Shown: positions 1-64,000 of the stretch, in pieces
Position numbering within the stretch: position 1 is the first letter of the stretch
How the letters are laid out: each line of letters opens with the position of its first letter
Origin: Mangrovibacillus cuniculi
GTDB taxonomy: Bacteria > Bacillota > Bacilli > Bacillales > R1DC41
Assembly (NCBI RefSeq): GCF_015482585.1
Contig: NZ_CP049742.1
Span: 136,501 to 200,500 of the forward strand
Direction of reading: 5' to 3'
DNA length: 64,000 bases
Program-made: the position numbers and the translations under genes
Notes under the pieces: model-generated
Seen by the model: only the letters and a program-made list of their open reading frames with translations
Told to the model about the DNA's origin: nothing
Databases searched by the model: none

Positions 1-399
1 ATGCTGTTGTTTTTTTCACTATATAAAGGAAACGGAACATTCATGTTTCTACCGTTACAAATAAATTCTATCTTCAACTATATAATATCTTGGTACGACC
101 TAACGTTTTTACATTACATCATTTTAACCATTATCGGGATTTATGTGATTGGGATCTCTATATTATTAATGGTAGCTTATATTTCAAGTATGACGCCAAA
201 CTACATGACGAACATCGGTAGTCAAATTCCTTTAATGTTTCTACTAATCATTTTTGGAGTAGATTACTTTGTCAGAAACATAACAAGTTTGTATTTACCA
301 CAACTCCTTTGGCCTATCCTATTAATCTGTTTTATAGGGGTAGCAGCTACTTTATTTATCGTTAAAGTGAAAAGAGAGCGAGTAAGAGATGTCCTATGA
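1..399 (+). CDS. Multi-pass membrane protein, possibly cut by the window edge
   Basis: The reading frame is open from the first base and ends at a TGA. It encodes up to 132 residues with about three hydrophobic helices and a short basic tail. An internal ATG at 43, preceded by AAAGGA at an over-long distance, could be the true start, giving about 118 residues. Otherwise this is the C-terminal part of a larger permease-like protein beginning outside the window. A strong terminator follows at 435-478. I do not recognise the family, and membrane localisation is all the sequence supports. Confidence 0.5.
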   Translation: MLLFFSLYKGNGTFMFLPLQINSIFNYIISWYDLTFLHYIILTIIGIYVIGISILLMVAYISSMTPNYMTNIGSQIPLMFLLIIFGVDYFVRNITSLYLPQLLWPILLICFIGVAATLFIVKVKRERVRDVL

Positions 400-434
400 G
401 GAACGAATGATACATACTTGTTATGATATTGATA

Positions 435-478
435 AAACAGCTAAACTACTAATTCTACAGTAGTTTAGCTGTTTTTTT
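435..478 (+). terminator. Rho-independent terminator
   Basis: A perfect 16-bp stem (435-450 with 459-474) has an 8-nt loop and is followed by a T tract. It closes the transcript of the membrane protein that ends at 399. Confidence 0.85.
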
Positions 479-500
479 GTAAAGGAAGACAAGCAAACTG

Positions 501-612
501 GAGACATAGGGACAGGTTCACTGTCTTACTAATTATTAACATAATAGCAGCAGTTCCAATATCCTATTTTTTGTTGATATAGTAATTGTACGCTTCAATT
601 TCCCTGTGTCTC
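501..612. repeat. Small element with 12-bp terminal inverted repeats
   Basis: GAGACATAGGGA at 501-512 pairs with TCCCTGTGTCTC at 601-612, with a single G-T wobble. Just inside the left end, GACAG/CTGTC (511-515, 521-525) forms a small hairpin. The 112-bp interior has no coding capacity. It resembles palindromic non-autonomous repeat remnants seen between genes in Bacillaceae. No transposase is nearby. Confidence 0.4.
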
Positions 613-701
613 TATTAAACTCTTTTGTGGAAAATTTAAGAACTAGTAGTTTTTATCTACGGTAATTATAATTTAGAAAATACAACTTTAGGAGATACAA
701 T

Positions 702-944
702 ATGTGGTTAAAGGTACTTTTAGCTTTGTTTGCAACATTAGGTTATTGGCTTATGTATTTTTCTGTTTTTGGAAAGAAAAAGCAAATTGACGATATGGAA
801 GGCGGAGGTATTTCTTTTAGTTTCTTTGAACTAGTATTCGATATGATTTTAAACTTTTCACCTACAATGGTAAAAAGAATACTTTTGTTCCTTATTGGAT
901 TATTACTTGCTGTAAGCTCTACGTTTGGTTTAATTTTTGCATAA
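702..944 (+). CDS. Small two-helix membrane protein
   Basis: An 80-residue protein starts with ATG behind a good TTAGGAG ribosome site. Hydrophobic helices lie at about residues 3-24 and 58-79. They are separated by a short polar segment (KKKQIDDMEGGG) and an amphipathic stretch. The topology suggests a hairpin with a cytoplasmic loop. No known family is recognised. It stands alone, followed by almost 500 bases without a convincing gene. Confidence 0.55.
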   Translation: MWLKVLLALFATLGYWLMYFSVFGKKKQIDDMEGGGISFSFFELVFDMILNFSPTMVKRILLFLIGLLLAVSSTFGLIFA

Positions 945-1433
945 TAAATAGTGCCTGTCACAACCCGAAAAATCTTGTTCCACAGAATGTTTCACAACTT
1001 TTGTTTCCAGTTAGGAGACAGCAAGACAGATACCTTGTCTGCCGCTATCCCGTAACATACTTCTTCCAACCTATGCTTGTCCAAATAGAAACAGGATGGT
1101 TCAAGAACCATTCAGTAAGAAAAAGAAACTCCTCCTCGCAGTGGAGGAGTTTGACTAAACATCAACCACGACTAATTTCGTCATTTAATTTCTTTGGTTT
1201 GAAGGAAGTAGAAGAAAATTTGTTAGTGTAGACCGAGAAAAAGAGAGGTATCTTGCTCTACAATCTATTTCCATTTACACACAAGTTGATTAGATTGTAG
1301 GTTGTTACCTAATGAGAAAGTCAAATGTAAAATATTCTCTTCGAAAAAGCTATGTACTAGATAAACCAAAACAGATCAAGTTGCCGATCTGTTTTGGTTT
1401 TTTTATAGAAATCAAAATAAAGATGCTACAAGA
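945..1433. other. Intergenic stretch with a hairpin, no convincing gene
   Basis: No ORF here has a ribosome site or protein-like composition. The stretch holds a 10-bp hairpin (AAACTCCTCC 1126-1135 with GGAGGAGTTT 1143-1152) without a T tract. Just inside its left part is a GTGCCTGTCAC motif of the kind found in palindromic repeat remnants. The terminator at 1363-1404 lies at its right end. Confidence 0.5.
1363..1404 (+). terminator. Intrinsic terminator
   Basis: A 15-bp perfect stem (1363-1377 with 1386-1400) has an 8-nt loop and runs into T7 on the plus strand. It may also act for the minus-strand flavoprotein gene that ends at 1434, although the T tract there is poor. Confidence 0.7.
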
Positions 1434-1994
1434 TTACTTCATGAATACATCTTGTAAATGTTTTTTCAGTTCGCTTCTATATTTTTCGATATCTGGATTT
1501 GCCACTACGTCGTGAGCACCAAATGTTTTTAGAGGTACCATGTTTACATAGCGTTGCATGTGATGTAAGTGTGCAATAGCATCCTCGATATCTTTACCTT
1601 GTAGGAAGGAGCCCTCATTAGTATCATTAAAGGCCGTTTCTGGTGCATTCCATGTAGTGGAAAACATATATTTTTTCCCTTCCATCAATCCACCGTCTCC
1701 GTATTGGTTTATAGCAGGTCCAAAGAACACTCCGTATGCATAGACTTGGTCAATATATTTTTTCATTGCAGCAGGGAGAGAGAACCAATAAATTGGTGTT
1801 TGGAAAATTACAACGTCTGCCCATTGGAATTTTTCTTGCTCTTTTTTAACATCATATCCTTCTTCTACAATCGTTGTTTTTACTTCAAATTTATCGGAAA
1901 GAGTCGATACAATGTCCTCGAACAATGTCTTATTTAACTGACCTTTCGCGAAATCATAGTACTCATGTCCATTAATTACTAAAATGTTTTTCAA
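1434..1994 (-). CDS. mdaB: NAD(P)H-dependent flavodoxin-fold oxidoreductase, MdaB-like
   Basis: The 186-residue protein belongs to the flavodoxin_2 quinone-reductase family. These are soluble FMN/FAD enzymes that reduce quinones by two electrons and protect against quinone and oxidative stress. MdaB-like features are the N-terminal MKNILVINGHEYYDFAKG strand and loop and the QTPIYWFSLPAAMKKYID segment at residues 65-82. Length is typical of MdaB. The start is TTG behind GGAGG with 9-nt spacing. An ArsR-type gene lies just upstream on the same strand but has its own terminator, so the two are separate transcripts. An inverted repeat at 2021-2036 lies in the promoter region. The precise substrate is not known. 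Confidence 0.8.
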   Translation of the reverse strand: MKNILVINGHEYYDFAKGQLNKTLFEDIVSTLSDKFEVKTTIVEEGYDVKKEQEKFQWADVVIFQTPIYWFSLPAAMKKYIDQVYAYGVFFGPAINQYGDGGLMEGKKYMFSTTWNAPETAFNDTNEGSFLQGKDIEDAIAHLHHMQRYVNMVPLKTFGAHDVVANPDIEKYRSELKKHLQDVFMK

Positions 1995-2020
1995 CGTGTG
2001 GTACCTCCATAGTTTTATTG

Positions 2021-2036
2021 TTCGACAACTATCGAA
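2021..2036. promoter_or_regulatory. Inverted repeat upstream of the mdaB-like gene
   Basis: TTCGA (2021-2025) and TCGAA (2032-2036) flank a 6-nt spacer, 27-42 nt upstream of the start codon. The position fits an operator. The neighbouring ArsR-type protein is a possible but unproven ligand. Confidence 0.35.
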
Positions 2037-2109
2037 TCTTTATGATCATAGCACCATTACAAAAATTCCTCAACAAATATGCTGTTCTTTCTTTTTTTAA
2101 AAAGAGAAT

Positions 2110-2143
2110 AAAAAAGAGCATGTGTAATTCCTACACATGCTCT
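2110..2143 (-). terminator. Terminator of the ArsR-type gene
   Basis: A 12-bp stem (AGAGCATGTGTA 2115-2126 with 2132-2143) is followed on the minus strand by a T run. The TAG stop codon of the gene (2142-2144) overlaps the first stem arm. Confidence 0.8.
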
Positions 2144-2459
2144 AGATATCTTCTTCTTTCACAGCAAAAACAGATGGAAGTAGGTTAGGGAACTTCTCAT
2201 CTATTTCAGCTTTTCGTAACGAATAAATATGTTCCTTTCCCTGAATTCTCCCTTCAATTAAACCTGCTTCTCGGAGTACTTTTATATGGTGTGATACGGT
2301 TGATTTTTTCAGCATTAATTCTATCGAATAGGCAGTACAATTATTCGATCCACTTTCAAAAAGACAGCGAATAATCTTGATACGGTTTGGTTCGCTCAAA
2401 GCTTGAAGTACTTTTGTATACGGTATAGATTCCATTGGTGGATGATAAAGTGATTTCAT
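2142..2459 (-). CDS. ArsR/SmtB-family winged-helix transcriptional regulator
   Basis: A 105-residue single-domain repressor. LSEPNRIKIIRCL (residues 21-33) is the typical ArsR helix, STVSHHIKVLREAGLIEG (53-70) is the recognition helix, and RIQGKEHIYSL is the wing. Cysteines (C32, C41) are present, but no classic CxC metal site is visible, so the inducer cannot be named. The second Met at residue 9 is an alternative start. A TTGAAT-17-TAAAAT promoter-like pair at 2494-2466 would start transcription almost at the first ATG. It probably regulates itself and perhaps the flavoprotein gene downstream. Confidence 0.8.
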   Translation of the reverse strand: MKSLYHPPMESIPYTKVLQALSEPNRIKIIRCLFESGSNNCTAYSIELMLKKSTVSHHIKVLREAGLIEGRIQGKEHIYSLRKAEIDEKFPNLLPSVFAVKEEDI

Positions 2460-2585
2460 ACCTTCATTTTATCTATCTTTACTAGTTTATTCAACTCGTT
2501 CGTTTTTAAGATTGGTGTGGAAAGTCGTGACAACGCCCTAGCAAACAGTACATGACTTGTACATATATTCAGTTGATAAAGCATG

Positions 2586-2624
2586 AAAAAAGCCCGAAAC
2601 ACTAGTGCTCCGAGCTTTTTTCGC
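2586..2624 (-). terminator. Terminator of the 2602-2883 gene
   Basis: On the minus strand, AAAAAAGCTCG pairs with CGGGCTTTTTT (2621-2611 with 2596-2586), with one G-U pair and an inner CACTAGTG palindrome. The stop codon of the gene lies inside the loop. Confidence 0.7.
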
Positions 2625-2883
2625 GTTTCTTAGTAAATTTATCTTTCCAGTAACGTGGCAAGAAGAATCTTCTCATCTTTCCTGCTACTTCTTTTCCCAC
2701 CAAAATCGCACCGATCCAGAAGAAGATTTCGGCAACCAACAAGCTTAGAGAGATGCCGAGCGCTTTCTGGTGATTAGTCAGAGGGAGAAAAGGGATCACG
2801 ACAAGGAGAATCCATAAGACAGTGGATAAAACGATTAGCGTGATACCCGTTCGATACAAATACTTTTTCCAGTTATTTTTCAA
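2602..2883 (-). CDS. Two-helix membrane protein (transporter-suffix-domain type)
   Basis: 93 residues. Helix 1 covers about 12-35 (ITLIVLSTVLWILLVVIPFL) and helix 2 about 42-63, followed by GKEVAGKMRRFF and a highly basic, charged tail. The pattern LxLWxxLxxxPFLPL...FWIGAxxxGKEV matches the small proteins annotated in Bacillus as transporter suffix domain-containing. Their function is unknown. It is the last gene of a probable ArsR-SRPBCC-membrane protein operon (gap to the preceding gene about 20 nt) and shares its terminator. Confidence 0.7.
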   Translation of the reverse strand: MKNNWKKYLYRTGITLIVLSTVLWILLVVIPFLPLTNHQKALGISLSLLVAEIFFWIGAILVGKEVAGKMRRFFLPRYWKDKFTKKREKSSEH

Positions 2884-2902
2884 CGAATACGTCCACCTCT
2901 TT

Positions 2903-3331
2903 CTACTTCATACTGTCTGAAAATGCCTGCGAATTCATCATGCTATTCCAGCCGGACTTCAGCATCTTACTTAATAACCAGCCACGAATACCGACGAAGC
3001 CAGTGTGAGACAAGGTTAGGTAAGTACCGCCGTCCCTTGATTCTAATGTCCACTCTACGATTGTCGGTGTTTTCATCCATGCACCGCCAAATTCATAGCG
3101 GAGTTTGTATGGTGTCGTTGCTTCTACCAAGCGACAGATCATTTTCCCATCCCAAAATGGGTTACTTTTTGAGATGAAATGAAACACTTCACCTGTAGGA
3201 AGTTTATCTAAATCTTCTTTTAGATCATGAGGAGAGAACCAAGCGGCTAGAGCTTCTTTGTTCGTTAGTGCGAACCATACCTGTTCAATGGATTGATTAT
3301 ATTGCCTTGTAAGTATTATTTCAGTAGTCAT
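2903..3331 (-). CDS. SRPBCC/AHSA1-type domain protein
   Basis: A 142-residue START-like (SRPBCC) protein with a hydrophobic ligand-binding cavity, of the type called activator of Hsp90 ATPase homologue 1. Signature segments are the N-terminal TRQYNQSIEQVWFALTNKE, WFSPHD and the central WTLES...GGTYLTLSHTGF strands. Its ATG is 2 nt from the stop codon of the ArsR-type gene, and its ribosome site GGAGAAATAAAC lies in the end of that gene, so translation is probably coupled. ArsR-SRPBCC pairs are very common in Firmicutes. The ligand is unknown. Confidence 0.8.
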   Translation of the reverse strand: MTTEIILTRQYNQSIEQVWFALTNKEALAAWFSPHDLKEDLDKLPTGEVFHFISKSNPFWDGKMICRLVEATTPYKLRYEFGGAWMKTPTIVEWTLESRDGGTYLTLSHTGFVGIRGWLLSKMLKSGWNSMMNSQAFSDSMK

Positions 3332-3333
3332 GT

Positions 3334-3663
3334 TTATTTCTCCTTTTCCATGGTCGATAAGTAATCGTCTAGTGCGTTTAATTTTTGTTCCCAGAACGGT
3401 TCAAATTGAGATAGCCATTCGAAAGCAGTTGAAAGAGGCTCTGGTGATAAATGAAAAATTGTTTGACGCCCTTGCTTTTCTTTCGTGACGAGTCCAGCAT
3501 CTAGTAGCACTTGCAAGTGTTTCACAACGGCTGTTCGACTGGTGTTAAAATGTTCACAGATGGATACAATGGGCTCGCTCGATTGCATCAGTAATTGTAA
3601 AAGTTGTCTGCGAGTCGGATCTCCTAGCGCATGAAACAAATCGGGTTGTTTAGTTGTAGCCAT
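3334..3663 (-). CDS. ArsR/SmtB-family transcriptional regulator
   Basis: 109 residues starting at the ATG behind TTTAGGAGGGATTGGT. The longer frame to 3711 has no better ribosome site. ALGDPTRRQLLQLL (residues 12-25) and the recognition helix SRTAVVKHLQVLLDAGLV (42-59) are diagnostic. The wing is EKQGRQTIFHL, followed by a C-terminal W-rich helix (EWLSQFEPFWEQKLNALDDYL) typical of the subgroup paired with AHSA1 proteins. It is the first gene of the three-gene operon and probably autoregulates. No metal-binding cysteines are seen, so a non-metal ligand is likely. Confidence 0.85.
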   Translation of the reverse strand: MATTKQPDLFHALGDPTRRQLLQLLMQSSEPIVSICEHFNTSRTAVVKHLQVLLDAGLVTKEKQGRQTIFHLSPEPLSTAFEWLSQFEPFWEQKLNALDDYLSTMEKEK

Positions 3664-3871
3664 ACCAATCCCTCCTAAACTTAATGTATAACCAAATGGT
3701 GTTACTTTCAATGGTTTTTTACAAATAGATACTAGAAATAATCTTCCTTTTCCTTTTTGGATAACTAAACTAGTAACTGTAGCTCGTAGGAAAGACTAAA
3801 AGGTTAAAGGAGTTTGAAACGGTTCTGTGGAAAATAGTACAAAGAAAAAAACGAAGATAGGCGGGAACAAC

Positions 3872-4660
3872 ATGAATATCGTAAAACAAATAGAAGAATT
3901 AAACTTTGCTCTTCTACAATCATTTTCAAATAGACAAGACCAACCGTGGGGAGTGTTGTTTTGGAATGAGCATCAACCAGACTATTATAATGCCAATCAT
4001 GCTCATGTGAGTGAACCACCGCTGCAGCCAGAATACGTAATCGATGAGGTCATTTCATTTTATGAAAAAATGACTGTGACTCCAAGATTTTATTTATATA
4101 ACATGGAGTCTCTGACAACATTTATCCATGCGTTAAAAGAGAAGGGGTTTCAAGTAGAAGAGTTTCCAGAGCCCGTTCAACTATGGGATGGAGTCCTTAC
4201 CTCGTTGCCAGAAAATCAAGCTGTCACTCTTGAAAAGGTAACAGCTACGAATTATCTGGATGCCGTAGAGGTGGAGTGTCAGATAGAGGAATTCGGAGGA
4301 CGAGCAGTTCGCGAAAAGGCGTTTGAAACAGAATTTAACGATTCGCGATATACACATTATTTACTGAAGTATAACGGAGTTCCTTGTTCTACAGCATGTT
4401 TATTTGTACATGGAGATCAAGGGCGAGTAGAAAGTGTCGCGACGATCGAAGCCTATAGAGGAAAAGGGTTAATAGGCTTTTTGCTACAGCATATTCAAGA
4501 AGAAGCCCAAAAGCTACAACTTCAAAAACTATGGGTTCATCCGATTACGGAACGAGTGGAAAAGGTATATAGTCGCTATGGCTTTACTACCATTCTTACT
4601 TTACAAACTGGACATGCTTTCTTAGGTGGGAAGGGAATAAAGGAGATACAAGGAAGATAA
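3872..4660 (+). CDS. GNAT-family N-acetyltransferase
   Basis: 262 residues from the ATG behind AGGCGGG. A GTG at 3827 is possible but has poorer spacing. The acetyl-CoA-binding part is C-terminal: VESVATIEAYRGKGLIGFLLQHIQEEA (motif A with R-G-K-G), then a strand ending KVYSRYGFTTI. The N-terminal half is a degenerate GNAT-like or lid domain with WGVLFWNEHQPDYYNANHA. The acceptor is not predictable. The HEAT-like protein gene starts 13 nt after the stop, suggesting an operon. Confidence 0.75.
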   Translation: MNIVKQIEELNFALLQSFSNRQDQPWGVLFWNEHQPDYYNANHAHVSEPPLQPEYVIDEVISFYEKMTVTPRFYLYNMESLTTFIHALKEKGFQVEEFPEPVQLWDGVLTSLPENQAVTLEKVTATNYLDAVEVECQIEEFGGRAVREKAFETEFNDSRYTHYLLKYNGVPCSTACLFVHGDQGRVESVATIEAYRGKGLIGFLLQHIQEEAQKLQLQKLWVHPITERVEKVYSRYGFTTILTLQTGHAFLGGKGIKEIQGR

Positions 4661-4673
4661 AAGGGGGATTATC

Positions 4674-5309
4674 ATGTCTCTGACAATAGTAAGCAAATTA
4701 GCCTCTCAGCAAGGTCGGAATGATGAGGTACCGAATATTGAGCTGGCGCACGAATTAGCTAAGGAAGAGGACAGAGAAGCAATCCAGGATCTCATCCAGC
4801 TTCTCTCTAGTAAGGAGAAAAAGATTCAAAACGATTGTATAAAAGTTGTTTATGAAATTGGTGCAGTAAAACCAGAGTTGATATGTGAGTATGCAGTGGT
4901 GTTTATCGAGTTGTTAAGAAGTCGCAATAACCGCTTAGTGTGGGGCAGTATGTCAGCACTGGCGACGATTGCGGAAGTAGCTTCTGAAACGCTGATGTTA
5001 CACGTAGACGTCCTAAAAAGCGTGATGAAAACCGGATCGGTAATCACAGTTGATAAAGGGGTTCTTACCCTAGCAAAATTAGCAGCCGTTAAGGAAGAAA
5101 ACAATCAAATCATTTTCCCTTTTTTACTTCAACACTTGGAAACATGTCGTCCGAAAGAAATCCCTCAGCATGCAGAAAGTACGTTAATTGCAGTAACAGA
5201 GGATAACAAAGAGGAGTTTCTACACGTGTTACGCCTAAGAGAAGAATACCTTTCCCCCCCTCAGTTGAAAAGAGTGAAAAAAGTTTATAAAACAGTTACT
5301 AGTATCTAA
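4674..5309 (+). CDS. HEAT-repeat-like helical protein
   Basis: 211 residues, almost all alpha-helical, with alternating helices carrying HEAT/ARM-type spacing (DREAIQDLIQLLSSKEKKIQNDCIKVVYEIG; NNRLVWGSMSALATIAEV). There is no signal peptide or catalytic motif. Proteins of this kind act as cytosolic scaffolds, and no specific partner is visible. A strong AAGGGGG ribosome site precedes the ATG. It is probably co-transcribed with the upstream acetyltransferase. Some bacterial HEAT-like proteins are DNA glycosylases of the AlkD type, but the AlkD active-site pattern is not seen. Confidence 0.65.
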   Translation: MSLTIVSKLASQQGRNDEVPNIELAHELAKEEDREAIQDLIQLLSSKEKKIQNDCIKVVYEIGAVKPELICEYAVVFIELLRSRNNRLVWGSMSALATIAEVASETLMLHVDVLKSVMKTGSVITVDKGVLTLAKLAAVKEENNQIIFPFLLQHLETCRPKEIPQHAESTLIAVTEDNKEEFLHVLRLREEYLSPPQLKRVKKVYKTVTSI

Positions 5310-5480
5310 CTACGGAGAGGGCATTTTATCACGAATTCATTTGTCACAAATATTCTTACAATAACCAGTAAGGACGCGAAAATTGTCCTAATATGTTCTT
5401 TCACCTCAAAAGAATATTAAGCCTAATGAAAAATATATATTTAGTGGTAGAAAAAAGATGATGAAGTGGGGGAGTTCTTG

Positions 5481-5654
5481 ATGGCAAAGTCAGAAAAAGT
5501 GTATAAAGTGCCGACTGGTTCAAAGAGTGCAATAGGGTTTGGTTCCGTTTTAGCCATAACCATTTCGTGGAGCCTACATAAATCTATTCTTTGGGCTATC
5601 CTTCATGGTGTGTTTAGTTGGTTTTATGTTATTTACTATGCGTTTACTAGATAA
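5481..5654 (+). CDS. Small membrane protein, 57 aa
   Basis: The ATG lies 6 nt behind GGGGGAG. A GTG five codons upstream is inside that ribosome site and unlikely. One or two hydrophobic segments cover residues 17-54, with aromatic residues at the end (WAILHGVFSWFYVIYYAFTR). A basic N-terminus (MAKSEKVYKVPTGSK) suggests an N-in orientation. It is monocistronic, with its own terminator at 5704-5746. The function is unknown. Confidence 0.6.
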   Translation: MAKSEKVYKVPTGSKSAIGFGSVLAITISWSLHKSILWAILHGVFSWFYVIYYAFTR

Positions 5655-5703
5655 CGTGTAAAGTTATAAATGAAATTCTTTATAATTAACAGAGCCAAAA
5701 TGC

Positions 5704-5746
5704 AAAGCCTAGTTTCTCCTTATCAAAAGAGAAGCTAGGCTTTTCG
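5704..5746 (+). terminator. Bidirectional intrinsic terminator
   Basis: A 15-bp stem (5704-5718 with 5729-5743, one G-T pair) lies between the convergent small membrane protein and MarR genes. A T run follows on the plus strand. Confidence 0.8.
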
Positions 5747-5769
5747 TTTTAACTGTCCTATTGTTACGA

Positions 5770-6195
5770 TTAAGATTCAAAATCAGCTTGTATAATAGTT
5801 TGTAATGCTTTTTTTAGTTCGTCTTTTTCTTCATCTGATAATTTTTTTAGAACCAAATTATTCAAGTGATTTGTTGCTGCTTCCACATCTACTTTCATTT
5901 CATAAGATTTTGGTGTAGCCATTACTAAAACATTTCTACGATTAGTCGGGTCTATTGAACGTTCTATTAGATCAGCTTTTTGCATTTTGTCTAAGATTCC
6001 TGATATAGTTGGTGCTTCTAGATGAACCATCGCTCCAATTTGTTTAGGAGATAATTGTCCTTCTTTCCACAAACAATTCAACACACCATATTGTGCGGGA
6101 GTTACACCATGTTCCTCTAATAGTTTGCTAAAATATTTAAACACTTTATTCTGACTTACACTTAGTAAAAAATTCATACATTCTTTTAATTCCAT
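5770..6195 (-). CDS. MarR-family transcriptional regulator
   Basis: 141 residues from the ATG behind GGAGGAG. A seven-codon longer frame lacks a better site. The winged helix spans about residues 32-100. The recognition helix is HLEAPTISGILDKMQKADLIER, and the wing DPTNRRNVLVMATPK carries the conserved D-x-R-R type pattern. Terminal helices for dimerisation flank it. A single Cys near the N-terminus (C6) sits where OhrR-type sensors carry theirs, so thiol-based sensing is possible. It is divergent from the yhfP-like reductase, with three tandem palindromes between them, so it is likely the repressor of that gene. Confidence 0.85.
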   Translation of the reverse strand: MELKECMNFLLSVSQNKVFKYFSKLLEEHGVTPAQYGVLNCLWKEGQLSPKQIGAMVHLEAPTISGILDKMQKADLIERSIDPTNRRNVLVMATPKSYEMKVDVEAATNHLNNLVLKKLSDEEKDELKKALQTIIQADFES

Positions 6196-6237
6196 AAAAT
6201 CTCCTCCAATTGACAACTCCTATAATAACATGTTAGT

Positions 6238-6282
6238 TTTTGTTACAAAATACTTTTGCACCAAAAGTGTTTTGTTGCAAAT
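6238..6282. promoter_or_regulatory. Three tandem palindromes in the marR-yhfP intergenic region
   Basis: TTTTGT-T-ACAAAA (6238-6250), ACTTTTG-cac-CAAAAGT (6252-6268) and TTTTGT-T-GCAAAT (6270-6282, imperfect) follow one another just upstream of the reductase ribosome site. The outer two are 32 bp apart, about three helical turns. They are candidate MarR operators controlling both divergent genes. Confidence 0.55.
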
Positions 6283-6299
6283 CAAAGGAGCGGATATTG

Positions 6300-7286
6300 A
6301 TGAATACATTCAAGGCGATTGTGTTAAAAGAAGACCAGGACCAAGTAGTGTATGATTTAGAAAATGTTACCCTTAACAGTCTCTCTGAGGGGGAAGTCTT
6401 GATTAAGGTAGCCTATTCTTCTATAAATTATAAAGACATGCTTGCTGTCCAAAAAAATGGTGGTGTCATTCGACATTATCCTATGATACCTGGTATTGAT
6501 TTGAGTGGTACCGTTGTTCATTCATCTGATCATAGATACTCGGAAGGGCAGAACATTCTCGTAACAGGATTTGATATGGGGATGAGCCATACTGGAGGGT
6601 ATGCAGAATATGCTAGAGTACCAGCGGATTGGATTGTTCCTTTACCAGACAACTTAACCCTTAAAGATGCAATGGTTTTTGGTACAGCAGGCTTTACTGC
6701 AGCGTTATCCATCATGTCACTAGAAAATAACGGGATGAGCATTCCTAACAATCCAAGAATATTAGTGACTGGTTCCACTGGTGGAGTCGGAAGTATTGCG
6801 CTCCAAATCCTTTCAAAAATTGGTTATAAAAATATATCTGCATTGGTTCGAAAAGATCATCAAGAAGAGGTAGCGAAATCTTTAGGAGCAACAGATGTTG
6901 TTTTTGCAAGTGAGTTAGGAGAACAGACCAAACCACTCAATAAACAAAAATATGATTTTGTATTAGATACGGTTGGAGGAGATATTGCCTCTACGTTAAT
7001 TCCACAGATTGCTTATGGTGGAAGTATGAGTATGTGCGGAAATGCGGGCGGGATGAAGCTTACTACCACAGTGCTGCCCTTCATTCTAAGAGGAATTAAT
7101 CTTTTAGGAATTGATTCCGTTAACATCCCAATTCATGATCGTAAGGGGATGTGGGATAAGATTGCGAACGAGTGGAATATTTCTAAAACTTCTCTCATTA
7201 ATGAAATTACACTAAGTGATGTACCTGCTACCATGGAAGTGGTGAAAAATGGTCAGCATTTAGGAAGATCGATTATTAAGGTGTAA
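6300..7286 (+). CDS. yhfP: YhdH/YhfP-family NADP-dependent quinone oxidoreductase
   Basis: A 328-residue zinc-free medium-chain dehydrogenase/reductase. SSINYKDMLA (residues 40-50) and the PMIPGIDLSGTV segment (61-72) define the catalytic domain. VTGSTGGVGSIALQIL (156-171) is the NADP-binding Rossmann loop, and SALVRKDHQEEVAKSLGA follows with the phosphate-binding arginine and lysine. The family reduces quinones or acrylyl-CoA. Length matches B. subtilis YhfP. The start is the ATG behind AAAGGAG, and the longer upstream frame runs through the operator region. A divergent MarR gene suggests induction by an electrophile or quinone. Confidence 0.85.
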   Translation: MNTFKAIVLKEDQDQVVYDLENVTLNSLSEGEVLIKVAYSSINYKDMLAVQKNGGVIRHYPMIPGIDLSGTVVHSSDHRYSEGQNILVTGFDMGMSHTGGYAEYARVPADWIVPLPDNLTLKDAMVFGTAGFTAALSIMSLENNGMSIPNNPRILVTGSTGGVGSIALQILSKIGYKNISALVRKDHQEEVAKSLGATDVVFASELGEQTKPLNKQKYDFVLDTVGGDIASTLIPQIAYGGSMSMCGNAGGMKLTTTVLPFILRGINLLGIDSVNIPIHDRKGMWDKIANEWNISKTSLINEITLSDVPATMEVVKNGQHLGRSIIKV

Positions 7287-7455
7287 GCATGGACTGGTAT
7301 TGAGTTTTTATAGGATTAAAATAAGATGCTTAGCACAATCCAAAAAAAATCAAAGTTAGTAGAATCTTAATCTATATTGCGAAATGGTAAGGGTGCACAC
7401 AAAAAGTGTATAATTCTCACTACCTTTATTGGTGCACCTTACTTTTGCCTTACTA

Positions 7456-7986
7456 TTATCTAGTCTGATGTTTCTTCGCAAAAGAAACAACCAGTTTACC
7501 AACGAAACCAATGAGCAAATAAACAGGGAAAGAATAGACATACTCCCAATTGATTGTCTCGTATATACCTAACATAGTAAAAAGAGGTTGTCCGATAAAG
7601 CTACCTAATAATCCAAAAATAATCACGGCGATGGAATAAGGTAACCATCTAGTGAAGTATTGATACAGTAACATATACGTTATGGGGATAAATGTTAAGT
7701 CAAGTAGATTGAAGGTCTTAACCAAGCTGAATAACTGATTGGGAAAACCCCAAAGCACCAATTCAATCCCTATGCTATTTAACAAGGTAGAAACAATACC
7801 TACAACAGTACCTAAGAAACATACCTCCATTAATCTACTCTTATCTACTAACTTCCACCAAATAAACCATAATCCAATTACTATGATTAGTAATATCCAC
7901 CACTGTGGTGTAAAGAGCGTGTTCTCTTTCCAATTGGAATAAACAATAGAGAACAATTCCCGTCTTAATTCAATAATCTCCTCCAT
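7456..7986 (-). CDS. Multi-pass membrane protein, CBO0543-like
   Basis: 176 residues from the ATG behind AAAGGTGG. About five hydrophobic helices: PQWWILLIIVIGLWFIWWKLV, LMEVCFLGTVVGIVSTLL, FIPITYMLLYQYF, YSIAVIIFGLLGSFI and YSFPVYLLIGFVGKLVVSF. The pattern of tryptophan-rich first helix and conserved polar IGIELVLWGFP loop resembles CBO0543-family membrane proteins of spore-formers, whose function is unknown. It is monocistronic. Assignment to that family is by overall pattern only. Confidence 0.65.
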   Translation of the reverse strand: MEEIIELRRELFSIVYSNWKENTLFTPQWWILLIIVIGLWFIWWKLVDKSRLMEVCFLGTVVGIVSTLLNSIGIELVLWGFPNQLFSLVKTFNLLDLTFIPITYMLLYQYFTRWLPYSIAVIIFGLLGSFIGQPLFTMLGIYETINWEYVYSFPVYLLIGFVGKLVVSFAKKHQTR

Positions 7987-8331
7987 AAATACCACCTTTC
8001 TCTAAAGCTATAGCTCTACTCTTGCCAAAGTATAGACTGGATATACAAGCATCCTAGTTTGAAAAAGTGTGAAAGATGATTTGAGATTCATTAACAGGTT
8101 TTATCTTTTCAAAGAGCCAATTATTTTTTTTTTGAGAGCGATCTTTTATTTATTTCTAGGTGCAGATAATTAAAGAGGTAAATGTAAGGAAGGGTAAATG
8201 GATTAATATGTACAAAGACAATTAGTATTGGAAGAAAGGATAGTAGTAGTGAAGTAAATAGGCCAGAGGGATAAGACATGTACATCTGTTTCTCCCTCTG
8301 GCCCATTTGAATTTTCATTTAGAATAAACTC
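7987..8331. other. Intergenic region with a terminator
   Basis: A 65-codon minus-strand frame (8121-8318) lacks a ribosome site and spans the hairpin at 8261-8303, so I do not call it. Apart from that hairpin and the presumed promoter of the 7456-7986 gene, nothing is seen. Confidence 0.5.
8261..8303 (-). terminator. Hairpin downstream of the metalloprotease gene
   Basis: GGCCAGAGGGA (8261-8271) pairs perfectly with TCCCTCTGGCC (8293-8303) across a 21-nt loop. The following minus-strand sequence is only moderately T-rich, so termination strength is uncertain. Confidence 0.5.
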
Positions 8332-9279
8332 TTACTGCCCAAACCAAGTCTTATGTTGTTGAATTACATCATCATGTTCTTGATCCCAGTAATCAACCGA
8401 GTAGGAATAATCATAGTTCATGATGCAACGGATGCCACTACCTTGTGGATCGTGTCCTAAACCATAGTTATGAGAGAATTCGTGTTGTGCAGCATGCCAC
8501 GTATTTTCTGCACCTTGGTCAAGGTTAACGCTTATTGCTGAACCATTTGGGGCATAAGGGTATACATAAGCAATACCACCAGAATTAAACTTCGCATCAC
8601 GTGTGAATCCTACAACGAAATCATACCCTCTACCGTTCCAATCTCTGTCTAGATCCTGTAGTATTTCAGATGCATTATTACCTTGAGAAGACCACTCAGC
8701 CACAGCTTTAATTTCAAAGTCAATTCCATGATCACGAATAAATGCATCATCTGCTCGTTCCACAATATTCTGTGTGAAAGTCTGCCAATCAGGACGAGCA
8801 GCACGGTATTCTTCATCAACAGCGATTAACACTGTCACTACACGGTTTCCTGTTGGTTCTGTTGGAGGAGTAGTTCCACCGCCGGATCCAGAATCGTCAC
8901 CATTACGGAACCAGTCAAAGATTCCAAATAATTCTTCTGAGTCATCACTATGTTTATGTAGATTTTTTTCCTCTTTTTTTGCTTCTTTTTCTTCTTGCTT
9001 AGACTCTTTATCTTTCATGTCTTTGTTTTCTTTTATAACCTTATCGCCCTTCTTGTTACCATTGCCATCTAAAATCTCGACTTCTGTAGTTGCTTCTACA
9101 ATCGAAGCTGTAGAAAACGTTTCTTCTCCTTTAATAGATGCCTTTGGTAATTCGTGTCCTATTTCCACTACATTACCTAGTGAATCTACGCCAGTTGTCA
9201 CTTCGGATGCACTCATCTGAGCGGGTAATACAGTTAACGCAGTAATAATGGATAATGATAAAAGTCCTTTTCTTTTCAC
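8332..9279 (-). CDS. Secreted metzincin zinc metalloprotease
   Basis: 315 residues, GTG start behind GGAGG. A signal peptide (MKRKG then a hydrophobic core, cleavage near SAS-EV at residues 23-25) directs secretion. A pro-region or linker follows with a very acidic/basic stretch rich in K and E (about 75-115) and a GSGGGTTPPTEPTG hinge. The catalytic part is C-terminal: HEFSHNYGLGHD (266-277) is the HExxHxxGxxHD metzincin zinc site, and Met287 in CIMNY is the Met-turn. No close named family is recognised. It may degrade host or extracellular proteins. It is monocistronic. Confidence 0.85.
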   Translation of the reverse strand: MKRKGLLSLSIITALTVLPAQMSASEVTTGVDSLGNVVEIGHELPKASIKGEETFSTASIVEATTEVEILDGNGNKKGDKVIKENKDMKDKESKQEEKEAKKEEKNLHKHSDDSEELFGIFDWFRNGDDSGSGGGTTPPTEPTGNRVVTVLIAVDEEYRAARPDWQTFTQNIVERADDAFIRDHGIDFEIKAVAEWSSQGNNASEILQDLDRDWNGRGYDFVVGFTRDAKFNSGGIAYVYPYAPNGSAISVNLDQGAENTWHAAQHEFSHNYGLGHDPQGSGIRCIMNYDYSYSVDYWDQEHDDVIQQHKTWFGQ

Positions 9280-9582
9280 TTGTATGTACCTCCATTTTTT
9301 GGTTTGCCTGTCTAGGCATCTACTAAACTATCATAAGTAAGTAGAAAATACTGGAGGTCATAAGTCTTAAATTTATGTCGAACGTGGTCATATAGACTCA
9401 TTTTTTGTAAAGTGTTCGTTACAGGGATTTAAAGATTTGGTAATACGACTATCTACCGAATGCGTGTCTTCTAATACGTATGTTTGTAAAGTCAGATTTG
9501 TTGGCAAACTTTTAACTAGAGATTAAAATACAAAACAGGTACTTATATGAAGTGATGCAGCTTAATTACGGAGGAAAATAGC

Positions 9583-10689
9583 ATGGCATATGTAGCAATA
9601 GCAATTATTTTACTTATTGCTGGTATTATCTTGTTCGTTAACACATTCCCAGCATTCGGTGGGGATCCAAGCAAAGAACAAAAACAAGCGTTCGAAAAGC
9701 TACCTAACTACAAAAACGGAAAGTTTCACAACTCCGTAGCTACTAATATGAAAATGACTACAGCTGAAATACTGTCATTTATCAAAGATTCTAGGAACAA
9801 AACAATGGAACGAACTCCGAAAGAACAACTGGAAATGAGGAAAGTGGATTGGGAGAAGATTAAAAGCGAAGAGGACAGTATCACTTGGTTCGGACATTCT
9901 GCTTTTTTGCTTAGTATCAATAATAAAAAACTACTCATCGACCCAATGCTTGGACCAACAGCTTCCCCGGTATCTTTCATTGGCAGTAAGCGATACAGCC
10001 AAGATATTCTTCACATCATTGAAGAAATGCCATTAATCGATGCTGTGCTTTTGACACATGACCACTACGATCATCTAGATTATCCGTCTATTAAACGCCT
10101 AAAGAACAAAGTAAAACACTTCTTTGTCCCACTTGGTGTCGGATCTCATTTAATCAGATGGGGTGTTCCATCTCATGAAATCACCGAATTAAACTGGTGG
10201 GAAGAAGTAAATTTCGAAGGTTTAACATTAGCTCTTACGCCTTCTAAACACTTCTCTGGAAGAAGAGGATGGAATCGCGACTCCACGTTGTGGGGCGGCT
10301 GGGTGATCCTTGGAGAGAAGACGCGTTTTTATACGAGTGGTGATGGTGGCTATGACGATCATTTTAAACAAGTTGGAGATACATACGGTCCGTTTACCTT
10401 TACGATGATGGAAGGTGGGCAATACGATGATCGATGGTCGTGGGTACATATGAGACCAGAAGAATCTGTGCAAGCGCATTTGGATGTGAAAGGGAAAACG
10501 ATGATGCTGATTCATTGGGCTGCGTTTACGTTGTCATACCACAGTTGGACGGATCCAATTGAGCGAGCGATTCTTAAGGCTAACGAAGAAGGAGTGGAGT
10601 TAGTAATTCCTCTGCTTGGGGAGACGGTATTATTGAGAGAAGAAAGATTTAGTGAAGTTTATGATTGGTGGAGAGCTAAAAGAAAATAA
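9583..10689 (+). CDS. Membrane-anchored MBL-fold metal-dependent hydrolase (UlaG / NAPE-PLD-like)
   Basis: 368 residues. One N-terminal hydrophobic helix (residues 3-20) probably anchors it. A metallo-beta-lactamase fold follows: the ITWFGHSAFLLSINNKKLLIDPML strands (100-123), THDHYDHLD at 158-166 giving the HxHxDH metal site, TPSKHFSGRRGW, and GDGGYDDHF supplying the bridging Asp. The HIS-rich tail (MLIHWAAFTLSYHSW) resembles NAPE-phospholipase-D-like and YddR-like enzymes, so a phospholipid or other phosphodiester/lactone substrate is possible but unproven. It has its own terminator. Confidence 0.8.
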   Translation: MAYVAIAIILLIAGIILFVNTFPAFGGDPSKEQKQAFEKLPNYKNGKFHNSVATNMKMTTAEILSFIKDSRNKTMERTPKEQLEMRKVDWEKIKSEEDSITWFGHSAFLLSINNKKLLIDPMLGPTASPVSFIGSKRYSQDILHIIEEMPLIDAVLLTHDHYDHLDYPSIKRLKNKVKHFFVPLGVGSHLIRWGVPSHEITELNWWEEVNFEGLTLALTPSKHFSGRRGWNRDSTLWGGWVILGEKTRFYTSGDGGYDDHFKQVGDTYGPFTFTMMEGGQYDDRWSWVHMRPEESVQAHLDVKGKTMMLIHWAAFTLSYHSWTDPIERAILKANEEGVELVIPLLGETVLLREERFSEVYDWWRAKRK

Positions 10690-10697
10690 GGATGATG

Positions 10698-10727
10698 AAA
10701 TGCTCCTAATGCTAGGAGCATTTTTTT
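10698..10727 (+). terminator. Intrinsic terminator of the MBL-fold gene
   Basis: An 11-bp stem (10698-10708 with 10713-10723) closes on an ATGC tetraloop and runs into T7. Confidence 0.9.
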
Positions 10728-10975
10728 AGTGGTTGGAGGCACTACTTTTTCCTTAAAATCTAGTAGTGATTCTTCATACCTATAACCTAGTAGAATGACG
10801 TAAAAATTAGAAATTTTCCCAATACCATTTTCCTATATTTAGTACTATAGTAATAATATACCTGGTACCGGTGTCGTGCTTTTCTGTTAATTTTCCTAGA
10901 TATGTAAGTGTAGATAAAAGGTATATAGTTACATTTATCTATCTGCTCACAAATAATAATAGGGGTGATAGGAGC

Positions 10976-11317
10976 ATGAAATTAAAAAGCATATTGTTCA
11001 TGAGTGTTTCTTTAATAGTAATGTTATTTTTTTCTGGGTGTAACAATGGAAACAACCAGGAGGAGATAAATAAGATTCAACAGATAGCATATAGCAGTCT
11101 ATCTGCTCAAGAGAAGGAAGAAGTAGTTGATAAAGAAAAGGCAGAGATAAATAGGATAGAAGATTTACCTGATAATACCTATGTTGTCTTACCTAAGTAT
11201 AGTAAAGATCATCTATATTCCGTTACATTTAAGAGCAGTAACCCAGAATTAGGAGACATCATACTGTTTGTAGACATCTTCCATGAAAAAACTATCGGTT
11301 ATATCATAAGAAAATAG
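10976..11317 (+). CDS. Lipoprotein, 113 aa, unknown function
   Basis: The start is the ATG behind AGGGGTG. The longer upstream frame has no ribosome site. A lipoprotein signal ends in FFSGC with lipid-modified Cys22. The mature part is charged (EEINKIQQIAYSSLSAQEKEEVVDKEKAEI) and then a small beta domain (NTYVVLPKYSKDHLYSVTFKSS...IILFVDIF). The SLSAQEKEEV motif recurs in Bacillus surface lipoproteins. The partner and role are unknown. It is upstream of the secreted metzincin gene but with an 80-nt gap. Confidence 0.7.
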   Translation: MKLKSILFMSVSLIVMLFFSGCNNGNNQEEINKIQQIAYSSLSAQEKEEVVDKEKAEINRIEDLPDNTYVVLPKYSKDHLYSVTFKSSNPELGDIILFVDIFHEKTIGYIIRK

Positions 11318-11396
11318 TTCTCTTAAAAGTGTTATTAGATCCTTCTAAATACTATATTAATAGGCTGAAACTAACCTAAAAGAGGTGTGAGTTATA

Positions 11397-11987
11397 TTGA
11401 AAAAGAAAAAATACAACAAATTTGCTTTACTTTCTATAATTGTCCTTCTTGCAAGTCTTGTAGTGGAAGTCCCAACTTCTCTTGCATACGTAAAAAATGG
11501 TTCAAAGTGGTCGAATCCAACTTCTTTACAATATTATGTGGATAGTTCAACACTGTATGCTGGGAATGAACATTACGCAACATGGGGAGCAACGGCATGG
11601 AATAGTGCAACGGAAGTAGAAGTTTCACGCACATATTCTTCAAGTGATAATGGAAGATTGACGACTATCGTCACATCTACTACCGATTTAGGTGCATATT
11701 ATGCTGAAGCATTTAGATACAATTCAAGTGGGTCGCGATGTGTACAACCTACTATATGTACAGTTGTTAGGGGAAAGATTGTTATTAATAATGTAGATTT
11801 TAAGAAACTATCATCTACAGGAGTTAGAAGACATGAGACGATGACTCATGAGATGGGGCATATACTTGGACTTGGTCATGAAGATTCAAGCGGAGTTTTT
11901 AGCATTATGCTCAGTGGCGGTGCAGGTTTTATTGATCGAAAGAGTCCTACAACGGATGATTTTAAAGGAATCAGTGCTGTTTATTAA
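11397..11987 (+). CDS. Secreted matrixin-like (M10/M57-type) metalloprotease
   Basis: 196 residues, TTG start behind AGAGGTG. A signal peptide with cleavage near LAYVK (about residue 30) gives a small mature enzyme. GSKWSNPTSLQYYVDSS resembles the N-terminal strand of matrixin catalytic domains. HEMGHILGLGHE (151-162) is the zinc site and SIML with Met171 the Met-turn. Two cysteines (C115, C121) could form a disulfide. The next gene follows after 19 nt with its own ribosome site and is probably co-expressed. No prodomain cysteine switch is visible. Confidence 0.85.
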   Translation: MKKKKYNKFALLSIIVLLASLVVEVPTSLAYVKNGSKWSNPTSLQYYVDSSTLYAGNEHYATWGATAWNSATEVEVSRTYSSSDNGRLTTIVTSTTDLGAYYAEAFRYNSSGSRCVQPTICTVVRGKIVINNVDFKKLSSTGVRRHETMTHEMGHILGLGHEDSSGVFSIMLSGGAGFIDRKSPTTDDFKGISAVY

Positions 11988-12006
11988 TTAAAGGGAGCTT
12001 ATGAAT

Positions 12007-12639
12007 ATGTATAAAGTGATTGCTGGATTATTTAGTGTAATTGTCATTATATTTGCCGTTACTACTATTAGTAACCAATTGGTTTCAGGAGAAGATAGTC
12101 TAAAAGTAGAAAAGTATCAAGAATTAACTTCACATGTGAAATTTGTGAAGATTTATGAGGATTTTAAAGAAATTGAATTAGATTCAAAACTTGTTGTAAT
12201 AGGAAAGAAGATTGGTAGTGAGCCTGTATTTATCAAGGATGACTCGGGAGAAACTGCAATTTATTACACTTTATCAGACTTTTCTGTAGAAAAAGTATTG
12301 AAGAATGAAACAGGAAATGAAGTGAAGAAAAAAAGTGAAATAACCATTATGGAAAATGCAGCGATTGATGAAGTAAATAAGATTTCTTATAGTGTCGAAG
12401 GGTATAAGTTAATGAAAGATAACAAGAGGTATATTTTATTCTTAACACCTAACCGTACAGAAGAAGGCGTATATAATGCTGTGGGTGTAGTGCATGGGAA
12501 GTATGCGTTTGAAAAAAATAAGTCAGCAAGAGATGAGCAATTTGATAAAGATACCGAGAACTATGAAGATGAACTGAAAAATGTAAATAAAAAGGTTTAT
12601 AGTGAAATAGAAGAAAAGTATAAAGTAGAGTTAAATTAA
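12007..12639 (+). CDS. Signal-anchored hypothetical protein in operon with the matrixin-like protease
   Basis: 210 residues from the second ATG, which has 9-nt spacing to GGGAG; the ATG at 12001 has only 3 nt. A single N-terminal hydrophobic helix (about 3-22) is followed by an extracytoplasmic domain. In it a beta-rich core (LVVIGKKIGSEPVFIKDDSGETAIYYTLSDFSVEKVLK, then KRYILFLTP) and a charged helical tail are visible. The position just after the protease gene suggests a partner, inhibitor or anchoring role, but this is inference. A strong terminator closes the operon. Confidence 0.65.
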   Translation: MYKVIAGLFSVIVIIFAVTTISNQLVSGEDSLKVEKYQELTSHVKFVKIYEDFKEIELDSKLVVIGKKIGSEPVFIKDDSGETAIYYTLSDFSVEKVLKNETGNEVKKKSEITIMENAAIDEVNKISYSVEGYKLMKDNKRYILFLTPNRTEEGVYNAVGVVHGKYAFEKNKSARDEQFDKDTENYEDELKNVNKKVYSEIEEKYKVELN

Positions 12640-12650
12640 ACCCAATACAG

Positions 12651-12697
12651 AAAAGTAGGAGCAGAAAAATAAGAAATTTTCTGCTCCTGCTTTTTTT
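12651..12697. terminator. Strong bidirectional terminator
   Basis: An 18-bp stem (12651-12668 with 12677-12694, one G-T pair) and 8-nt loop are followed by T7 on the plus strand. It separates the protease operon from the convergent penicillin-acylase-type gene. Confidence 0.85.
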
Positions 12698-12712
12698 ATG
12701 TCTCAAATCCAA

Positions 12713-15118
12713 CTACTCATTCCCAGGTACCAAAACCAACCTCTTCGCATCATCACGGTATCCATCACTCATCAACGTCTTATGATACGCACCACTAGTC
12801 CAATCCTCCATCTGATCATGATACCAAGGACTCATCACATGACCCGACTGACCCGGTCCCACCACATTGTAGCTCTCTAATGGATTCTTCATATCCACAA
12901 CGGTTCGCCAAGACGCTCCGTGGTTCACTTTTCCCGTTTCGCTCTTCCAACCAGCGGCACCAACCGTCACTCGGCTACCTCGCATTGGGATAGATCCTTC
13001 TTTGTTGAAAAGGAGATGTAAAGGTTTTACCGAAGACAGTGGGTGATCAAAGCTGACAGCATGTACCTCGCCCCATTTCCACTTGATTGGGTTTTCTCCT
13101 TGGAACTTGCTTGCTCTGGTGACGGCATTTTGGAAAGATTCTTGAAGGACACTCGGTAAACCACCGTTTTCCTTTATCCAAATCACCTCATCACCTTGAT
13201 GAGCCTTTCGTAACAATTGGTCAACCACTTGAGCTTTTCCTGTAAAAAGATCTAACATCTCGTCACTAATCTCTTCTTTAAATAAAACGTTCGCTATTTC
13301 TTCCATCCAGAAATGGAAGAGGAGAGGAGCAGCTAGTTCTGTATCATCCGTATAATTCCAATTCTCCAAGGTTTTCAATGCTTCTTTATCTATTTCACTA
13401 AATGGGTACGTATCTAGATGCTCTAGTAAAATCGGCGTAAACTCTTCTGCTTGAAGATTATAATGATCGAACTGCAACTTCATCATATCGTCCGCATTTA
13501 GTTTTTCTTTTGACTCTAACACATCCACAATTCGTTGCTGACGATACGGCTGTGCCCAAATATTCGAAATGTGGTATGGATACTCATCACCAACAATTTT
13601 ATTATTGGCCGTGGCAATATAACCACTGTCCGGATTCACAATCGTAGGCAGCTCTTCCCAAGGAACATAGCCGTCCCACTCATATTCATCCGTCCACCCT
13701 GGCACCGGAAGAACACTATCGCCTTTTTTACGAATAGGAATCAATCCATTCGCACGATACGCAATTGTTCCATCTGTAGAAGCAAAGACAAAATTCTGTG
13801 CTGGCGTATGGAAATACGTTAGTGCTTCTTTAAACTCATCCCAATTCGTCGCTTTGCTAAATCGCAACACAGCTTCTAGTTCCGTAGAAGGCTCAAGAGC
13901 CGTCCACTTCATCGAAAGCGCCGTATCTGCTTCTTCGTAATGAGCAAATTCCGAAAGGATAGGACCGTGTCTAGTGATAACGACTTCATAATTCACAGGC
14001 TCATCGTCTTTTATCGCAATCGTTTCTTCTATTACTTCAGCAGGCTCCCACGTGTCGTTGTACAAAAACTCATGCTTGTTTTCTGGATTACGCTTTTCAA
14101 TATAAAGATCCTGTACATCTGGACCAACGTTCGTCACGCCCCAAGAAATCGTTTCGTTACGTCCAAGGATAATTCCCGGAATACCTGCGAAAATAACGCC
14201 ACTCACATTGATTTCAGGAGATTGCAAATGTGTTTCATACCAAATAGCAGGAGTAGCTAAACCAAGGTGAGGATCATCCGCTAAGATCGGAAAGCCAGAT
14301 TCCGACTTATCTCCACTAACCACCCAGTTGTTGCTTCCGTTAAACTCATGAGGGATGACCGCGCTAGCAAAGCTTTTCTCGATATCAATAGTGGCATCCT
14401 TTACCGCTTGGATCACGGTAGGACCGTCTTTTGGATAACTAGGAAACAATTCTAAAGCTTTGTCTTCTGAGAAAGCTTGAAGTAGGTAATGACGGAAAGC
14501 TTGTCCTTCCCAATGTCCACCAAGGTCAAATGCCATGTACTTTCCTATCGTTAAAGAATCTAGCTCTGTCCATTCGGTAGGTTCATAGCCTAAAATCGTA
14601 AACTCAATTGGTAGTTTGTTAGCGACTTTGGCTTCTTGTATATATTGATTCACGCCTTCTGCATAGGAAACAAGAGCGCTTTTCGCTTCTTCTGAATAAA
14701 GGGTCATCGACTTCTCTGCGGCTCTTCGCAATCCTAGGGTCCTGAAAAATTTATCGCGGTCGAGCGCTTGTTTCCCAACCACCTCACTCAACATGCCGGA
14801 AGCTTGTCTTCTACTTAAATCCATCTGAAAAAGTCGATCTTGTGCTGTGACATACCCTTGCGCTAGGAACAGATCATGCTGGTTTTTGGCCTCGATGTGC
14901 GGAGTGCCAGCTGCATCACGATAAACGCTTACTTCATCTAGTAAACCTCTAATTTCAATGGTGCCTTCTGTTTGCGGTAGGCTTTTGTTTAAGATCCAAT
15001 AGAAGTAGCCTGTTGCGATGGCCGAGAGTAATAGAAGGGAGAGAAGGATAGAGATGGTAATTCTCCAACGTCTTTTTTCTGGCCATAGGGGGAATTTTCT
15101 TTTTGTTACGAGTTCCAT
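12713..15118 (-). CDS. Penicillin-acylase-family N-terminal nucleophile hydrolase
   Basis: 801 residues, ATG behind AAAGGAGG. One N-terminal transmembrane helix (about 20-42) probably anchors it outside the membrane. The precursor has the family layout: an alpha chain (GTPHIEAKNQHDLFLAQGYVTAQDRLFQMDLSRR), a linker, then the autoprocessing site NGSNNW with the nucleophile Ser262, and a long beta chain. VSGDKSESGFPILADDPHLGL and the ITWGVTNVGPDVQDLYIE-type segment are conserved in this family. Members hydrolyse penicillin G, acyl-homoserine lactones or other N-acyl compounds. The substrate cannot be chosen here. A cre-like site lies between promoter and ribosome site. Confidence 0.88.
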   Translation of the reverse strand: MELVTKRKFPLWPEKRRWRITISILLSLLLLSAIATGYFYWILNKSLPQTEGTIEIRGLLDEVSVYRDAAGTPHIEAKNQHDLFLAQGYVTAQDRLFQMDLSRRQASGMLSEVVGKQALDRDKFFRTLGLRRAAEKSMTLYSEEAKSALVSYAEGVNQYIQEAKVANKLPIEFTILGYEPTEWTELDSLTIGKYMAFDLGGHWEGQAFRHYLLQAFSEDKALELFPSYPKDGPTVIQAVKDATIDIEKSFASAVIPHEFNGSNNWVVSGDKSESGFPILADDPHLGLATPAIWYETHLQSPEINVSGVIFAGIPGIILGRNETISWGVTNVGPDVQDLYIEKRNPENKHEFLYNDTWEPAEVIEETIAIKDDEPVNYEVVITRHGPILSEFAHYEEADTALSMKWTALEPSTELEAVLRFSKATNWDEFKEALTYFHTPAQNFVFASTDGTIAYRANGLIPIRKKGDSVLPVPGWTDEYEWDGYVPWEELPTIVNPDSGYIATANNKIVGDEYPYHISNIWAQPYRQQRIVDVLESKEKLNADDMMKLQFDHYNLQAEEFTPILLEHLDTYPFSEIDKEALKTLENWNYTDDTELAAPLLFHFWMEEIANVLFKEEISDEMLDLFTGKAQVVDQLLRKAHQGDEVIWIKENGGLPSVLQESFQNAVTRASKFQGENPIKWKWGEVHAVSFDHPLSSVKPLHLLFNKEGSIPMRGSRVTVGAAGWKSETGKVNHGASWRTVVDMKNPLESYNVVGPGQSGHVMSPWYHDQMEDWTSGAYHKTLMSDGYRDDAKRLVLVPGNE

Positions 15119-15134
15119 GGGTTAACCTCCTTTT

Positions 15135-15148
15135 TGGTAACGCTTACA
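15135..15148 (-). promoter_or_regulatory. cre-like (CcpA) site upstream of the acylase gene
   Basis: Minus-strand TGTAAGCGTTACCA differs from the catabolite-responsive consensus TGWAANCGNTNWCA at one base. It lies between a TATAAT -10-like box (15165-15160) and the start codon, where CcpA would act as a roadblock. Confidence 0.5.
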
Positions 15149-15324
15149 TTTTTATTTCTATTATACTATGATTTTTAAGATGCATTATTCCGAGGGCTTT
15201 TGGTTTTTTATTAATAGTGTAATAACTGTGCATGTAACTTTTAATTAAGTTAAGAAGAGTAATATATTAGAGTAGATGATATAATAGAAAATATTAACAA
15301 AATATAATGTTGGAGGCTTAAAGT

Positions 15325-15891
15325 TTGGATTTTCAATTGGATGATGTTGCGATATTTTACCATGGTACAGTTGATATATATGGTAATTTTATTAGAAAGA
15401 AAGGCATCAGGGTATTTGCCAATTCACCAGTCTCTCTAGATTTTGGACCAGGTTTTTATTTAGCACAGACTAATAGAGATCAAGTAACAGAATTAGCAAA
15501 AATTAGAGCAAAGAGAGTCGAACTTCCAAGGCCTGAAATTCTTCAGTTGTTAGAAATCACACCCAGAGAGTTCTTAAAGCTAAGAAAAAATTTTAGACCA
15601 GTAATCATTAGTTTTAAGATTAGAGATAAAGAAAAGTGGGGAAAATTAATACATCAAGATTTCTTCATACACCCTACTCATGTTTGGCAGGATCATATCC
15701 TTAATTGTAGAAACACGACAACATTATGTGGACACTTTGATACTACATTTGGTCCAGTTGCTGACGGTGGTATATTCTCTGGCTATGCACATAAAATTAA
15801 GGCATATGAAACATTTAATCAACTAGCAATCCACACACAAAGAGCTGCTGATTTATTTGAAGTAATAGACATGGAGGTGATTGGAGAATGA
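15325..15891 (+). CDS. DUF3990-like protein with ADP-ribosyltransferase-type fold (putative toxin)
   Basis: 188 residues, TTG start behind GGAGG. The pattern FYHGT (residues 11-15), SLDFGPGFYLAQTNRDQV (about 37-54) and FGPVADGG...YAHKIKAYETFNQLAIHTQRAADL near the C-terminus matches DUF3990, a family regarded as ART-like by its H-G-T / F-G-x-G-F-Y signatures. It overlaps the downstream small gene by 4 nt (ATGA). The two-gene arrangement and AT-rich sequence fit a toxin followed by its antitoxin. The activity is inferred, and a plain NAD-dependent regulatory enzyme is the alternative. Confidence 0.65.
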   Translation: MDFQLDDVAIFYHGTVDIYGNFIRKKGIRVFANSPVSLDFGPGFYLAQTNRDQVTELAKIRAKRVELPRPEILQLLEITPREFLKLRKNFRPVIISFKIRDKEKWGKLIHQDFFIHPTHVWQDHILNCRNTTTLCGHFDTTFGPVADGGIFSGYAHKIKAYETFNQLAIHTQRAADLFEVIDMEVIGE

Positions 15892-16148
15892 TAGCAACGG
15901 AGGCGATGGATATTTTAGAAGCTCAGGCTAATCAACTTATAGAAAAAGTGAAAGAGACACTAGTAGAATCGTTTCATAAGAATGAAGAGGAAGCAAGGAA
16001 TCTTGTAGATCAGTCCCAACTACTTGATAAACTCTTAACAGATCCTATAGGACTTCACGACTCTCCTGAAAAATGGGCATTAATTATACTCACAGAACTG
16101 GAAGATCTAGAGGCTATTGAGCTTTATTATAAAAGCTTTGCAAATTGA
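15888..16148 (+). CDS. Small acidic helical protein coupled to the DUF3990-like gene (putative antitoxin)
   Basis: 86 residues starting in the ATGA overlap with the upstream gene, whose end carries the GGAGGTGATTGGAGA ribosome site, so translation is coupled. It is helical and acidic (MDILEAQANQLIEKVKETLVESFHKNEEEARNLVDQSQLLDKLL...LTELEDLEAIELYYKSF). No DNA-binding motif is clear. It would suit a neutralising partner that covers the active site of the upstream protein. It does not look like DUF3791, the usual partner of DUF3990. No homologue is recognised. Confidence 0.65.
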   Translation: MIATEAMDILEAQANQLIEKVKETLVESFHKNEEEARNLVDQSQLLDKLLTDPIGLHDSPEKWALIILTELEDLEAIELYYKSFAN

Positions 16149-16155
16149 GACAGAG

Positions 16156-16186
16156 GTGAGAAAGAGGGACTGGTTCCTCGTCTCAC
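16156..16186 (+). terminator. Palindrome ending the two-gene operon
   Basis: GTGAGA..GAGG (16156-16167) pairs with CCTC.TCTCAC (16176-16186) around GACTGGTT. The GGGACTGGTTCC core resembles the palindromic intergenic repeat type also seen at 501-525. No long T tract follows. Confidence 0.45.
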
Positions 16187-16272
16187 TAATTTTTTACATT
16201 TAATTATAATCAGTACGCTCTTTAACTTTCGTATGTAATAGTGAAATGTTTTTTCCCCTAGCCCCCAAACGA

Positions 16273-16884
16273 CTAGTAATCTAAGCTGTCTGTCTCCTCT
16301 GTAACCTTTTCAAATCCATTTAATAGTTCTAGCCAATAATCGTCTTCAAGACCTTTTTCCCTGTAATAATCAAAAAAATGCCCTGAACGTCCTTTCGTGT
16401 CGTCTATTGAAACGAACTTAAGTTTTTCTCCAACAACTTTCGTGTATTTTCCCATTAGATTATTCATTATTTTTAACGAGGCTAGTTGTTCTTCTGATAA
16501 TTGAATTTCATCTTCTTGGAAATCTAGTTGAATGAAAAACAATACATAATCGCTATTAATGGATGTTACATTATTACTAGTATCTTTTGTTCTTTGAATA
16601 GAAATTGCCATATGAATAACGTCTTGTATTTCAAAAGTAAGATAGCTAAAATTCATTTGTAACTGTTCTGCTTGGGTTCTTGTTATTGTACCTGCAGTTA
16701 ATACATCTTCCAATATACTTAAATTAGAACTAGGTGCGACCGAAATTCTTACAATCTGATTTACTAGTTCACCAGAAAGATATTCTTCATAAAGGTCTTT
16801 TTCTTTTGACGTTATTAGCCACAAGGTGAAAAGTGCTATTAGAGAAGTACTCAACAACGTATAGATTACAAGCTGCTTTTTCAT
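16273..16884 (-). CDS. Signal-anchored hypothetical protein, 203 aa
   Basis: The ATG lies behind TAGGGGGC. A single N-terminal helix (about residues 6-25) anchors an extracytoplasmic domain of about 175 residues with no cysteine and no catalytic motif. The C-terminal part is charged (KGRSGHFFDYYREKGLEDDYWLELLNGF). No family is recognised. It is monocistronic and convergent with the DUF3990-like pair. Similar single-anchor proteins in Bacilli are often of unknown surface function. Confidence 0.6.
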   Translation of the reverse strand: MKKQLVIYTLLSTSLIALFTLWLITSKEKDLYEEYLSGELVNQIVRISVAPSSNLSILEDVLTAGTITRTQAEQLQMNFSYLTFEIQDVIHMAISIQRTKDTSNNVTSINSDYVLFFIQLDFQEDEIQLSEEQLASLKIMNNLMGKYTKVVGEKLKFVSIDDTKGRSGHFFDYYREKGLEDDYWLELLNGFEKVTEETDSLDY

Positions 16885-16984
16885 GTTAGCCCCCTACTTT
16901 TAATAAGACATGATAAACTAATTTTAACAATAATTTCTATTTGATAAAATGGTTAATTACTAAGATGAAAATGAGGAGATTACT

Positions 16985-17416
16985 TTGACACAAAACACTG
17001 AAAGTACATACTCACCACCAAAACACATCGTTTCAGCAGCCACCATCGTTCTAAATGAACAAAACGAAATTCTATTACTAAAGGGACCAAGAAGAGGATG
17101 GGAGATGCCAGGTGGACAAGTGGAAGTAGGAGAATCTATTAAAGAAGCGGCCATTCGAGAGACGAAAGAAGAGACGGGTATTGATGTGGAGATTGTGAAG
17201 TTTTGTGGGATTTTTCAAAACGTCGAAGGCTCCATTTGCAATACGTTGTTTCTAGCTAAATCAGTAGGTGGTAATCTAACAACTTCACCGGAGAGTTTAG
17301 AGGTAGGGTTTTATAGTATTGAGCAAGCTTTAGAGATGGTTTCGTGGAAGAACTTTAGACAGAGGATTGAGTTGTGTTTGACGGAAGATATGCATCCTTT
17401 TTATGTTGAATTTTGA
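16985..17416 (+). CDS. NUDIX hydrolase
   Basis: 143 residues, TTG start 6 nt behind GAGGAG. The complete NUDIX box GX5EX7REUXEEXGU is present at residues 44-66 (GQVEVGE...RETKEETGI). It provides the Mg-binding helix that cleaves nucleoside diphosphate-linked compounds. The fold before it (HIVSAATIVLNEQNEILLLKGPRRGWEMPGG) is typical of small MutT/YjhB-like enzymes. Specificity cannot be read from the sequence. It is monocistronic, with its own terminator. Confidence 0.9.
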   Translation: MTQNTESTYSPPKHIVSAATIVLNEQNEILLLKGPRRGWEMPGGQVEVGESIKEAAIRETKEETGIDVEIVKFCGIFQNVEGSICNTLFLAKSVGGNLTTSPESLEVGFYSIEQALEMVSWKNFRQRIELCLTEDMHPFYVEF

Positions 17417-17422
17417 AGTATT

Positions 17423-17457
17423 AAAGAACTCCCCGATAAACTATGGAGTTCTTTTTG
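17423..17457 (+). terminator. Intrinsic terminator of the NUDIX gene
   Basis: A 10-bp stem (17423-17432 with 17445-17454) is followed by a T tract. Confidence 0.8.
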
Positions 17458-17596
17458 TTTGCTCCCATTTACAAGTACAAGTCATGAAACCCATAATCCT
17501 TTAATAAACTAAACCAAGCCTTACAAAATACCCACTTCAAATCTACCACTCCATCCAGCATAAACACACTCCCAATAAAATAAAAAGGAGGACCAC

Positions 17597-19615
17597 ATGC
17601 AAAAATTCAAAAATCCCAAATTTCTGCTGCTCTTTGCCATTCTCCTCATCTTCATAGGAAGCTTTGCCGCATCACTTTTTAACAATTCTTTTGGAAAAGT
17701 AGACGTCACGCGCATTTACTTTGACACACCTCGTGGAGAACTTTCTGGACTTTTGTACAAACCAGAAGGGGCAGATGACACACCTCGTCCCACGATTGTT
17801 GCAACACACGGATATCTGAACTCCGGCGAAATGCAAGACGCACAAGCAATCGAGATGTCGAAGCGAGGATATGTAGTCCTGGCGTTAGATCAATACGACC
17901 ATGGACATTCCAAACACACAGGAGAGAAACCTATTCCATTTTTCTCTTTCTGGCCACAAGCCATCTATGACGCGGTTCAGTTCATGTATGACCAACCGTT
18001 TGTTTTAAAAGATAAAAATGAAAACGGTATCATTGGTGTAACGGGTCACTCGATGGGAGGTTTCTCTTCCACACATGCCGTCATGTTAGACGAATTGGAC
18101 TTTGCGGAGAGTGGTATTCGTAAAATTTTTGCTTCACTCCCGGTAGGATCTGACTATCAATGGGTGAAGGTACTTGGTTTCACGGACGAGGACATCAACA
18201 ACTCTTATGGACCAAGATTTGCAGGGAACATTGCTGCGCAGTACGACGAGTTTTTCTTTAACGCAGAAGCAGCAGTGGCTGGTAAGTCTGTTGTGAAAAA
18301 AGATTATGTAGCGACAGAAGAAGGGAAAGGATTCTTAGGTAATCCGGAAACAGCAACAGCTGGAGAGGTGTATGACGTAAATGGAGGGAAGCGTATCGTT
18401 TACCAACCAAACGAGACACACCCGTGGAATCATTTCTCGAAAACATCCACAGGTCACGCGATCGATTTTTATGATATGGCATTTGCGGACTACGGAGACT
18501 TGGTCAAAGTAGGGACAGACGGCCAAACGTGGATGTGGAAAGAATGGTTCTCGTTTGTTGCACTAGTTGGTTTCTTCCTATCATTCTTACCGTTAATCAG
18601 GTTGCTATCAAAAGTGCCATTTTTCCAGAAATCTTTTACAGAAAAGCCAAAAGCTTTATCAGAGCCAAAGACAAACGGAGCAAAACTGGCAAGACTATTG
18701 CTGCTAGTATTCGGTGGACTGTATCCAGCGCTATTCTTCCCAGCGTTGTACAGTGGCGATGAATCTGGCATGAGACTATTGCTACAAGCGAGTATGATAG
18801 TGTTTGTCTTATCGTTAGGAATACTTATCCAAACTTATAGGAAAGCGACAGAAAAGAAAATTAGGATTTGCGCGAGCATCATGGTCGTGTTGAGCGTGGT
18901 GCAGTTCTTCTACTTGAAAAACCAAGCAACTTTCTTAGAAACAACCGCGTTCTTTGGAGCTCCAACGGTTAACCCAATTGCGTATTGGGCAATCAATGTA
19001 TCCATCGTCACGCTGATGATCATGGTGTGCTATCACTTCGTATCGAAAAAGGCGAACGGCGCAACCATTAAAAATTATGGGGTGACAACAAGTGTCCAGT
19101 CCGTCGTCGCGTCACTTGGTCTGGCAGTGTCTGCACTTGTTATTGGTTATGCACTACTTTTCCTAGTAGACGCTGTATTTAAAACAGATTTCCGTCTATG
19201 GACATTGGCAGTAAAAACATTTGAAGTTCATCATGTGGTAGCTGTGCTAAAATACGCACCGTTGTTCTTCTTGTACTATTTTGTGGTCGGATTATCGGTG
19301 AACATGAACACTTCGGGAGAAAAATACAACGGAGCAAAAGGATATGTGGTGGCAGCATTACACTTTATAGGAGGATTACTTCTGTACCTTGGTTATCACT
19401 ACGGATTACTGTTTACAACAGGAACAGCGGGATATCCAGGAGAATCGTTATCTTCCATCATCGTGATCGGACTAGTGCCAGTGCTGTTAGTAGCTTCTAT
19501 CATTAACCGTTACTTCTACCTGAAGACAGGTAACGTGTATGTTGGAACGTTTGTGAATACTTTATTGATGACGACAATAACTGTTGCGAACACGACTTTG
19601 TATACGGTGTTTTAA
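17597..19615 (+). CDS. Alpha/beta hydrolase fused to a multi-helix membrane domain
   Basis: 672 residues, ATG behind AAAGGAGG. An N-terminal anchor helix (8-28) leads into an extracellular alpha/beta-hydrolase domain: THGYLNSGE (70-78, oxyanion region), ALDQYDHGHS, and the nucleophile elbow GHSMGG with Ser152. After about residue 310 come eight or more predicted membrane helices (SFVALVGFFLSFLPLIRLL, LLLLVFGGLYPALFFPALY, etc.). The fusion suggests a membrane-bound esterase or lipase-like enzyme, or hydrolysis coupled to a lipid-handling domain. No substrate can be stated. It is convergent with a TetR-type gene across a small hairpin. Confidence 0.8.
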   Translation: MQKFKNPKFLLLFAILLIFIGSFAASLFNNSFGKVDVTRIYFDTPRGELSGLLYKPEGADDTPRPTIVATHGYLNSGEMQDAQAIEMSKRGYVVLALDQYDHGHSKHTGEKPIPFFSFWPQAIYDAVQFMYDQPFVLKDKNENGIIGVTGHSMGGFSSTHAVMLDELDFAESGIRKIFASLPVGSDYQWVKVLGFTDEDINNSYGPRFAGNIAAQYDEFFFNAEAAVAGKSVVKKDYVATEEGKGFLGNPETATAGEVYDVNGGKRIVYQPNETHPWNHFSKTSTGHAIDFYDMAFADYGDLVKVGTDGQTWMWKEWFSFVALVGFFLSFLPLIRLLSKVPFFQKSFTEKPKALSEPKTNGAKLARLLLLVFGGLYPALFFPALYSGDESGMRLLLQASMIVFVLSLGILIQTYRKATEKKIRICASIMVVLSVVQFFYLKNQATFLETTAFFGAPTVNPIAYWAINVSIVTLMIMVCYHFVSKKANGATIKNYGVTTSVQSVVASLGLAVSALVIGYALLFLVDAVFKTDFRLWTLAVKTFEVHHVVAVLKYAPLFFLYYFVVGLSVNMNTSGEKYNGAKGYVVAALHFIGGLLLYLGYHYGLLFTTGTAGYPGESLSSIIVIGLVPVLLVASIINRYFYLKTGNVYVGTFVNTLLMTTITVANTTLYTVF

Positions 19616-19622
19616 GAACTTG

Positions 19623-19648
19623 GAGACCTGTCAAGTGCAGGTCTCTTA
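19623..19648. terminator. Hairpin between convergent genes
   Basis: GAGACCTG (19623-19630) pairs with CAGGTCTC (19638-19645) with a 7-nt loop. It is only weakly T-rich afterwards. Confidence 0.5.
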
Positions 19649-19649
19649 T

Positions 19650-20267
19650 CTATTTCTTCAATCCAGCCGCAAAAAACGGCCCATTAATTGTCATTGTTGC
19701 AATAATTCTAGCAATCTCCTCAGGTGGTTCTGCTCGATCACTATGTACCCACTCCTGTATCACTCCTAAGTGAGCAGACGATACATACGATACAAAATAT
19801 TCTCGTGGCACAAGTAAGTGTTCCTCGTTAATGATGGGGCGACTAGTACCTTGGAATAATGCATTTGTCATTAGAATCTTCAACTTTGTATGAAAAGAAA
19901 GATCACCTTTTGGCCCTAATAATATCCGGACTAATCTTTTATTTTGTTGTAAAAAAGCAAAGAACGGAACAAGGAGTGCAAAAGGTAGTGTATCAGAATT
20001 ATTTGTCTCCATATTAGCAATCACAAGAGGCATTTTTTGAATGATTTTATTCTCCAACTCTTTAACTAACTCTTCTTCACATTTCGTCATCAAATCGTAT
20101 TTATCTTGATAATGACTATAAAATGTCCCACGGTTAATCATAGCTTTCGTCGTTATATCTTTGACTGACGTCGCTTCGAATCCCTTTTCTTCCGCTAATT
20201 CAATAAAAGCAGTTTTTATCGCTTCTTTTGTTCGTACTACACGCAAATCTGCTCCAATATCGCTCAC
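19650..20267 (-). CDS. TetR/AcrR-family transcriptional regulator
   Basis: 205 residues from a GTG 7 nt behind GGGAGG. The longer frame to 20336 has no suitable site. The N-terminal TetR helix-turn-helix is clear: RTKEAIKTAFIELAEEKGFEATSVKDITTKAMINRGTFYSHYQDKYDLM (about 12-61). The C-terminal ligand domain resembles the TetR_C_7 type found next to ABC exporters. It is transcribed divergently from the ABC-2 transporter pair, and a 14-bp palindrome lies in the shared region. It is most likely the local repressor of the exporter. Confidence 0.85.
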   Translation of the reverse strand: MSDIGADLRVVRTKEAIKTAFIELAEEKGFEATSVKDITTKAMINRGTFYSHYQDKYDLMTKCEEELVKELENKIIQKMPLVIANMETNNSDTLPFALLVPFFAFLQQNKRLVRILLGPKGDLSFHTKLKILMTNALFQGTSRPIINEEHLLVPREYFVSYVSSAHLGVIQEWVHSDRAEPPEEIARIIATMTINGPFFAAGLKK

Positions 20268-20388
20268 TGAACAGCCTCCCTTAAATTTTTTTGAACACCT
20301 TTTATATAAGTGTCGTTTAACCAACAGTATCAACATTTTTGATTATGGAAGGATGTATACTCCTCTAATATACTCTTTATAGGAAATG

Positions 20389-20402
20389 AACAACATGTTG
20401 TT
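20389..20402. promoter_or_regulatory. 14-bp perfect palindrome, candidate TetR operator
   Basis: AACAACATGTTGTT sits between the divergent tetR and ABC transporter genes, 55-68 nt upstream of the transporter start. TATTAT/TATAAG -10-like sequences follow just downstream. Confidence 0.5.
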
Positions 20403-20456
20403 TTCTATTATAAGGGAAACATGAATGATGTTCTATATGACTTAGGAGGCGGTAGT

Positions 20457-21188
20457 GTGGATATCCAGTTAAAAAAAGTCCATAAAAGCTTTGAGAAAAA
20501 AGCAGTGATTAAAGATATCTCTTTGGTTATTCCTTCAGGAGAGATTTGCTGCTTGTTAGGTCCGTCAGGTTCAGGGAAAACAACGTTAATTCGACTAATG
20601 ATTGGAGCAATCTCTGCCGATCAAGGTTCGGTTCAGTTTGATGAAGTAAAGATGCCGAATAGAAGCATGCTTTCTAAAGTTGGATTCATGCCTCAAAATG
20701 ATGCTCTTTATGATGACTTATCAGCAGAGGCAAATTTAGAATTTTTCGGTGGTTTGTACCAAATGAATAAAAAGGAATTGGCTTCGAGAATAGAAGAGGT
20801 TTTAGAGATTGTGGAATTGACGGACCATCGTCAGAAACACGTGAGAAATTTTTCAGGAGGAATGAAGAAGCGACTTTCGTTAGCTGCTTCCATTTTACAT
20901 TCTCCATCTGTTTTGTTTTTAGATGAGCCAACTGTCGGGATAGATCCTGTGTTACGAAGATCCATTTGGGAACAGTTTCAAAAAATTAAACGAGAAGGTA
21001 CAACAATTGTAGTTTCTACGCATGTAATGGACGAGGTAAGTGAGTGTGACAAAGCAGCTTTGATTTATAACGGAGAGTTAATTCAGTATGATGAAGTGCA
21101 AAAATTGTTAGAGAAAACAGAGAGTGGGAGAGTAGAGGAATTATTTATTCAAGCTGCTGGAAATGTTCAAGGAGGTGAGGCGAAATGA
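20457..21188 (+). CDS. ABC transporter ATP-binding protein
   Basis: 243 residues from a GTG 7 nt behind AGGAGG. The in-frame ATG at 20421 has no such site. Walker A GPSGSGKT is at 35-42, a Q-loop at MPQNDALYDDLS, the signature is NFSGGMKKRLSLAASIL, Walker B is VLFLDEPTVGIDP and the H-loop VSTHVMDE. This is the drug/antibiotic exporter subtype (DRA-like). Its stop overlaps the permease start by 4 nt, so the two form one transporter. It is controlled presumably by the divergent TetR protein. Confidence 0.9.
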   Translation: MDIQLKKVHKSFEKKAVIKDISLVIPSGEICCLLGPSGSGKTTLIRLMIGAISADQGSVQFDEVKMPNRSMLSKVGFMPQNDALYDDLSAEANLEFFGGLYQMNKKELASRIEEVLEIVELTDHRQKHVRNFSGGMKKRLSLAASILHSPSVLFLDEPTVGIDPVLRRSIWEQFQKIKREGTTIVVSTHVMDEVSECDKAALIYNGELIQYDEVQKLLEKTESGRVEELFIQAAGNVQGGEAK

Positions 21189-22213
21189 TGCACTTAGCTA
21201 AACGAGTGTTCCGTCAAACATGGAATGACAAGCGCAGTGTGATGATGATTCTATTTGCGCCACTTTTAATTTTAACATTAGTCTACTTTTTATTAGGCAA
21301 TTCTGATTATGTACCAACAGTCGGAGTAGATCCAACTAGTATACCGACTAAAATAGTGGATGCATTAGAGGAACAAGAACTAAAAATGAAAGACTTATCA
21401 AGTGAAGATGTTGAAAATCCAAAAACATATTTAGAGGAGCATCAAGAAGTAGATGCCATTTTTAACTACTCATTAGATTTAGGCATGGAAATTACGATGT
21501 TTGAATCTTCCACTAAAGGAGGAAAGGCAGCGAATGAAATACAAGAAGCTATGTCTTCACTTAATCCAGCTGCGAAGGTAACAACATCTTTTGTTTTTGG
21601 AGATCAAGAACAATCTACTTTCGACTCGTTGGGGTTTGTCTTTTTAGCATTGTTTTCGTTCTTTTTAGTTTTTATTATTAGCGGAATGGCATTAGTAAGG
21701 GAGAGAAGTGGTGGTACATTAGAGAGATTATTAATGTCTCCAATAAAACGGGGAGAAGTTATTCTCGGATACACGTTAGGCTATGGAATCTTTGCTATTA
21801 TCCAATCCATTTTTATTGTTTTATATTCTGTTTACATTTTAGACCTACCTTCAGCTGGAAACATCGGCCTGGTGATGCTTACGATGGTATTATTAGCCAT
21901 CACAGCGGTGTCTTTTGGAGCAACAATTTCTATTTTTTCTAATTCGGAATTACAAGTCGTGCAGATGATCCCGTTCACGATCATCCCGCAGGTGTTTTTC
22001 TCTGGATTAATTCCGTTAGATTTAATTCCGTACAATCTAGGAAACTTATGTTATCTTATGCCAATCTATTACGGGGCGAGTGCGATTAAAGGAGTAATGG
22101 TGTATGGACATGGAATTGGAGATATTTGGATCTATTTGTTAGCGTTGCTCGGTTATGCGCTTGTATTGTATATGGTGAATACGCAAGCATTGAGGAAGTT
22201 TAGAAGGTTGTAA
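21185..22213 (+). CDS. ABC-2 type transporter permease
   Basis: 342 residues starting in an ATGA overlap with the ATPase gene, with GGAGGTG upstream. Layout is typical: one N-terminal membrane helix (about 20-38), a long extracytoplasmic domain (about 40-155), then five helices with the ABC-2 signature (FIISGMALVRERSGGTLERLLMSPIKRGEVILGYTLGYGIFAIIQS). The C-terminal QVFFSGLIPLDLIP is typical. It probably exports a drug or lipid, and the substrate is unknown. A strong terminator follows. Confidence 0.88.
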   Translation: MMHLAKRVFRQTWNDKRSVMMILFAPLLILTLVYFLLGNSDYVPTVGVDPTSIPTKIVDALEEQELKMKDLSSEDVENPKTYLEEHQEVDAIFNYSLDLGMEITMFESSTKGGKAANEIQEAMSSLNPAAKVTTSFVFGDQEQSTFDSLGFVFLALFSFFLVFIISGMALVRERSGGTLERLLMSPIKRGEVILGYTLGYGIFAIIQSIFIVLYSVYILDLPSAGNIGLVMLTMVLLAITAVSFGATISIFSNSELQVVQMIPFTIIPQVFFSGLIPLDLIPYNLGNLCYLMPIYYGASAIKGVMVYGHGIGDIWIYLLALLGYALVLYMVNTQALRKFRRL

Positions 22214-22217
22214 GAGG

Positions 22218-22245
22218 AAAACCAGGCAATGGCCTGGTTTTTTTT
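22218..22245 (+). terminator. Intrinsic terminator of the ABC exporter operon
   Basis: A 10-bp stem (22218-22227 with 22232-22241) closes on AATG and runs into T8. Confidence 0.9.
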
Positions 22246-22442
22246 GATTTCAAGACAATTTCCAAGCTGGAATCAACGAATGGAAGCGGAAGAAATAGCT
22301 CAATGGGATACAGTAGAAGGAAAGAGTACTCCGGTTCATTGTCTATTTCCCTATCTTACTTGGTAAGCTATTATTCCGTCGTCTAGATTAAGCAATAAGT
22401 AAGGTACTCACTACTAGAAGGAGAATATATCTCTTCAAGTAT
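22246..22442. other. Intergenic stretch with a hairpin
   Basis: A 28-codon plus-strand frame from 22297 (MEAEEIAQWDTVEGK...) has no ribosome site and is not called. An AAGGAGAAT / ATTCTCCTT hairpin (22418-22426 with 22445-22453) followed by T7 lies at the right end and overlaps the end of the small minus-strand gene. Confidence 0.4.
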
Positions 22443-22589
22443 TCATTCTCCTTTTTTTCGAATGTTATAGCCTACTAAAAGACCAATAATAAAAACAACC
22501 AACGTATTGGATTCGAAGTCGTCTGTAACAAACCCAATGACAAGCCAAGCAACAAATGCGCCAGTAATTGTTAGAATAATAGATTTCAT
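22443..22589 (-). CDS. Small hydrophobic protein, 48 aa
   Basis: An open frame from ATG to TGA encodes a protein with two hydrophobic segments (IILTITGAFVAWLVIGFVTDD and LVVFIIGLLVGYNI) and a basic end RKKGE. The composition is that of a genuine small membrane protein. The only Shine-Dalgarno-like AGGA is too far upstream (about 16 nt), which lowers confidence. It follows the lipoprotein gene (22614-22922) by 24 nt on the same strand and could be in its operon. Confidence 0.5.
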   Translation of the reverse strand: MKSIILTITGAFVAWLVIGFVTDDFESNTLVVFIIGLLVGYNIRKKGE

Positions 22590-22613
22590 AGTAATTAAAA
22601 TAATCCTAAGAGC

Positions 22614-22922
22614 TTAGTCCAACTCGAAATGTTGTATGTTAACTAAGATCCATGGATTTTCTCCTTTTTTAGAATAAGTCGAAAAATACTCTTTGTTCAC
22701 CTCAATTAAATTCCAAGCCATCCGTTCTTTCACGATGATTTTCATTGCTTCATATTCTTCTTGATTGTTTGGATCATAGGCCTTTATCCAATATTCTTCA
22801 TAATCAGCAGAGTGACCTTTGTCGATAATGAAGATGGCGGAAGTAGTTGATGTGTAGGGCCCGATGCATGAAGAAAGTATGAATAATGTAAATATAAGAG
22901 GAAACCATTTCATTCTTTTCAT
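22614..22922 (-). CDS. Small lipoprotein, 102 aa
   Basis: ATG 6 nt behind GGAGGG. The lipoprotein signal MKRMKWFPLIFTLFILSSC ends in the lipobox with Cys19. The mature part (about 83 residues) is mixed alpha/beta with SADYEEYWIKAYDPNNQEEYEAMKIIVKERMAWNLIEVNKEYFSTYSKKGENPWILVNIQ. No recognised domain. The small membrane gene downstream may be co-transcribed. Confidence 0.65.
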   Translation of the reverse strand: MKRMKWFPLIFTLFILSSCIGPYTSTTSAIFIIDKGHSADYEEYWIKAYDPNNQEEYEAMKIIVKERMAWNLIEVNKEYFSTYSKKGENPWILVNIQHFELD

Positions 22923-23078
22923 TATTTGCCCTCCTCTTTTAGTATATTTTAAACATGCCTGTTTAGCTTACCAGAATAGCAATTTGCATTTCAGGATCTT
23001 ACTTGATTGAAATTCTGGATTGTGAGACCACTAAAATGAAGTAATTAAAAATTTCGTTTTAGCATTTTACCAGTATTC

Positions 23079-23357
23079 TCATAGGTAAAGTATGTACATG
23101 AAGGTAGCAATGATGACGTAGGGAAGAAATAGAAGCAGTAGTGTGTTAGCAAGATCCCATTTATCGAGAGGTTTCTTTCGGTTTTTGATTAGTAGGTAGA
23201 TAGTTGGCAACAATCCAATAATATATGTTTGGGCAATTACAGCCGATACACTGAAGAGATAACCATCTTTTTCCCCAGCCAATAAAATGGAAATGAATAA
23301 ACAAAGATAGAGGAAACCATGTAACGGAAATAACAGTAGATTTTTCTTTACATACAT
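23079..23357 (-). CDS. Three-helix membrane protein, 92 aa
   Basis: ATG behind AAGGAAG (slightly long spacing). Hydrophobic helices at about residues 7-27, 33-56 and 69-90, with a short basic loop KNRKKPLDKWD. The family is not recognised. An AT-rich perfect inverted repeat (23403-23425) lies about 45-70 nt upstream, where a regulator or promoter element would be. Confidence 0.6.
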   Translation of the reverse strand: MYVKKNLLLFPLHGFLYLCLFISILLAGEKDGYLFSVSAVIAQTYIIGLLPTIYLLIKNRKKPLDKWDLANTLLLLFLPYVIIATFMYILYL

Positions 23358-23402
23358 TTGCTGGCACTTCCTTTAAAATTAACTATTTTACAAAAGTAGC
23401 AA

Positions 23403-23425
23403 TAAATTAAATCTAATTTAATTTA
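23403..23425. promoter_or_regulatory. AT-rich perfect inverted repeat
   Basis: TAAATTAAAT and ATTTAATTTA flank CTA. It lies upstream of the 23079-23357 membrane protein gene. It may be an operator, or merely promoter AT-richness. Confidence 0.3.
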
Positions 23426-23577
23426 TCTTAACATAAAATTCCATCTGTAATAAAAGATTTATCTAAGTAATCATACAAAAATAAAGCACACAATGAATAA
23501 AAATTGTGCGCTATAGAGGTAGGATATAGTTGTAATGGAACTAAGGTATATGTTCTTTTTCTACGATTTTGTAAAAA

Positions 23578-25446
23578 TTACTTCAACATCCGCAAGCTAT
23601 TCAAAATAACAAGAATCGTACTTCCTTCATGACCAATGACACCTAACGGAATATCAATGATTTGAAGGTAATTAGAAAGGATCAGTAGAAAGATAACGGA
23701 AATAGAGAAGACGATATTTTGAAGAATAATCTTCTTCAGTTTCTTAGCAGTTTTCAACGTGCTACCAATAGCTTTCAAAGAATTTCTTGTTAAAATGATA
23801 TCGGCGGTCTCAATCGCTAAATCCGTTCCCGTACCCATCGCGATGCCCACTTTAGCTGTTGCGAGAGCAGGACCATCGTTCATTCCATCACCAACCATGA
23901 CAGTATGTGTATAGGTAGAACGTAACCTCTCTAAAATCTTTACTTTTTTCACCGGCAAACAAGCAGCGTGAAACTCATCAACGTTACAAAGCTTTGCAAC
24001 AGATGCACTGGTATGGTGCGTATCTCCCGTAATCATTACCGTATAAATCCCATCTTCTTTTAAACTAGTAATAAAGGAGGATGCCTCAGGACGAATAGTG
24101 TCTTGTAACACCAGATATCCTTCCTGTCCTTGATCACTTTTCGCGAAAACTACCGTCTTCCCGTTATCCATAAATTCTTGAATAGTAGGTGTAACAGTGG
24201 CACCTGTGAACGAAGCATTTCCGACGTTCCAGCTCACATGATTTACAGAAGCGCTAATCCCTTCCCCAGGATACTCTGTTGTGTCTACCGTACGTAAAAT
24301 TAAACCTCTTTCTTTTTCCATAAAAGAAGTAATTGCTGCAGCTAAGGGGTGAGCGGAGCTTTTCTCCATACTGCCTAGCAATCTGAGAAAATCATTATCT
24401 TCCATACCAGCAGGTGATTGATAATCTGTTACACGTAGTTCTCCTTTTGTTAACGTCCCGGTCTTATCAAACGCCATCACTTTTGCAAAGGCAAGATGCT
24501 CAAAGTGGTCTCCACCTTTCACAAGAACTCCCTCACGTGCACTCTTGGAGATAGCCGCAAGTGTGGCTGGAGTAATGGAGGCTACGAGCGCACAAGGAGA
24601 AGCCACTACTAACAAAATCATTGCGCGATAAAACGACTCTGTTAAACTCCAATCAAACAAGAGAACCGGTAAGAAAATCATGACAGTAACGGCCCAAAGC
24701 ACAATCTGAACATAGACTTTTTCAAACTTTTCGAGGAAAAGTTGAGAAGGTGCTTTTGCTTTTTGTGCTTCTTGCACCAAAGTAATCATCTGACTAGCTA
24801 GGGTATGTTCGTGCCCAGCCGTCACTTCTACGGTTATTGCTCCTGACATATTAATGGACCCTGCGTAAACTTGCTCACCAATAGACTTTGTAACGAGTAA
24901 AGATTCACCAGTAATCGCTGCTTGATCAACTGTGGAAGTCCCGTTTACCACCCTTCCATCTAGAGCTATTTTTTCACCGGGCTTCACAAAAATCTGTTCT
25001 CCAACAGCGATTAACTCAATTGGAACAAGTTCATGATGCTCTCCTTTTACCACGATTGCTTCTGACGGTTGCATAGAAAGAAGAGAAGACAACTCTTTCG
25101 TGCTTTTCTGAAGCGTATAGGTCTCCAGTGCTCCACTCAACGCGAAGATAAAAATTAACATGGCACCTTCAAACCAGTAGCCGATAATACCAGCTCCAAC
25201 TGCAGCCAGTACCATCAACAACTCTACATTGAAAGATTTTGTCTCTATGGAATCTTCAATACCTTCTTTGGCTTTAAAGAACCCCCCAATAACATATGCG
25301 AGGAGAAACAGAGTTACAGCAGCAGACTCCAGCTGATTTTGTTCTAAAATAAATGCACCGATTAACAAAAAGCCAGAGAGTATTGCTAATATCAATTCCA
25401 CATGTTGATGCAACGTATCTTTCCATAACGAAAGTTGAAAGGGCAT
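23578..25446 (-). CDS. pfeT: P1B-4-type metal-transporting ATPase, PfeT (ZosA)-like iron efflux pump
   Basis: 622 residues, ATG behind AAGGAGG. All P-type ATPase elements are present: TGES phosphatase loop (179-182), phosphorylated Asp327 in DKTGT, nucleotide-domain SSAHP, and MVGDGMNDGPAL. The transmembrane metal motif is SPC (283-285) instead of CPC, and helix 8 carries HEGST (about 606-610). SPC plus HEG[GS]T defines P1B-4 pumps. There is no N-terminal heavy-metal domain. In B. subtilis the matching protein exports Fe(II) and is PerR-controlled, and a perfect PerR box lies upstream here. Zn or Co transport is the alternative. Confidence 0.88.
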   Translation of the reverse strand: MPFQLSLWKDTLHQHVELILAILSGFLLIGAFILEQNQLESAAVTLFLLAYVIGGFFKAKEGIEDSIETKSFNVELLMVLAAVGAGIIGYWFEGAMLIFIFALSGALETYTLQKSTKELSSLLSMQPSEAIVVKGEHHELVPIELIAVGEQIFVKPGEKIALDGRVVNGTSTVDQAAITGESLLVTKSIGEQVYAGSINMSGAITVEVTAGHEHTLASQMITLVQEAQKAKAPSQLFLEKFEKVYVQIVLWAVTVMIFLPVLLFDWSLTESFYRAMILLVVASPCALVASITPATLAAISKSAREGVLVKGGDHFEHLAFAKVMAFDKTGTLTKGELRVTDYQSPAGMEDNDFLRLLGSMEKSSAHPLAAAITSFMEKERGLILRTVDTTEYPGEGISASVNHVSWNVGNASFTGATVTPTIQEFMDNGKTVVFAKSDQGQEGYLVLQDTIRPEASSFITSLKEDGIYTVMITGDTHHTSASVAKLCNVDEFHAACLPVKKVKILERLRSTYTHTVMVGDGMNDGPALATAKVGIAMGTGTDLAIETADIILTRNSLKAIGSTLKTAKKLKKIILQNIVFSISVIFLLILSNYLQIIDIPLGVIGHEGSTILVILNSLRMLK

Positions 25447-25479
25447 AGTAAAGACCTCCTTATTAAAATATATATTAAA

Positions 25480-25494
25480 TTATAATAATTATAA
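25480..25494 (-). promoter_or_regulatory. Perfect PerR box upstream of pfeT
   Basis: TTATAATAATTATAA matches the PerR consensus TTATAATNATTATAA at every position. It lies 34-48 nt upstream of the pfeT start codon, over the AT-rich promoter. The Fur consensus would need TGATAAT...ATTATCA, so PerR fits better. Confidence 0.8.
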
Positions 25495-25607
25495 TCTAAT
25501 AGTATGCCACCGTCGAAAATAATGCTCCACTATTTTGTAGCATCTTATCCATTTACACACATCTAGGTGAATATTTACTGTAAAATATAGGATGGAGGTG
25601 TATAACA

Positions 25608-25844
25608 GTGAAGATAAAAAATCCTATCCTAATCATTGTTTGTAGCTTAGTAGCTGGACTTCTTTTTCAGGTAGGTCTCTCCACTATTTGGGTGATTGGA
25701 GGCGTGCTCGCAGCTATGGCAATCGTTGACTTATTAGCAAAGAAGATAGGGTGGTTGAATAGGAAAGTGGCGTTTCGTTATCATGCGATGATGTATCTAG
25801 GACTGTTGGGGACAGTTGTTTTATTGGAAACTTTTTTTAACTGA
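25608..25844 (+). CDS. Small membrane protein, 78 aa
   Basis: GTG start behind GGAGGTG. Hydrophobic helices: residues 5-22 and 24-42, then a basic loop KKIGWLNRKVAFRYH, and a third helix 58-76. It is divergent from pfeT and followed after 15 nt by the YcdB-like gene, probably in one operon. No family recognised. Confidence 0.65.
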   Translation: MKIKNPILIIVCSLVAGLLFQVGLSTIWVIGGVLAAMAIVDLLAKKIGWLNRKVAFRYHAMMYLGLLGTVVLLETFFN

Positions 25845-25859
25845 TTGGAGCGAATAAAA

Positions 25860-27239
25860 ATGGACCACACAAAACTAAAGGAAATTGCCACTTCCGTTTT
25901 CGACGTACCTTCGCACTTACCTTTAACCATAGAAGATTACTTTGAAGATAAAGAAGCCTACTTTGTTTGGGAAGAGGGGATGGAGGAAGGGGTATCCGTT
26001 CGATTAGATTCAGAAGGACGCCTCCTTGCTTTGCATGCTTTTCTACATGACTCGGAGTTGCCAGAAATCTCTTTGGAAGAGCGTATAGAAATTGCGAAGG
26101 CATTTTTGGACAAGCATTATGGAGAAGAACTGTCTAGATGGACACTTGTAAAACAGGAAGCGGGGTATCTTGAATTTTGCCCTGTGATAATGGAGATCCC
26201 AATAGAGGATGCAGGCGTGACGATTCGCGTAAACAAAAAAGGCATTGTGACAGACGTATCTTATCGACCACTGGAAGTCGAGCCGAAAATCCTGAGTTAT
26301 ATCGCGCCGAAAGAACAGGTTCTAGCAGAGGTGAAGAAGGACATTCAACTAAAACTTAGCGTTGCTTCTATTATAAAAGTAATCCATTTAGGGGAAGTGG
26401 ACCGCCTGGCGTTGGTGTATGAGTGGGATGGATTTTATCGCCCCATTCCAGTTGATGGATCAAAAGTGGATCAGATAATAGAAGAGGAATCTCAAGTGAT
26501 GGTGGATCCTCCTGCGCCAACTAACAGGCTGATGAACTGGAGTGTAGAAGAGCTGATTGGTATTACGCCTGATTTAGAAAAGATTCGTGAAGGGGATATG
26601 GAAGATGTCTCCGCTGTCGTATGGCGAAAAGCGGGCTTTGAAGAGAAGGAGGGTACACTTTCAGTTGACGATTACATCCATAATAGAGCAGGGGAAACGG
26701 TGAAGGCAAAGTTTGATAAAAAATCAGGTAAACTGCAGGGGTTCTTATGGTTTATGGAGCGTGATGGGAATGTGGATTTATCTTCACAAGAATGTTTGCA
26801 ACTTGCCGTGGATTACATACAAGCAATCAATCCAGAGCTACTTGAGAATTTCACTCTGAAATTAGTGGAACGAGAGAATATAAATACAGAAAAACAGCTG
26901 TTTCATTTTGAAATCTTCTTAAAAAATACTTCCTTGCAGTTACCTACTATGCTTGGTGTCAATGTTAACAAACGAACAGGCCGAGTTTATTTTTACAGTG
27001 GCATTGATATAGACCTCAAATCTGCCGCTGCCTTAGAAACCAATCCGCCGATATCTATGGAAGAAGCAGTGGAGAGAATTTCGAAAAGCTTAGACATCGA
27101 ACTGAAGTGGAAAATTGACTACGATGAGGATGAGAAGTCTTACAAACTAGTTTACAAGCTTTGTGATAAGGAATCGGGAAATCCTATCCGTTACGTGGAC
27201 GCTGTGTCTGGAGAGCTTATTTTAGCAGAAAGGGATTGA
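25860..27239 (+). CDS. YcdB/YcdC-repeat (PepSY-like) protein
   Basis: 459 residues from the ATG behind GGAG with 9-nt spacing; the ORF extends five codons upstream without reason. Repeated PepSY/YcdB-type units occur: ISLEERIEIAKAFLDKHYGEELSRWTLVKQE, SQECLQLAVDYIQAINPELLENFTLKLVE, and VERISKSLDIELKWKIDYDEDEKSYKLVYKLCDKESGNPIRYVDAVSGEL. There is no signal peptide or membrane helix, unlike many relatives, suggesting a cytosolic or membrane-partner role. Function is unknown. The next gene starts 5 nt downstream. Confidence 0.7.
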   Translation: MDHTKLKEIATSVFDVPSHLPLTIEDYFEDKEAYFVWEEGMEEGVSVRLDSEGRLLALHAFLHDSELPEISLEERIEIAKAFLDKHYGEELSRWTLVKQEAGYLEFCPVIMEIPIEDAGVTIRVNKKGIVTDVSYRPLEVEPKILSYIAPKEQVLAEVKKDIQLKLSVASIIKVIHLGEVDRLALVYEWDGFYRPIPVDGSKVDQIIEEESQVMVDPPAPTNRLMNWSVEELIGITPDLEKIREGDMEDVSAVVWRKAGFEEKEGTLSVDDYIHNRAGETVKAKFDKKSGKLQGFLWFMERDGNVDLSSQECLQLAVDYIQAINPELLENFTLKLVERENINTEKQLFHFEIFLKNTSLQLPTMLGVNVNKRTGRVYFYSGIDIDLKSAAALETNPPISMEEAVERISKSLDIELKWKIDYDEDEKSYKLVYKLCDKESGNPIRYVDAVSGELILAERD

Positions 27240-27244
27240 AGGAC

Positions 27245-27511
27245 ATGAGAAAATTAGTGATAAGATCAATGTTTTTTTCCGTGGTGCTGCATGTAATATT
27301 CTTTAATGGAACCGTGGGAGTGGAGTTACTTAAGACTTGGTTTTATGTACCGAGTGGTTTGGGAGAGCAAACGGTGTTTTTAACCGAGAACTCTGTGGCT
27401 ATAGGAGGAATTTCTCCTCATGGGATGGTAGTAAGTGTGCTGGTAGTAGCGGTTTTTTTTAGCATAATAACGATAGTATTTATATCTTGGAAGAAAAATT
27501 TAAAATTTTAA
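27245..27511 (+). CDS. Small two-helix membrane protein
   Basis: 88 residues from ATG 27245; a TTG at 27236 overlapping the previous stop is an alternative. Helices at about residues 6-24 and 60-82, with a ~35-residue extracytoplasmic loop between them (KTWFYVPSGLGEQTVFLTENSVAIGG). It follows the YcdB-like gene by 5 nt and precedes a lipoprotein gene by 26 nt, so the three probably form one operon. No family recognised. Confidence 0.6.
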   Translation: MRKLVIRSMFFSVVLHVIFFNGTVGVELLKTWFYVPSGLGEQTVFLTENSVAIGGISPHGMVVSVLVVAVFFSIITIVFISWKKNLKF

Positions 27512-27537
27512 TAGATTTGATCTAAAGGGGAACTAAG

Positions 27538-27909
27538 TTGAAGAAAATCTGGTTATTTGTACTATGTATAAGTTTGGTTTTACAGGCATGTACCTCTAAT
27601 GAACCTGGAATAAGTAAAATAGAAGAAATTCCGGATGATTTATCTCGTCACATGAGCAGTAACTATCGACTGCAACTCATTGTGAAGGGCGAACAAAATT
27701 ACTTTGTTGTTTTTCGCTCTAATGGGGATGTAACGATGGAGCTAGGTGAGAGTGGAGACGCAGCTGTGATAGAAATTATGGAAACTAATCTTAACGAGGA
27801 AGAGATGTCAACCCCACATGTATTTGAACTAAAAACTAAAGTAGACCATTTCGGAGTAGAAGCAACAATAAACGGAGAGTCGGTACCATTTGATAATGTG
27901 GCAAATTGA
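27538..27909 (+). CDS. Small lipoprotein, 123 aa
   Basis: TTG start 7 nt behind AAAGGGG. The signal MKKIWLFVLCISLVLQAC has the lipobox LQAC with Cys18. The mature domain is beta-rich and acidic (LQLIVKGEQNYFVVFRSNGDVTMELGESGDAAVIEIMET...VFELKTKVDHFGVEATINGESVPFDNV). It is the last gene before repeat array I. No recognised family. Confidence 0.65.
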   Translation: MKKIWLFVLCISLVLQACTSNEPGISKIEEIPDDLSRHMSSNYRLQLIVKGEQNYFVVFRSNGDVTMELGESGDAAVIEIMETNLNEEEMSTPHVFELKTKVDHFGVEATINGESVPFDNVAN

Positions 27910-27990
27910 GTACTTATGGTAGAAGATTCTTTGCGAGGACTTTTAGGCAGTAAAGGGAGGAAGTCGCCCTTTGAAGGATTGCGATCCCTG

Positions 27991-28864
27991 GTACAAAAGC
28001 GCTTAAGCCGCAGAGCGGAGAGGTCAGAACCGGGCACAAAAGCGCTTAAGCCGCAGGAGGAGGGGACGGACTCCAGCGGCAAGTCGCCAAAGCCGCAGAG
28101 AGAAGAGGTCAGAACCATGCACAAAAGCGCTTAAGCCGCAGGAGGAGGGGATGGACTCCAGCGGCAAGTCGCCAAAGCCGCAGAGAGAAGAGGTCAGAAC
28201 CATGCACAAAAGCGCTTAAGCCGCAGGAAGAGGGAACGGAATCTAGCGGCAAGTCGCCAAAGCCGCCGAGCCGAGAGGGCAGAACCGTGTACAAAAGCGC
28301 TTAAGCCGCAGGAGGGAGGGGACGGACTCCAGCGGCAAGTCGCCAAAGCCGCAGAGAGAAGAGGTCAGAACCATGCACAAAAGCGCTTAAGCCGCAGGAA
28401 GAGGGGACGGACTCCAGCGGCAAGTCGCCAAAGCCGCAGAGCGGAGAGGTCAGAACTATGCACAAAAGCGCTTAAGCCGCAGGACGATGGAACGGAATCT
28501 AGCGGCAAGTCGCCAAAGCCGCCGAGCCGAGAGGTCAGAACCGTGTACAAAAGCGCTTAAGCCGCAGAGAGAAGAGGTCAGAACCATGCACAAAAGCGCT
28601 TAAGCCGCAGGAAGAGGGAACGGAATCCAGCGGCAAGTCGCCAAAGCCGCAGAGCGGAGAGGTCAGAACCGGGCACAAAAGCGCTTAAGCCGCAGGAGGG
28701 AGGGAAAGATCCCAGCGGCAAGTCGCCAAAGCCTCCGAGCGGAGAGGTCAGAACCGTGTACAAAAGCGCTTAAGCCGCAGAGAGAAGGAACGGACTCTAG
28801 CGGCAAGTCGCCATAGCCGCAGAGGGAAAGGGTCAGAACCATGCACAAAAGCGCTTAAGCCGCC
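27991..28864 (+). repeat. Repeat array I: 85-bp tandem units with ACAAAAGCGCTTAAGCCGC core
   Basis: Twelve copies of the core, most exactly 85 bp apart (28034, 28119, 28204 ...), with two half-length 43-bp steps. The other half of each unit is GCGGCAAGTCGCCAAAGCCGC-like, where GCGGC and GCCGC can pair. Between-core sequence is conserved too, so it is not CRISPR-like. It lies between a plus-strand and a minus-strand lipoprotein gene. The flanking 27910-27990 and 28865-28926 hold only degenerate repeat-like sequence. ORFs across it are artefacts. Confidence 0.9.
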
Positions 28865-28926
28865 AAAAGAAGAAAAACAATCCCAAACAAAAAAGCCAGA
28901 ACGCACCCACGCGCTCCAGCTCCACT

Positions 28927-29493
28927 TTATTTTATAACATCAAACTCAACGACTGCCTCTAATCTCACATTCTGCTTTTCGCTGACACTCTCGTCATGCA
29001 AATAGAAATCCGTCGCGCCGTTGATTACGTAATGGCCATGAGGGTACTCGTCATTCATAAGACTCTTCATAAACTCCACATACTCTTCCGAATCGTGTTC
29101 CGAATACCCTCCACCCACATAACCATTCTCGCGGTAAGGTTCATTTCGCTTCAGCGTCGTTACAATATATGGTTCGTCCATAGGATAACCAATCTGATAT
29201 CCTCTCGTCGTCTCCACCATATCAAAATAAAAAGGAGAAGCGGCATGCCCAATCTCCACCTCATCTAACTCCCCAACATATTCAAGCTCCGCATAAAACT
29301 CCCACGGTTCGCCTTCTTTATATACATTCTTTTCGGATACTAATCGATAAATAAAATCGCCTTCCGTAACTTCCGCTCGAACTTCTTTTACTGGTTCCTC
29401 AGCAGATGGCGGAGTCTGTGAACTTCCAGTGCTGGTTGTTCCACATGCAGTAAGAATGAGAGTTAACAGCATTAATAATAAAAGTTTTTTCAT
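28927..29493 (-). CDS. Lipoprotein, 188 aa, beta-sandwich-like
   Basis: ATG behind AAGGAGG. Signal peptide with LTAC lipobox (Cys17), a short Ser/Thr/Pro linker, then a domain starting EGDFIYRLVSEKNVYKEGEPWEFYAELEYVGELDEVEIGHAASPFYFDM. The alternating hydrophobic strands suggest an immunoglobulin-like or BsuPI-like fold, by look only. Its stop lies immediately next to repeat array I. No operon partner. Confidence 0.65.
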   Translation of the reverse strand: MKKLLLLMLLTLILTACGTTSTGSSQTPPSAEEPVKEVRAEVTEGDFIYRLVSEKNVYKEGEPWEFYAELEYVGELDEVEIGHAASPFYFDMVETTRGYQIGYPMDEPYIVTTLKRNEPYRENGYVGGGYSEHDSEEYVEFMKSLMNDEYPHGHYVINGATDFYLHDESVSEKQNVRLEAVVEFDVIK

Positions 29494-29742
29494 GTTGCCT
29501 CCTTGAATTTAATCACTACACTAGACGATTTTTCCAAGTAGAAGTTACAGGTACATTTTCAGAATCCTTGTTATTAAGAAATTTTTTGAAGTTTTTCATC
29601 AAACGTAGTCGGAAACTACATTTTTTGAAGTGTTCCAACATTGTCATAAAGAGTGTGTCTAATTCAGTAACTTTCTTCCATATAAATACATGATCAGATT
29701 AGGTGGGATATAATGTTAAAAAAGAGATAGGGGGAGTTAATC

Positions 29743-30768
29743 ATGTTGGTGTTAAAAGAAAAACGCAACATCTGGCTTCTATTATTAGGACTCGTATTAT
29801 CCAGTAATCTCATGCTCTACTACACCACCTTTGGGCAATCCATTGTAATCGAAGGCAGCCAAGCAGTCGTTCTAGGCTCGCTCTTGGACTTGGTCATCGT
29901 CGCACCATTATTGTGGATGGCTTACAAGAAGCAATTCACTTGGAAGCAAGCCATTCTTTTAGGTGCCGGTGGTCTTATTGCAGCAAGATTCCTCATTCCT
30001 ATTCAACACCTAGAACCGTTCGTGGCGTTTACGTGGGTCGGGTTTGCTATTGAAGGGACGATTATCGCTTTAGAACTATTTCTAGTCATCTCCTTAGTTC
30101 TTTACTTACCGAAAATCACAAGTGAAGTAAAAAAATCACCCACTCCAACCGTATTTGCCTTTCCGCAATCGGTAGACCGCTACGTAAATAAAAATCCAAT
30201 CGTCCACATCATTTGCACAGAAATGTTAATGCTGTACTATGCATTCGGTAGCTGGAATAAGCAGCCGAGACAAGGTATTACAATGTATAAAAACTCTAAT
30301 TACCTAGCAACACAAATGATGATTATCCATGCGATTGTCTTAGAATCAGTAGGGTTTCATTGGTTTTTGCATAAGGAGTCAGCGGTTCTTTCCATTGTGC
30401 TACTGGTGCTGAATGCTTACACTGTCTTTTTCTTTTTGGGAGATATTCAAGCCATGAGATTAAATCCAACTTATGTAGAAGATGGTACCCTTTATTTATC
30501 GATGGGATTAATGAAGAGAGTAAAGATCCCTTTGACAAGTGTGGTGCGTGTAGTGGAAAACGCAGAAGAGATGAAGATTTTACGCAAGAAAGGCACCGTA
30601 GAATTCATGGCGAGTGATATGAATACACCTGAGCCTGATTTTATTATTCTTTTATCGCAGCCGGTTAAGGTGAAGTATTATTTAGGGTTTTCAAAGAAGT
30701 ATCAACAAATAGCTGTTCGTTGTGACGATCCAAAAGGAATGAGGGAGCTATTAGAAGTGACAAAATGA
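29743..30768 (+). CDS. Multi-pass membrane protein, 341 aa
   Basis: ATG behind GGGGAG. About seven hydrophobic segments: LLLLGLVLSSNLMLYY, AVVLGSLLDLVIVAPLLWMAY, AILLGAGGLIAARFLI, TIIALELFLVISLVLYLP, IVHIICTEMLMLYYAF, MIIHAIVLESVGFHWFLH and IVLLVLNAYTVFFFLG. A C-terminal soluble domain of about 90 residues begins DIQAMRLNPTYVEDGTLYLSMGL. Relatives in Bacillus are sometimes labelled beta-carotene monooxygenase without catalytic support, and no such residues are evident here. I leave the function open. Confidence 0.65.
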   Translation: MLVLKEKRNIWLLLLGLVLSSNLMLYYTTFGQSIVIEGSQAVVLGSLLDLVIVAPLLWMAYKKQFTWKQAILLGAGGLIAARFLIPIQHLEPFVAFTWVGFAIEGTIIALELFLVISLVLYLPKITSEVKKSPTPTVFAFPQSVDRYVNKNPIVHIICTEMLMLYYAFGSWNKQPRQGITMYKNSNYLATQMMIIHAIVLESVGFHWFLHKESAVLSIVLLVLNAYTVFFFLGDIQAMRLNPTYVEDGTLYLSMGLMKRVKIPLTSVVRVVENAEEMKILRKKGTVEFMASDMNTPEPDFIILLSQPVKVKYYLGFSKKYQQIAVRCDDPKGMRELLEVTK

Positions 30769-30833
30769 TTAAGAAGGAAATCACATCAAATAGACTTATA
30801 TGGGAAAGATAGGTGGGAAGAGGAGGAAGGAAT

Positions 30834-31307
30834 ATGAGAATTAATTCACCAAATTTAGTTCGGTTAGGTATGATTTTTATTGCAATTATCTCCCTTTTTC
30901 TGTTACCAAAACAAGCACTAAAACGCTTCTTACCTACATCTATCTTTACATCCTTTTTGGTGATTTTTATGTGCACATTAGCTGTGCCCTATAAGTGGTG
31001 GAAAGTCACCGGTGGTATAAAAGGAAAAGTGCTAAATGATGCATCCTTTATTCTAGGGCCGTTTTTTGCAGGTACACTTTGGATCTTCCATCTTACATAT
31101 GGGAATTTTAAGGTATATGCGTTAGTAAATTTCCTTTTTGATTGGGCATTTTCCTATCCGTTAAATCACCTTTTTCAAAAGTGGAAGCTGTACAAATTAC
31201 TAAATTTTAAACAAAAACACATTCTTCTTTTCTTTACAAGTTATTCCTTTATCATATACTTTTTCCAAGGCATTATTGAGATTGGACGTAAAAACTTGAA
31301 CAATTAG
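30834..31307 (+). CDS. Membrane protein, 157 aa
   Basis: ATG behind GAGGAGGAAGG. Four hydrophobic segments: LGMIFIAIISLFLLP, FTSFLVIFMCTLAVPYKWW, ILGPFFAGTLWIFHLTYGNF, and the C-terminal HILLFFTSYSFIIYFFQGI, with many basic residues between. The AKWWKVTGG-like loop and overall organisation are shared by small unannotated Bacillus proteins. It follows the 341-aa membrane protein by 65 nt on the same strand. Function unknown. Confidence 0.6.
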   Translation: MRINSPNLVRLGMIFIAIISLFLLPKQALKRFLPTSIFTSFLVIFMCTLAVPYKWWKVTGGIKGKVLNDASFILGPFFAGTLWIFHLTYGNFKVYALVNFLFDWAFSYPLNHLFQKWKLYKLLNFKQKHILLFFTSYSFIIYFFQGIIEIGRKNLNN

Positions 31308-31352
31308 TTAAATCCCACTCGGTAATAGTCCTTGTAGTTTCTCTATAACAAG

Positions 31353-31384
31353 AAACCGTTCTCATATCTATGAGAACGGTTTTT
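31353..31384. terminator. Intrinsic terminator between convergent genes
   Basis: A 14-nt arm (31353-31366) matches its partner (31369-31382), AAACCGTTCTCATA with TATGAGAACGGTTT. T5 follows on the plus strand. It can serve the PepSY gene on the minus strand too. Confidence 0.8.
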
Positions 31385-31396
31385 ACCTTTAACCAT

Positions 31397-32782
31397 TTAA
31401 TCGTATTGTAACCATTTACGCGTAATACTCCACCTGGATAACAGTATACGGTCTAGAAGGAAGACAATAATTAACGATGCTCCAACTAATGGCATAAGTA
31501 GTCCAAAGAGTACCATAATCACCCAAGCGCTAATGGTAACGCTTTTCGTTCTTGCTGTTGTTGGAGCCCCAGAATGCTTCTCAGGTTTTCTTTTTCTCCA
31601 AAGAACAAGTGCACTTAACACAACAAATATTAATCCAATACAAACTAACAAGCCAATTAGCTGGTTAGGTAAACCAAACAGTCGACCTTCATGTAAGGCA
31701 ATTCCAAGTGTGATTGCCTTTGCCATAATACCAAAATCATCATATCGTACGTCCGATAAAACATTTCCTGAATACTGATCTAAATGAATGGTAAATGATT
31801 CTGTCGGAACTCCATGACTAGAAGATAGCGTATATACACCTGTTTCACCACGCGGGAGTGAAAGGGTATACGGTCTAGGTAATTCCATAAAACTAGCTAC
31901 GTGAGAAGCATCTTCCATAGATATTGGTGTAGGCGTAGGAGAAGATGCAGGGACTGCTAAATTTTCCGATGCCCATGGTACATCATCGGCTACATCTGTT
32001 GCTTTTATTGGTGACTCTGGCGCTCCCATGAATGGATAAGCAAATGCCGGATATCCAGAGTTTGTTGCTGTTGCTAATCTGTTAATTTGTTCTCCCATTA
32101 CACCAGACCATGGTAGACCCGTTAAAATCAAAATAATAGTAAAAAATGATAGCCAAAATGCTGGAACTGCGTGTAAATCTCTTAGTCGTAATTTTTTGTT
32201 TCTCCATCTTGGAATAATTGTCCCCCAGATAGAGGACTTTTTACGAGGCCACCACAGATAAAGTCCTGTAATCACTAAAATAAGTGTCCAACAAGCAGCA
32301 AGTTCTACTAAGTAGTTTGCGGCTGTCCCACCAACAAATAATTCGCCGTGTATCCTTCTAAAAATCTCCGTTACTTTTTGTTCGTTTGCTAAGGAACCTT
32401 GGTATTCACCTGTATATGGATTGACGTAAGCGGTTCTCATTGCTTCTCCATCCATATAATTAATTTGTGTGGTTTTTCTATCATCAGCTTGAAGTTGAAT
32501 AGAAGTAACCATTGCAGATGGAAGAGCTAACTTTACACTGTCTATTTGCTTACTTATCGATAGTTCTGCTTCTCCTGACTCCTTCACGTAGTACAGATCG
32601 TTGTAAACCATAGATTCTATCTGTGGTTTAAATAAATAAACACCACCGCTAATCGCTAGTATTAGTACAAATGGCGCAACTAAAATTCCAGCAAAGAAAT
32701 GCCAACGCCATATGGTTTGTTTCCATCCGGCAGATTTATTTTTGTTTGGTACATTATCTTGTTTTAGTTTTACTGCTTCCAC
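31397..32782 (-). CDS. PepSY-associated membrane (PepSY_TM) protein
   Basis: 461 residues, GTG start behind AAAGGAG. Four large hydrophobic helices are typical of PepSY_TM proteins: WHFFAGILVAPFVLILAISGGVYLF, TAANYLVELAACWTLILVITGLYLWW, AFWLSFFTIILILTGLPWSGVMGEQ and LIGLLVCIGLIFVVLSALVLW, with conserved His residues in RIHGELFVGG and LHEGRLFG. Relatives act in ferric siderophore or metal handling, possibly as reductases. The regulator gene ends 2 nt upstream, so the two form one operon. Iron/siderophore association is inferred from the family only. Confidence 0.8.
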   Translation of the reverse strand: MEAVKLKQDNVPNKNKSAGWKQTIWRWHFFAGILVAPFVLILAISGGVYLFKPQIESMVYNDLYYVKESGEAELSISKQIDSVKLALPSAMVTSIQLQADDRKTTQINYMDGEAMRTAYVNPYTGEYQGSLANEQKVTEIFRRIHGELFVGGTAANYLVELAACWTLILVITGLYLWWPRKKSSIWGTIIPRWRNKKLRLRDLHAVPAFWLSFFTIILILTGLPWSGVMGEQINRLATATNSGYPAFAYPFMGAPESPIKATDVADDVPWASENLAVPASSPTPTPISMEDASHVASFMELPRPYTLSLPRGETGVYTLSSSHGVPTESFTIHLDQYSGNVLSDVRYDDFGIMAKAITLGIALHEGRLFGLPNQLIGLLVCIGLIFVVLSALVLWRKRKPEKHSGAPTTARTKSVTISAWVIMVLFGLLMPLVGASLIIVFLLDRILLSRWSITRKWLQYD

Positions 32783-32784
32783 TA

Positions 32785-33357
32785 TTATTCTCCTTTACTA
32801 CAACAAGGTTTAGTCATCTGCATTTCAATTGTTCTTCTGGCGCTTTCAAACGTATGGACTTCTCCACCAAATCCTTTTGTAAAACCAATTGCGTCACTTT
32901 CTGAAGAAAATAACAAAGCTTGAGGCTCACAGCACTTTAGTGGAAGAGAAGATTGTAAAACATAGTAACCCATTCTTCCGTTTATCGTTGTATCCATCAG
33001 GTAGTCTTGTCCGATTATGTTTAACACTTCTTCTTCCACATGTTGCATATGTAGTAAGGCGCAATGAGGACAACATACACTAACAACTTCTTGTGACTTT
33101 TTCACAAATTTCATCGATAATCTACTTGTTGCAGGTTTAAAACAAACGACACAGTCATTAGAAGATACAGAGCTTGTGACTTTTAGTGAAATTCCATTTG
33201 GCGTTTTTTCCACTAGTTTTTCTTCTACTAACTGATGCACATCACGATAAACTGTCATTTCTGATACATTTAAGCGCTTACTTATTTCGGATATCTTTAA
33301 ATATTTTTCTTGCCTTAACCACTCTATTAACTGTTCTTTTCTTTCTGCTGGTAACAT
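32785..33357 (-). CDS. DeoR-like HTH regulator with Cys-rich C-terminal domain
   Basis: 190 residues from the ATG behind AGAGGTG. An N-terminal DeoR-type helix-turn-helix (RKEQLIEWLRQEKYLKISEISKRLNVSEMTVYRDVHQLVEEKLVEKTPNGI) is followed by a C-terminal part with many cysteines: CVVC, VCCPHC, KCC and CC near the end. These look like metal-binding ligands, and the part superficially resembles NosL-type proteins. The stop is 2 nt from the PepSY gene start, suggesting a metal-sensing repressor of its own operon. Ligand (Cu, Fe or Zn) is not determinable. Confidence 0.75.
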   Translation of the reverse strand: MLPAERKEQLIEWLRQEKYLKISEISKRLNVSEMTVYRDVHQLVEEKLVEKTPNGISLKVTSSVSSNDCVVCFKPATSRLSMKFVKKSQEVVSVCCPHCALLHMQHVEEEVLNIIGQDYLMDTTINGRMGYYVLQSSLPLKCCEPQALLFSSESDAIGFTKGFGGEVHTFESARRTIEMQMTKPCCSKGE

Positions 33358-33542
33358 TCTCTTCACCTCTCTGTCTATTACTCTACACCATAATTGTGTG
33401 GTAATCTGTGAATATTTGTGAATATGTGGTGTCAAGACAGTGAACGCATTGTTACATATATGTGAATTAACACGTTACTAGCTATTTACACGGTGATGGA
33501 AAAATGAGATGATTATGGTAATTAAAGGAGGGACGGTACAGT

Positions 33543-33563
33543 ATGGAACCAACTAATTTCTAA
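33543..33563 (+). CDS. Putative six-codon leader peptide MEPTNF
   Basis: ATG 10 nt behind AAAGGAGGG, ending TAA after six codons. Small translated leaders of this kind sense ribosome-targeting antibiotics upstream of ABC-F genes. It is not otherwise recognisable. Confidence 0.5.
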   Translation: MEPTNF

Positions 33564-33744
33564 TTTATTAATTGAAAAATTAATAGTCATTTTGTAAGAC
33601 GTGAAAAAATTGCCTAGCAAAATAGGTTTATTTGTTATGCGCTTATGGAATGGATAGAAATTAGAAGGTACCTTACTATACTGGACTCGCGGATTATGCG
33701 GAAATGCATGCGCTTGAAGCATGTTTCTTTCCACACGTGCGTAG

Positions 33745-33787
33745 AAAAGACGGTAAGGAGTGATGTAGACTTCTTGTCGTCTTTTTT
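33745..33787 (+). terminator. Leader terminator (attenuator) of the ABC-F gene
   Basis: A nearly continuous 17-bp stem (33745-33761 with 33769-33785, three G-T pairs) with loop GATGTAG runs into T6. It precedes the ABC-F start by 138 nt, and no plus-strand gene lies upstream except the six-codon leader. Confidence 0.75.
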
Positions 33788-33924
33788 GTTACTTGACCAG
33801 TAACAACTCCGTGTCGGCCACGTGATGTGGCCAGCTCTTAACGGAGTATCCCTAATATAATATCCAACTAGTAAGCTACTTTCATCTTCTATTGGTCCAT
33901 AAGTGACTTTGAAGGAAAGTAGGA

Positions 33925-35835
33925 ATGAACATGTTAGAACTGAAAATTCAAGGCATCAAAAAATATATGGATTCCACGCTCGTATTAGAAAACGTATCGT
34001 TAGAGGCTTATGGTCACGAAAAAGTAGGCATTGTCGGAATGAATGGAAGTGGGAAGAGTACGATCTTGCGAATTATCGCAGGTTTGGAACCTATGAATTA
34101 CTACCCAGGATATCCACAGACTACGAGTTTTGGCTATGATGAAGGACTGATCCATCGGCCGAAACACGCGACGTGTGCTTACCTCGAACAGACACCACAT
34201 TACCCTAGCCATTGTAAAGTCATTGATGTGCTTAATGAAGCATTTGAGGAAGTAATGGAGCTAGAGGGACAGCTTCGCGAAATAGAGGCAAAGATGAATG
34301 AGGTAGAGGGCGTAGAGTTAGAACGACTGTTGAAAAAGTACAGCGATGTCACCCAACAATTTGAAGCCAAAGGTGGATATGAGCGAGAAGAAAAACTTGC
34401 AAAGGTGTGCACAGGGCTAAAATTTACCGAAGAGTTCCTTCAGAAAGACTTCTCGATGTTAAGTGGAGGAGAGAAAACCACTGTTGGACTAGGGAGATTG
34501 CTGATGAATAATCCTGAGGTCTTACTGCTGGATGAGCCAACCAACCATCTAGATATGGACTCGGTGGAGTGGTTGGAGGGGTTCTTGCGTAACTATAAAG
34601 GTATCGTGTTAATCGTTTCCCATGATCGTTACTTCTTAGACAATGTAGTAACAAAAATTGTTGAAATAGAAGATATGGAATCGACCATGTATAAAGGGAA
34701 CTACTCCTCTTTTGTAGAGCAAAAAGAAGAAAATATGCGCATTTTATATGAGCAATACCGAGAGCAGCAAAAGAAGATTCATGGTATGCAACAGCAGATT
34801 AAAAGTTTGCGAGACTGGGCAATGAGGGCGGACAACAACAAGTTTTTCAGACGGGCAGCGAGCATTCAAAAAAGACTTGATAAAATGGAGAAGATCGATA
34901 AACCAGTGTCGGAACGAGAAAAGATGAAACTTCAATTTCATACGACAGACCGTTCGGGGAAAGAAACGATCAAGGCCATGGAGATTAGTAAACGGTATGG
35001 TGACAAAGTTTTGCTGGATGCCGCGAATGCGATCGTTCATTACGGTGAAAGAGTAAGTCTCATCGGTGCAAACGGCAGTGGTAAAACTACCTTCTTACGT
35101 ATGCTACTCGAAGAAGAAGCACCCGATAGCGGTCAAGTAGCATTCGGAGCGAGTGTGAAAGCTGCTTATCTACCACAAAAATTTACGTTTACAGATGAAA
35201 ATAGCACTGTGTTAGAAACGTTCCGAGAAGACTTTGATATTTTTGAAGGAAAAGCAAGAGAGTACTTGGCGAAGTTTATGTTCTTCGGTGGCAGTGTGTT
35301 TAAAAAAGTGAAACAGCTGTCAGGAGGCGAACGAATTCGCTTGAAGTTAGCGATTTTGTTATTCCAGGAAATCAATGTTTTGATTCTGGATGAGCCAACG
35401 AACCATTTGGATATCGAATCGATAGAAACGCTCGAAGCGGCTTTGGACGATTTCAAAGGTACGATCTTCTTCATTTCGCATGACCGTTACTTTATTAATA
35501 AGTTTGCAAGCAGGTTGATTGCGTTAGAGAATGCCACACTCACAAGCTATGCGGGGAACTACGATTACTACCGGCAGCAGAAGGAGAAAGAAGTGCCTGT
35601 GGTTGTAGAGAAACCGAAGAAAGTGGTGGTGCGAGAAGTTGAGAAGGCACCAAAGGTTGATCGGAAGCGAGTAGAAGAGCGAATCTTCGCCTTAGAGCAG
35701 CAAGTAGCAGAGCTGGAGAAAAAATTAGAAGATGCGACGCTCGGGCTAGAGGACATGCAGAAACTGTATGAGAAGAAGCAGGCGGCAGATGCAGAACTAG
35801 AAGCCGCGATGCTGAAGTGGATGGAGTTGGAATAG
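33925..35835 (+). CDS. ABC-F family ATPase (ribosomal protection type)
   Basis: 636 residues, two ABC domains in one chain without membrane helices. Domain 1: Walker A GMNGSGKST (38-46), signature LSGGEKTTVGLGRLL, Walker B LLLDEPTNHLD, SHDRYFLD. The interdomain linker (about 240-330) is arginine- and lysine-rich and long, as in ribosome-protecting members. Domain 2: GANGSGKTT, LSGGERIRLKL, ILDEPTNHLD, SHDRYF. A charged C-terminal coiled coil (about 565-636) follows. Such proteins displace antibiotics from the ribosome or act as translation factors. ATG 33925 and 33931 are both possible starts. An upstream terminator suggests attenuation control. Confidence 0.9.
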   Translation: MNMLELKIQGIKKYMDSTLVLENVSLEAYGHEKVGIVGMNGSGKSTILRIIAGLEPMNYYPGYPQTTSFGYDEGLIHRPKHATCAYLEQTPHYPSHCKVIDVLNEAFEEVMELEGQLREIEAKMNEVEGVELERLLKKYSDVTQQFEAKGGYEREEKLAKVCTGLKFTEEFLQKDFSMLSGGEKTTVGLGRLLMNNPEVLLLDEPTNHLDMDSVEWLEGFLRNYKGIVLIVSHDRYFLDNVVTKIVEIEDMESTMYKGNYSSFVEQKEENMRILYEQYREQQKKIHGMQQQIKSLRDWAMRADNNKFFRRAASIQKRLDKMEKIDKPVSEREKMKLQFHTTDRSGKETIKAMEISKRYGDKVLLDAANAIVHYGERVSLIGANGSGKTTFLRMLLEEEAPDSGQVAFGASVKAAYLPQKFTFTDENSTVLETFREDFDIFEGKAREYLAKFMFFGGSVFKKVKQLSGGERIRLKLAILLFQEINVLILDEPTNHLDIESIETLEAALDDFKGTIFFISHDRYFINKFASRLIALENATLTSYAGNYDYYRQQKEKEVPVVVEKPKKVVVREVEKAPKVDRKRVEERIFALEQQVAELEKKLEDATLGLEDMQKLYEKKQAADAELEAAMLKWMELE

Positions 35836-35846
35836 TACTTGGTATG

Positions 35847-35872
35847 CCGGTCACTCGGGGTGACCGGTTTTT
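35847..35872 (+). terminator. Intrinsic terminator of the ABC-F gene
   Basis: CCGGTCAC (35847-35854) pairs with GTGACCGG (35860-35867), with loop TCGGG and a T tract. Confidence 0.85.
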
Positions 35873-35893
35873 CTTGGTTGATGCACAGAAAAA

Positions 35894-36310
35894 TGAGGCA
35901 TCTGCACACAATTGGAGAGTTGTGCACAGAAAACCGGGAGATCTGCACACAATTGGAGAGTTGTGCACACAAAAGCGAGAGGTCTGCACACAATTTAGGA
36001 GTTGTGCACACAAAAGCGAGAGGTCTGCACACAATTTAGGAGTTGTGCACACAAAAGCGAGAGGTCTGCACACAATTTAGGAGTTGTGCACACAAAACCG
36101 GGAGATCTGCACACAATTAGAGAGTTGTGCACACAAAAGCGATAGATTTGCACACAATTAGAGAGTTGTGCACACAAAAGCGAGAGATCTGCACACAATT
36201 TGGCAGTTGTGCACAAAAAAGCGAGAGATCTGCACACAATTGGAGAGTTGTGCACACAAAAGCGAGAGATCTGCACATAAATTGGAAGTTATGCACACAA
36301 AATCGAGGTA
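35894..36310 (+). repeat. 41-bp tandem repeat array with TGCACAC cores
   Basis: GTTGTGCAC recurs at 35919, 35960, 36001, 36042, 36083, 36124, 36165, 36206 and 36247, with a GTTATGCAC variant at 36288: exactly 41 bp apart, ten clear copies. Each unit has the form TGCACACAA-spacer-TTGTGCACACAAAAGCGAG, where TGCACA(c)AA and TTGTGCA can pair. CACAAAAGCG is shared with the 42/43/85-bp arrays, so it is the same repeat family. The period is not a multiple of three, so long frames through it are accidental. Confidence 0.9.
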
Positions 36311-36480
36311 ACTGCGCACAATCCGAAAGTAATGCTCAGAAAATCAAGAGAATCACACACATTCCACACCAATTCCACCCACTTTTCCAAACACAGTTAT
36401 GTTCTCCCACGTTAGGTGTTATAATAGCTGAGGTAGAAATCAGACAAACTAGAAAAAATAGAGTAGCAGGAGGCACCAAA

Positions 36481-37869
36481 TTGAGTAATCCAGAAACAAT
36501 GATTGTTGATATACGAAAACTTGATGCAAAAGGCTCAGGAGAAGCGATTGTTTGGCGTGAGAATGAACACGGCAACAAGAAGAAATTAAAACTGACGATC
36601 CCACAAACTTTACCTGGCGAAAAGGTAAAAGTAACGGTAGATCGTCCAGACCGCCGTCGTCGAATCGCAGACTTAGAAGAAATCGTTGAACCAAATCCAG
36701 ATCGTACAGAACCGCCTTGTCCACACTTTGTTCGTTGTGGAGGGTGTGTATGGCAGCACTGGACATACGAGGGACAATTAAATGAAAAAACGAATCACGT
36801 GAAAAAAGCGCTTGAGACAGAAGGCTTTGATCCTGAGATCGTTCAACCAACTATCGGTATGAAACAAAATCCTTGGCAGTACCGTAACAAAATGGAGTTC
36901 ACTTTCTCTCCAGACGGTTCTCTAGGCCTTCACGAAGCAGGTAACTTCCGCAAAATTATCCCACTAGAAACTTGTCTAATCGCAAGCGAACAAATGGTGG
37001 AAGCAACAATGGAAGTATCCGAGTGGGTGAAGCAACACGGTTTACCTGGTTACGACAAGGACAAGCATGAAGGACTTCTTCGCCATCTAATGGTGCGCCA
37101 ATCGTTCGTAACTGGCGAGTTAATGCTTGCTGTATTCGCAACGAAAGGTCCTACAGGGGAACTAGAAGCGGCAGCAGAAGACTTAAAACAACGTGTGGAA
37201 AGTAAATTCCCTCATGTGAAAAGTTTACTATGGATGGAAAATACAGATTGGGCAGACCGTACGCAAGCAGAAGACGTACACATCTTAGCTGGTCGTGACT
37301 TCATCTATGACGAAATGGACGGCTACCGTTTCCGTCTATGGTTTGATACTTTCTTCCAAACCAATCCAGTTCAAGCGCAAGTATTAGTAGACTTAGCGGT
37401 AGAAATGGGTGAGCCGAAGAAAGACGAGAAAATGATCGACCTATTCTGTGGTGTCGGTACGTTCTCACTTCCTTTCGCGACAAAAGTAGAGAAGCTTGCT
37501 GGTATTGAGATCGTGGAGACGTCTATCGAATCTGCAAAGCGTAATGCAGCGGATAACGGCATCGACAACACATACTTCCTAGCAAAAGACGCTCGTAAAG
37601 GAATTGATGAAGTGCTAGAAAGTTTCGGAGCACCGCAACTTCTCATGCTAGATCCTCCTCGTTCCGGAGCTGGCGGTAAAGTAATGCGTCGTATCGGTCG
37701 TGCACAACCGGAGCGTATCGTTTACGTATCTTGTAACCCAGATACATTTGCAACGGACATCACAGAGTTGCTACCATTCGGTTACAAGCTGAAAAAGGTT
37801 CAACCAGTAGACCTATTCCCACATACATTCCATGTGGAAGTAGTAGCATTGCTAGAATTAGATAAGTAA
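36481..37869 (+). CDS. rlmD: 23S rRNA (uracil-C5)-methyltransferase RlmCD-type
   Basis: 462 residues from the TTG 7 nt behind AGGAGG; the larger frame to 36127 only adds repeat-derived residues. An N-terminal TRAM domain binds RNA. Iron-sulfur cluster cysteines are C80, C86, C89 and C165. The SAM-binding motif is DLFCGVGTFSLPF, and LDPPRSGAGG and the catalytic Cys418 in VYVSCNPDT complete the RumA fold. The enzyme transfers a methyl group to 23S rRNA uridines; in Bacillus one homologue (YefA/RlmCD) does U747 and U1939. The 41-bp repeat array lies in the gap before it, and its promoter must be in or near that. Confidence 0.92.
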   Translation: MSNPETMIVDIRKLDAKGSGEAIVWRENEHGNKKKLKLTIPQTLPGEKVKVTVDRPDRRRRIADLEEIVEPNPDRTEPPCPHFVRCGGCVWQHWTYEGQLNEKTNHVKKALETEGFDPEIVQPTIGMKQNPWQYRNKMEFTFSPDGSLGLHEAGNFRKIIPLETCLIASEQMVEATMEVSEWVKQHGLPGYDKDKHEGLLRHLMVRQSFVTGELMLAVFATKGPTGELEAAAEDLKQRVESKFPHVKSLLWMENTDWADRTQAEDVHILAGRDFIYDEMDGYRFRLWFDTFFQTNPVQAQVLVDLAVEMGEPKKDEKMIDLFCGVGTFSLPFATKVEKLAGIEIVETSIESAKRNAADNGIDNTYFLAKDARKGIDEVLESFGAPQLLMLDPPRSGAGGKVMRRIGRAQPERIVYVSCNPDTFATDITELLPFGYKLKKVQPVDLFPHTFHVEVVALLELDK

Positions 37870-37876
37870 GATTTGG

Positions 37877-37909
37877 GGAGACAAGGTAGAGACCTTTGTC
37901 TCCTTTTTT
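37877..37909 (+). terminator. Intrinsic terminator of rlmD
   Basis: GGAGACAAGG pairs with CCTTTGTCTCC with a one-nt bulge, followed by T6. Confidence 0.8.
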
Positions 37910-37959
37910 GGTCCTGGTGAGTAGTGAAGAGATATCGATGGAATAAATACGCTATAACA

Positions 37960-37996
37960 AAAAAAGCAAAGCCACCCAGGCTTTGCTTCTCTTTTT
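37960..37996. terminator. Terminator of sstT, bidirectional
   Basis: AAGCAAAGCC (37964-37973) pairs with GGCTTTGCTT (37979-37988). A-runs and T-runs flank it so it can work on both strands. Confidence 0.8.
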
Positions 37997-37999
37997 TGG

Positions 38000-39223
38000 T
38001 TAAATTGCTTCCCCATCAGCTTTACGTTGCATCATATCGGCAGTAGCCGTAAACACCACGTCAGAAGAAGAGTTCAATGCTGTTTCACAAGAATCTTGTA
38101 GGACACCGATAACAAATCCTACACCAACCACTTGCATCGCAATGTCATTTGGAATTCCAAACAAGCTACTTGCTAAAGGAATTAATAATAGTGATCCACC
38201 CGCAACGCCGGAAGCACCACATGCTGAAACGGCAGCAAGTACACTTAAGATGAAGGCAGTTGCAAAGTCCACTTCGATCCCTAAAGTGTTCACAGCTGCA
38301 AGCGTTAGGACGGATATCGTAATCGCTGCTCCAGACATATTAATCGTAGCACCTAACGGAATAGAAACCGAATACGTATCTTTATTTAATCCTAATTTTT
38401 CACAAAGGTTCATGTTAACCGGAATATTGGCAGCCGAACTCCTCGTAAAGAATGCAGTAATCCCACTTTCACGTAACGCTTGAAAAACTAATGGATACGG
38501 ATTCTTACGGACCGCTATAAACACAATTAAGGGATTGACAATAAGTGCAATAAAAAACATACAACCTAATAAAACAAGAAGTAATTGACCATACTCTAGT
38601 AATGCTTCCAAACCGTTTGTCGCAATGGCATCAAAAACTAAACCTAAAATACCAATTGGCGCTAGGTTAATAATCCAGCGGACTACCTTTGTCACTGCAT
38701 CCGCAAAACTATTTAACGTACTCTTTGTAGCATCTGAAGCTTTTCGTAGAGCAAGTCCCAACAGAACTGCCCATGTTAGTATACCGATATAATTTGCGTT
38801 CATTAACGCACTGATTGGATTATCTACGATGTTAAATAAAACTGTTTCTAACACTTCATTCACGCCACCAGGAGGCTCAAATCCTTCTGCACCAGTTTGT
38901 AGAGAAAGTGTTACAGGGAATAAAAAGCTTGCTAAAACCGCAATGAATGCAGCAGAAAACGTTGCAATACCATATAGAATAATGACGGATTTCATGTTTG
39001 TTTTTTGCCCACTTTGCTGTTTAGCAATGGCATGTAACACTAAGAATAAGACCAAGATCGGTGCAACAGCCTTTAACGCATCAACGAATAGCATACCAAA
39101 AATGGATATCCAACTTAATGTGTCTGGAGCAGCTAAAGCTAGAATTACCCCGAGAACCATACCTATTATTATTCTTGTTACTAAGCTCCAGCTGTTCCAT
39201 GTTTGGATTAGCTTTCTCATCAT
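38000..39223 (-). CDS. sstT: Serine/threonine:sodium symporter SstT
   Basis: 407 residues from the first of two ATGs behind AAGGAGG; the frame to 39316 has no better site. The DAACS (dicarboxylate/amino acid:cation symporter) fold shows eight helices and two re-entrant hairpins: the serine-rich [44 protein letters not shown] and [61 protein letters not shown] segments are characteristic of SstT. Size agrees with E. coli SstT. It imports serine and threonine with Na+. Monocistronic. Confidence 0.92.
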
Positions 39224-39429
39224 GTTGCCCTCCTTACGAACGATAATTGTATACCGAAATAGTATAGTTGTCATTCTAGCACGAACAATAGTACTTTTGG
39301 AAGGGACAAAGTTCAATAAGTTATAGTTTAATAATTTAGAATATTAAGATTATATAACATACTCAAATTTCAACTGAAACAACAGGATTATTATAATGAA
39401 TGGTATAACCTTAAAGAGAAGGTGAGAGC

Positions 39430-40923
39430 ATGTACGATGCGATAATTATTGGTACAGGTTTTGGTGGATTAACGGCGGCGGCAGTTTTAGCAAAAAGGGG
39501 ATATTCTACCTTAACGTTGGAAGCGGCTAATGAACTTGGAGGTAGTGCGAGTAAATTTGACAGAGATGGTTATCGGTTTGCAGCTGGTGCAACAGTTGGT
39601 ATGGGCTTTGAAAAGGGTGGAGTGTTTGCTCAGCTGTTTGAAGAGTTAGAAATGCCGATACCTACGATGAATAAGCTAGACACCATCATGAATGTGTATT
39701 TGCCTGATCGAAAAGTGAGTTACTACGCGGAAAAAGAGCTGTGGTATAAGGAAGCAGACCGTGTATTTGGGCAAAAAGAGAACATTCAATTCTTTTTTGA
39801 AGAAGTGTTTAGCGTAGCAAATAAACTTTATTCTTTTGTTGATAAGAAAGTCATCTTTCCTCCTGCAACACTTGGAGAATGGAAAAAGCTACTTTATTCA
39901 GTGGATGTAAAAACGTTGTCTCTTGCCCCTTTTTTGACGAAATCCGTCTATGATGGTTTAGTTAAGTATAACTTGCATACGAATAAAGAATTCATGACTT
40001 TTATCAATGGCCAGTTGATGGATAGTGTCCAAACAACAGCTGAAAGAAGCCCGGCTTTACTTGGTTACATGGCGTTAAGAGTTTTTCATAAAGGGGCTTA
40101 TTATGTAAACGGTGGCTTAGCTTCCGTTATACATGCATTAGCAGATTCGATTGAGCAAAATGGTGGTGACGTAAAGAAGCGAAAGCGAGTTGTTTCTATT
40201 AAAAAACAGTCAAATCATTGGGTTGTCGAGACCAAAAGAGGAGAACAATTTAAAGCTAAGAAAGTCATCGTCAACGCGCCAATTCATAACATATTTACGT
40301 TACTTTCTGAGGAAGCTCAAAATGGATTGGCTGTTAAACAAGAAAAAGAAGAACGCCAAGAATCATGGGGAGCGTTTACTTTATACGTTGGAGCAGAGGA
40401 AGGCTTTTTAGATGAGTCTTCTTATTCAATACCATTCCATCAATTCATCGGGAGTTATGATCGTCCATTATCAGAAGGCAATCAGTTTTTATTCTCTATC
40501 TCTCAGCCAGGAGATACACTTTTTGCTCCAGTAGGTAAGAGAGCCATTACGATTTCTACACATACCGAGGCAAAACAATGGTGGAACAGAAATCAGTATG
40601 ATGAGCTAAAGAAAAACTATACAGACCGCATTCTTCAAACAATCGAACGAACTTATCCTACATTTAAAGAACAAATAGAAACCAATCTTCCAGGCACCCC
40701 TGTTACGTTTCATCGCTATACACAAAGGAAACTAGGGTTAGTAGGTGGGTATGTACCTACGAGTAAATTCAGTTTATTCAAAGCTTACTCGCCTAATTCT
40801 GGCATAGAAGGTTTATGGTTGTGTGGAGACACTGTTTTCCCAGGAGCCGGTTCACTTGGGAGTAGTCTGAGTGGTTGGACGGTTGCAAATGAAATAGGTA
40901 ACAAGAGAGCAGGTAGCGATTAA
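39430..40923 (+). CDS. CrtI-like FAD-dependent oxidoreductase (phytoene desaturase family)
   Basis: 497 residues, ATG behind AGAAGGTG. The N-terminus MYDAIIIGTGFGGLTAAAVLAKRGYSTLTLEAANELGGSAS is the GxGxGG FAD-binding motif plus GGS. The C-terminal LWLCGDTVFPGAGSLGSSLSGWTVANEIG is the second FAD motif typical of the CrtI/CrtD/CrtH family (desaturases, isomerases, retinol saturases). There is no neighbouring carotenoid gene, so the substrate is uncertain. Alternative: an amine-oxidase-like enzyme of that superfamily. Its own terminator overlaps the stop. Confidence 0.82.
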   Translation: MYDAIIIGTGFGGLTAAAVLAKRGYSTLTLEAANELGGSASKFDRDGYRFAAGATVGMGFEKGGVFAQLFEELEMPIPTMNKLDTIMNVYLPDRKVSYYAEKELWYKEADRVFGQKENIQFFFEEVFSVANKLYSFVDKKVIFPPATLGEWKKLLYSVDVKTLSLAPFLTKSVYDGLVKYNLHTNKEFMTFINGQLMDSVQTTAERSPALLGYMALRVFHKGAYYVNGGLASVIHALADSIEQNGGDVKKRKRVVSIKKQSNHWVVETKRGEQFKAKKVIVNAPIHNIFTLLSEEAQNGLAVKQEKEERQESWGAFTLYVGAEEGFLDESSYSIPFHQFIGSYDRPLSEGNQFLFSISQPGDTLFAPVGKRAITISTHTEAKQWWNRNQYDELKKNYTDRILQTIERTYPTFKEQIETNLPGTPVTFHRYTQRKLGLVGGYVPTSKFSLFKAYSPNSGIEGLWLCGDTVFPGAGSLGSSLSGWTVANEIGNKRAGSD

Positions 40924-40941
40924 GTGCTACCTGCTCTTTTC
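40906..40941 (+). terminator. Terminator overlapping the end of the CrtI-like gene
   Basis: A 12-bp perfect stem (40906-40917 with 40926-40937) is followed by a T tract, with the TAA stop in the loop. Confidence 0.9.
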
Positions 40942-41109
40942 CCTTTAATCGACATTTCCTAGGAAATAGCGACAATATTTCACAGGGAATTATTCTATAA
41001 AACTACCAACATCGACATGAGTTGCTATGTTATTGTTTAAAATTTCTAAAAAATATATTTTTTCCATTTTTACCTTACAATGAACTTAGAGAAGAAAGGG
41101 GGCGTAAAG

Positions 41110-42381
41110 ATGAATTCTTTCCGTCAGTTAAAAGATCTAGATCGCAACGTATGGATTCGTTTCTTTGGAGAAGCAATTAATGGTATTGCGTTTATGATGC
41201 TGATGCCGTTTTTTGCATTATATCTAAAAGATCGTGTAGATTCGCTGTTTCTAGTTGGTTTAGTTATTGCTGTCGCGCCAATTGCATCAGTTGTAGGAAC
41301 GATGGTTGGAGGAAGATTAGCTGATCAATATGGTAGAAAACCAGTCATGGTATGGTCCATGATAGGGAATGCCATTGTGATGTCTTTATTTATAGTAATA
41401 GATTCTTTAATAGGATATATCATTCTCTCCGCTTTTATGGGCTTTTTTAATTCGTTATTTCATCCAGCAGCCTCTGCAATGGTGGCAGATGTCACAGCGC
41501 CAGAGAAAAGAACAGAAGCGTTTGGGTTATTAAGGTTAGGACACAACATAGGCGCAACAATTGGGCCATTAATTGGTGCCGCTATTATCGTAGTTTCTAA
41601 AAGTGTAATCTTCTTCATAGCTGCTACAACGGTATTTATTTATGCAATTGTGGTCGCGATTTTCATATATGAGAGTTTACCAAGTAAAAAAGAAGGCGAA
41701 AAAGAGAAAGAAGAGGAATTACCATCTCCACTTAAAGTGTTGGTACAAGACAAGATTTTACTAATCTTTATCGTGACGGGAATCGTCATTTCCATGTCCT
41801 TTTCTCAAATGGAAGGAATGTTACCTCTACATTTTGATAAGGAATTAAAACATTTAGCACCAGAACAAAATCCATTTCCATATCTAATGGCTTTCAATGG
41901 ATTGTTGGTCGTGTTATTCCAATTAGCTGTTTCCAGTTGGGCAGCAAAGAGAACAGTAGGGTTCGTAATGATTATCGGTGCAGCATTATTTGGACTAAGT
42001 CAAATTGCAGTTGGTTGGTTGCCATTAGTATTTTTTGCAGGAAAGACAGAATTTTGGACAATTATCGCGATTATGCTAGTTATATATACTTTTTACACAT
42101 TAGGAGAAATGTTAATCACTCCTGTGCAAATGACCTTTATCTCTAATATTGCTCCAGAGCATTTACGTGGAACCTACATGGGAGCATCTGGATTGCAATG
42201 GATAGTTGGTGGTGCAATTGGACCTTTACTATCAGGTTATTTGTTAGATCGTTCACTAGGAAACATTATGTTTACAGGACTTGGCATTGGATGTGTCATT
42301 GCTGGCTTTGTCTATGTTACCATAGATAAAATGGTGAGCACTGCGCGTGTTGAGGAAGAGATAGTAAGTGTGGAAAGCTAA
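41110..42381 (+). CDS. MFS multidrug-type transporter
   Basis: 423 residues from the ATG behind AAAGGGGGCG. Twelve hydrophobic helices in two bundles with a charged central loop (SKKEGEKEKEEELPSP). The conserved MFS motif GGRLADQYGRKPVM follows helix 2, and AEVFxLLRLGHNIGATIGP-like residues occur in helix 5. This is the proton-driven DHA1-type drug exporter pattern; the substrate is not readable. The GNAT gene follows after 30 nt and may be co-transcribed. Confidence 0.85.
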   Translation: MNSFRQLKDLDRNVWIRFFGEAINGIAFMMLMPFFALYLKDRVDSLFLVGLVIAVAPIASVVGTMVGGRLADQYGRKPVMVWSMIGNAIVMSLFIVIDSLIGYIILSAFMGFFNSLFHPAASAMVADVTAPEKRTEAFGLLRLGHNIGATIGPLIGAAIIVVSKSVIFFIAATTVFIYAIVVAIFIYESLPSKKEGEKEKEEELPSPLKVLVQDKILLIFIVTGIVISMSFSQMEGMLPLHFDKELKHLAPEQNPFPYLMAFNGLLVVLFQLAVSSWAAKRTVGFVMIIGAALFGLSQIAVGWLPLVFFAGKTEFWTIIAIMLVIYTFYTLGEMLITPVQMTFISNIAPEHLRGTYMGASGLQWIVGGAIGPLLSGYLLDRSLGNIMFTGLGIGCVIAGFVYVTIDKMVSTARVEEEIVSVES

Positions 42382-42411
42382 TAGTAACCCAGTTTACTAA
42401 GGGGGAATTGC

Positions 42412-42927
42412 ATGATTTTTGAAACGGAACGCTTAGCCATTCGTTTCATCACGGAAGAAGACGCTTCATTTTTATGGAATCTACTTAAAGACCCGACCTG
42501 GGTAAAATATATTGGGGACAAAGGATTTACCAGTGTAGAAGAAGTAAAACAATATATCCAAGACGGCTTTATTCTTATGTATGCAACATATGGGCACGGA
42601 TTGTACGTGGTTGAACAGAAAGATTCTGGAAAGCCTGTCGGAATCTGTGGCATTGTGAAACGAATCGGATTAGAGCACCCCGACCTAGGATTCGCTTTCC
42701 TTTCTGAATTTCAAGGGAAAGGATATGGATTCGAGGCATCGCAAGCTACATTAAAGTACGGAAAAGATTTTTTAAAGATGAAAAAGATCCTTGCCATTAC
42801 TACACGTGGAAATGTAGCATCTGCAAGAGTTTTAGAGAAGTTAGGTATGATTAAGGTTGGAGAAACCATGTTACCTAATCAAGATAAGCTTTATGATTTA
42901 TATGAAGAAAAGTGCCTAGAAGAATGA
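42412..42927 (+). CDS. RimJ/RimL-type GNAT acetyltransferase
   Basis: 171 residues, ATG behind AAGGGGG. ETERLAIRFITEEDASFLWNLLKDP is the usual opening of RimJ/RimL-like GNATs. GICGIVKRIGLEHPDLGFAFLSEFQGKGYGFEASQATLKYG contains the acetyl-CoA pocket (Q-G-K-G-Y-G), and NVASARVLEKLGM is the C-terminal helix. Such enzymes acetylate protein N-termini or small amines. The target is unknown. Gene follows the MFS exporter, so an export/detoxification pair is conceivable. Confidence 0.85.
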   Translation: MIFETERLAIRFITEEDASFLWNLLKDPTWVKYIGDKGFTSVEEVKQYIQDGFILMYATYGHGLYVVEQKDSGKPVGICGIVKRIGLEHPDLGFAFLSEFQGKGYGFEASQATLKYGKDFLKMKKILAITTRGNVASARVLEKLGMIKVGETMLPNQDKLYDLYEEKCLEE

Positions 42928-42952
42928 AACTTATTCTACTAGGCATTTTTTT
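42913..42952 (+). terminator. Terminator overlapping the end of the GNAT gene
   Basis: TGCCTAG-a-AGAAT (42913-42925) pairs with ATTCT-a-CTAGGCA (42933-42945), followed by T7. Confidence 0.8.
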
Positions 42953-42991
42953 GAATGTACTTTTTTAGTTTTGGCCTAAACTCTCCTTAAT

Positions 42992-43156
42992 TTAACCCGC
43001 AGAACACTGAGATAGTAATAAAATGCCCCCTACAATGATAATCAAGGTGACGATTTGCGTTAAACATCCTCCATCAGTTAAGTATCTCATATCACCAAAC
43101 ATGGAGCGGTCCACGGCATCTCTATGGTCACCTATGGGATTTTTATCTTTTTTCAA
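42992..43156 (-). CDS. Small single-helix protein, 54 aa
   Basis: TTG start behind AGGTGGTGGGG, ending TAA. It begins MKKDKNPIGDHRDAVDRSM, then a Gly/Thr-rich segment, and a hydrophobic helix VTLIIIVGGILLLSQCS. The NPIGDHRDAVDRSMFGDMRYLT pattern and terminal helix look like a conserved family of short Bacillus proteins, but I cannot name it. Divergent from the GNAT gene 43233-43634. Confidence 0.6.
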   Translation of the reverse strand: MKKDKNPIGDHRDAVDRSMFGDMRYLTDGGCLTQIVTLIIIVGGILLLSQCSAG

Positions 43157-43232
43157 ATTCCCCACCACCTTATAGGTGAATTATACAATTTCTTGGTATA
43201 ATAAATGAAAAATTCTCAAAATTGGAGAGAAA

Positions 43233-43634
43233 ATGATGACCATTACATACGAAATAAATAAACCGATTCTCGCAAAAGATTTAGCCAGCCTATTCAAGAA
43301 ATCCACCATCAATCGCCCGATAGAAGACGAAGAAAGACTGGACAAAATGCTGCAATATGCTGATTTAACAGTCACTGCATGGGATCGTAACACACTAGTA
43401 GGGATTTCGCGTTCCGTTACGGACTTCGTCTATTGTTGTTACCTATCTGATTTAGCGGTGGATGAAGCATATCAGAAAAAAGGGATTGGGAAGGAATTAG
43501 TGCGACTGACAAAAGAAGAGTTGGGAGAACAAGTTTCTTTAATTTTATTATCAGCGCCAACAGCTATGGACTACTATCCGAAGATTGGGATGGAGATGTT
43601 GGATAATGGTTTTGCTATTAGGAGAGAAAGATGA
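43233..43634 (+). CDS. GNAT-family acetyltransferase, 133 aa
   Basis: Two ATGs in tandem behind TTGGAGAG; the second is equally placed. LSDLAVDEAYQKKGIGKELVRLTKEEL is GNAT motif A with Q-K-K-G-I-G, and LLSAPTAMDYYPKIGMEML follows with the Y-x-K-x-G-M signature of the small GNAT subgroup (acetyltransferase_7/10-like). Substrate unknown. The next small membrane gene overlaps it by 4 nt (ATGA). Confidence 0.85.
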   Translation: MMTITYEINKPILAKDLASLFKKSTINRPIEDEERLDKMLQYADLTVTAWDRNTLVGISRSVTDFVYCCYLSDLAVDEAYQKKGIGKELVRLTKEELGEQVSLILLSAPTAMDYYPKIGMEMLDNGFAIRRER

Positions 43635-43828
43635 TTCCTCCTAATAGAATACTTCTTTTCTGCCTATTGTTTAGTTGCATTATTTTGTCTAGCAGCGTAG
43701 TTTTATTAACTACACCATTCCTTTTTGTGAAAATAATTAATTTGCTATCCATTATTATATTATCTGGTATGGTAGGTGCGTTTATTCGTGAATATTTCAT
43801 ACTAAAATCACAAAATAAAAATAGCTGA
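43631..43828 (+). CDS. Small membrane protein, 65 aa
   Basis: The ATG overlaps the stop of the GNAT gene and follows AGGAGAG by 4 nt. Two hydrophobic segments (ILLFCLLFSCIILSSSVVLL and INLLSIIILSGMVGAFI) with a basic end. The 4-nt overlap favours a real coupled gene, though no homologue is recognised. Its stop codon lies in the stem of the shared terminator. Confidence 0.55.
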   Translation: MIPPNRILLFCLLFSCIILSSSVVLLTTPFLFVKIINLLSIIILSGMVGAFIREYFILKSQNKNS

Positions 43829-43849
43829 CGCAACAAGTGGTCAGCTATT
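43820..43849. terminator. Terminator between convergent genes
   Basis: AATAGCTGAC (43820-43829) pairs perfectly with GTCAGCTATT (43840-43849); on the minus strand a T-rich run follows, so it ends the Gfo/Idh/MocA gene. Confidence 0.8.
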
Positions 43850-43855
43850 ATTTGG

Positions 43856-44863
43856 TTAATAATGTACCACTTTACCCGATTTCGAGGATTCATACGCGCA
43901 TTCGATCATTCTTGTTAAACCTGTAGCAGCTTCTATATTATAGTAGCGAGATGGAGTAAAATCGGAACGCTGAATAGCTTGAATAAACTCCACTATTGGC
44001 TTTTTTTCCTCTAAAAGAAACGCTTCTTTTGGCACAGGTGACAATTGCTCAAATCCTTCTACGTGAAAAGACTGAAGAAATGCGCGGAAATTTTCCGGCT
44101 TTGTTCCATTCACAATAAGGGATCCTTCTGTACCAACGATCTCTAGTAAGTTATCCATTTTTCCAGAAACAAATGACGTATGAGCTGTTCCAATTGCGCC
44201 ACTTTCAAACTCGACAACAGTTGTAGAAATTTCATCGCTGCCTGTTCCCTTTAACTCGTTCATTAGGCAGGATACTTTCTGCGGCTTACCTAGAAAATGA
44301 GGTAACAAATATAGTCCGTGGCACCCTAAATCTAGCGTTACTCCGCCACCTGTTTGTGATTTGTCAAACCAATAGCTTGGAAGCATGTTTTTATCCAAAG
44401 CTGCTTGATGTGCACGTCTGAAGTAAACCGAGGTGATCTCGCCTAGCTTTCCATCATCTATTAAATGCTTAGCATAACGATATGGCCCAATTTCTAATGA
44501 CTCTAACGAAATGATGAAATGGACACCATTTTCCTCCATCGCTTCTTGTATTTCCACACAGTCTTCTACACTTAAGGCTAATGCTTTATCCGTAAAGATA
44601 TGTTTCTTTGCTTTTGCCGCTTTTATAATGACTTCTTTATGCTTAACCGTCGCACACTCAACCATGACGGCATCAATCGTTGGATCAGCTAATACATCCT
44701 CTAAATTTGGATTAAATGATGTAGCAAACGAGTCGGCAAAAGCCTTGCCTCTAGTCACATCATCATCCCAAACAACAGACAGTTCTGCACCGTGCTTTAA
44801 TGCCTCTGTAACAAATCCTCCCGTATGTACATGCCAAGCGCTTAATAATGCTAGTTTAACCAC
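43856..44863 (-). CDS. Gfo/Idh/MocA-family NAD(P)-dependent oxidoreductase
   Basis: 335 residues from a GTG behind AAAGGGGG; the frame reaches 44914 but without a better site. The N-terminal Rossmann fold binds NAD(P): KLALLSAWHVHTGGFVTEALKHGAELSVVWDDD, then VECATVKHKEVIIKAAKAKKHIFTDKALALS with the catalytic lysine region (KHIFTDKALA). The C-terminal substrate domain carries GGGVTLDLGCHGLYLLPHFLG. Family members oxidise sugars, inositols or related compounds. The particular substrate is unknown. Single gene. Confidence 0.88.
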   Translation of the reverse strand: MVKLALLSAWHVHTGGFVTEALKHGAELSVVWDDDVTRGKAFADSFATSFNPNLEDVLADPTIDAVMVECATVKHKEVIIKAAKAKKHIFTDKALALSVEDCVEIQEAMEENGVHFIISLESLEIGPYRYAKHLIDDGKLGEITSVYFRRAHQAALDKNMLPSYWFDKSQTGGGVTLDLGCHGLYLLPHFLGKPQKVSCLMNELKGTGSDEISTTVVEFESGAIGTAHTSFVSGKMDNLLEIVGTEGSLIVNGTKPENFRAFLQSFHVEGFEQLSPVPKEAFLLEEKKPIVEFIQAIQRSDFTPSRYYNIEAATGLTRMIECAYESSKSGKVVHY

Positions 44864-44949
44864 AATTTTTCCCCCTTTTTTCTTCTCCCTGTTAAAAATT
44901 AATTTTCTGCACAAGCTACTAGAAAGCTTTTTTACATAGGAGGTGAACC

Positions 44950-46272
44950 TTGACCGATTTGGTCTTGGATAACTTGATTATACTAAATCTTTTTCTAGTC
45001 GCGGTATTAATAGCATTGACAGCATTCTTCGTGGCAACAGAATTTGCAGTGGTAAAGGTAAGGGGAACGCGTATTGAACAATTGGCGGAAGAAGGAAACA
45101 AATCCGCTTTAGCAGCACAAAAAGTACTGGATAACTTAGATGGCTATCTCTCCGCATGCCAATTGGGTATTACCATCACAGCATTAGGTCTTGGTTGGCT
45201 TGGGGAACCAACTATCGAGCGAATTCTGCATCCCGTATTTGAGGAACTGGCTGTACCAAGCTCTGTTTCACATATATTATCTTTCGGAATAGCTTTTTCT
45301 TTAATTACTTTTTTACATGTAGTAATTGGTGAACTAGCACCGAAGACAGTGGCGATTCAAAAAGCAGAACAAGTATCATTGTTGCTTTCGAGGCCATTAA
45401 TTTTGTTTTATAAAATTATGTATCCATTCATTTGGGCGCTAAATGGCTCTGCTCGTTTTCTTGTAGGAGTGTTTGGAATCAAATCAGCTTCCGAACATGA
45501 GGTAGCACACAGTGAGGAAGAGCTTCGCATAATCCTTACGGAGAGTTACGAAAAAGGAGAAATCAATAAATCTGAATTTAATTATGTAAATAAGATTTTT
45601 GAATTTGACAACCGTGTAGCAAAAGAAATAATGGTTCCAAGAACGGACATGGTCGTATTAGATTTGCACGATCCAATCGAAGAAGTGTTGGAAACATTTA
45701 AAGAGGAACAGTTTACTCGTTACCCAATTGTAGATGGGGATAAAGACCTCATTGTCGGAATGTTAAACACAAAAGAAATCTTTACGGATTATATTCACTT
45801 TACACCAAACCAGATACAGACATTTATTTTAAAAAAATATGTACGCCCTGTCTTGAAAGTAATTGAAACAATTCCAATCCATAATCTATTGATGAAAATG
45901 CAAAAAGAACGAAAACACCTTGCTGTTTTAATAGATGAGTATGGTGGGACCGCTGGGCTAGTGACAGTGGAAGATATCCTAGAAGAGATTGTTGGGGAGA
46001 TTCGAGATGAGTTTGATCAAGATGAAAAACCCCAAATACAAAAGATATCTAGTCATCAATACATTTTAGACGGAAGAGTACACATTAGTGATGTCAACGA
46101 GCTTTTTAATTTGACCATTGATGATTCGGAGCTAGATACCATAGGTGGCTGGATCTTAACAAAAAACATCGACATTGAAGTTGGCGAAACTGTTGTAGAA
46201 GATCATACTGAATTCACTGTTCTTGAAATGGATGGGAGAATGATTAGAAGTATGGAGGTTTCGGGAAGATAG
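44950..46272 (+). CDS. CNNM/CorC-family (hemolysin-like) transporter with CBS domains
   Basis: 440 residues, TTG start 6 nt behind AGGAGGTG. An N-terminal DUF21 membrane domain with four helices (NLFLVAVLIALTAFFVATEFAVVKVRG; YLSACQLGITITALGLGWLGEPT), a pair of CBS domains (MVPRTDMVVLDLHDPIEEVLE; HLAVLIDEYGGTAGLVTVEDILEEIVGEIRDEFD) and a C-terminal CorC/HlyC domain (LDGRVHISDVNELFNL). Bacillus YhdP-type homologues export Mg2+. The name hemolysin is historical. Paralogue assignment (YhdP, YugS, YrkA) is not possible here. Confidence 0.88.
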   Translation: MTDLVLDNLIILNLFLVAVLIALTAFFVATEFAVVKVRGTRIEQLAEEGNKSALAAQKVLDNLDGYLSACQLGITITALGLGWLGEPTIERILHPVFEELAVPSSVSHILSFGIAFSLITFLHVVIGELAPKTVAIQKAEQVSLLLSRPLILFYKIMYPFIWALNGSARFLVGVFGIKSASEHEVAHSEEELRIILTESYEKGEINKSEFNYVNKIFEFDNRVAKEIMVPRTDMVVLDLHDPIEEVLETFKEEQFTRYPIVDGDKDLIVGMLNTKEIFTDYIHFTPNQIQTFILKKYVRPVLKVIETIPIHNLLMKMQKERKHLAVLIDEYGGTAGLVTVEDILEEIVGEIRDEFDQDEKPQIQKISSHQYILDGRVHISDVNELFNLTIDDSELDTIGGWILTKNIDIEVGETVVEDHTEFTVLEMDGRMIRSMEVSGR

Positions 46273-46368
46273 CTGTGCTTTGTTAGTGCGGGATTATTTT
46301 TTCCATCTAATGACCCTTGTGAGGAATTGGAAGAAAAGTTACAATTATCACAAGGGAGTGTGATCATT

Positions 46369-46983
46369 ATGTTTAAAAAATTAGCAGCAGACGCATTAGG
46401 ACTATCTGATATCGGAAAGATTATTTCCCCACAAGACTATGATAAAACAGATTCAGACGACTACGTTTTTGAAGAGGACTCGGAGAAAATCTACTTCTTG
46501 ATCAAGACAAAAGCGGATGAGTATTGCTTCACAAACTTAGCGCTAATACACGTAGATGGAGAAAATGCCATCTCATCTAAACGTACACTTAAGCGTTACC
46601 CTTATGCAAAATATCCTATCTCAAACGTATTCCTAGAAACAGCTGGTAAAGTGGACCTAGACGTAGAAATTAAATTCCGTATGGGAAATGTGGATTTTGA
46701 TATCGACGTTCACAAAGAACAAATCGAACTACTAAAAGACCTATACAAAACATTACTTCGCATTGCTGAAATGGTAGAAGAAAACAACACGCGTTTCGGC
46801 TTCGCGGAAAACAGCCTGCAAAACGCTGCAAAGGTACTAACAAGCTCTCGTTCCGAAGAGCAATCCTTATCTGCAGAATTTAAACAAATCACCGAGTACG
46901 GCTTCTCCTTCCTAGAGGAAGCACACCAAAACTACCGTCGCAAAGACTTCGGCGCGGTGTTTGAAAAGTATTTAAATAATTAA
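46369..46983 (+). CDS. yvbH: PH-domain protein YvbH
   Basis: 204 residues from the ATG behind GGGAG; the frame to 46327 has a worse site. The first ~125 residues form a bacterial PH domain (MFKKLAADALGLSDIGKIISPQDYDKTDSDDYVFEEDSEKIYFLIKTKADEYCFTNLALIHVDG). The C-terminal helical extension (ELLKDLYKTLLRIAEMVEENNTRFG...LEEAHQNYRRKDFGAVFEKYL) is the YvbH-type oligomerisation region. Length fits the B. subtilis homologue, but function is uncharacterised. Followed by a terminator and repeat array II. Confidence 0.85.
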   Translation: MFKKLAADALGLSDIGKIISPQDYDKTDSDDYVFEEDSEKIYFLIKTKADEYCFTNLALIHVDGENAISSKRTLKRYPYAKYPISNVFLETAGKVDLDVEIKFRMGNVDFDIDVHKEQIELLKDLYKTLLRIAEMVEENNTRFGFAENSLQNAAKVLTSSRSEEQSLSAEFKQITEYGFSFLEEAHQNYRRKDFGAVFEKYLNN

Positions 46984-46990
46984 TTATGAT

Positions 46991-47018
46991 AGACCAGGCA
47001 TTGAGCTTGGTCTTTTTT
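46991..47018 (+). terminator. Terminator after yvbH
   Basis: AGACCAGGC pairs with GCTTGGTCT (one G-T) around ATTGA, followed by T6. Confidence 0.85.
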
Positions 47019-47059
47019 GTGTTCGTGAACAGTAACAACTTAGCTCATGTTGAGAGAGG

Positions 47060-47707
47060 ATGGCGGCTTAAGCGCTTAAGCCGCCATGCGAGAGAGGGAG
47101 TGGAGGCGACAAAAAGGCTAAGTCGCCATGCGGGGGTGACAGGGAAGGCGACAAAAGGGTTAAGCCGCCATGCGGGGGAGGAAAGGAAGGCGACAAAAGG
47201 GTTAAGTCGCCATGCGGGGGAGGAAAGGAAGGCGACAAAAGGGTTAAGTCGACATGCGGGCGAGGAAAGGAAGGCGACAAAGCGATTAAGTCGCCATGCG
47301 AGAGAGGAAGGGAAGGCGACAAAAGGGTTAAGTCGCCATATGGGGGAGGAAAAGAAGGCGACAAAGCGATTAAGTCGCCATGCGAGAGAGGAAGGGAAGG
47401 CGACAAAGGGGTTAAGCCGCCATATGGGAGAGGAAAGAAAGGCGACAAAGCGGTTAAGTCGCCATGTGGGAGAAGAAGGGAAGGCGACAAAAGGGTTAAG
47501 TCGCCATATGGGGGAGGAAAGGAAGGCGACAAAGCGATTAAGTCGCCATGCGAGAGAGGATGGGAAGGCGACAAAGGGGTTAAGCCGCCATGCGAGAGAG
47601 GAAATCAAGGGTACAAAAGCGCTTAAGCCGCCAGGGAGGAGAAGGCCCCCATGTACAAAGCGCTTAAGCCGCCAGACAAGAGAAGGAAACCTATCTACAA
47701 AAGCCCA
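47060..47707 (+). repeat. Repeat array II: 28-bp palindrome, 42-bp units, then CGCTTAAG units
   Basis: The array opens with a perfect 28-bp palindrome (47060-47087; arms ATGGCGGCTTAAGC and its complement). GGCGAC then recurs at 47105, 47147, 47189, 47231, 47273, 47315, 47357, 47399, 47441, 47483, 47525 and 47567, exactly 42 bp apart. Each pairs with a GTCGCC or CCGCC about 20 nt on (hairpin unit). It ends with two GTACAAA(A)GCGCTTAAGCCGCC copies. Because 42 is a multiple of three, all frames without a stop run through it, giving spurious long ORFs such as 46986-47852. Confidence 0.9.
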
Positions 47708-47848
47708 TACACCCCACCACCCCATCCCTCTCCTCAACAATCCCCCCACGACTTTTTCCTCAAATCCAAGTTCACCGGCTAAAAATCAAAAAAACTTCCA
47801 TACTAAGGAAATAAACAGCTACGGAATATGCAATTGTGGGGAATATAA

Positions 47849-47898
47849 TTGACAGTGAGAATCATATTCAATTAGAATCTAAATGAAAATAATTATCA
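47849..47898 (+). promoter_or_regulatory. Iron-regulated promoter of the siderophore operon with two Fur-like boxes
   Basis: TTGACA (47849-47854), 18-bp spacer, TAGAAT (47873-47878). Inside the spacer TGAGAATCATATTCA (47856-47870) matches 12 of 15 positions of the Fur consensus TGATAATNATTATCA. Just downstream TGAAAATAATTATCA (47884-47898) matches 14 of 15. The start codon is at 47933. Confidence 0.75.
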
Positions 47899-47932
47899 CT
47901 AATTCACGATTTCCATGATGGAGGATCAAAAC

Positions 47933-49770
47933 ATGACTCAACAACAGACGACCGCCTCGTCGGCTCTCTCTTATATACAAACGAACTTCCCAGAACTTGA
48001 ATCAACATACTTAGCTAACGTAGAAAAGGCAAAGAAATCAGTTCTGCAACAACTGATGCAAGCTGTCGTAAGGGAACAATTAGTAGAGACTTCTTGGGGG
48101 ATAAGCAGCTGACTGCATACTTAGGGCAGGATGTGGTGCTGGAGGTTCCAGTTCAACACGTGTATCAGTTACGTCAGTTCGATATAAAAGGTGACATTAC
48201 CTTTATCACTAAGGAACAAAAAGAAACGGTCAAAGACCCTTGTCAACTAGTGGATTTGCTTGCACTTTCTCCAACTATTTTAGAGAAAGATGACTTGCAA
48301 GCTTTTAAATTAGAAGTGGAAAACAGTGTGTACAACTATGCGTTAGGTTTGACCAGTGTACCTATCAGGTTTGCGTCGTTACCAAAAGAAAACTCAGTAT
48401 GGGAGTATGTAACGAATCAATCCACCAACTTTAGTCCGTTAACCTTCTTTGAACAGCTGGTGATTCAAGGTCACACCATTCATCCATGTTCCAGAACGAG
48501 ATTAGGCATGGCAGCAGAAGCTGTTACGACCTATGCACCAGAATGGGGGTCGGATTTTGAGGTCCCTGTCGTTGCGGTTCATCAACGACATGTCCATGTG
48601 ACCAACAAAGAGGGAGAAGGGATTACTGAATTACTGCTGAAAGATTACCCTTCCTTTCAAGCACAACTGAAGAAGCAATTAGGGGAAGAGTGGAAGCAGT
48701 ACGAACTCATCCCTGTCCATCCCTGGCAATTAGAGAATACAATTATTCCAAGATACCAAAAAGAGATAACGGAAAAAGTGGTTGTGCCACTAGAAAAAAT
48801 CAGCATCCCTATGTCCGCTTTGGTGTCGTTCCGTTCTCTTTCACCAACAGGTTCAAAACGTTTACACCATATTAAAACGGCTATTAATGTTCAGATGACA
48901 AGCGCGGTTCGAACGGTGTCAGCAGCTTCTACCATCAACGGCCCGAAGCTTTCCGTGATTCTCGAACAACTAGAGAGGGAAGCAAATGTTCAGTTTTTAC
49001 AAGAAAAATCGGGAATTCACTTTATCCCTTCTGAACATCTCTCGGATACGGATAAGAATTTCTATGAGAAGAATCTTGCTTCCATCATTAGAGAAAATCC
49101 CGAAGCGAAGTTACATACCGGAGAGGTTGCCATGCCAGGTGTCTCCCTTCTTGCACCATCACCGTTCACAAACAAAATGGTCATAGAAGAGCTCATTCAA
49201 AGTCTTGCGGAAAAAGAAAATCTATCGCAAGAAGCGGCCACAAAAGCTTTCCTACAAAAATATGTAGATGTGGTGCTACCAGGAGTTCTCACGTTAATGA
49301 CGAAGTTTGGCATTAGTCTAGAAGTCCACTTGCAGAATGCTGTTATCGTCTTTCAAGATAAACTGCCAAAACGACTACTCATCCGTGATAACGGTGGCGT
49401 TAGAATTATGCCTTCACGATTAGGTCAAGAAGTAGACATTGATAACAGAACAAACCTACTAACAGATGAAGCAAAAGATCTGCACGCCATTTTCTCTCAT
49501 GCCGTCATTCACAATCACTTGGGTGAAATTATTGTGGCTTTGACAAGAAAAGGATTAAGTAAGGAAGAAACGCTCTGGAACATTGTCCGTACAAAGATAG
49601 AAGAGGTGTTTTCACGACTTCCACATGCAGAAATGGACCGAGAAGCCATCCTTGCTCCAACGACAACCATGAAAGCACTCGTGAAAATGAGACTTTCTGA
49701 TGCATTTATGGATAATTTGTACGTTACATTACCGAATCCCTTACATCTGAAGGAGGTGAAACAACCATGA
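47933..49770 (+). pseudogene. IucA/IucC-family siderophore synthetase, split by a -1 frameshift
   Basis: Start ATG 8 nt behind GGAGG. The first part (47933-48112) ends MRE..LVETSWGISS. The second part begins in the other frame at LGDKQLTAYLGQDV. Adding one G to the run 48096-48100 would join them as ...ETSWGDKQLTAYL, giving about 612 residues, normal for the family. The downstream frame keeps all motifs: GHTIHPCSRTRLG, PVHPWQ, the KTAINVQMTSAVRT segment and EVHLQNAV. It ligates citrate or another carboxylate to an amine or alcohol. The stop overlaps the next gene by 4 nt. Confidence 0.8.
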
Positions 49771-51713
49771 AGGCACTTCAACTTAAGAATCAAAACATGC
49801 TAAAAGAAGAACAAGAAGTGTATGAGTTTCTTCAGCAGAAAATGCCGGAGTATGCACCTCGTTACATTTCTCTGTTATCCAAAGGCCGAAAGGGTATATT
49901 GCATAAACTCGCATCTGGTATCCTCCGAGAAAATATAGATGATAGTTACCTTAACGCAGTTACTCGTAAAGGGACCAGTGAGACTTGGGGAGAAAGCCAT
50001 CTACCTTCCTATTTCTTTACTTGGATCAAAACAATGCCTCTCAGTCACAATGGCACCTACAAAATTGTGGAGAGAGATGGTCGTTACTTTGTTTTCCAAA
50101 TAGAAGGAGAGTTTGCCTACCAGCGAGTGCAGACGACAGGGGATATTCTCCTCGTCACAGAACACGGTGTTTCTGCGATAGATACGGCGTCTCAATTACT
50201 AGGTGAGTTCTACCAAAACAGCGCTTCTCCTGAAAATTTCGAAGGCTTCATCGTGGAGTTGGATAACGGAACTGCGAATGCTACGCTTTCCTACTTGTAT
50301 GAAGAAATCTGGTCACATCAGGTTCGAGTAGAGGGGAAGGAGCGGAATGTGTGCAATCTGTGGGATTATATTCGTGAAAAACAGCTAGAAGATCCATCGT
50401 TCTCAACGGCTCTTTTCTTTGAACAATTAGCGGTAGAAGGCCACCATTTGCACCCTGGTGCCAAGACGAAAACAGGGCTTCGAGTAGATAATGTCTTTCG
50501 TTATTCACCTGAGTTTCACCAGACGTTTTCTGTTCGATTTGTTGCAGTACATCGAACGTTACTTCGTACTACAGAGGAAGGTGGATTCTTAGAAACAGTT
50601 CTTCCAAGTGTTCATGCAAAAGGAATGAGAGAGCTGCAGGATAGAGGGTTTGAAGCTAGTGAATATGATATCTTGCCAGTCCATCCATGGCAGTATAAGT
50701 TTGCGCTTGCCTCTATTTATGAAGAGGAAATCAGAAGAGAACAATTGTTATTTTTACCTAACGTAACTCTTAAAGCGAAGGCAACATCTTCATTCCGAAC
50801 AGTGTATCCACTGGAAAAGTCAGCGCCAGGAATTAAACTCGCGGTAAACAGCCAAATGACGTCAACGGTTCGATCTATTTCCACGAACACGGCGTTAAAT
50901 ACGACGTCATTTTCAGCAATGATAGATGAGATAAAAAAGAGAGAACCACACTTAACAAGCTTTGTACCCATAAACGAGATTGCAGGTGCGGCATTTCCTT
51001 CTGGGGATAATTTGAAGAGCAGGAATCTCTCTGTCTTGTTAAGAGAAAGTATAGAAGATAAGTTGGAACCAGGAGAAATAGCGATAGCGGGTTCATCCTT
51101 GTACGCGAAGTCTCCATTTTCTACGAAAACAATCGTGCAAGAAATGGTGGATAGCTACAAGAAGGATGTTGTTGGATTCTTTGAAGACTACGTGGATAAG
51201 AGTTTAGCTGGATTTTTAACGCTGATGGTCAAGTATGGCGTGGCGTTAGAGGGGCATTTGCAAAACAGTGTACCTGTGATGAAAGACGGAGAAATTACGC
51301 GCTTTTTCTTCCGCGATTGGGGCGGTGCGAGAATTTACAAGCCGAGGCTAGAGAATCAGGGAGTTTCTATTTCCTTCGAAGAAAATTCGGTATCCATTAC
51401 CAATAGTATACGAGACATGCATGATAAACTTTATTACACGGTGTTCCAAAACCATTATGGGGAGGTCATTCGTCAGCTCGTCCTGCATTACGACGTTTCG
51501 GAATTATCTTTATGGCAATTGGTCAAACAGAAATGTAAAGAGATCCTGTCGACATTAAGGGAAGAAGTTTGTGTGGAGGACGATTCGACGTTCATATTCC
51601 AACCAATCGTGCAACATAAATCGCTTACTACCATGAGATTGAAAGATGGAAAAGGCTATGAGTATAACGAAGTGCCAAATCCACTTTCTTGGGATGGCGT
51701 TTCAAATGAGTGA
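49767..51713 (+). CDS. IucA/IucC-family NIS siderophore synthetase
   Basis: 648 residues, intact, ATG behind GGAGGTG. It starts in an ATGA overlap with the frameshifted gene. The family motifs are GHHLHPGAKTKTG (about 225-237), PVHPWQYK, KLAVNSQMTSTVRSIS, EGHLQNSV and RDWGGARIYK (C-terminal ATP-binding and citrate pocket). These enzymes use ATP to adenylate a citrate-type carboxylate and condense it with an amine. Together with the first synthetase it would build a bis-citrate-type carboxylate siderophore. The exact substrates are inferred, not seen. Confidence 0.9.
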   Translation: MKALQLKNQNMLKEEQEVYEFLQQKMPEYAPRYISLLSKGRKGILHKLASGILRENIDDSYLNAVTRKGTSETWGESHLPSYFFTWIKTMPLSHNGTYKIVERDGRYFVFQIEGEFAYQRVQTTGDILLVTEHGVSAIDTASQLLGEFYQNSASPENFEGFIVELDNGTANATLSYLYEEIWSHQVRVEGKERNVCNLWDYIREKQLEDPSFSTALFFEQLAVEGHHLHPGAKTKTGLRVDNVFRYSPEFHQTFSVRFVAVHRTLLRTTEEGGFLETVLPSVHAKGMRELQDRGFEASEYDILPVHPWQYKFALASIYEEEIRREQLLFLPNVTLKAKATSSFRTVYPLEKSAPGIKLAVNSQMTSTVRSISTNTALNTTSFSAMIDEIKKREPHLTSFVPINEIAGAAFPSGDNLKSRNLSVLLRESIEDKLEPGEIAIAGSSLYAKSPFSTKTIVQEMVDSYKKDVVGFFEDYVDKSLAGFLTLMVKYGVALEGHLQNSVPVMKDGEITRFFFRDWGGARIYKPRLENQGVSISFEENSVSITNSIRDMHDKLYYTVFQNHYGEVIRQLVLHYDVSELSLWQLVKQKCKEILSTLREEVCVEDDSTFIFQPIVQHKSLTTMRLKDGKGYEYNEVPNPLSWDGVSNE

Positions 51714-52929
51714 CAAAACACTCCTTTGGAGGCAAGGATTTTCATTAAGAAAACGAAAAGAAAGCGTCTTTTATCGTTTTTTAACAGGGACGTTCATTGT
51801 GAGGACAACCGATTGGATGGATTTAACGATACTCAATTGGTTTGTCTTTCAGTGGACGGGTTCCCCGGTAGCGCTAGGAATTTTAAACGCTTGTCGTTTA
51901 TTACCGACTCTGTTGATTAGCTTTCCTACAGGTGTGATGGCAGATCGTTTTGACCGCCAAAAGCTGTTAATTATCAGTAATATAGGTGTGTTTTGTTTCA
52001 CGATGTTGCTCGCACTCATTGTTTTTTTACAATGGTCGATTAGTTGGTTATTCGTCTTGGTGGTCGGTCGATCGTTGTTTATGACATTAGAAGTTACGGT
52101 ACGAAATGCTTTCTTATCCAACGTGGTTTCGAAAGAATTTTTACCAAAAGCAATATCCCTGCAAACGATGCTTATTAACGTATCCCGTATGATTGGACCT
52201 GCCATTGCAGGGTGGCTACTAGTTTTCACAGAGGTTTGGCTCTTATTTTTTATCGTCGCGTTTGGATCGCTGGTTGCTATCGCGTTCCTTGGGAAGTTGG
52301 AAATTACGACAGAGAAGCCTAAAGTCAGAAAGAGCTTAGAAAGCAAACAATGGCGAGAGACAATTGGGTATATCAAACAAAATCCGTTACTGCTTTCCAT
52401 CCTCTTATTTGCTATAGCTCCTATGATTTTTGGTTTTCCATATACCACTATGCTCCCTCTTTTTGTAGATCAGTTGATGGGATTAGGGCCTAGTGGATTA
52501 GGCATTTTATTGTCTGTCTCTTCTTTGGGCGCTATTATTGCGACTGCGGTTTTAACCGTCACAACTCTTCCAAAGGGTCGCACGTTAGTGTTATCGGCAC
52601 TTTGTTTTGGGGGATTTTTAATGATGTGGATGCTGGCTTCATCGAGTTATATTTTATCCCTAATCGCTATGGGAGCCATAGGATTCTTCAGCCAGCTATA
52701 CCGTACCACGAGTCGTATTGCACTCCAACTTCAAACGAGTGACGAATGGAGAGGGAGAGTGCTGAGCATCGCCCTAATGGACCGAGCCTATATTCCACTT
52801 GGCGCTATAATCATCGGTTTTGTCGCGAGTCTTTTTGGTCCTGCAGCAGCAGGTTGGCTGATGGGAGTGGGCTGTGTCACAAGTGTCTTGTTAATTTTAT
52901 GGAGAAGAAAAGAAATTTGGAGTATGTAA
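51706..52929 (+). CDS. MFS exporter in the siderophore operon
   Basis: 407 residues from ATG 51706, overlapping the end of the synthetase gene by 8 nt; the ribosome site is weak, so an earlier ATG at 51694 remains possible. Twelve helices, with the motif PTGVMADRFDRQKLLI after helix 2 and no N-terminal extension. Family and context (siderophore synthetases on one side, decarboxylase on the other) indicate export of the siderophore, as done by SfaA, SbnD, PvsC or FslB in other clusters. Confidence 0.85.
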   Translation: MSDKTLLWRQGFSLRKRKESVFYRFLTGTFIVRTTDWMDLTILNWFVFQWTGSPVALGILNACRLLPTLLISFPTGVMADRFDRQKLLIISNIGVFCFTMLLALIVFLQWSISWLFVLVVGRSLFMTLEVTVRNAFLSNVVSKEFLPKAISLQTMLINVSRMIGPAIAGWLLVFTEVWLLFFIVAFGSLVAIAFLGKLEITTEKPKVRKSLESKQWRETIGYIKQNPLLLSILLFAIAPMIFGFPYTTMLPLFVDQLMGLGPSGLGILLSVSSLGAIIATAVLTVTTLPKGRTLVLSALCFGGFLMMWMLASSSYILSLIAMGAIGFFSQLYRTTSRIALQLQTSDEWRGRVLSIALMDRAYIPLGAIIIGFVASLFGPAAAGWLMGVGCVTSVLLILWRRKEIWSM

Positions 52930-52941
52930 GGAGGAACGGAC

Positions 52942-54114
52942 GTGCAAGAGATTGTGGATATCGTAACGAAGCACGCAAAGAAAGAACCAGCTTGTGCGTA
53001 TGTGTATGACTTGAAATTCTTAAAAGCCCATGTGGAAAGGATGAAGGAAAGTCTACCTGCCAATTGTCAGCTATTTTACGCGATGAAGGCGAACCCGGAC
53101 GACAAGATTATCCAGACACTATCCCCAGTAGTGGACGGTTTCGAGATTGCGTCACGTGGTGAGTTAGAAAGAGTTTCCTCCTATGTGAATAACCAAATTA
53201 TCTTCGGTGGACCTGGAAAAAAAGACGAGGAAATCCGACAATTAATTCAAACAAACGTTTGTTTAATAAACGTCGAAAGTGTGCACGATCTGCATCGCAT
53301 CGCCTATTTAGCAGAGCATGCAGGTACGCAAGCGCCCGTTATGTTGCGAGTTAACTTGAATCGAAACGTGTCGGAAAGCAAACTTAAAATGTCAGGTGTA
53401 CCAACGCAATTTGGCATAGAAGAAGATGACATTCCACAAGTAATTGCGGAAGCATTAAGTCATCCTTCTTTGGAGTTGAAAGGTTTCCATTTCCACGCAA
53501 TGTCCAATAATCTAGATGCACATGCACATATAAAATTTGTAGATCTCTGCCTGGAACTTTCTCACAAGTGGCAATGTGACTTCGCCATCTCTGCGCCAAT
53601 TGTAGATGTTGGAGGAGGCATCGGTATTAATTACTGGAACCCAAGAGAAGCCTTTGACTGGGACCTTTTTGCTGACGGATTACGGGAAGTGGTGGAGCGA
53701 CATGCGAGTTTAACGATAATTCTAGAGATCGGGCGTTTCATGACAGCGGAGTGTGGATTCTACGTGACGGAAGTGCTGGACGTAAAAGAAAACCACGGCG
53801 AAGTCTTCGTAGTCTTAAGGGGTGGAACTCACCACTTGCGTTTACCAGCAGCGTGGAAAATGAGTCACCCATTCGTGGCAATTCCTGTGGATAAATGGAG
53901 TTACCCATTTGAGAGGCCAGGAGTGCAAGGGCGAAAAGTGAACATAGTGGGCGAGTTATGCACACCGAACGACGTCTTGGTGCGCCAAGAGTCGGTGGAA
54001 GAAGTGCGAGCGGGTGATTTAATTGTATTCACCCACGCGGGAGCATACGCGTGGACCATCTCGCACCACGATTTCTTGAGTCACCCGTATCCGGAAGTGT
54101 TTTATTTGGAGTAG
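52942..54114 (+). CDS. PLP-dependent decarboxylase of the Orn/Lys/DAP (fold III) family, siderophore type
   Basis: 390 residues, GTG start 7 nt behind AAGGAGG. Residues: Lys49 in FYAMKANP (PLP Schiff base), the HFHAMSNN segment, VDVGGGIGINYW (phosphate loop), EIGRFMTAECGF, Cys340 in GELCTPNDVL and HAGAYAW near the C-terminus. The family includes SbnH (staphyloferrin B), PvsE (vibrioferrin) and FslC (rhizoferrin), which decarboxylate amino-acid-derived intermediates. It is the last gene of the operon; repeat array III follows 26 nt after the stop. Confidence 0.88.
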   Translation: MQEIVDIVTKHAKKEPACAYVYDLKFLKAHVERMKESLPANCQLFYAMKANPDDKIIQTLSPVVDGFEIASRGELERVSSYVNNQIIFGGPGKKDEEIRQLIQTNVCLINVESVHDLHRIAYLAEHAGTQAPVMLRVNLNRNVSESKLKMSGVPTQFGIEEDDIPQVIAEALSHPSLELKGFHFHAMSNNLDAHAHIKFVDLCLELSHKWQCDFAISAPIVDVGGGIGINYWNPREAFDWDLFADGLREVVERHASLTIILEIGRFMTAECGFYVTEVLDVKENHGEVFVVLRGGTHHLRLPAAWKMSHPFVAIPVDKWSYPFERPGVQGRKVNIVGELCTPNDVLVRQESVEEVRAGDLIVFTHAGAYAWTISHHDFLSHPYPEVFYLE

Positions 54115-54139
54115 GGGGTTGGTGAGGAGAGTTTGGGGG

Positions 54140-55101
54140 GGCGGCGTAAGCGGTTAAGCCGGGGGTTTGGAGAATAAGAGAAGGCGACAAACGGGTTAAG
54201 TCGCCATGCTGGAGAGGAAGGGAAGGCGACAAACGGATTAAGTCGCCATGCTGGAGAGGAAGGGAAGGCGACAAACGGGTTAAGTCGCCATGCTGGAGAG
54301 GAAGGGAAGGCGACAAACGGATTAAGTCGCCATGCGGGAGAGGAAGGAAAGGCGACAAACGGGTTAAGTCGCCGTGCGGGAGAGGAAGATGAGGCGACAA
54401 ACGAGGTAAGTCGCCATGCGGGAGAGGAAGAGAAGGCGACAAACGGGTTAAGTCGCCATCCTGGAGAGGAAGGGAAGGCGACAAAAGCGCTTAAGCCGCA
54501 GGTCAGGAGAGGTGTCGCCATGTACAAAAGCGCTTAAGCCGCAGGTCAGGAGAGGTGCCCCCATGTACAAAAGCGCTTAAGCCGCAGGTTAGGATAAGTG
54601 CCCCCATGTACAAAAGCGCTTAAGCCGCAGGTCAGTAGAGGCGTCGCCATGTACAAAAGCGCTTAAGCCGCAGGGAAGGAGAGGTGCCCCCATGTACAAA
54701 AGCGCTTAAGCCGCAGGGAAGGAGAGTTGTGCCCATGTACAAAAGCGCTTAAGCAGCAGGTTAGGATAAGTGCCCCCATGTACAAAAGCGCTTAAGCCGC
54801 AGGAAAGGAGAGGTGCCCCATGTACAAAAGCGCTTAAGCCGCAGGGAAGGAGAGGTGCCCCCATGTACAAAAGCGCTTAAGCCGCTGGAAAGGAGAGTTG
54901 CCCCCATGCACAAAAGCGCTTAAGCCGCAGGAAAGGAGAGTTGCCTCCATGCACAAAAGCGCTTAAGCCGCAGGAAAGGAGAGTTGCCTCCATGTACAAA
55001 AGCGCTTAAGCCGCAGGAAAGGAGAGTTGTCCCCATGCACAAAAGCGCTTAAGCCGCCGGTGAGGAGAGGTATCGCCATGCACAAAAGCGCTTAAGCCGC
55101 C
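54140..55101 (+). repeat. Repeat array III: 42-bp units followed by 43-bp units
   Basis: GGCGAC recurs at 54183, 54225, 54267, 54309, 54351, 54393, 54435 and 54477 (42 bp). Then ACAAAAGCGCTTAAG recurs at 54481, 54524, 54567, 54610 and on to 55082 (15 copies, 43 bp with rare 42). The switch happens in one chimeric unit at 54477-54500 where GGCGAC is followed directly by ACAAAAGCGC. Both types are on the same strand. It lies between the decarboxylase gene and a convergent minus-strand gene. Confidence 0.9.
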
Positions 55102-55144
55102 GTTGGAAGTGAGGTACAAAAAAGAGACACACCAAGTGCGCCCC

Positions 55145-56452
55145 TCACCTCATCTCCAACAACGCCTTCGTCACATACTTGGACGGCCAATCTCTTAACA
55201 GTCCAAAAATAGGCGCCTCGTGCAAGCTGAGTCTTCTGATTTTGCTTGTTCCTTCTCCGTTTAATATCTTCACTAGCATTTGCGTAGGGACTTCTTCTTC
55301 ATAGTCCTCCAAAAACTCCTTGATCTTTTCAGCGTCGCCACGCATTAACACCAAATCCTTCATCTGAAACACCACGTCCGTTGCTTTAGGCGCAGCTTCT
55401 TCCACAGCTTGTCCCCAGTTTTCTAGTAACATCTCCAGTTGGCTTTCCAATCCGTCCTGGACGAAGGTTTTCCACAACGCTACTTTTTTCAAGACGCGCA
55501 TGTCTGGTATTTCCACACTTACTAGACTTAGAAGACTAGGCTCTACTGGCTCCAAAGGTAAATGTATGCTTAAAATCTCTTGATAGGCCTCCACTAGAGG
55601 ATGGGATAACGCTTCGACCTGATGTTTAAAAAGGACTAGCTGTTCTAGCCTTTGTGATTGAGCGGTCAATGCCACCTTCAACTCATGCAAATCTCGAATC
55701 ACACTTATCACTTTCGGGGTCTTCTCCGCCATGTCATTGAATTGACGCTCGATGGTTGCAATCCGCTTTGTCGCTTGTGCCAAGTCTACTTCTAGCGGCA
55801 ATGTCACCTGACCTGTGGAAACATGGTAAGTAACCCCGTAATTACACGTTTCACAGCGACAGTGGATACTATCATTCTCCGCTTGCATCACGAGGTTTTT
55901 TTGGTGATCACACATCTTCCACTTCCATTCGTCAGGTACATGACGATATGGTCGCATGACGATTTCTACACGGTGCCGCCAGAATGCCACATCCTCTGGA
56001 TAATGTAAAACGGATAATAAGGAGTTTTTGTTCATTTTTTCCACAGCTTCTACCACGCTGTTTTTTTCGTTCGCTAATTGAATGAAACCATGTGTAACAT
56101 AAGCATCTTCTAATCTACGTATCCACTGTTCTTGACTTTGTTTATGAAGTTTTGCACAGAATAAATAATCAGCTACAATTTTGGAGAGATGGCGTTCTAA
56201 TTCTTTTCCAGACAACGCAGAATAGTTCTGTGGATAAAAATATTCCTTCTCAATAGGAATTCCTCGTTGCAAGGAATGCTCTTTCCAAAGAAACGTTTCT
56301 GGTCGCAATAATTGTGGATATAATTCTTCCTCTTTGTAAACTGGGACTGGTAGATACAAACTTCCACCCAAAAAGTCCAGCAAGCTATCCACATCTTCTT
56401 GAGACATGTTGGCAAAGAGCGGTTCTACTATATGTTGCACGCGTGTTAACAC
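55145..56452 (-). CDS. Unrecognised 435-aa protein with a Cys/His cluster
   Basis: GTG start with a weak GAACGAG site; another GTG four codons in is an alternative. It is mostly helical and soluble. The middle holds CDHQKN and a CRCETCNYG cluster (about 183-212), which could bind one metal ion. The C-terminal half has long amphipathic helices (QATKRIATIERQFNDMAEKTPKVISVIRDLHEL). No known domain is recognised. The stop abuts repeat array III. Divergent from glcT, with palindromes between. Confidence 0.6.
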   Translation of the reverse strand: MLTRVQHIVEPLFANMSQEDVDSLLDFLGGSLYLPVPVYKEEELYPQLLRPETFLWKEHSLQRGIPIEKEYFYPQNYSALSGKELERHLSKIVADYLFCAKLHKQSQEQWIRRLEDAYVTHGFIQLANEKNSVVEAVEKMNKNSLLSVLHYPEDVAFWRHRVEIVMRPYRHVPDEWKWKMCDHQKNLVMQAENDSIHCRCETCNYGVTYHVSTGQVTLPLEVDLAQATKRIATIERQFNDMAEKTPKVISVIRDLHELKVALTAQSQRLEQLVLFKHQVEALSHPLVEAYQEILSIHLPLEPVEPSLLSLVSVEIPDMRVLKKVALWKTFVQDGLESQLEMLLENWGQAVEEAAPKATDVVFQMKDLVLMRGDAEKIKEFLEDYEEEVPTQMLVKILNGEGTSKIRRLSLHEAPIFGLLRDWPSKYVTKALLEMR

Positions 56453-56578
56453 AGCTCGTTCTTTTTATGTCCGATGGAACGGATAGATGGGTACTTTCGG
56501 CCAACGGGAACAAATTTTAGGGAATGATATGAGTCAAATGAGAAACTATAATCTTTAATAAGCATAGTCTGAACACCT

Positions 56579-56624
56579 CGATAGAATTCTATCGTTTTAG
56601 TATAGTTTACAGCGGTGCTATACT
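56579..56624. promoter_or_regulatory. 16-bp perfect palindrome and second inverted repeat upstream of glcT
   Basis: CGATAGAATTCTATCG (56579-56594) is a perfect palindrome. AGTATAG (56599-56605) and CTATACT (56618-56624) follow. They lie in the divergent region between the 435-aa gene and glcT. No regulator is named by the motif. Confidence 0.4.
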
Positions 56625-56764
56625 CCAATTTGAGTGTTCCATTGGGCAGTAACAACACTATCCATTGGCTGTATGCAAGGAGGAGGAATAAGATTTTCTC
56701 CTTGACTAGAAGAGGCTGGTCTTATACTTTAGAGAATAAGATTGCCAGGACAAGGAGGTTACCG

Positions 56765-57601
56765 ATGGTGATGCTTATTCAGAAGGTGTTAAACAACAAT
56801 GTGTTGATAGCATCCCACCCAGAATATAAAGAAGTCATTTTGACAGGAAAAGGTATTGGCTTTGGAAAAGAGGTTGGTGCAAGCATCTCTTTAGACCATG
56901 CCGAGCGTTTTTTTGTGTTAAAAGGACAAGAAGAACAAGAACAGTATAAACAATTGCTCGAACATGTCGACGAGCAGTTTATCGGGGTCATGAATGAGTG
57001 CATTGACCGTTTAGAAAAGCGATTTGGAGTGGAGCTTCACGAGCACATTCACGTTGGACTAACGGATCACTTATTTTATGCTATTAAGCGAATAAAACAA
57101 GGACTTGATATACGTAATCCATTCTTAAAAGAGACGGAGCTTGCCTACCCAAAAGAGTATGCTGCAGCACTGGAGATTGTAGAGTGGCTAAAAGAGAAAT
57201 TACATGTGTCGATTCCAATTGGAGAAGTTGGCTTCATTACGCTCCATATTCATAGCGCACTGACAAACAGAGATATTTCGGAAATTAATCGCCATACACA
57301 TTTAATTCTAGAAATGGTGCAAGTAATTGAAGAGTCTTTAAAGATTTCTATTGATCGTTCTGACATTAATTATCTGCGCTTGGTTAGACATTTTCATGCT
57401 TCAATCGAAAGGGTTATTAATGAGCAACATGAAAAAGATAACCAAGAAGTGCTTGCAAAGGTATTGCAAGGTGAATATCCCGTGTGCTATAATCTCGCAT
57501 GGAAGTTAATAAAGATTATGCAACAAGAACTTCGCAAGCCTGTACCCGGCGTAGAGGCTGTTTATTTAACACTTCATCTGCAAAGGCTTTCAAAACAATG
57601 A
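56765..57601 (+). CDS. glcT: BglG-family transcription antiterminator GlcT
   Basis: 278 residues from the ATG behind AAGGAGG. The CAT RNA-binding domain is at residues 1-60 (MVMLIQKVLNNNVLIASHPEYKEVILTGKGIGFGKEVG). PRD1 (EHVDEQFIGVMNECIDRLEKRFGVELHEHIHVGLTDHLFYAI) and PRD2 (LRLVRHFHASIERVI) each carry conserved histidines phosphorylated by the PTS. In Bacillus GlcT binds the RAT RNA of ptsG, and a matching RAT plus terminator follow here. Gene order glcT-ptsG is standard. Confidence 0.93.
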   Translation: MVMLIQKVLNNNVLIASHPEYKEVILTGKGIGFGKEVGASISLDHAERFFVLKGQEEQEQYKQLLEHVDEQFIGVMNECIDRLEKRFGVELHEHIHVGLTDHLFYAIKRIKQGLDIRNPFLKETELAYPKEYAAALEIVEWLKEKLHVSIPIGEVGFITLHIHSALTNRDISEINRHTHLILEMVQVIEESLKISIDRSDINYLRLVRHFHASIERVINEQHEKDNQEVLAKVLQGEYPVCYNLAWKLIKIMQQELRKPVPGVEAVYLTLHLQRLSKQ

Positions 57602-57623
57602 AATAATAAATACACTTTTTTTC

Positions 57624-57743
57624 CGTGTTACTGGTAAAGCAGGCATGAGAGAAAGAAAGCATGTATCGAATCGGTAGATAAGGATGAAACTATCCTCATC
57701 ACTGTTTTTGCATACACACTTTCTATACTCTCATGCCTTTTTG
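57624..57743 (+). promoter_or_regulatory. ptsG leader: GlcT-binding RAT and overlapping terminator
   Basis: The RAT-like sequence (57624-57649) begins CGTGTTACTG and ends GGCATGAG, as in the B. subtilis ptsG RAT. Its right end overlaps the arm AGGCATGAGAG (57641-57651), which pairs with CTCTCATGCCT (57728-57738) before a T tract. RAT bound by GlcT would prevent the terminator. Confidence 0.85.
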
Positions 57744-57792
57744 TATGGTTAAGAAGATTTCTTGTTGCAATAAAAAAAGGAGGAATAACACC

Positions 57793-59805
57793 ATGTTTAA
57801 AAATTCATTTGGTGTCTTACAGCGTATCGGACGCGCACTAATGTTACCGGTTGCCTTACTACCGGCAGCAGGTATTCTACTTGCATTCGGTAACGCGATG
57901 CAAAATCCAGATTTAGTTGCTCGTCTTCCGTTCTTAGAAGCGGACTGGATTGTATTATTTGCTAGTGTTATGGAGGAAGCGGGAGGTATTGTTTTCTCTA
58001 ACTTACCAATTCTATTCGCCATTGGGGTAGCCATTGGTTTAGCTGGTGGAGAAGGGGTAGCAGGTCTTGCTGCCATGATTGGTTACTTGATTATGAACGT
58101 AACCATGAGCGTAATTATGGGAATTACACCAGAAGATATTGGTGCGGACCCAGCTTATGCGAACGTTCTTGGTATACCAACGCTTCAAACAGGGGTATTC
58201 GGAGGTATTATCGCCGGTGCACTCGGGGCCTATATGTACAAGAAATTCTTTAACATTGAATTGCCATCTTACTTAGGATTCTTCGCAGGTAAGCGTTTCG
58301 TTCCAATTGCAACAGCTGCATCAGCTCTTGTATTAGGTATTGTTATGACATTTATTTGGCCTTACGTACAAGAAGGGTTAAACACATTCTCTCATTTCAT
58401 GACAGAATCAAACCGTACGTTAGCAGCATTTATTTTCGGAGTAATTGAACGTGCTCTAATTCCATTTGGTTTACACCACATTTTCTACTCACCGTTCTGG
58501 TTTGAGTTTGGATCTTACACAAATGCAGCAGGCGAGTTAATCCGTGGAGATCAACCAATCTTTATGGAACAGATTAAAGATGGTGCAGAATTAACAGCTG
58601 GTACGTTCATGACTGGTAAATTCCCATTCATGATGTTTGGTTTACCAGCAGCAGCTTTAGCGATTTACCACACAGCACGTCCTGAAAACAAGAAAGTTGT
58701 TGCAGGTATCATGGGTTCTGCCGCTTTAACTTCTTTCTTAACAGGTATTACAGAACCACTTGAGTTCAGTTTCTTATTCGTAGCACCAGTTCTATTCGCA
58801 GTTCATACTGTATTTGCTGGTCTTTCATTTATGGTTATGCACATTCTTGATGTAAAAATCGGGATGACATTCTCTGGTGGGGTTATTGACTACTTACTAT
58901 TTGGGGTACTACCGAATAGAACAGATTGGTGGTTAGTCATTCCAGTAGGTTTAGCATTCGCTGTTATTTACTACTTCGGTTTCCGTTTTGCGATTACGAA
59001 GTTTAACTTAATGACTCCTGGTCGTGAAGAAAAGTCTGAAGGAGACGACGAAGAAGGCGGAGAAGTTAGTGAGCTTCCATACGAAGTTCTTGCTGCACTT
59101 GGTGGTAGAGAAAACTTAACTTCTTTAGATGCATGTATCACTCGTCTTCGTGTAAGTGTAGACGACGTATCATCAGTTGATAAGGACAAGCTGAAAAAGC
59201 TTGGTGCTTCTGGTGTTATGCAAATTGATAAAAACATGCAAGTCATCTTCGGACCTCGTTCTGAAATCATAAAAGGTCAAATTGAAGATATTATTCGTGG
59301 AAAGACACCTGTAAAGAAAGATGTTCCAAAACAAACGGAAGCAGTCTCTTCAGCAGGGTTAGATGTGGCAGTTCCAATGGCAGGTAAGTTATTACCGTTA
59401 AGCGCTGTTCCAGATCAAATTTTCTCTCAAAAAATGATGGGTGATGGATTTGCGATTGAACCGACAGAAGGAACAGTTGTTTCTCCTGTGACAGGAACGA
59501 TTGTTAACCTATTCCCAACAAAACATGCCATCGGTTTAGAAACAGCAGATGGAAAAGAAGTACTTGTTCACGTTGGTATTGATACAGTAAATCTTAAAGG
59601 TAAAGGCTTTGAAACACTTGTAGAGCAAGGCGATAAAGTGGAGCAAGGACAACCTTTACTAAAAGTGGATCTAGGTATCATTTCAGAAGAAGCAACTTCT
59701 ATTATCACACCGATTATCTTTACAAACTTAACTCCAGAAGAGTCTGTTTCCATTAAAGAAGGAAACGTTCGTGAAGGGGAAAAAGGTCGAGTAGAGATTA
59801 AATAA
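57793..59805 (+). CDS. ptsG: PTS glucose transporter EIICBA (PtsG)
   Basis: 670 residues from the ATG behind AAAGGAGG. EIIC: about ten membrane helices ([56 protein letters not shown]). EIIB: phosphorylated Cys448 in DACITRLRV, preceded by [12 protein letters not shown]: the two histidines His578 (KHAIGLE) and His593 ([10 protein letters not shown]). This is the full glucose-specific enzyme that phosphorylates glucose during uptake using HPr-P. Expression is controlled by GlcT through the leader terminator. Confidence 0.95.
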
Positions 59806-59839
59806 TGTAGTTTAGGGTAGAAATTAGTGTAAAAATGAC

Positions 59840-59975
59840 TGCAGAGGGTTCCGCTACAGGGGGACGCATTCCGCAGGGCGGTGTCGAGCTCCTCGTCGCT
59901 GAAGTACGCTCCTGTGGGGTCGCGACTTACCGCTTTTATCCCGCTGGAGTCGCCCCCTTCCGCTCCAATCCCTAA
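59840..59975. repeat. GC-rich intergenic repeat of Bacillaceae type
   Basis: In an otherwise AT-rich 380-nt gap, a block of about 135 bp is markedly GC-rich with phrases such as CTACAGGGGGACGC, CCGCAGGGCGG, CTCCTCGTCGCTGAAG, CTCCTGTGGGGTCGC and CCGCTGGAGTCGCCCCC. This is the kind of imperfect palindromic interspersed repeat found in many Bacillaceae. No coding potential. A ptsG terminator may be part of it, but no clean stem with T tract is seen. Confidence 0.6.
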
Positions 59976-60050
59976 AAACGTGTACAGTAAGCATTTTATC
60001 TGCAGAAATTTTGTTTCTAAAAATTCACCTTACACACTTAATAGTTATAA

Positions 60051-60088
60051 AAACAGATGCATTCAACTTAAGAATGCATCTGTTTTTT
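60051..60088 (+). terminator. Intrinsic terminator
   Basis: AAACAGATGCATTC (60051-60064) pairs perfectly with GAATGCATCTGTTT (60072-60085), 7-nt loop, T6. It probably ends the ptsG transcript, 245 nt after the stop. Confidence 0.85.
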
Positions 60089-60185
60089 ATTACAGGACAT
60101 ATATAACTCCACCTTGATTTAACATTTCTATGTATAAGAAGTTAAGATACAATAAAGAGAGCGATGAATAGAAAGGATGTACGAC

Positions 60186-60428
60186 ATGAAGAATATTCAA
60201 TGGAAACCTGTACTTATCTATGCTTTTTTCTGGTCTTTAGGTATTGGAGCGGCAATTCAAATCATACTTACTGGGTTACCAGATGCTGACGGAGGTAGTG
60301 AGGCGTTTACCGCTTTTGCGCTAGAATTATTTATCACGACCGCGATCGTATTTCCGTTTGGTATCGGAGCTGGCATTCTTGTTAGAAAAAATAAAGAGTT
60401 AAGAAAGTCTATCCAAGAGAATAAGTAA
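60186..60428 (+). CDS. Two-helix membrane protein, 80 aa
   Basis: ATG behind GAAAGGA; the ATG at 60177 sits within the ribosome site. Helices at about 9-28 and 46-66, separated by an acidic loop (GLPDADGGSEAF). Basic C-terminal tail RKNKELRKSIQENK. No recognised family. Probably separate from the kinase-like gene 78 nt downstream. Confidence 0.6.
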   Translation: MKNIQWKPVLIYAFFWSLGIGAAIQIILTGLPDADGGSEAFTAFALELFITTAIVFPFGIGAGILVRKNKELRKSIQENK

Positions 60429-60506
60429 ACTATTTGTTCTTCGCTAACATCAATGCTATATTATCCTGAATAGAATGGATTCTAAAGAGTGTTAAAGGAG
60501 AACAAC

Positions 60507-61133
60507 ATGGAGACACTATGGGAGCAAGCTGCGGAATCTTTAGCGAAGGTGAAAGTTAACTCCAATGTAAATAATGAGCCAGTAACGATTTCTGAAGTTC
60601 CTTCCACGCTAAATTGTGTTGGGCTTGGAACAGATGCTGCTGTCTTTCAACATAAAGAAGTTCCTAACTATGTATACAAACTATTTGCAGACGAAAAGAA
60701 ACATAAAGTGGAGATTGAAAAAGAAGTATATGAAAAGCTTGGACCTTCCGAATATTTCCCTACCTTTTATGCTGCGATGGATCATTGTCTTGTCCTTAGT
60801 CATGAAGAAGGGAAAACTTTGTATGACTGTATCGTAGAAGGAATTCATATCCCAGAGCAAGTCGTATTAGATGTGGAACGTGCTAGGGAACACGTAAGAC
60901 AACGAGGTCTTAATCCAAGAGATATTCACTTGAAAAATATCATTCTTCAAAACGGACGTGGAAAAATTATTGATGTGTCCGAATACGTAAAACCAGGCAA
61001 TGATTTTCGTTGGGAGCATTTAAAAAAAGGATATGAAGAATACTATCATTTCTTTGATGGAAAACCCGTACCACTATGGATTGTGGAAACGGTGCGTAAA
61101 GCGTATAACCAATGGAATAAACATTTCTCGTAG
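60507..61133 (+). CDS. Kinase-like protein (YrzF-type)
   Basis: 208 residues from the ATG behind AAAGGAG. A reduced protein-kinase fold: VGLGTDAAVFQH (glycine-loop remnant), VYKLFADEKKHKVEIEKEVYEKLG (Lys and alphaC Glu), LVLSHEEGKTLYD (hinge) and RGLNPRDIHLKNIILQNGRGKIIDVSEYV with the catalytic-loop-like N-P-R-D-I-H-L-K-N and D-V-S in place of DFG. Small B. subtilis Ser/Thr kinase-like proteins (YrzF/YbdM type) share this form. Activity towards proteins or small molecules is uncertain. Confidence 0.75.
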   Translation: METLWEQAAESLAKVKVNSNVNNEPVTISEVPSTLNCVGLGTDAAVFQHKEVPNYVYKLFADEKKHKVEIEKEVYEKLGPSEYFPTFYAAMDHCLVLSHEEGKTLYDCIVEGIHIPEQVVLDVERAREHVRQRGLNPRDIHLKNIILQNGRGKIIDVSEYVKPGNDFRWEHLKKGYEEYYHFFDGKPVPLWIVETVRKAYNQWNKHFS

Positions 61134-61136
61134 ATC

Positions 61137-61184
61137 AGCTGTTCGAAAAGCATAAAGAATCGCTTTTTGAACAGCTTATTTTTT
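61137..61184 (+). terminator. Intrinsic terminator of the kinase-like gene
   Basis: A 15-bp stem (61137-61151 with 61162-61176, one G-T pair) with a following T run. Confidence 0.85.
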
Positions 61185-61211
61185 GACCAAACCAAAAAAG
61201 GAGCATGCAGA

Positions 61212-62642
61212 ATGAAACTTTTCCAGAATACATATAAAACATTGCCAGCCACTTTCTATCAAGAACAACTACCCACACCAGTCTCTCAACCCAATCTTAT
61301 CCTTTACAATAAAAAATTAGCCCAAAAGCTAGGCATTCCAAAAGAGTTAGAAGACGCACAAATTTTGTCTGGTAACAAAATAGTGAAAGGCAGTACTCCC
61401 ATCGCACAAGCATATGCGGGTCATCAATTTGGACACTTTACGATGCTTGGAGATGGACGAGCAATTTTACTTGGTGAGTTTGAAACGGAACAGGGAACCC
61501 TAGTAGACCTGCAGTTGAAAGGCCCCGGAAGAACCCCTTACTCAAGAGGAGGAGATGGGCGTGCGGCGCTTGGACCGATGCTTCGGGAATATATTATCAG
61601 TGAAGCGATGCATGGTCTAGGAATACCAACGACGAGAAGTCTTGCGGTGGTGGAGACGGGAGACCCAGTTTATCGTGAAATCCAGCTAGAAGGAGCGATT
61701 CTAACTAGAGTCGCGGACAGTCATATTCGAGTCGGCACGTTTCAATATGCATCACGATTTGCGAGTGTCGATGAATTAAAAAAACTAGCAGACTATACGA
61801 TTGACCGTCACTATCCAGAATTAGCGGAAGCAGACCAACCTTATCTAGAGCTGTTAGGTAAAGTCATGGAGAAGCAAATCGACTTAGTGACCAAGTGGCA
61901 GATGGTTGGATTTATTCACGGAGTTATGAATACAGACAATATGACCATCAGTGGTCAGACGATCGATTATGGTCCATGTGCGTTTATGAACGTTTACGAC
62001 CCTGACACAGTATTCAGTTCTATCGATCATCAAGGTCGCTATGCCTATGGGAATCAAGGACCGATAGCTGGATGGAACTTAGCAAGATTGGCGGAAGCAC
62101 TGATTCCGTTGTTGCACGAAGACGAGCAAAAAGGCTTGGAGCTAGCTCAGGAGCAATTGTATCGTTTCCCAAAGTTGTATGAAGAAACTTGGTTAGCGGG
62201 GATGAAAAAGAAGTTGGGACTACTTGGTGAGCAAGAAGGTGATGAAGCACTAGTAAACGAACTTCTTTCGGTGATGAAAGATCAAAAGCTGGATTTCACC
62301 AACACGTTCCGAGCGTTGACGTTAGGTCAGGAGGATGACTTGCTGGTATATCCTATGTTCTCGTCGTGGTATCAAAAGTGGAAAAAGAGAGTGGACGACC
62401 AACCGGCAGATGTGAAAGAGCAGTCGAAACAAGTAATGAAGCAACACAATCCGCATGTCATCCCACGTAATCATTTGGTGGAAGAAACGATAGAAGAAGC
62501 CGTGGAGCATGGGGATTATGGAAAAGTGGAGAAACTAATTGAGATAATGCAAACCCCTTATGAATGGAAGTCATGTGAGATTTATTATACGAATGTTCCA
62601 GGAGAGGTAGATAAAGGTTACCAAACGTTTTGTGGGACTTGA
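61212..62642 (+). CDS. selO: Protein adenylyltransferase SelO (YdiU family)
   Basis: 476 residues from the ATG behind AAAGGAG; the frame to 61167 overlaps the terminator. Family features: AYAGHQFGHFTMLGDGRAILLGE (49-90), LKGPGRTPYSRGGDGRAALGPMLREYIISEAMHGLGIPTTRSLAVV (102-150), and the catalytic NTDNMTISGQTIDYGPCAFM with Asn/Asp metal ligands. SelO is a pseudokinase-fold enzyme that transfers AMP from ATP to Ser/Thr/Tyr of proteins in oxidative stress. Bacterial members of this length usually lack the C-terminal selenocysteine; a Cys near the C-terminus (YQTFCGT) takes that place. Followed by a terminator. Confidence 0.92.
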   Translation: MKLFQNTYKTLPATFYQEQLPTPVSQPNLILYNKKLAQKLGIPKELEDAQILSGNKIVKGSTPIAQAYAGHQFGHFTMLGDGRAILLGEFETEQGTLVDLQLKGPGRTPYSRGGDGRAALGPMLREYIISEAMHGLGIPTTRSLAVVETGDPVYREIQLEGAILTRVADSHIRVGTFQYASRFASVDELKKLADYTIDRHYPELAEADQPYLELLGKVMEKQIDLVTKWQMVGFIHGVMNTDNMTISGQTIDYGPCAFMNVYDPDTVFSSIDHQGRYAYGNQGPIAGWNLARLAEALIPLLHEDEQKGLELAQEQLYRFPKLYEETWLAGMKKKLGLLGEQEGDEALVNELLSVMKDQKLDFTNTFRALTLGQEDDLLVYPMFSSWYQKWKKRVDDQPADVKEQSKQVMKQHNPHVIPRNHLVEETIEEAVEHGDYGKVEKLIEIMQTPYEWKSCEIYYTNVPGEVDKGYQTFCGT

Positions 62643-62650
62643 ATAATGAG

Positions 62651-62685
62651 AAAGGGACTGTCGGGAATAATCGACAGTCCCTTTT
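62651..62685. terminator. Bidirectional terminator after selO
   Basis: A 13-bp stem (62651-62663 with 62672-62684) with 8-nt loop and T5 on the plus strand. A minus-strand frame ends immediately to its right. Confidence 0.85.
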
Positions 62686-62802
62686 TCATTCGTTTTTACG
62701 CAAAACTAGCTCCATACCTACTTTCATGAGTGCTTGATCAAACGTTTGATTAATTTTATTGTCGGAATTTAGGCAAGAGGGGATTAGGTTGGTGATTTGG
62801 TA
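62686..62802 (-). pseudogene. Possible 3' remnant of a gene truncated by repeat array IV
   Basis: On the minus strand a frame ending TGA at 62686 reads YQITNLIPSCLNSDNKIN followed by QTFDQALMKVGMELVLRKNE. The composition looks like the C-terminus of a helical protein. It has no start codon with ribosome site and runs into repeat sequence upstream, where a TAA in the first repeat closes it. It ends next to the bidirectional terminator, where a convergent gene would end. I cannot name the gene. Confidence 0.4.
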
Positions 62803-62822
62803 AAGCAAAAGCAAGAGAGCAA

Positions 62823-64000
62823 GGCGGCAAACGGCTTAAGTCGCCAAAGAGAGGAAGAGAGCAAGGCGGCAAACGGCTGAAGTCGCCAGGAGGAGCAAGA
62901 GAGTAAGGCGGCAAACGGTTTAAGTCGCCAGAGAGATCAAGAGAGCAAGGCGACAAACGGTTTAAGTCGCCAGAGAGATCAAGAGAGCAAGGCGACAAAC
63001 GGCTTAAGTCGCCAGGAGGAGCAAGAGTACAAGGCGACAAACGGCTTAAGTCGCCAGGAAGAGCAAGAGAGCAAGGCGACAAACGGCTTAAGTCGCCAGG
63101 AAGAGCAAGAGTACAAGGCGACAAACGGCTTAAGTCGCCAAAGAGAGCAAGAGAGCAAGGCGACAAACGGCTTAAGTCGCCAGGAAGAGCAAGAGAGCAA
63201 GGCGACAAACGGCTTAAGTCGCCAGGAAGAGCAAGAGTACAAGGCGACAAACGGCTTAAGTCGCCAGGAGGAGCAAGTGTACAAGGCAACAAACGGCTTA
63301 AGTCGCTAGAGAGAGCAAGAGAGCAAGTCGGCAAACGGCTTAAGTCGCCAGGAGGAGCAAGAGAGCAAGTCGGCAAACGGCTTAAGTCGCCAGGAGGAAC
63401 AAGAGTACAAGGTGGCAAGTCGTCAAAGCCGCAGAGAAGCGGAAGCAAGAGAAGGTACAAAAGCGCTTAAGCCGCATGGAAAAGGAAGAGCGCCATGCGG
63501 CAAGTCGTCAAAGTCGGGGAGAAGTGGAAGCAAGAAAGGGTACAAAAGCGCTTAAGCCGCAAGGAAAAGGAAGATCCCCATGCTGCAAGTCGGCAAAGCC
63601 GCCGAGAAGTGGAAGCAAGAAAGTGTACAAAAGCGCTTAAGCCGCAAGGAAAAGGAAGATCCCCATGCTGCAAGTCGGCAAAGCCGCCGAGAAGTGGAAG
63701 CAAGAAAGTGTACAAAAGCGCTTAAGCCGCAAGGAAAAGCAAGATCTCCATGCGGCAAGTCGTCAAAGCCGCCGAGAAGCGGAAGCAAGAAAGTGTACAA
63801 AAGCGCTTAAGCCGCAAGGAAAAGCAAGATCCCCATGCGGCAAGTCGTCAAAGCCGCCGAGAAGCGGAAGCAGGAAAGGGTACAAAAGCGCTTAAGCCGC
63901 CAGGAAAAGCAAGATCCCCATGCGGCAAGTCGGCAAAGCCGCCGAGAAGCGGAAGCAAGAAAGGGTACAAAAGCGCTTAAGCCGCAAGGAAAAGCAAGAT
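62823..64000 (+). repeat. Repeat array IV: 42-bp units then 85-bp units, continues beyond the window
   Basis: GGCGGC/GGCGAC recurs from 62823 at 42-bp steps (62865, 62907, 62949, 62991, 63033 ...) to about 63410, each paired with a GTCGCC around an AAACGGCTTAA centre. From 63457, ACAAAAGCGCTTAAGCCGC recurs every 85 bp (63542, 63627, 63712, 63797, 63882, 63967). Same order and same strand as in arrays II and III. Array runs off the right edge. Long ORFs across it in either direction are artefacts. Confidence 0.9.

Follow-up and report, generated by a model that had tools for sequence, protein, structure and literature searches.

A probable vmlR-type attenuator, ribosome-controlled and with a uORF family of its own, upstream of an ABC-F gene in Mangrovibacillus cuniculi

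Background

The ABC-F gene in a 64,000-nucleotide stretch of Mangrovibacillus cuniculi DNA (NZ_CP049742.1, positions 136,501 to 200,500; hereafter the window) is preceded by a region rich in hairpins, which raises the question of how the expression of this gene is controlled and in response to what. The host genome, of 3.15 Mb, is the sole member of its genus and family in the genome set used. The initial annotation had proposed a leader attenuator ruled by a ribosome on a short upstream ORF (uORF), and the present analysis supports that proposal, as the uORF, the helix enclosing it, the terminator and a hairpin covering the Shine-Dalgarno sequence (SD) of the gene are conserved and covary. 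We consider it highly likely that the ABC-F gene is governed by ribosome-mediated attenuation acting on both its transcription and its translation. It is very probably a real attenuator of a known kind, that of vmlR, with its own uORF family, which would be new to the set.

With this leader, the few attenuators known for ABC-F genes gain a further well-conserved regulatory RNA. An Rfam scan of the window gave 0 matches at gathering score and the switch fits no Rfam family. Likewise, no description of the leader or of the uORF peptides MEPTNC, MEPTSNC and MMPSNC was found in the literature searched, subscription journals and supplements being outside that search.

Organization and conservation of the leader

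The features of the locus are collected in Table 1. Close orthologs of the ABC-F protein (E 4e-241 or better, 58-69% identical) occur in at least 41 of the 397 genomes of the order, the window's included, and among the matches listed the next one falls at 2e-165 and 46%; the searches scored the best 3 (protein) or best 7 (covariance model) candidates per genome, and members may be missed. Four named relatives (Priestia taiwanensis, Rossellomorea marisflavi, Evansella tamaricis and Ectobacillus antri) came from another collection. Left out of the counts were the E. tamaricis leader (L040), which the 600-base upstream limit had cut, and L015, L024 and L030, duplicates of L038, L039 and L041 by identical leader sequence. 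All 41 close orthologs are preceded by a uORF-bearing leader with the same order of parts, namely promoter, uORF, helix, TTATTT hairpin, terminator and SD hairpin, a recurrence that goes beyond chance occurrence. The fold of the 405-base leader in the window also reaches -137.7 kcal/mol, shuffled versions giving -92.0 ± 5.2 (z -8.8, 0 of 100 shuffles).

Table 1. Positions in the window of the leader elements, the adjoining repeat and the ABC-F gene
Feature	Position	Strand	Basis
Promoter, TTTACA-17-GATGAT, TG ahead of -10	33485..33513	+	promoter scan; -35 kept in orthologs
Shine-Dalgarno of uORF, AAAGGAGG	33524..33531	+	read directly; conserved in alignment A1
uORF, MEPTNF + TAA	33543..33563	+	read directly; ortholog consensus M-x-P-[T/S]-(S)-x-C
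Anti-antiterminator, long-range helices, uORF region 33534-33562 with 33655-33683	33534..33683	+	window fold, ortholog structure, covariation
Apical hairpin GCCTA...TAGG, then TTATTT	33612..33633	+	resembles vmlR's NusG-dependent pause signal as described in PMC9226507
Antiterminator strand ACCTTAC	33670..33676	+	direct reading, predicted pairing
Intrinsic terminator, 5′ arm with GTAAGG 33753-33758 (antiterminator partner)	33744..33787	+	direct reading, fold, orthologs
Dispersed repeat, Bacillaceae-1 (RF01690) type, begins in the terminator's T run	33782..33861	-	Rfam model match, genome copies
Hairpin over the ABC-F Shine-Dalgarno, CTACTTTC with GAAAGTAG	33876..33922	+	fold, ortholog comparison
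ABC-F protein gene	33931..35835 (first ATG of the frame 33925)	+	start at 33931 probable

The -35 hexamer TTTACA stands at the matching place in 38 of the 41 leaders (TATACA in one, none found in two). Simple scans returned promoter-like sites (7, with 7.1 expected) and terminator-like sites (4, with 2.6 expected) at chance level, the latter missing the attenuator terminator. A promoter downstream of the terminator, which the initial annotation had named among the observations that would speak against an attenuator, was not seen, the promoter scan giving no plus-strand site at 33787-33924 and one at 33485-33513.

The strong ribosome site and six-codon ORF of that annotation were read directly where it had placed them. 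A putatively translated uORF with its own SD was present in 41 of 41 ortholog leaders, the 600 bases upstream being read; this first reading predates any model, and the uORF finder used later demanded ATG-NNN-CC and an SD-like stretch. The encoded peptides were MEPTNC (16 leaders), MEPTSNC (6), MMPSYC (4), MMPSNC (3), MMPTNC (3), MEPTNCQY (2) and seven singletons, the MEPTNF of the window among them. The MEPTSNC form arises by a three-base insertion that keeps the frame. The CC of the proline codon is invariant in 47 of 47 places, although its first C has no G partner in 13 of them; this points to codon 3 being held by its coding function.

The terminator, previously described as a 17-bp stem with T6, is present, with 18 pairs in the minimum-energy fold (33744-33786, about 13 of them outside the A/T tract) and T6 at 33782-33787. 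A terminator before the gene was detected by scan in 40 of the 41 leaders and placed by motif in the remaining one, L060. As in vmlR-type attenuators, a last hairpin covers the SD of the gene: its window arms CTACTTTC and GAAAGTAG stand for CTTCTTT and AAAGAAG of the other leaders, and it was recovered by script in 36 of 42 cases, five of the six misses being leaders in which the script did not locate the SD and the hairpin was seen separately. The ATG at 33925 that had been taken as the ABC-F start is indeed the first of the frame, but it directly abuts the SD, and the start codons of the orthologs correspond to the ATG at 33931, where translation probably starts.

Structure and covariation of the 5′ region

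In the window fold, in the structure of an ortholog and in the covariation, a first stem encloses the uORF, as is expected of vmlR-type attenuators. The uORF start codon sits in or beside a bulge of this anti-antiterminator helix, within which lie two hairpins, one small (33565-33586) and one long (33587-33653). The TTATTT that follows the apical hairpin is found in 36 of the 41 leaders, with TTGTTT and TTATTC in one each and none found in three, so that the putative pause motif TTNTTT occurs in 37 of 41.

RNAalifold recovered hardly any consensus from the MAFFT alignment (A1; -1.99 kcal/mol, 11 pairs). A single ortholog, L025, therefore provided the fold on which the structure was set manually; its free fold agrees with the helices so set for the long-range helix and for both hairpins, small and long. 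In A1, which is a sequence alignment unfitted to the model and without L061, there were 11 two-sided pairs (both bases changed) against 5.0 ± 1.7 in shuffled alignments (0 of 500), one version with the structure slid along also reaching 11; the covariation score was 0.085, shuffled alignments giving 0.067 and slid versions no more than 0.033. In the model-fitted alignment (A2, 47 places), whose fitting leans towards the structure, there were 25 two-sided pairs against 7.2 ± 1.9 shuffled (0 of 500) and 7-12 slid. Close orthologs share ancestry and these counts are thus not independent. The covariation supports the 5′ structure.

The window itself offers a natural variant at codon 6, where TTC replaces TGC (Cys to Phe) and the partner strand reads GAAATTAG in place of GCAATTAG. 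In its own fold, ten unbroken pairs run across the changed codon and GAAATTAG; A2 shows the changed cell as U-G owing to a register shift. Since the substitution is met by a matching change in the partner, it suggests that the helix, rather than the cysteine, is what is kept at this codon. Such a uORF parts the needs of the RNA helix from those of the peptide and makes the sensor testable.

Predicted switching between antiterminator and terminator

The ACCTTAC that the initial annotation had put forward as a possible antiterminator is complementary to GTAAGG over 6 bp (CCTTAC/GTAAGG), and its proposed role agrees with folding predictions in which the pairing is switched by a ribosome mask on the uORF. 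In these, the transcript was ended at the terminator loop, a 43-base ribosome mask was applied, and pairing of the CTTAC strand with the GTAAG arm was scored. The predicted value in the window was 0.00 for the free RNA and 0.99 with the mask on the uORF. Across the 41 leaders the means were 0.01 and 0.48, values above 0.5 being reached by 0 leaders free and 20 masked; the other 21 stayed at or below 0.5 even with the mask.

For 40 leaders (L060 was left out of the shuffle and footprint controls), a mask placed elsewhere gave 0.01. Shuffling the terminator arm or the 3′ strand gave 0.22 and 0.29 against 0.49 for the real sequences, with Wilcoxon p of 5e-6 and 0.005, respectively, for sequences that are related to each other. 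In the window alone, 1 of 8 arm shuffles and 2 of 8 strand shuffles equalled the real value, so that the window by itself is no proof of the antiterminator. In the ortholog leaders, too, the 5′ arm of the terminator can pair with the uORF-enclosing helix. Full-length RNA still favoured the terminator under the mask, the lowest value being 0.70, and a switch of this kind must therefore be kinetic, decided during transcription.

The position of the footprint also matters in these predictions. In the 40 leaders antiterminator pairing was 0.41 with the ribosome at the start codon (16 leaders above 0.5), 0.42 at codon 3 (18), 0.13 at codon 5 (3) and 0.05 at the stop codon (2), the corresponding values for the window being 0.98, 0.72, 0.85 and 0.03. 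This modelling favours a switch that an early stall opens and normal termination closes.

On the reading favoured here, transcription would start near 33520 and RNA polymerase may pause past the hairpin at 33612-33627, at TTATTT, giving a ribosome time to begin the uORF. Once that ribosome has completed the uORF and dissociated, the uORF region would pair with 33655-33683, locking ACCTTAC away; the terminator would then form and transcription stop, and any read-through RNA would be silenced further by the hairpin over the ABC-F SD. An inhibitor that holds the ribosome early on the uORF would block the helix, and ACCTTAC could pair with GTAAGG in the 5′ arm of the terminator while the 3′ arm has yet to be transcribed, letting the polymerase enter the ABC-F gene. 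What is observed is the set of parts, how they are conserved and the 5′ covariation; the pause, the sensing of a drug and the opening of the last hairpin are steps that we infer, and the uORF-dependent change of pairing is a prediction of the folding.

The ABC-F protein and the signal sensed

The gene product passes the NCBIfam model NF000355 (ribosomal-protection-like ABC-F, a broad model) at 466.4 bits with a cut-off of 380, and carries Pfam ABC_tran twice together with ABC_tran_Xtn. Its likely function is to protect ribosomes from antibiotics. A FastTree of 39 leaves groups the orthologs in a single clade (support 1.00) that is separate from OptrA, PoxtA, VgaA and MsrE; this tree does not include VmlR, omits L045, L050 and L051 (short or with stops), and has MsrE and L004 entered as fragments of 392 and 476 aa. 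Branching of the clade with OptrA (ARE7), PoxtA (ARE8), VgaA or MsrE (ARE1) was not seen in this tree, identities being in the 28-36% class. L004, another ABC-F of the same genome that lies outside the window, has an extended linker of 90 residues, like VgaA and MsrE.

Drug sensing by the leader is likely, and the locus marks a chromosomal ABC-F clade as probably drug-inducible. The lincosamides, pleuromutilins and streptogramin A type drugs named in the initial annotation are possible inducers. The same switch could instead sense context-dependent inhibitors of the phenicol or oxazolidinone type, with the stall at codon 5 behind Thr/Ser4 and not at or just after initiation, a reading that is possible though, as we see it, less likely than not. 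It draws on codon 4 being Thr or Ser in 46 of 47 places and on the inter-domain linker, whose length between fixed columns, 72 residues, is close to that of PoxtA (71) and OptrA (67) and unlike VgaA (95) and MsrE (99). Leaders of chloramphenicol-inducible cat genes share this stall register, and PoxtA and OptrA act on phenicols and oxazolidinones. Chloramphenicol and linezolid are described as stalling best with Ala, then Ser or Thr, at the penultimate position (PMC8987054). However, the signal from the amino acid at codon 4 is confounded by the pairing of this codon's middle base in the helix, and a footprint at codon 5 opens few of the leaders in the predictions given above compared with the start codon or codon 3, high as its value is in the window. 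Short linkers, of 64-66 residues and so little below 72, also occur in the housekeeping-like ABC-F paralogs of the same genome.

Somewhat more doubtful is the view that the switch has no drug specificity, any slow translation initiation (general ribosome stress) opening it, and that the ABC-F serves in translation or in assembly and not in resistance. Ribosome defects are reported to induce VmlR as well (PMC9226507), and the protein lies outside the resistance branches named above, its best solved relative being EttA at 294.7 bits, with the VmlR structure 6ha8 below it at 258.6 bits (phmmer). Against this stand the score for the ribosomal-protection-like model, broad as that model is, and an occurrence that is patchy across the order, unlike that of a housekeeping factor. 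That the 5′ region is constitutive, its hairpins being ordinary and its short ORF a product of chance, would agree with the chance-level promoter and terminator scans but is hardly credible given its conservation in all 41 orthologs, the in-frame variation of the uORF and the two-sided covariation.

Comparison with known attenuators

By sequence, the layout is that of vmlR, a dual transcription and translation attenuator, with another uORF and another ABC-F clade. The vmlR leader of Bacillus subtilis likewise has an SD and a uORF in a bulge of the first stem, the anti-antiterminator, followed by a hairpin that bears a TTNTTT pause motif, a terminator and a last hairpin over the ABC-F SD (PMC9226507). 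It differs in its uORF, MIN, against six to eight codons with an invariant Pro3 here, and in a leader of about 219 bases against 382 before the gene (PMC9226507); the ABC-F considered here is of another branch with a short linker, and its switch is predicted from sequence.

The leaders of cplR, vmlR2 and lsaA share a short uORF, a terminator and an ABC-F gene, but their uORFs are MR[I/M], MK[L/Q] and MAGN, and the cplR terminator itself covers the SD of the gene (PMC10201436). The ABC-F uORFs described in that paper are MIN, MK[L/Q], MR[I/M] and MAGN. The tlrB (yxjB) leader of B. subtilis is alike in its uORF, terminator and SD-covering hairpin and in a NusG-dependent pause, required in tlrB and putative here, and differs in a nine-codon uORF that ends in the macrolide motif RYR and in serving an rRNA methyltransferase gene (PMC6851288). 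Further sources for comparison were BmrB (PMC4191407), uORF4u (PMC10219788), a survey of ABCF proteins (PMC6723617) and a review on context specificity (PMC13410324).

In a related clade of ABC-F proteins, with about 44% identity (L063-L068, L070, L071, L156), the conserved uORF is a different and longer one, of some 34-51 codons. This uORF, present in 9 of the 10 loci inspected, carries a motif resembling [YF][IV]CRAIFH (YIVRAIFS in Listeria), and terminator-like hairpins are present.

Distribution of the leader and a copy before a GNAT gene

A covariance model built from 40 leaders, which match it by construction (L061, G084, G099, both leaders of G131, G313 and G649 were not used in building it), found at least 46 places in at least 45 of the 397 genomes at E below 1e-9. 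With E up to 0.1 the number of genomes was at least 46, the weak match in G200 (E 0.0475) not being counted as a leader. Outside the order, the leader occurs in at least one genome of the 398 in the class sample, G649, where it stands before an ABC-F remnant. In G084, G099, G131 (C4) and G313 the ABC-F frame after the leader is broken or cut short. Such leaders, retained before broken, truncated or remnant ABC-F copies, are those of loci L102, L104, L105, L106 and L108. No plasmid copy of the leader was found by blastn, and among 1655 plasmid records no protein reached 60% identity to the ABC-F.

A second leader in G131 (L103, 1001-1870; 64.1 bits), with the uORF MKPTNC, precedes a gene for a 180-residue GNAT acetyltransferase with weak matches to nourseothricin acetyltransferase. 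The leader is missing from the orthologs of this GNAT gene, as among 30 GNAT loci examined upstream only this one had it, and among 38 leader-bearing genomes a second copy scored convincingly in G131 only, two others being weak (E 0.13 and 0.36). Its presence before this acetyltransferase gene is a hint as to which compound induces the switch. We would suggest, very tentatively, that the MxP[T/S]NC leader works as a portable cassette for sensing, the uncharacterised short-linker ABC-F clade and one GNAT sharing a ribosome-stall switch that reports a specific class of inhibitor, possibly phenicol-like, against which both protect; this is more doubtful than not.

Neighbouring repeats and genes

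Two hairpins after the terminator had also been assigned to the switch. They exist, at 33787-33805 and 33806-33847, but as a switch component they are rejected, as they belong to a dispersed repeat of Bacillaceae-1 type that adjoins the switch, and the last hairpin that matters for the latter is the one over the SD. The hairpins resemble Bacillaceae-1 RNA (RF01690) on the minus strand at 29.5 bits, which is under the gathering score of 35. Elsewhere in the genome the repeat has at least 43 matches at E up to 1, with at least 24 over the cut-off, the best 150 of 281 candidates having been scored and the window copy not being among those listed. The window copy is 86% identical over 80 columns to that in L148, hits occur in 8 of 10 fetched copies, and the copies in L147, L148, L150 and L152 share the start TTTTTTGT.

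On the other side of the leader, a divergent gene on the minus strand (32785-33435) encodes a DeoR-type HTH protein whose second half contains several Cys pairs; it lies next to a PepSY_TM protein. Downstream, between the ABC-F gene and a gene for an RlmD-type methyltransferase, lies a tandem array at 35877-36322, with a unit of 41 bases in 10.9 copies.
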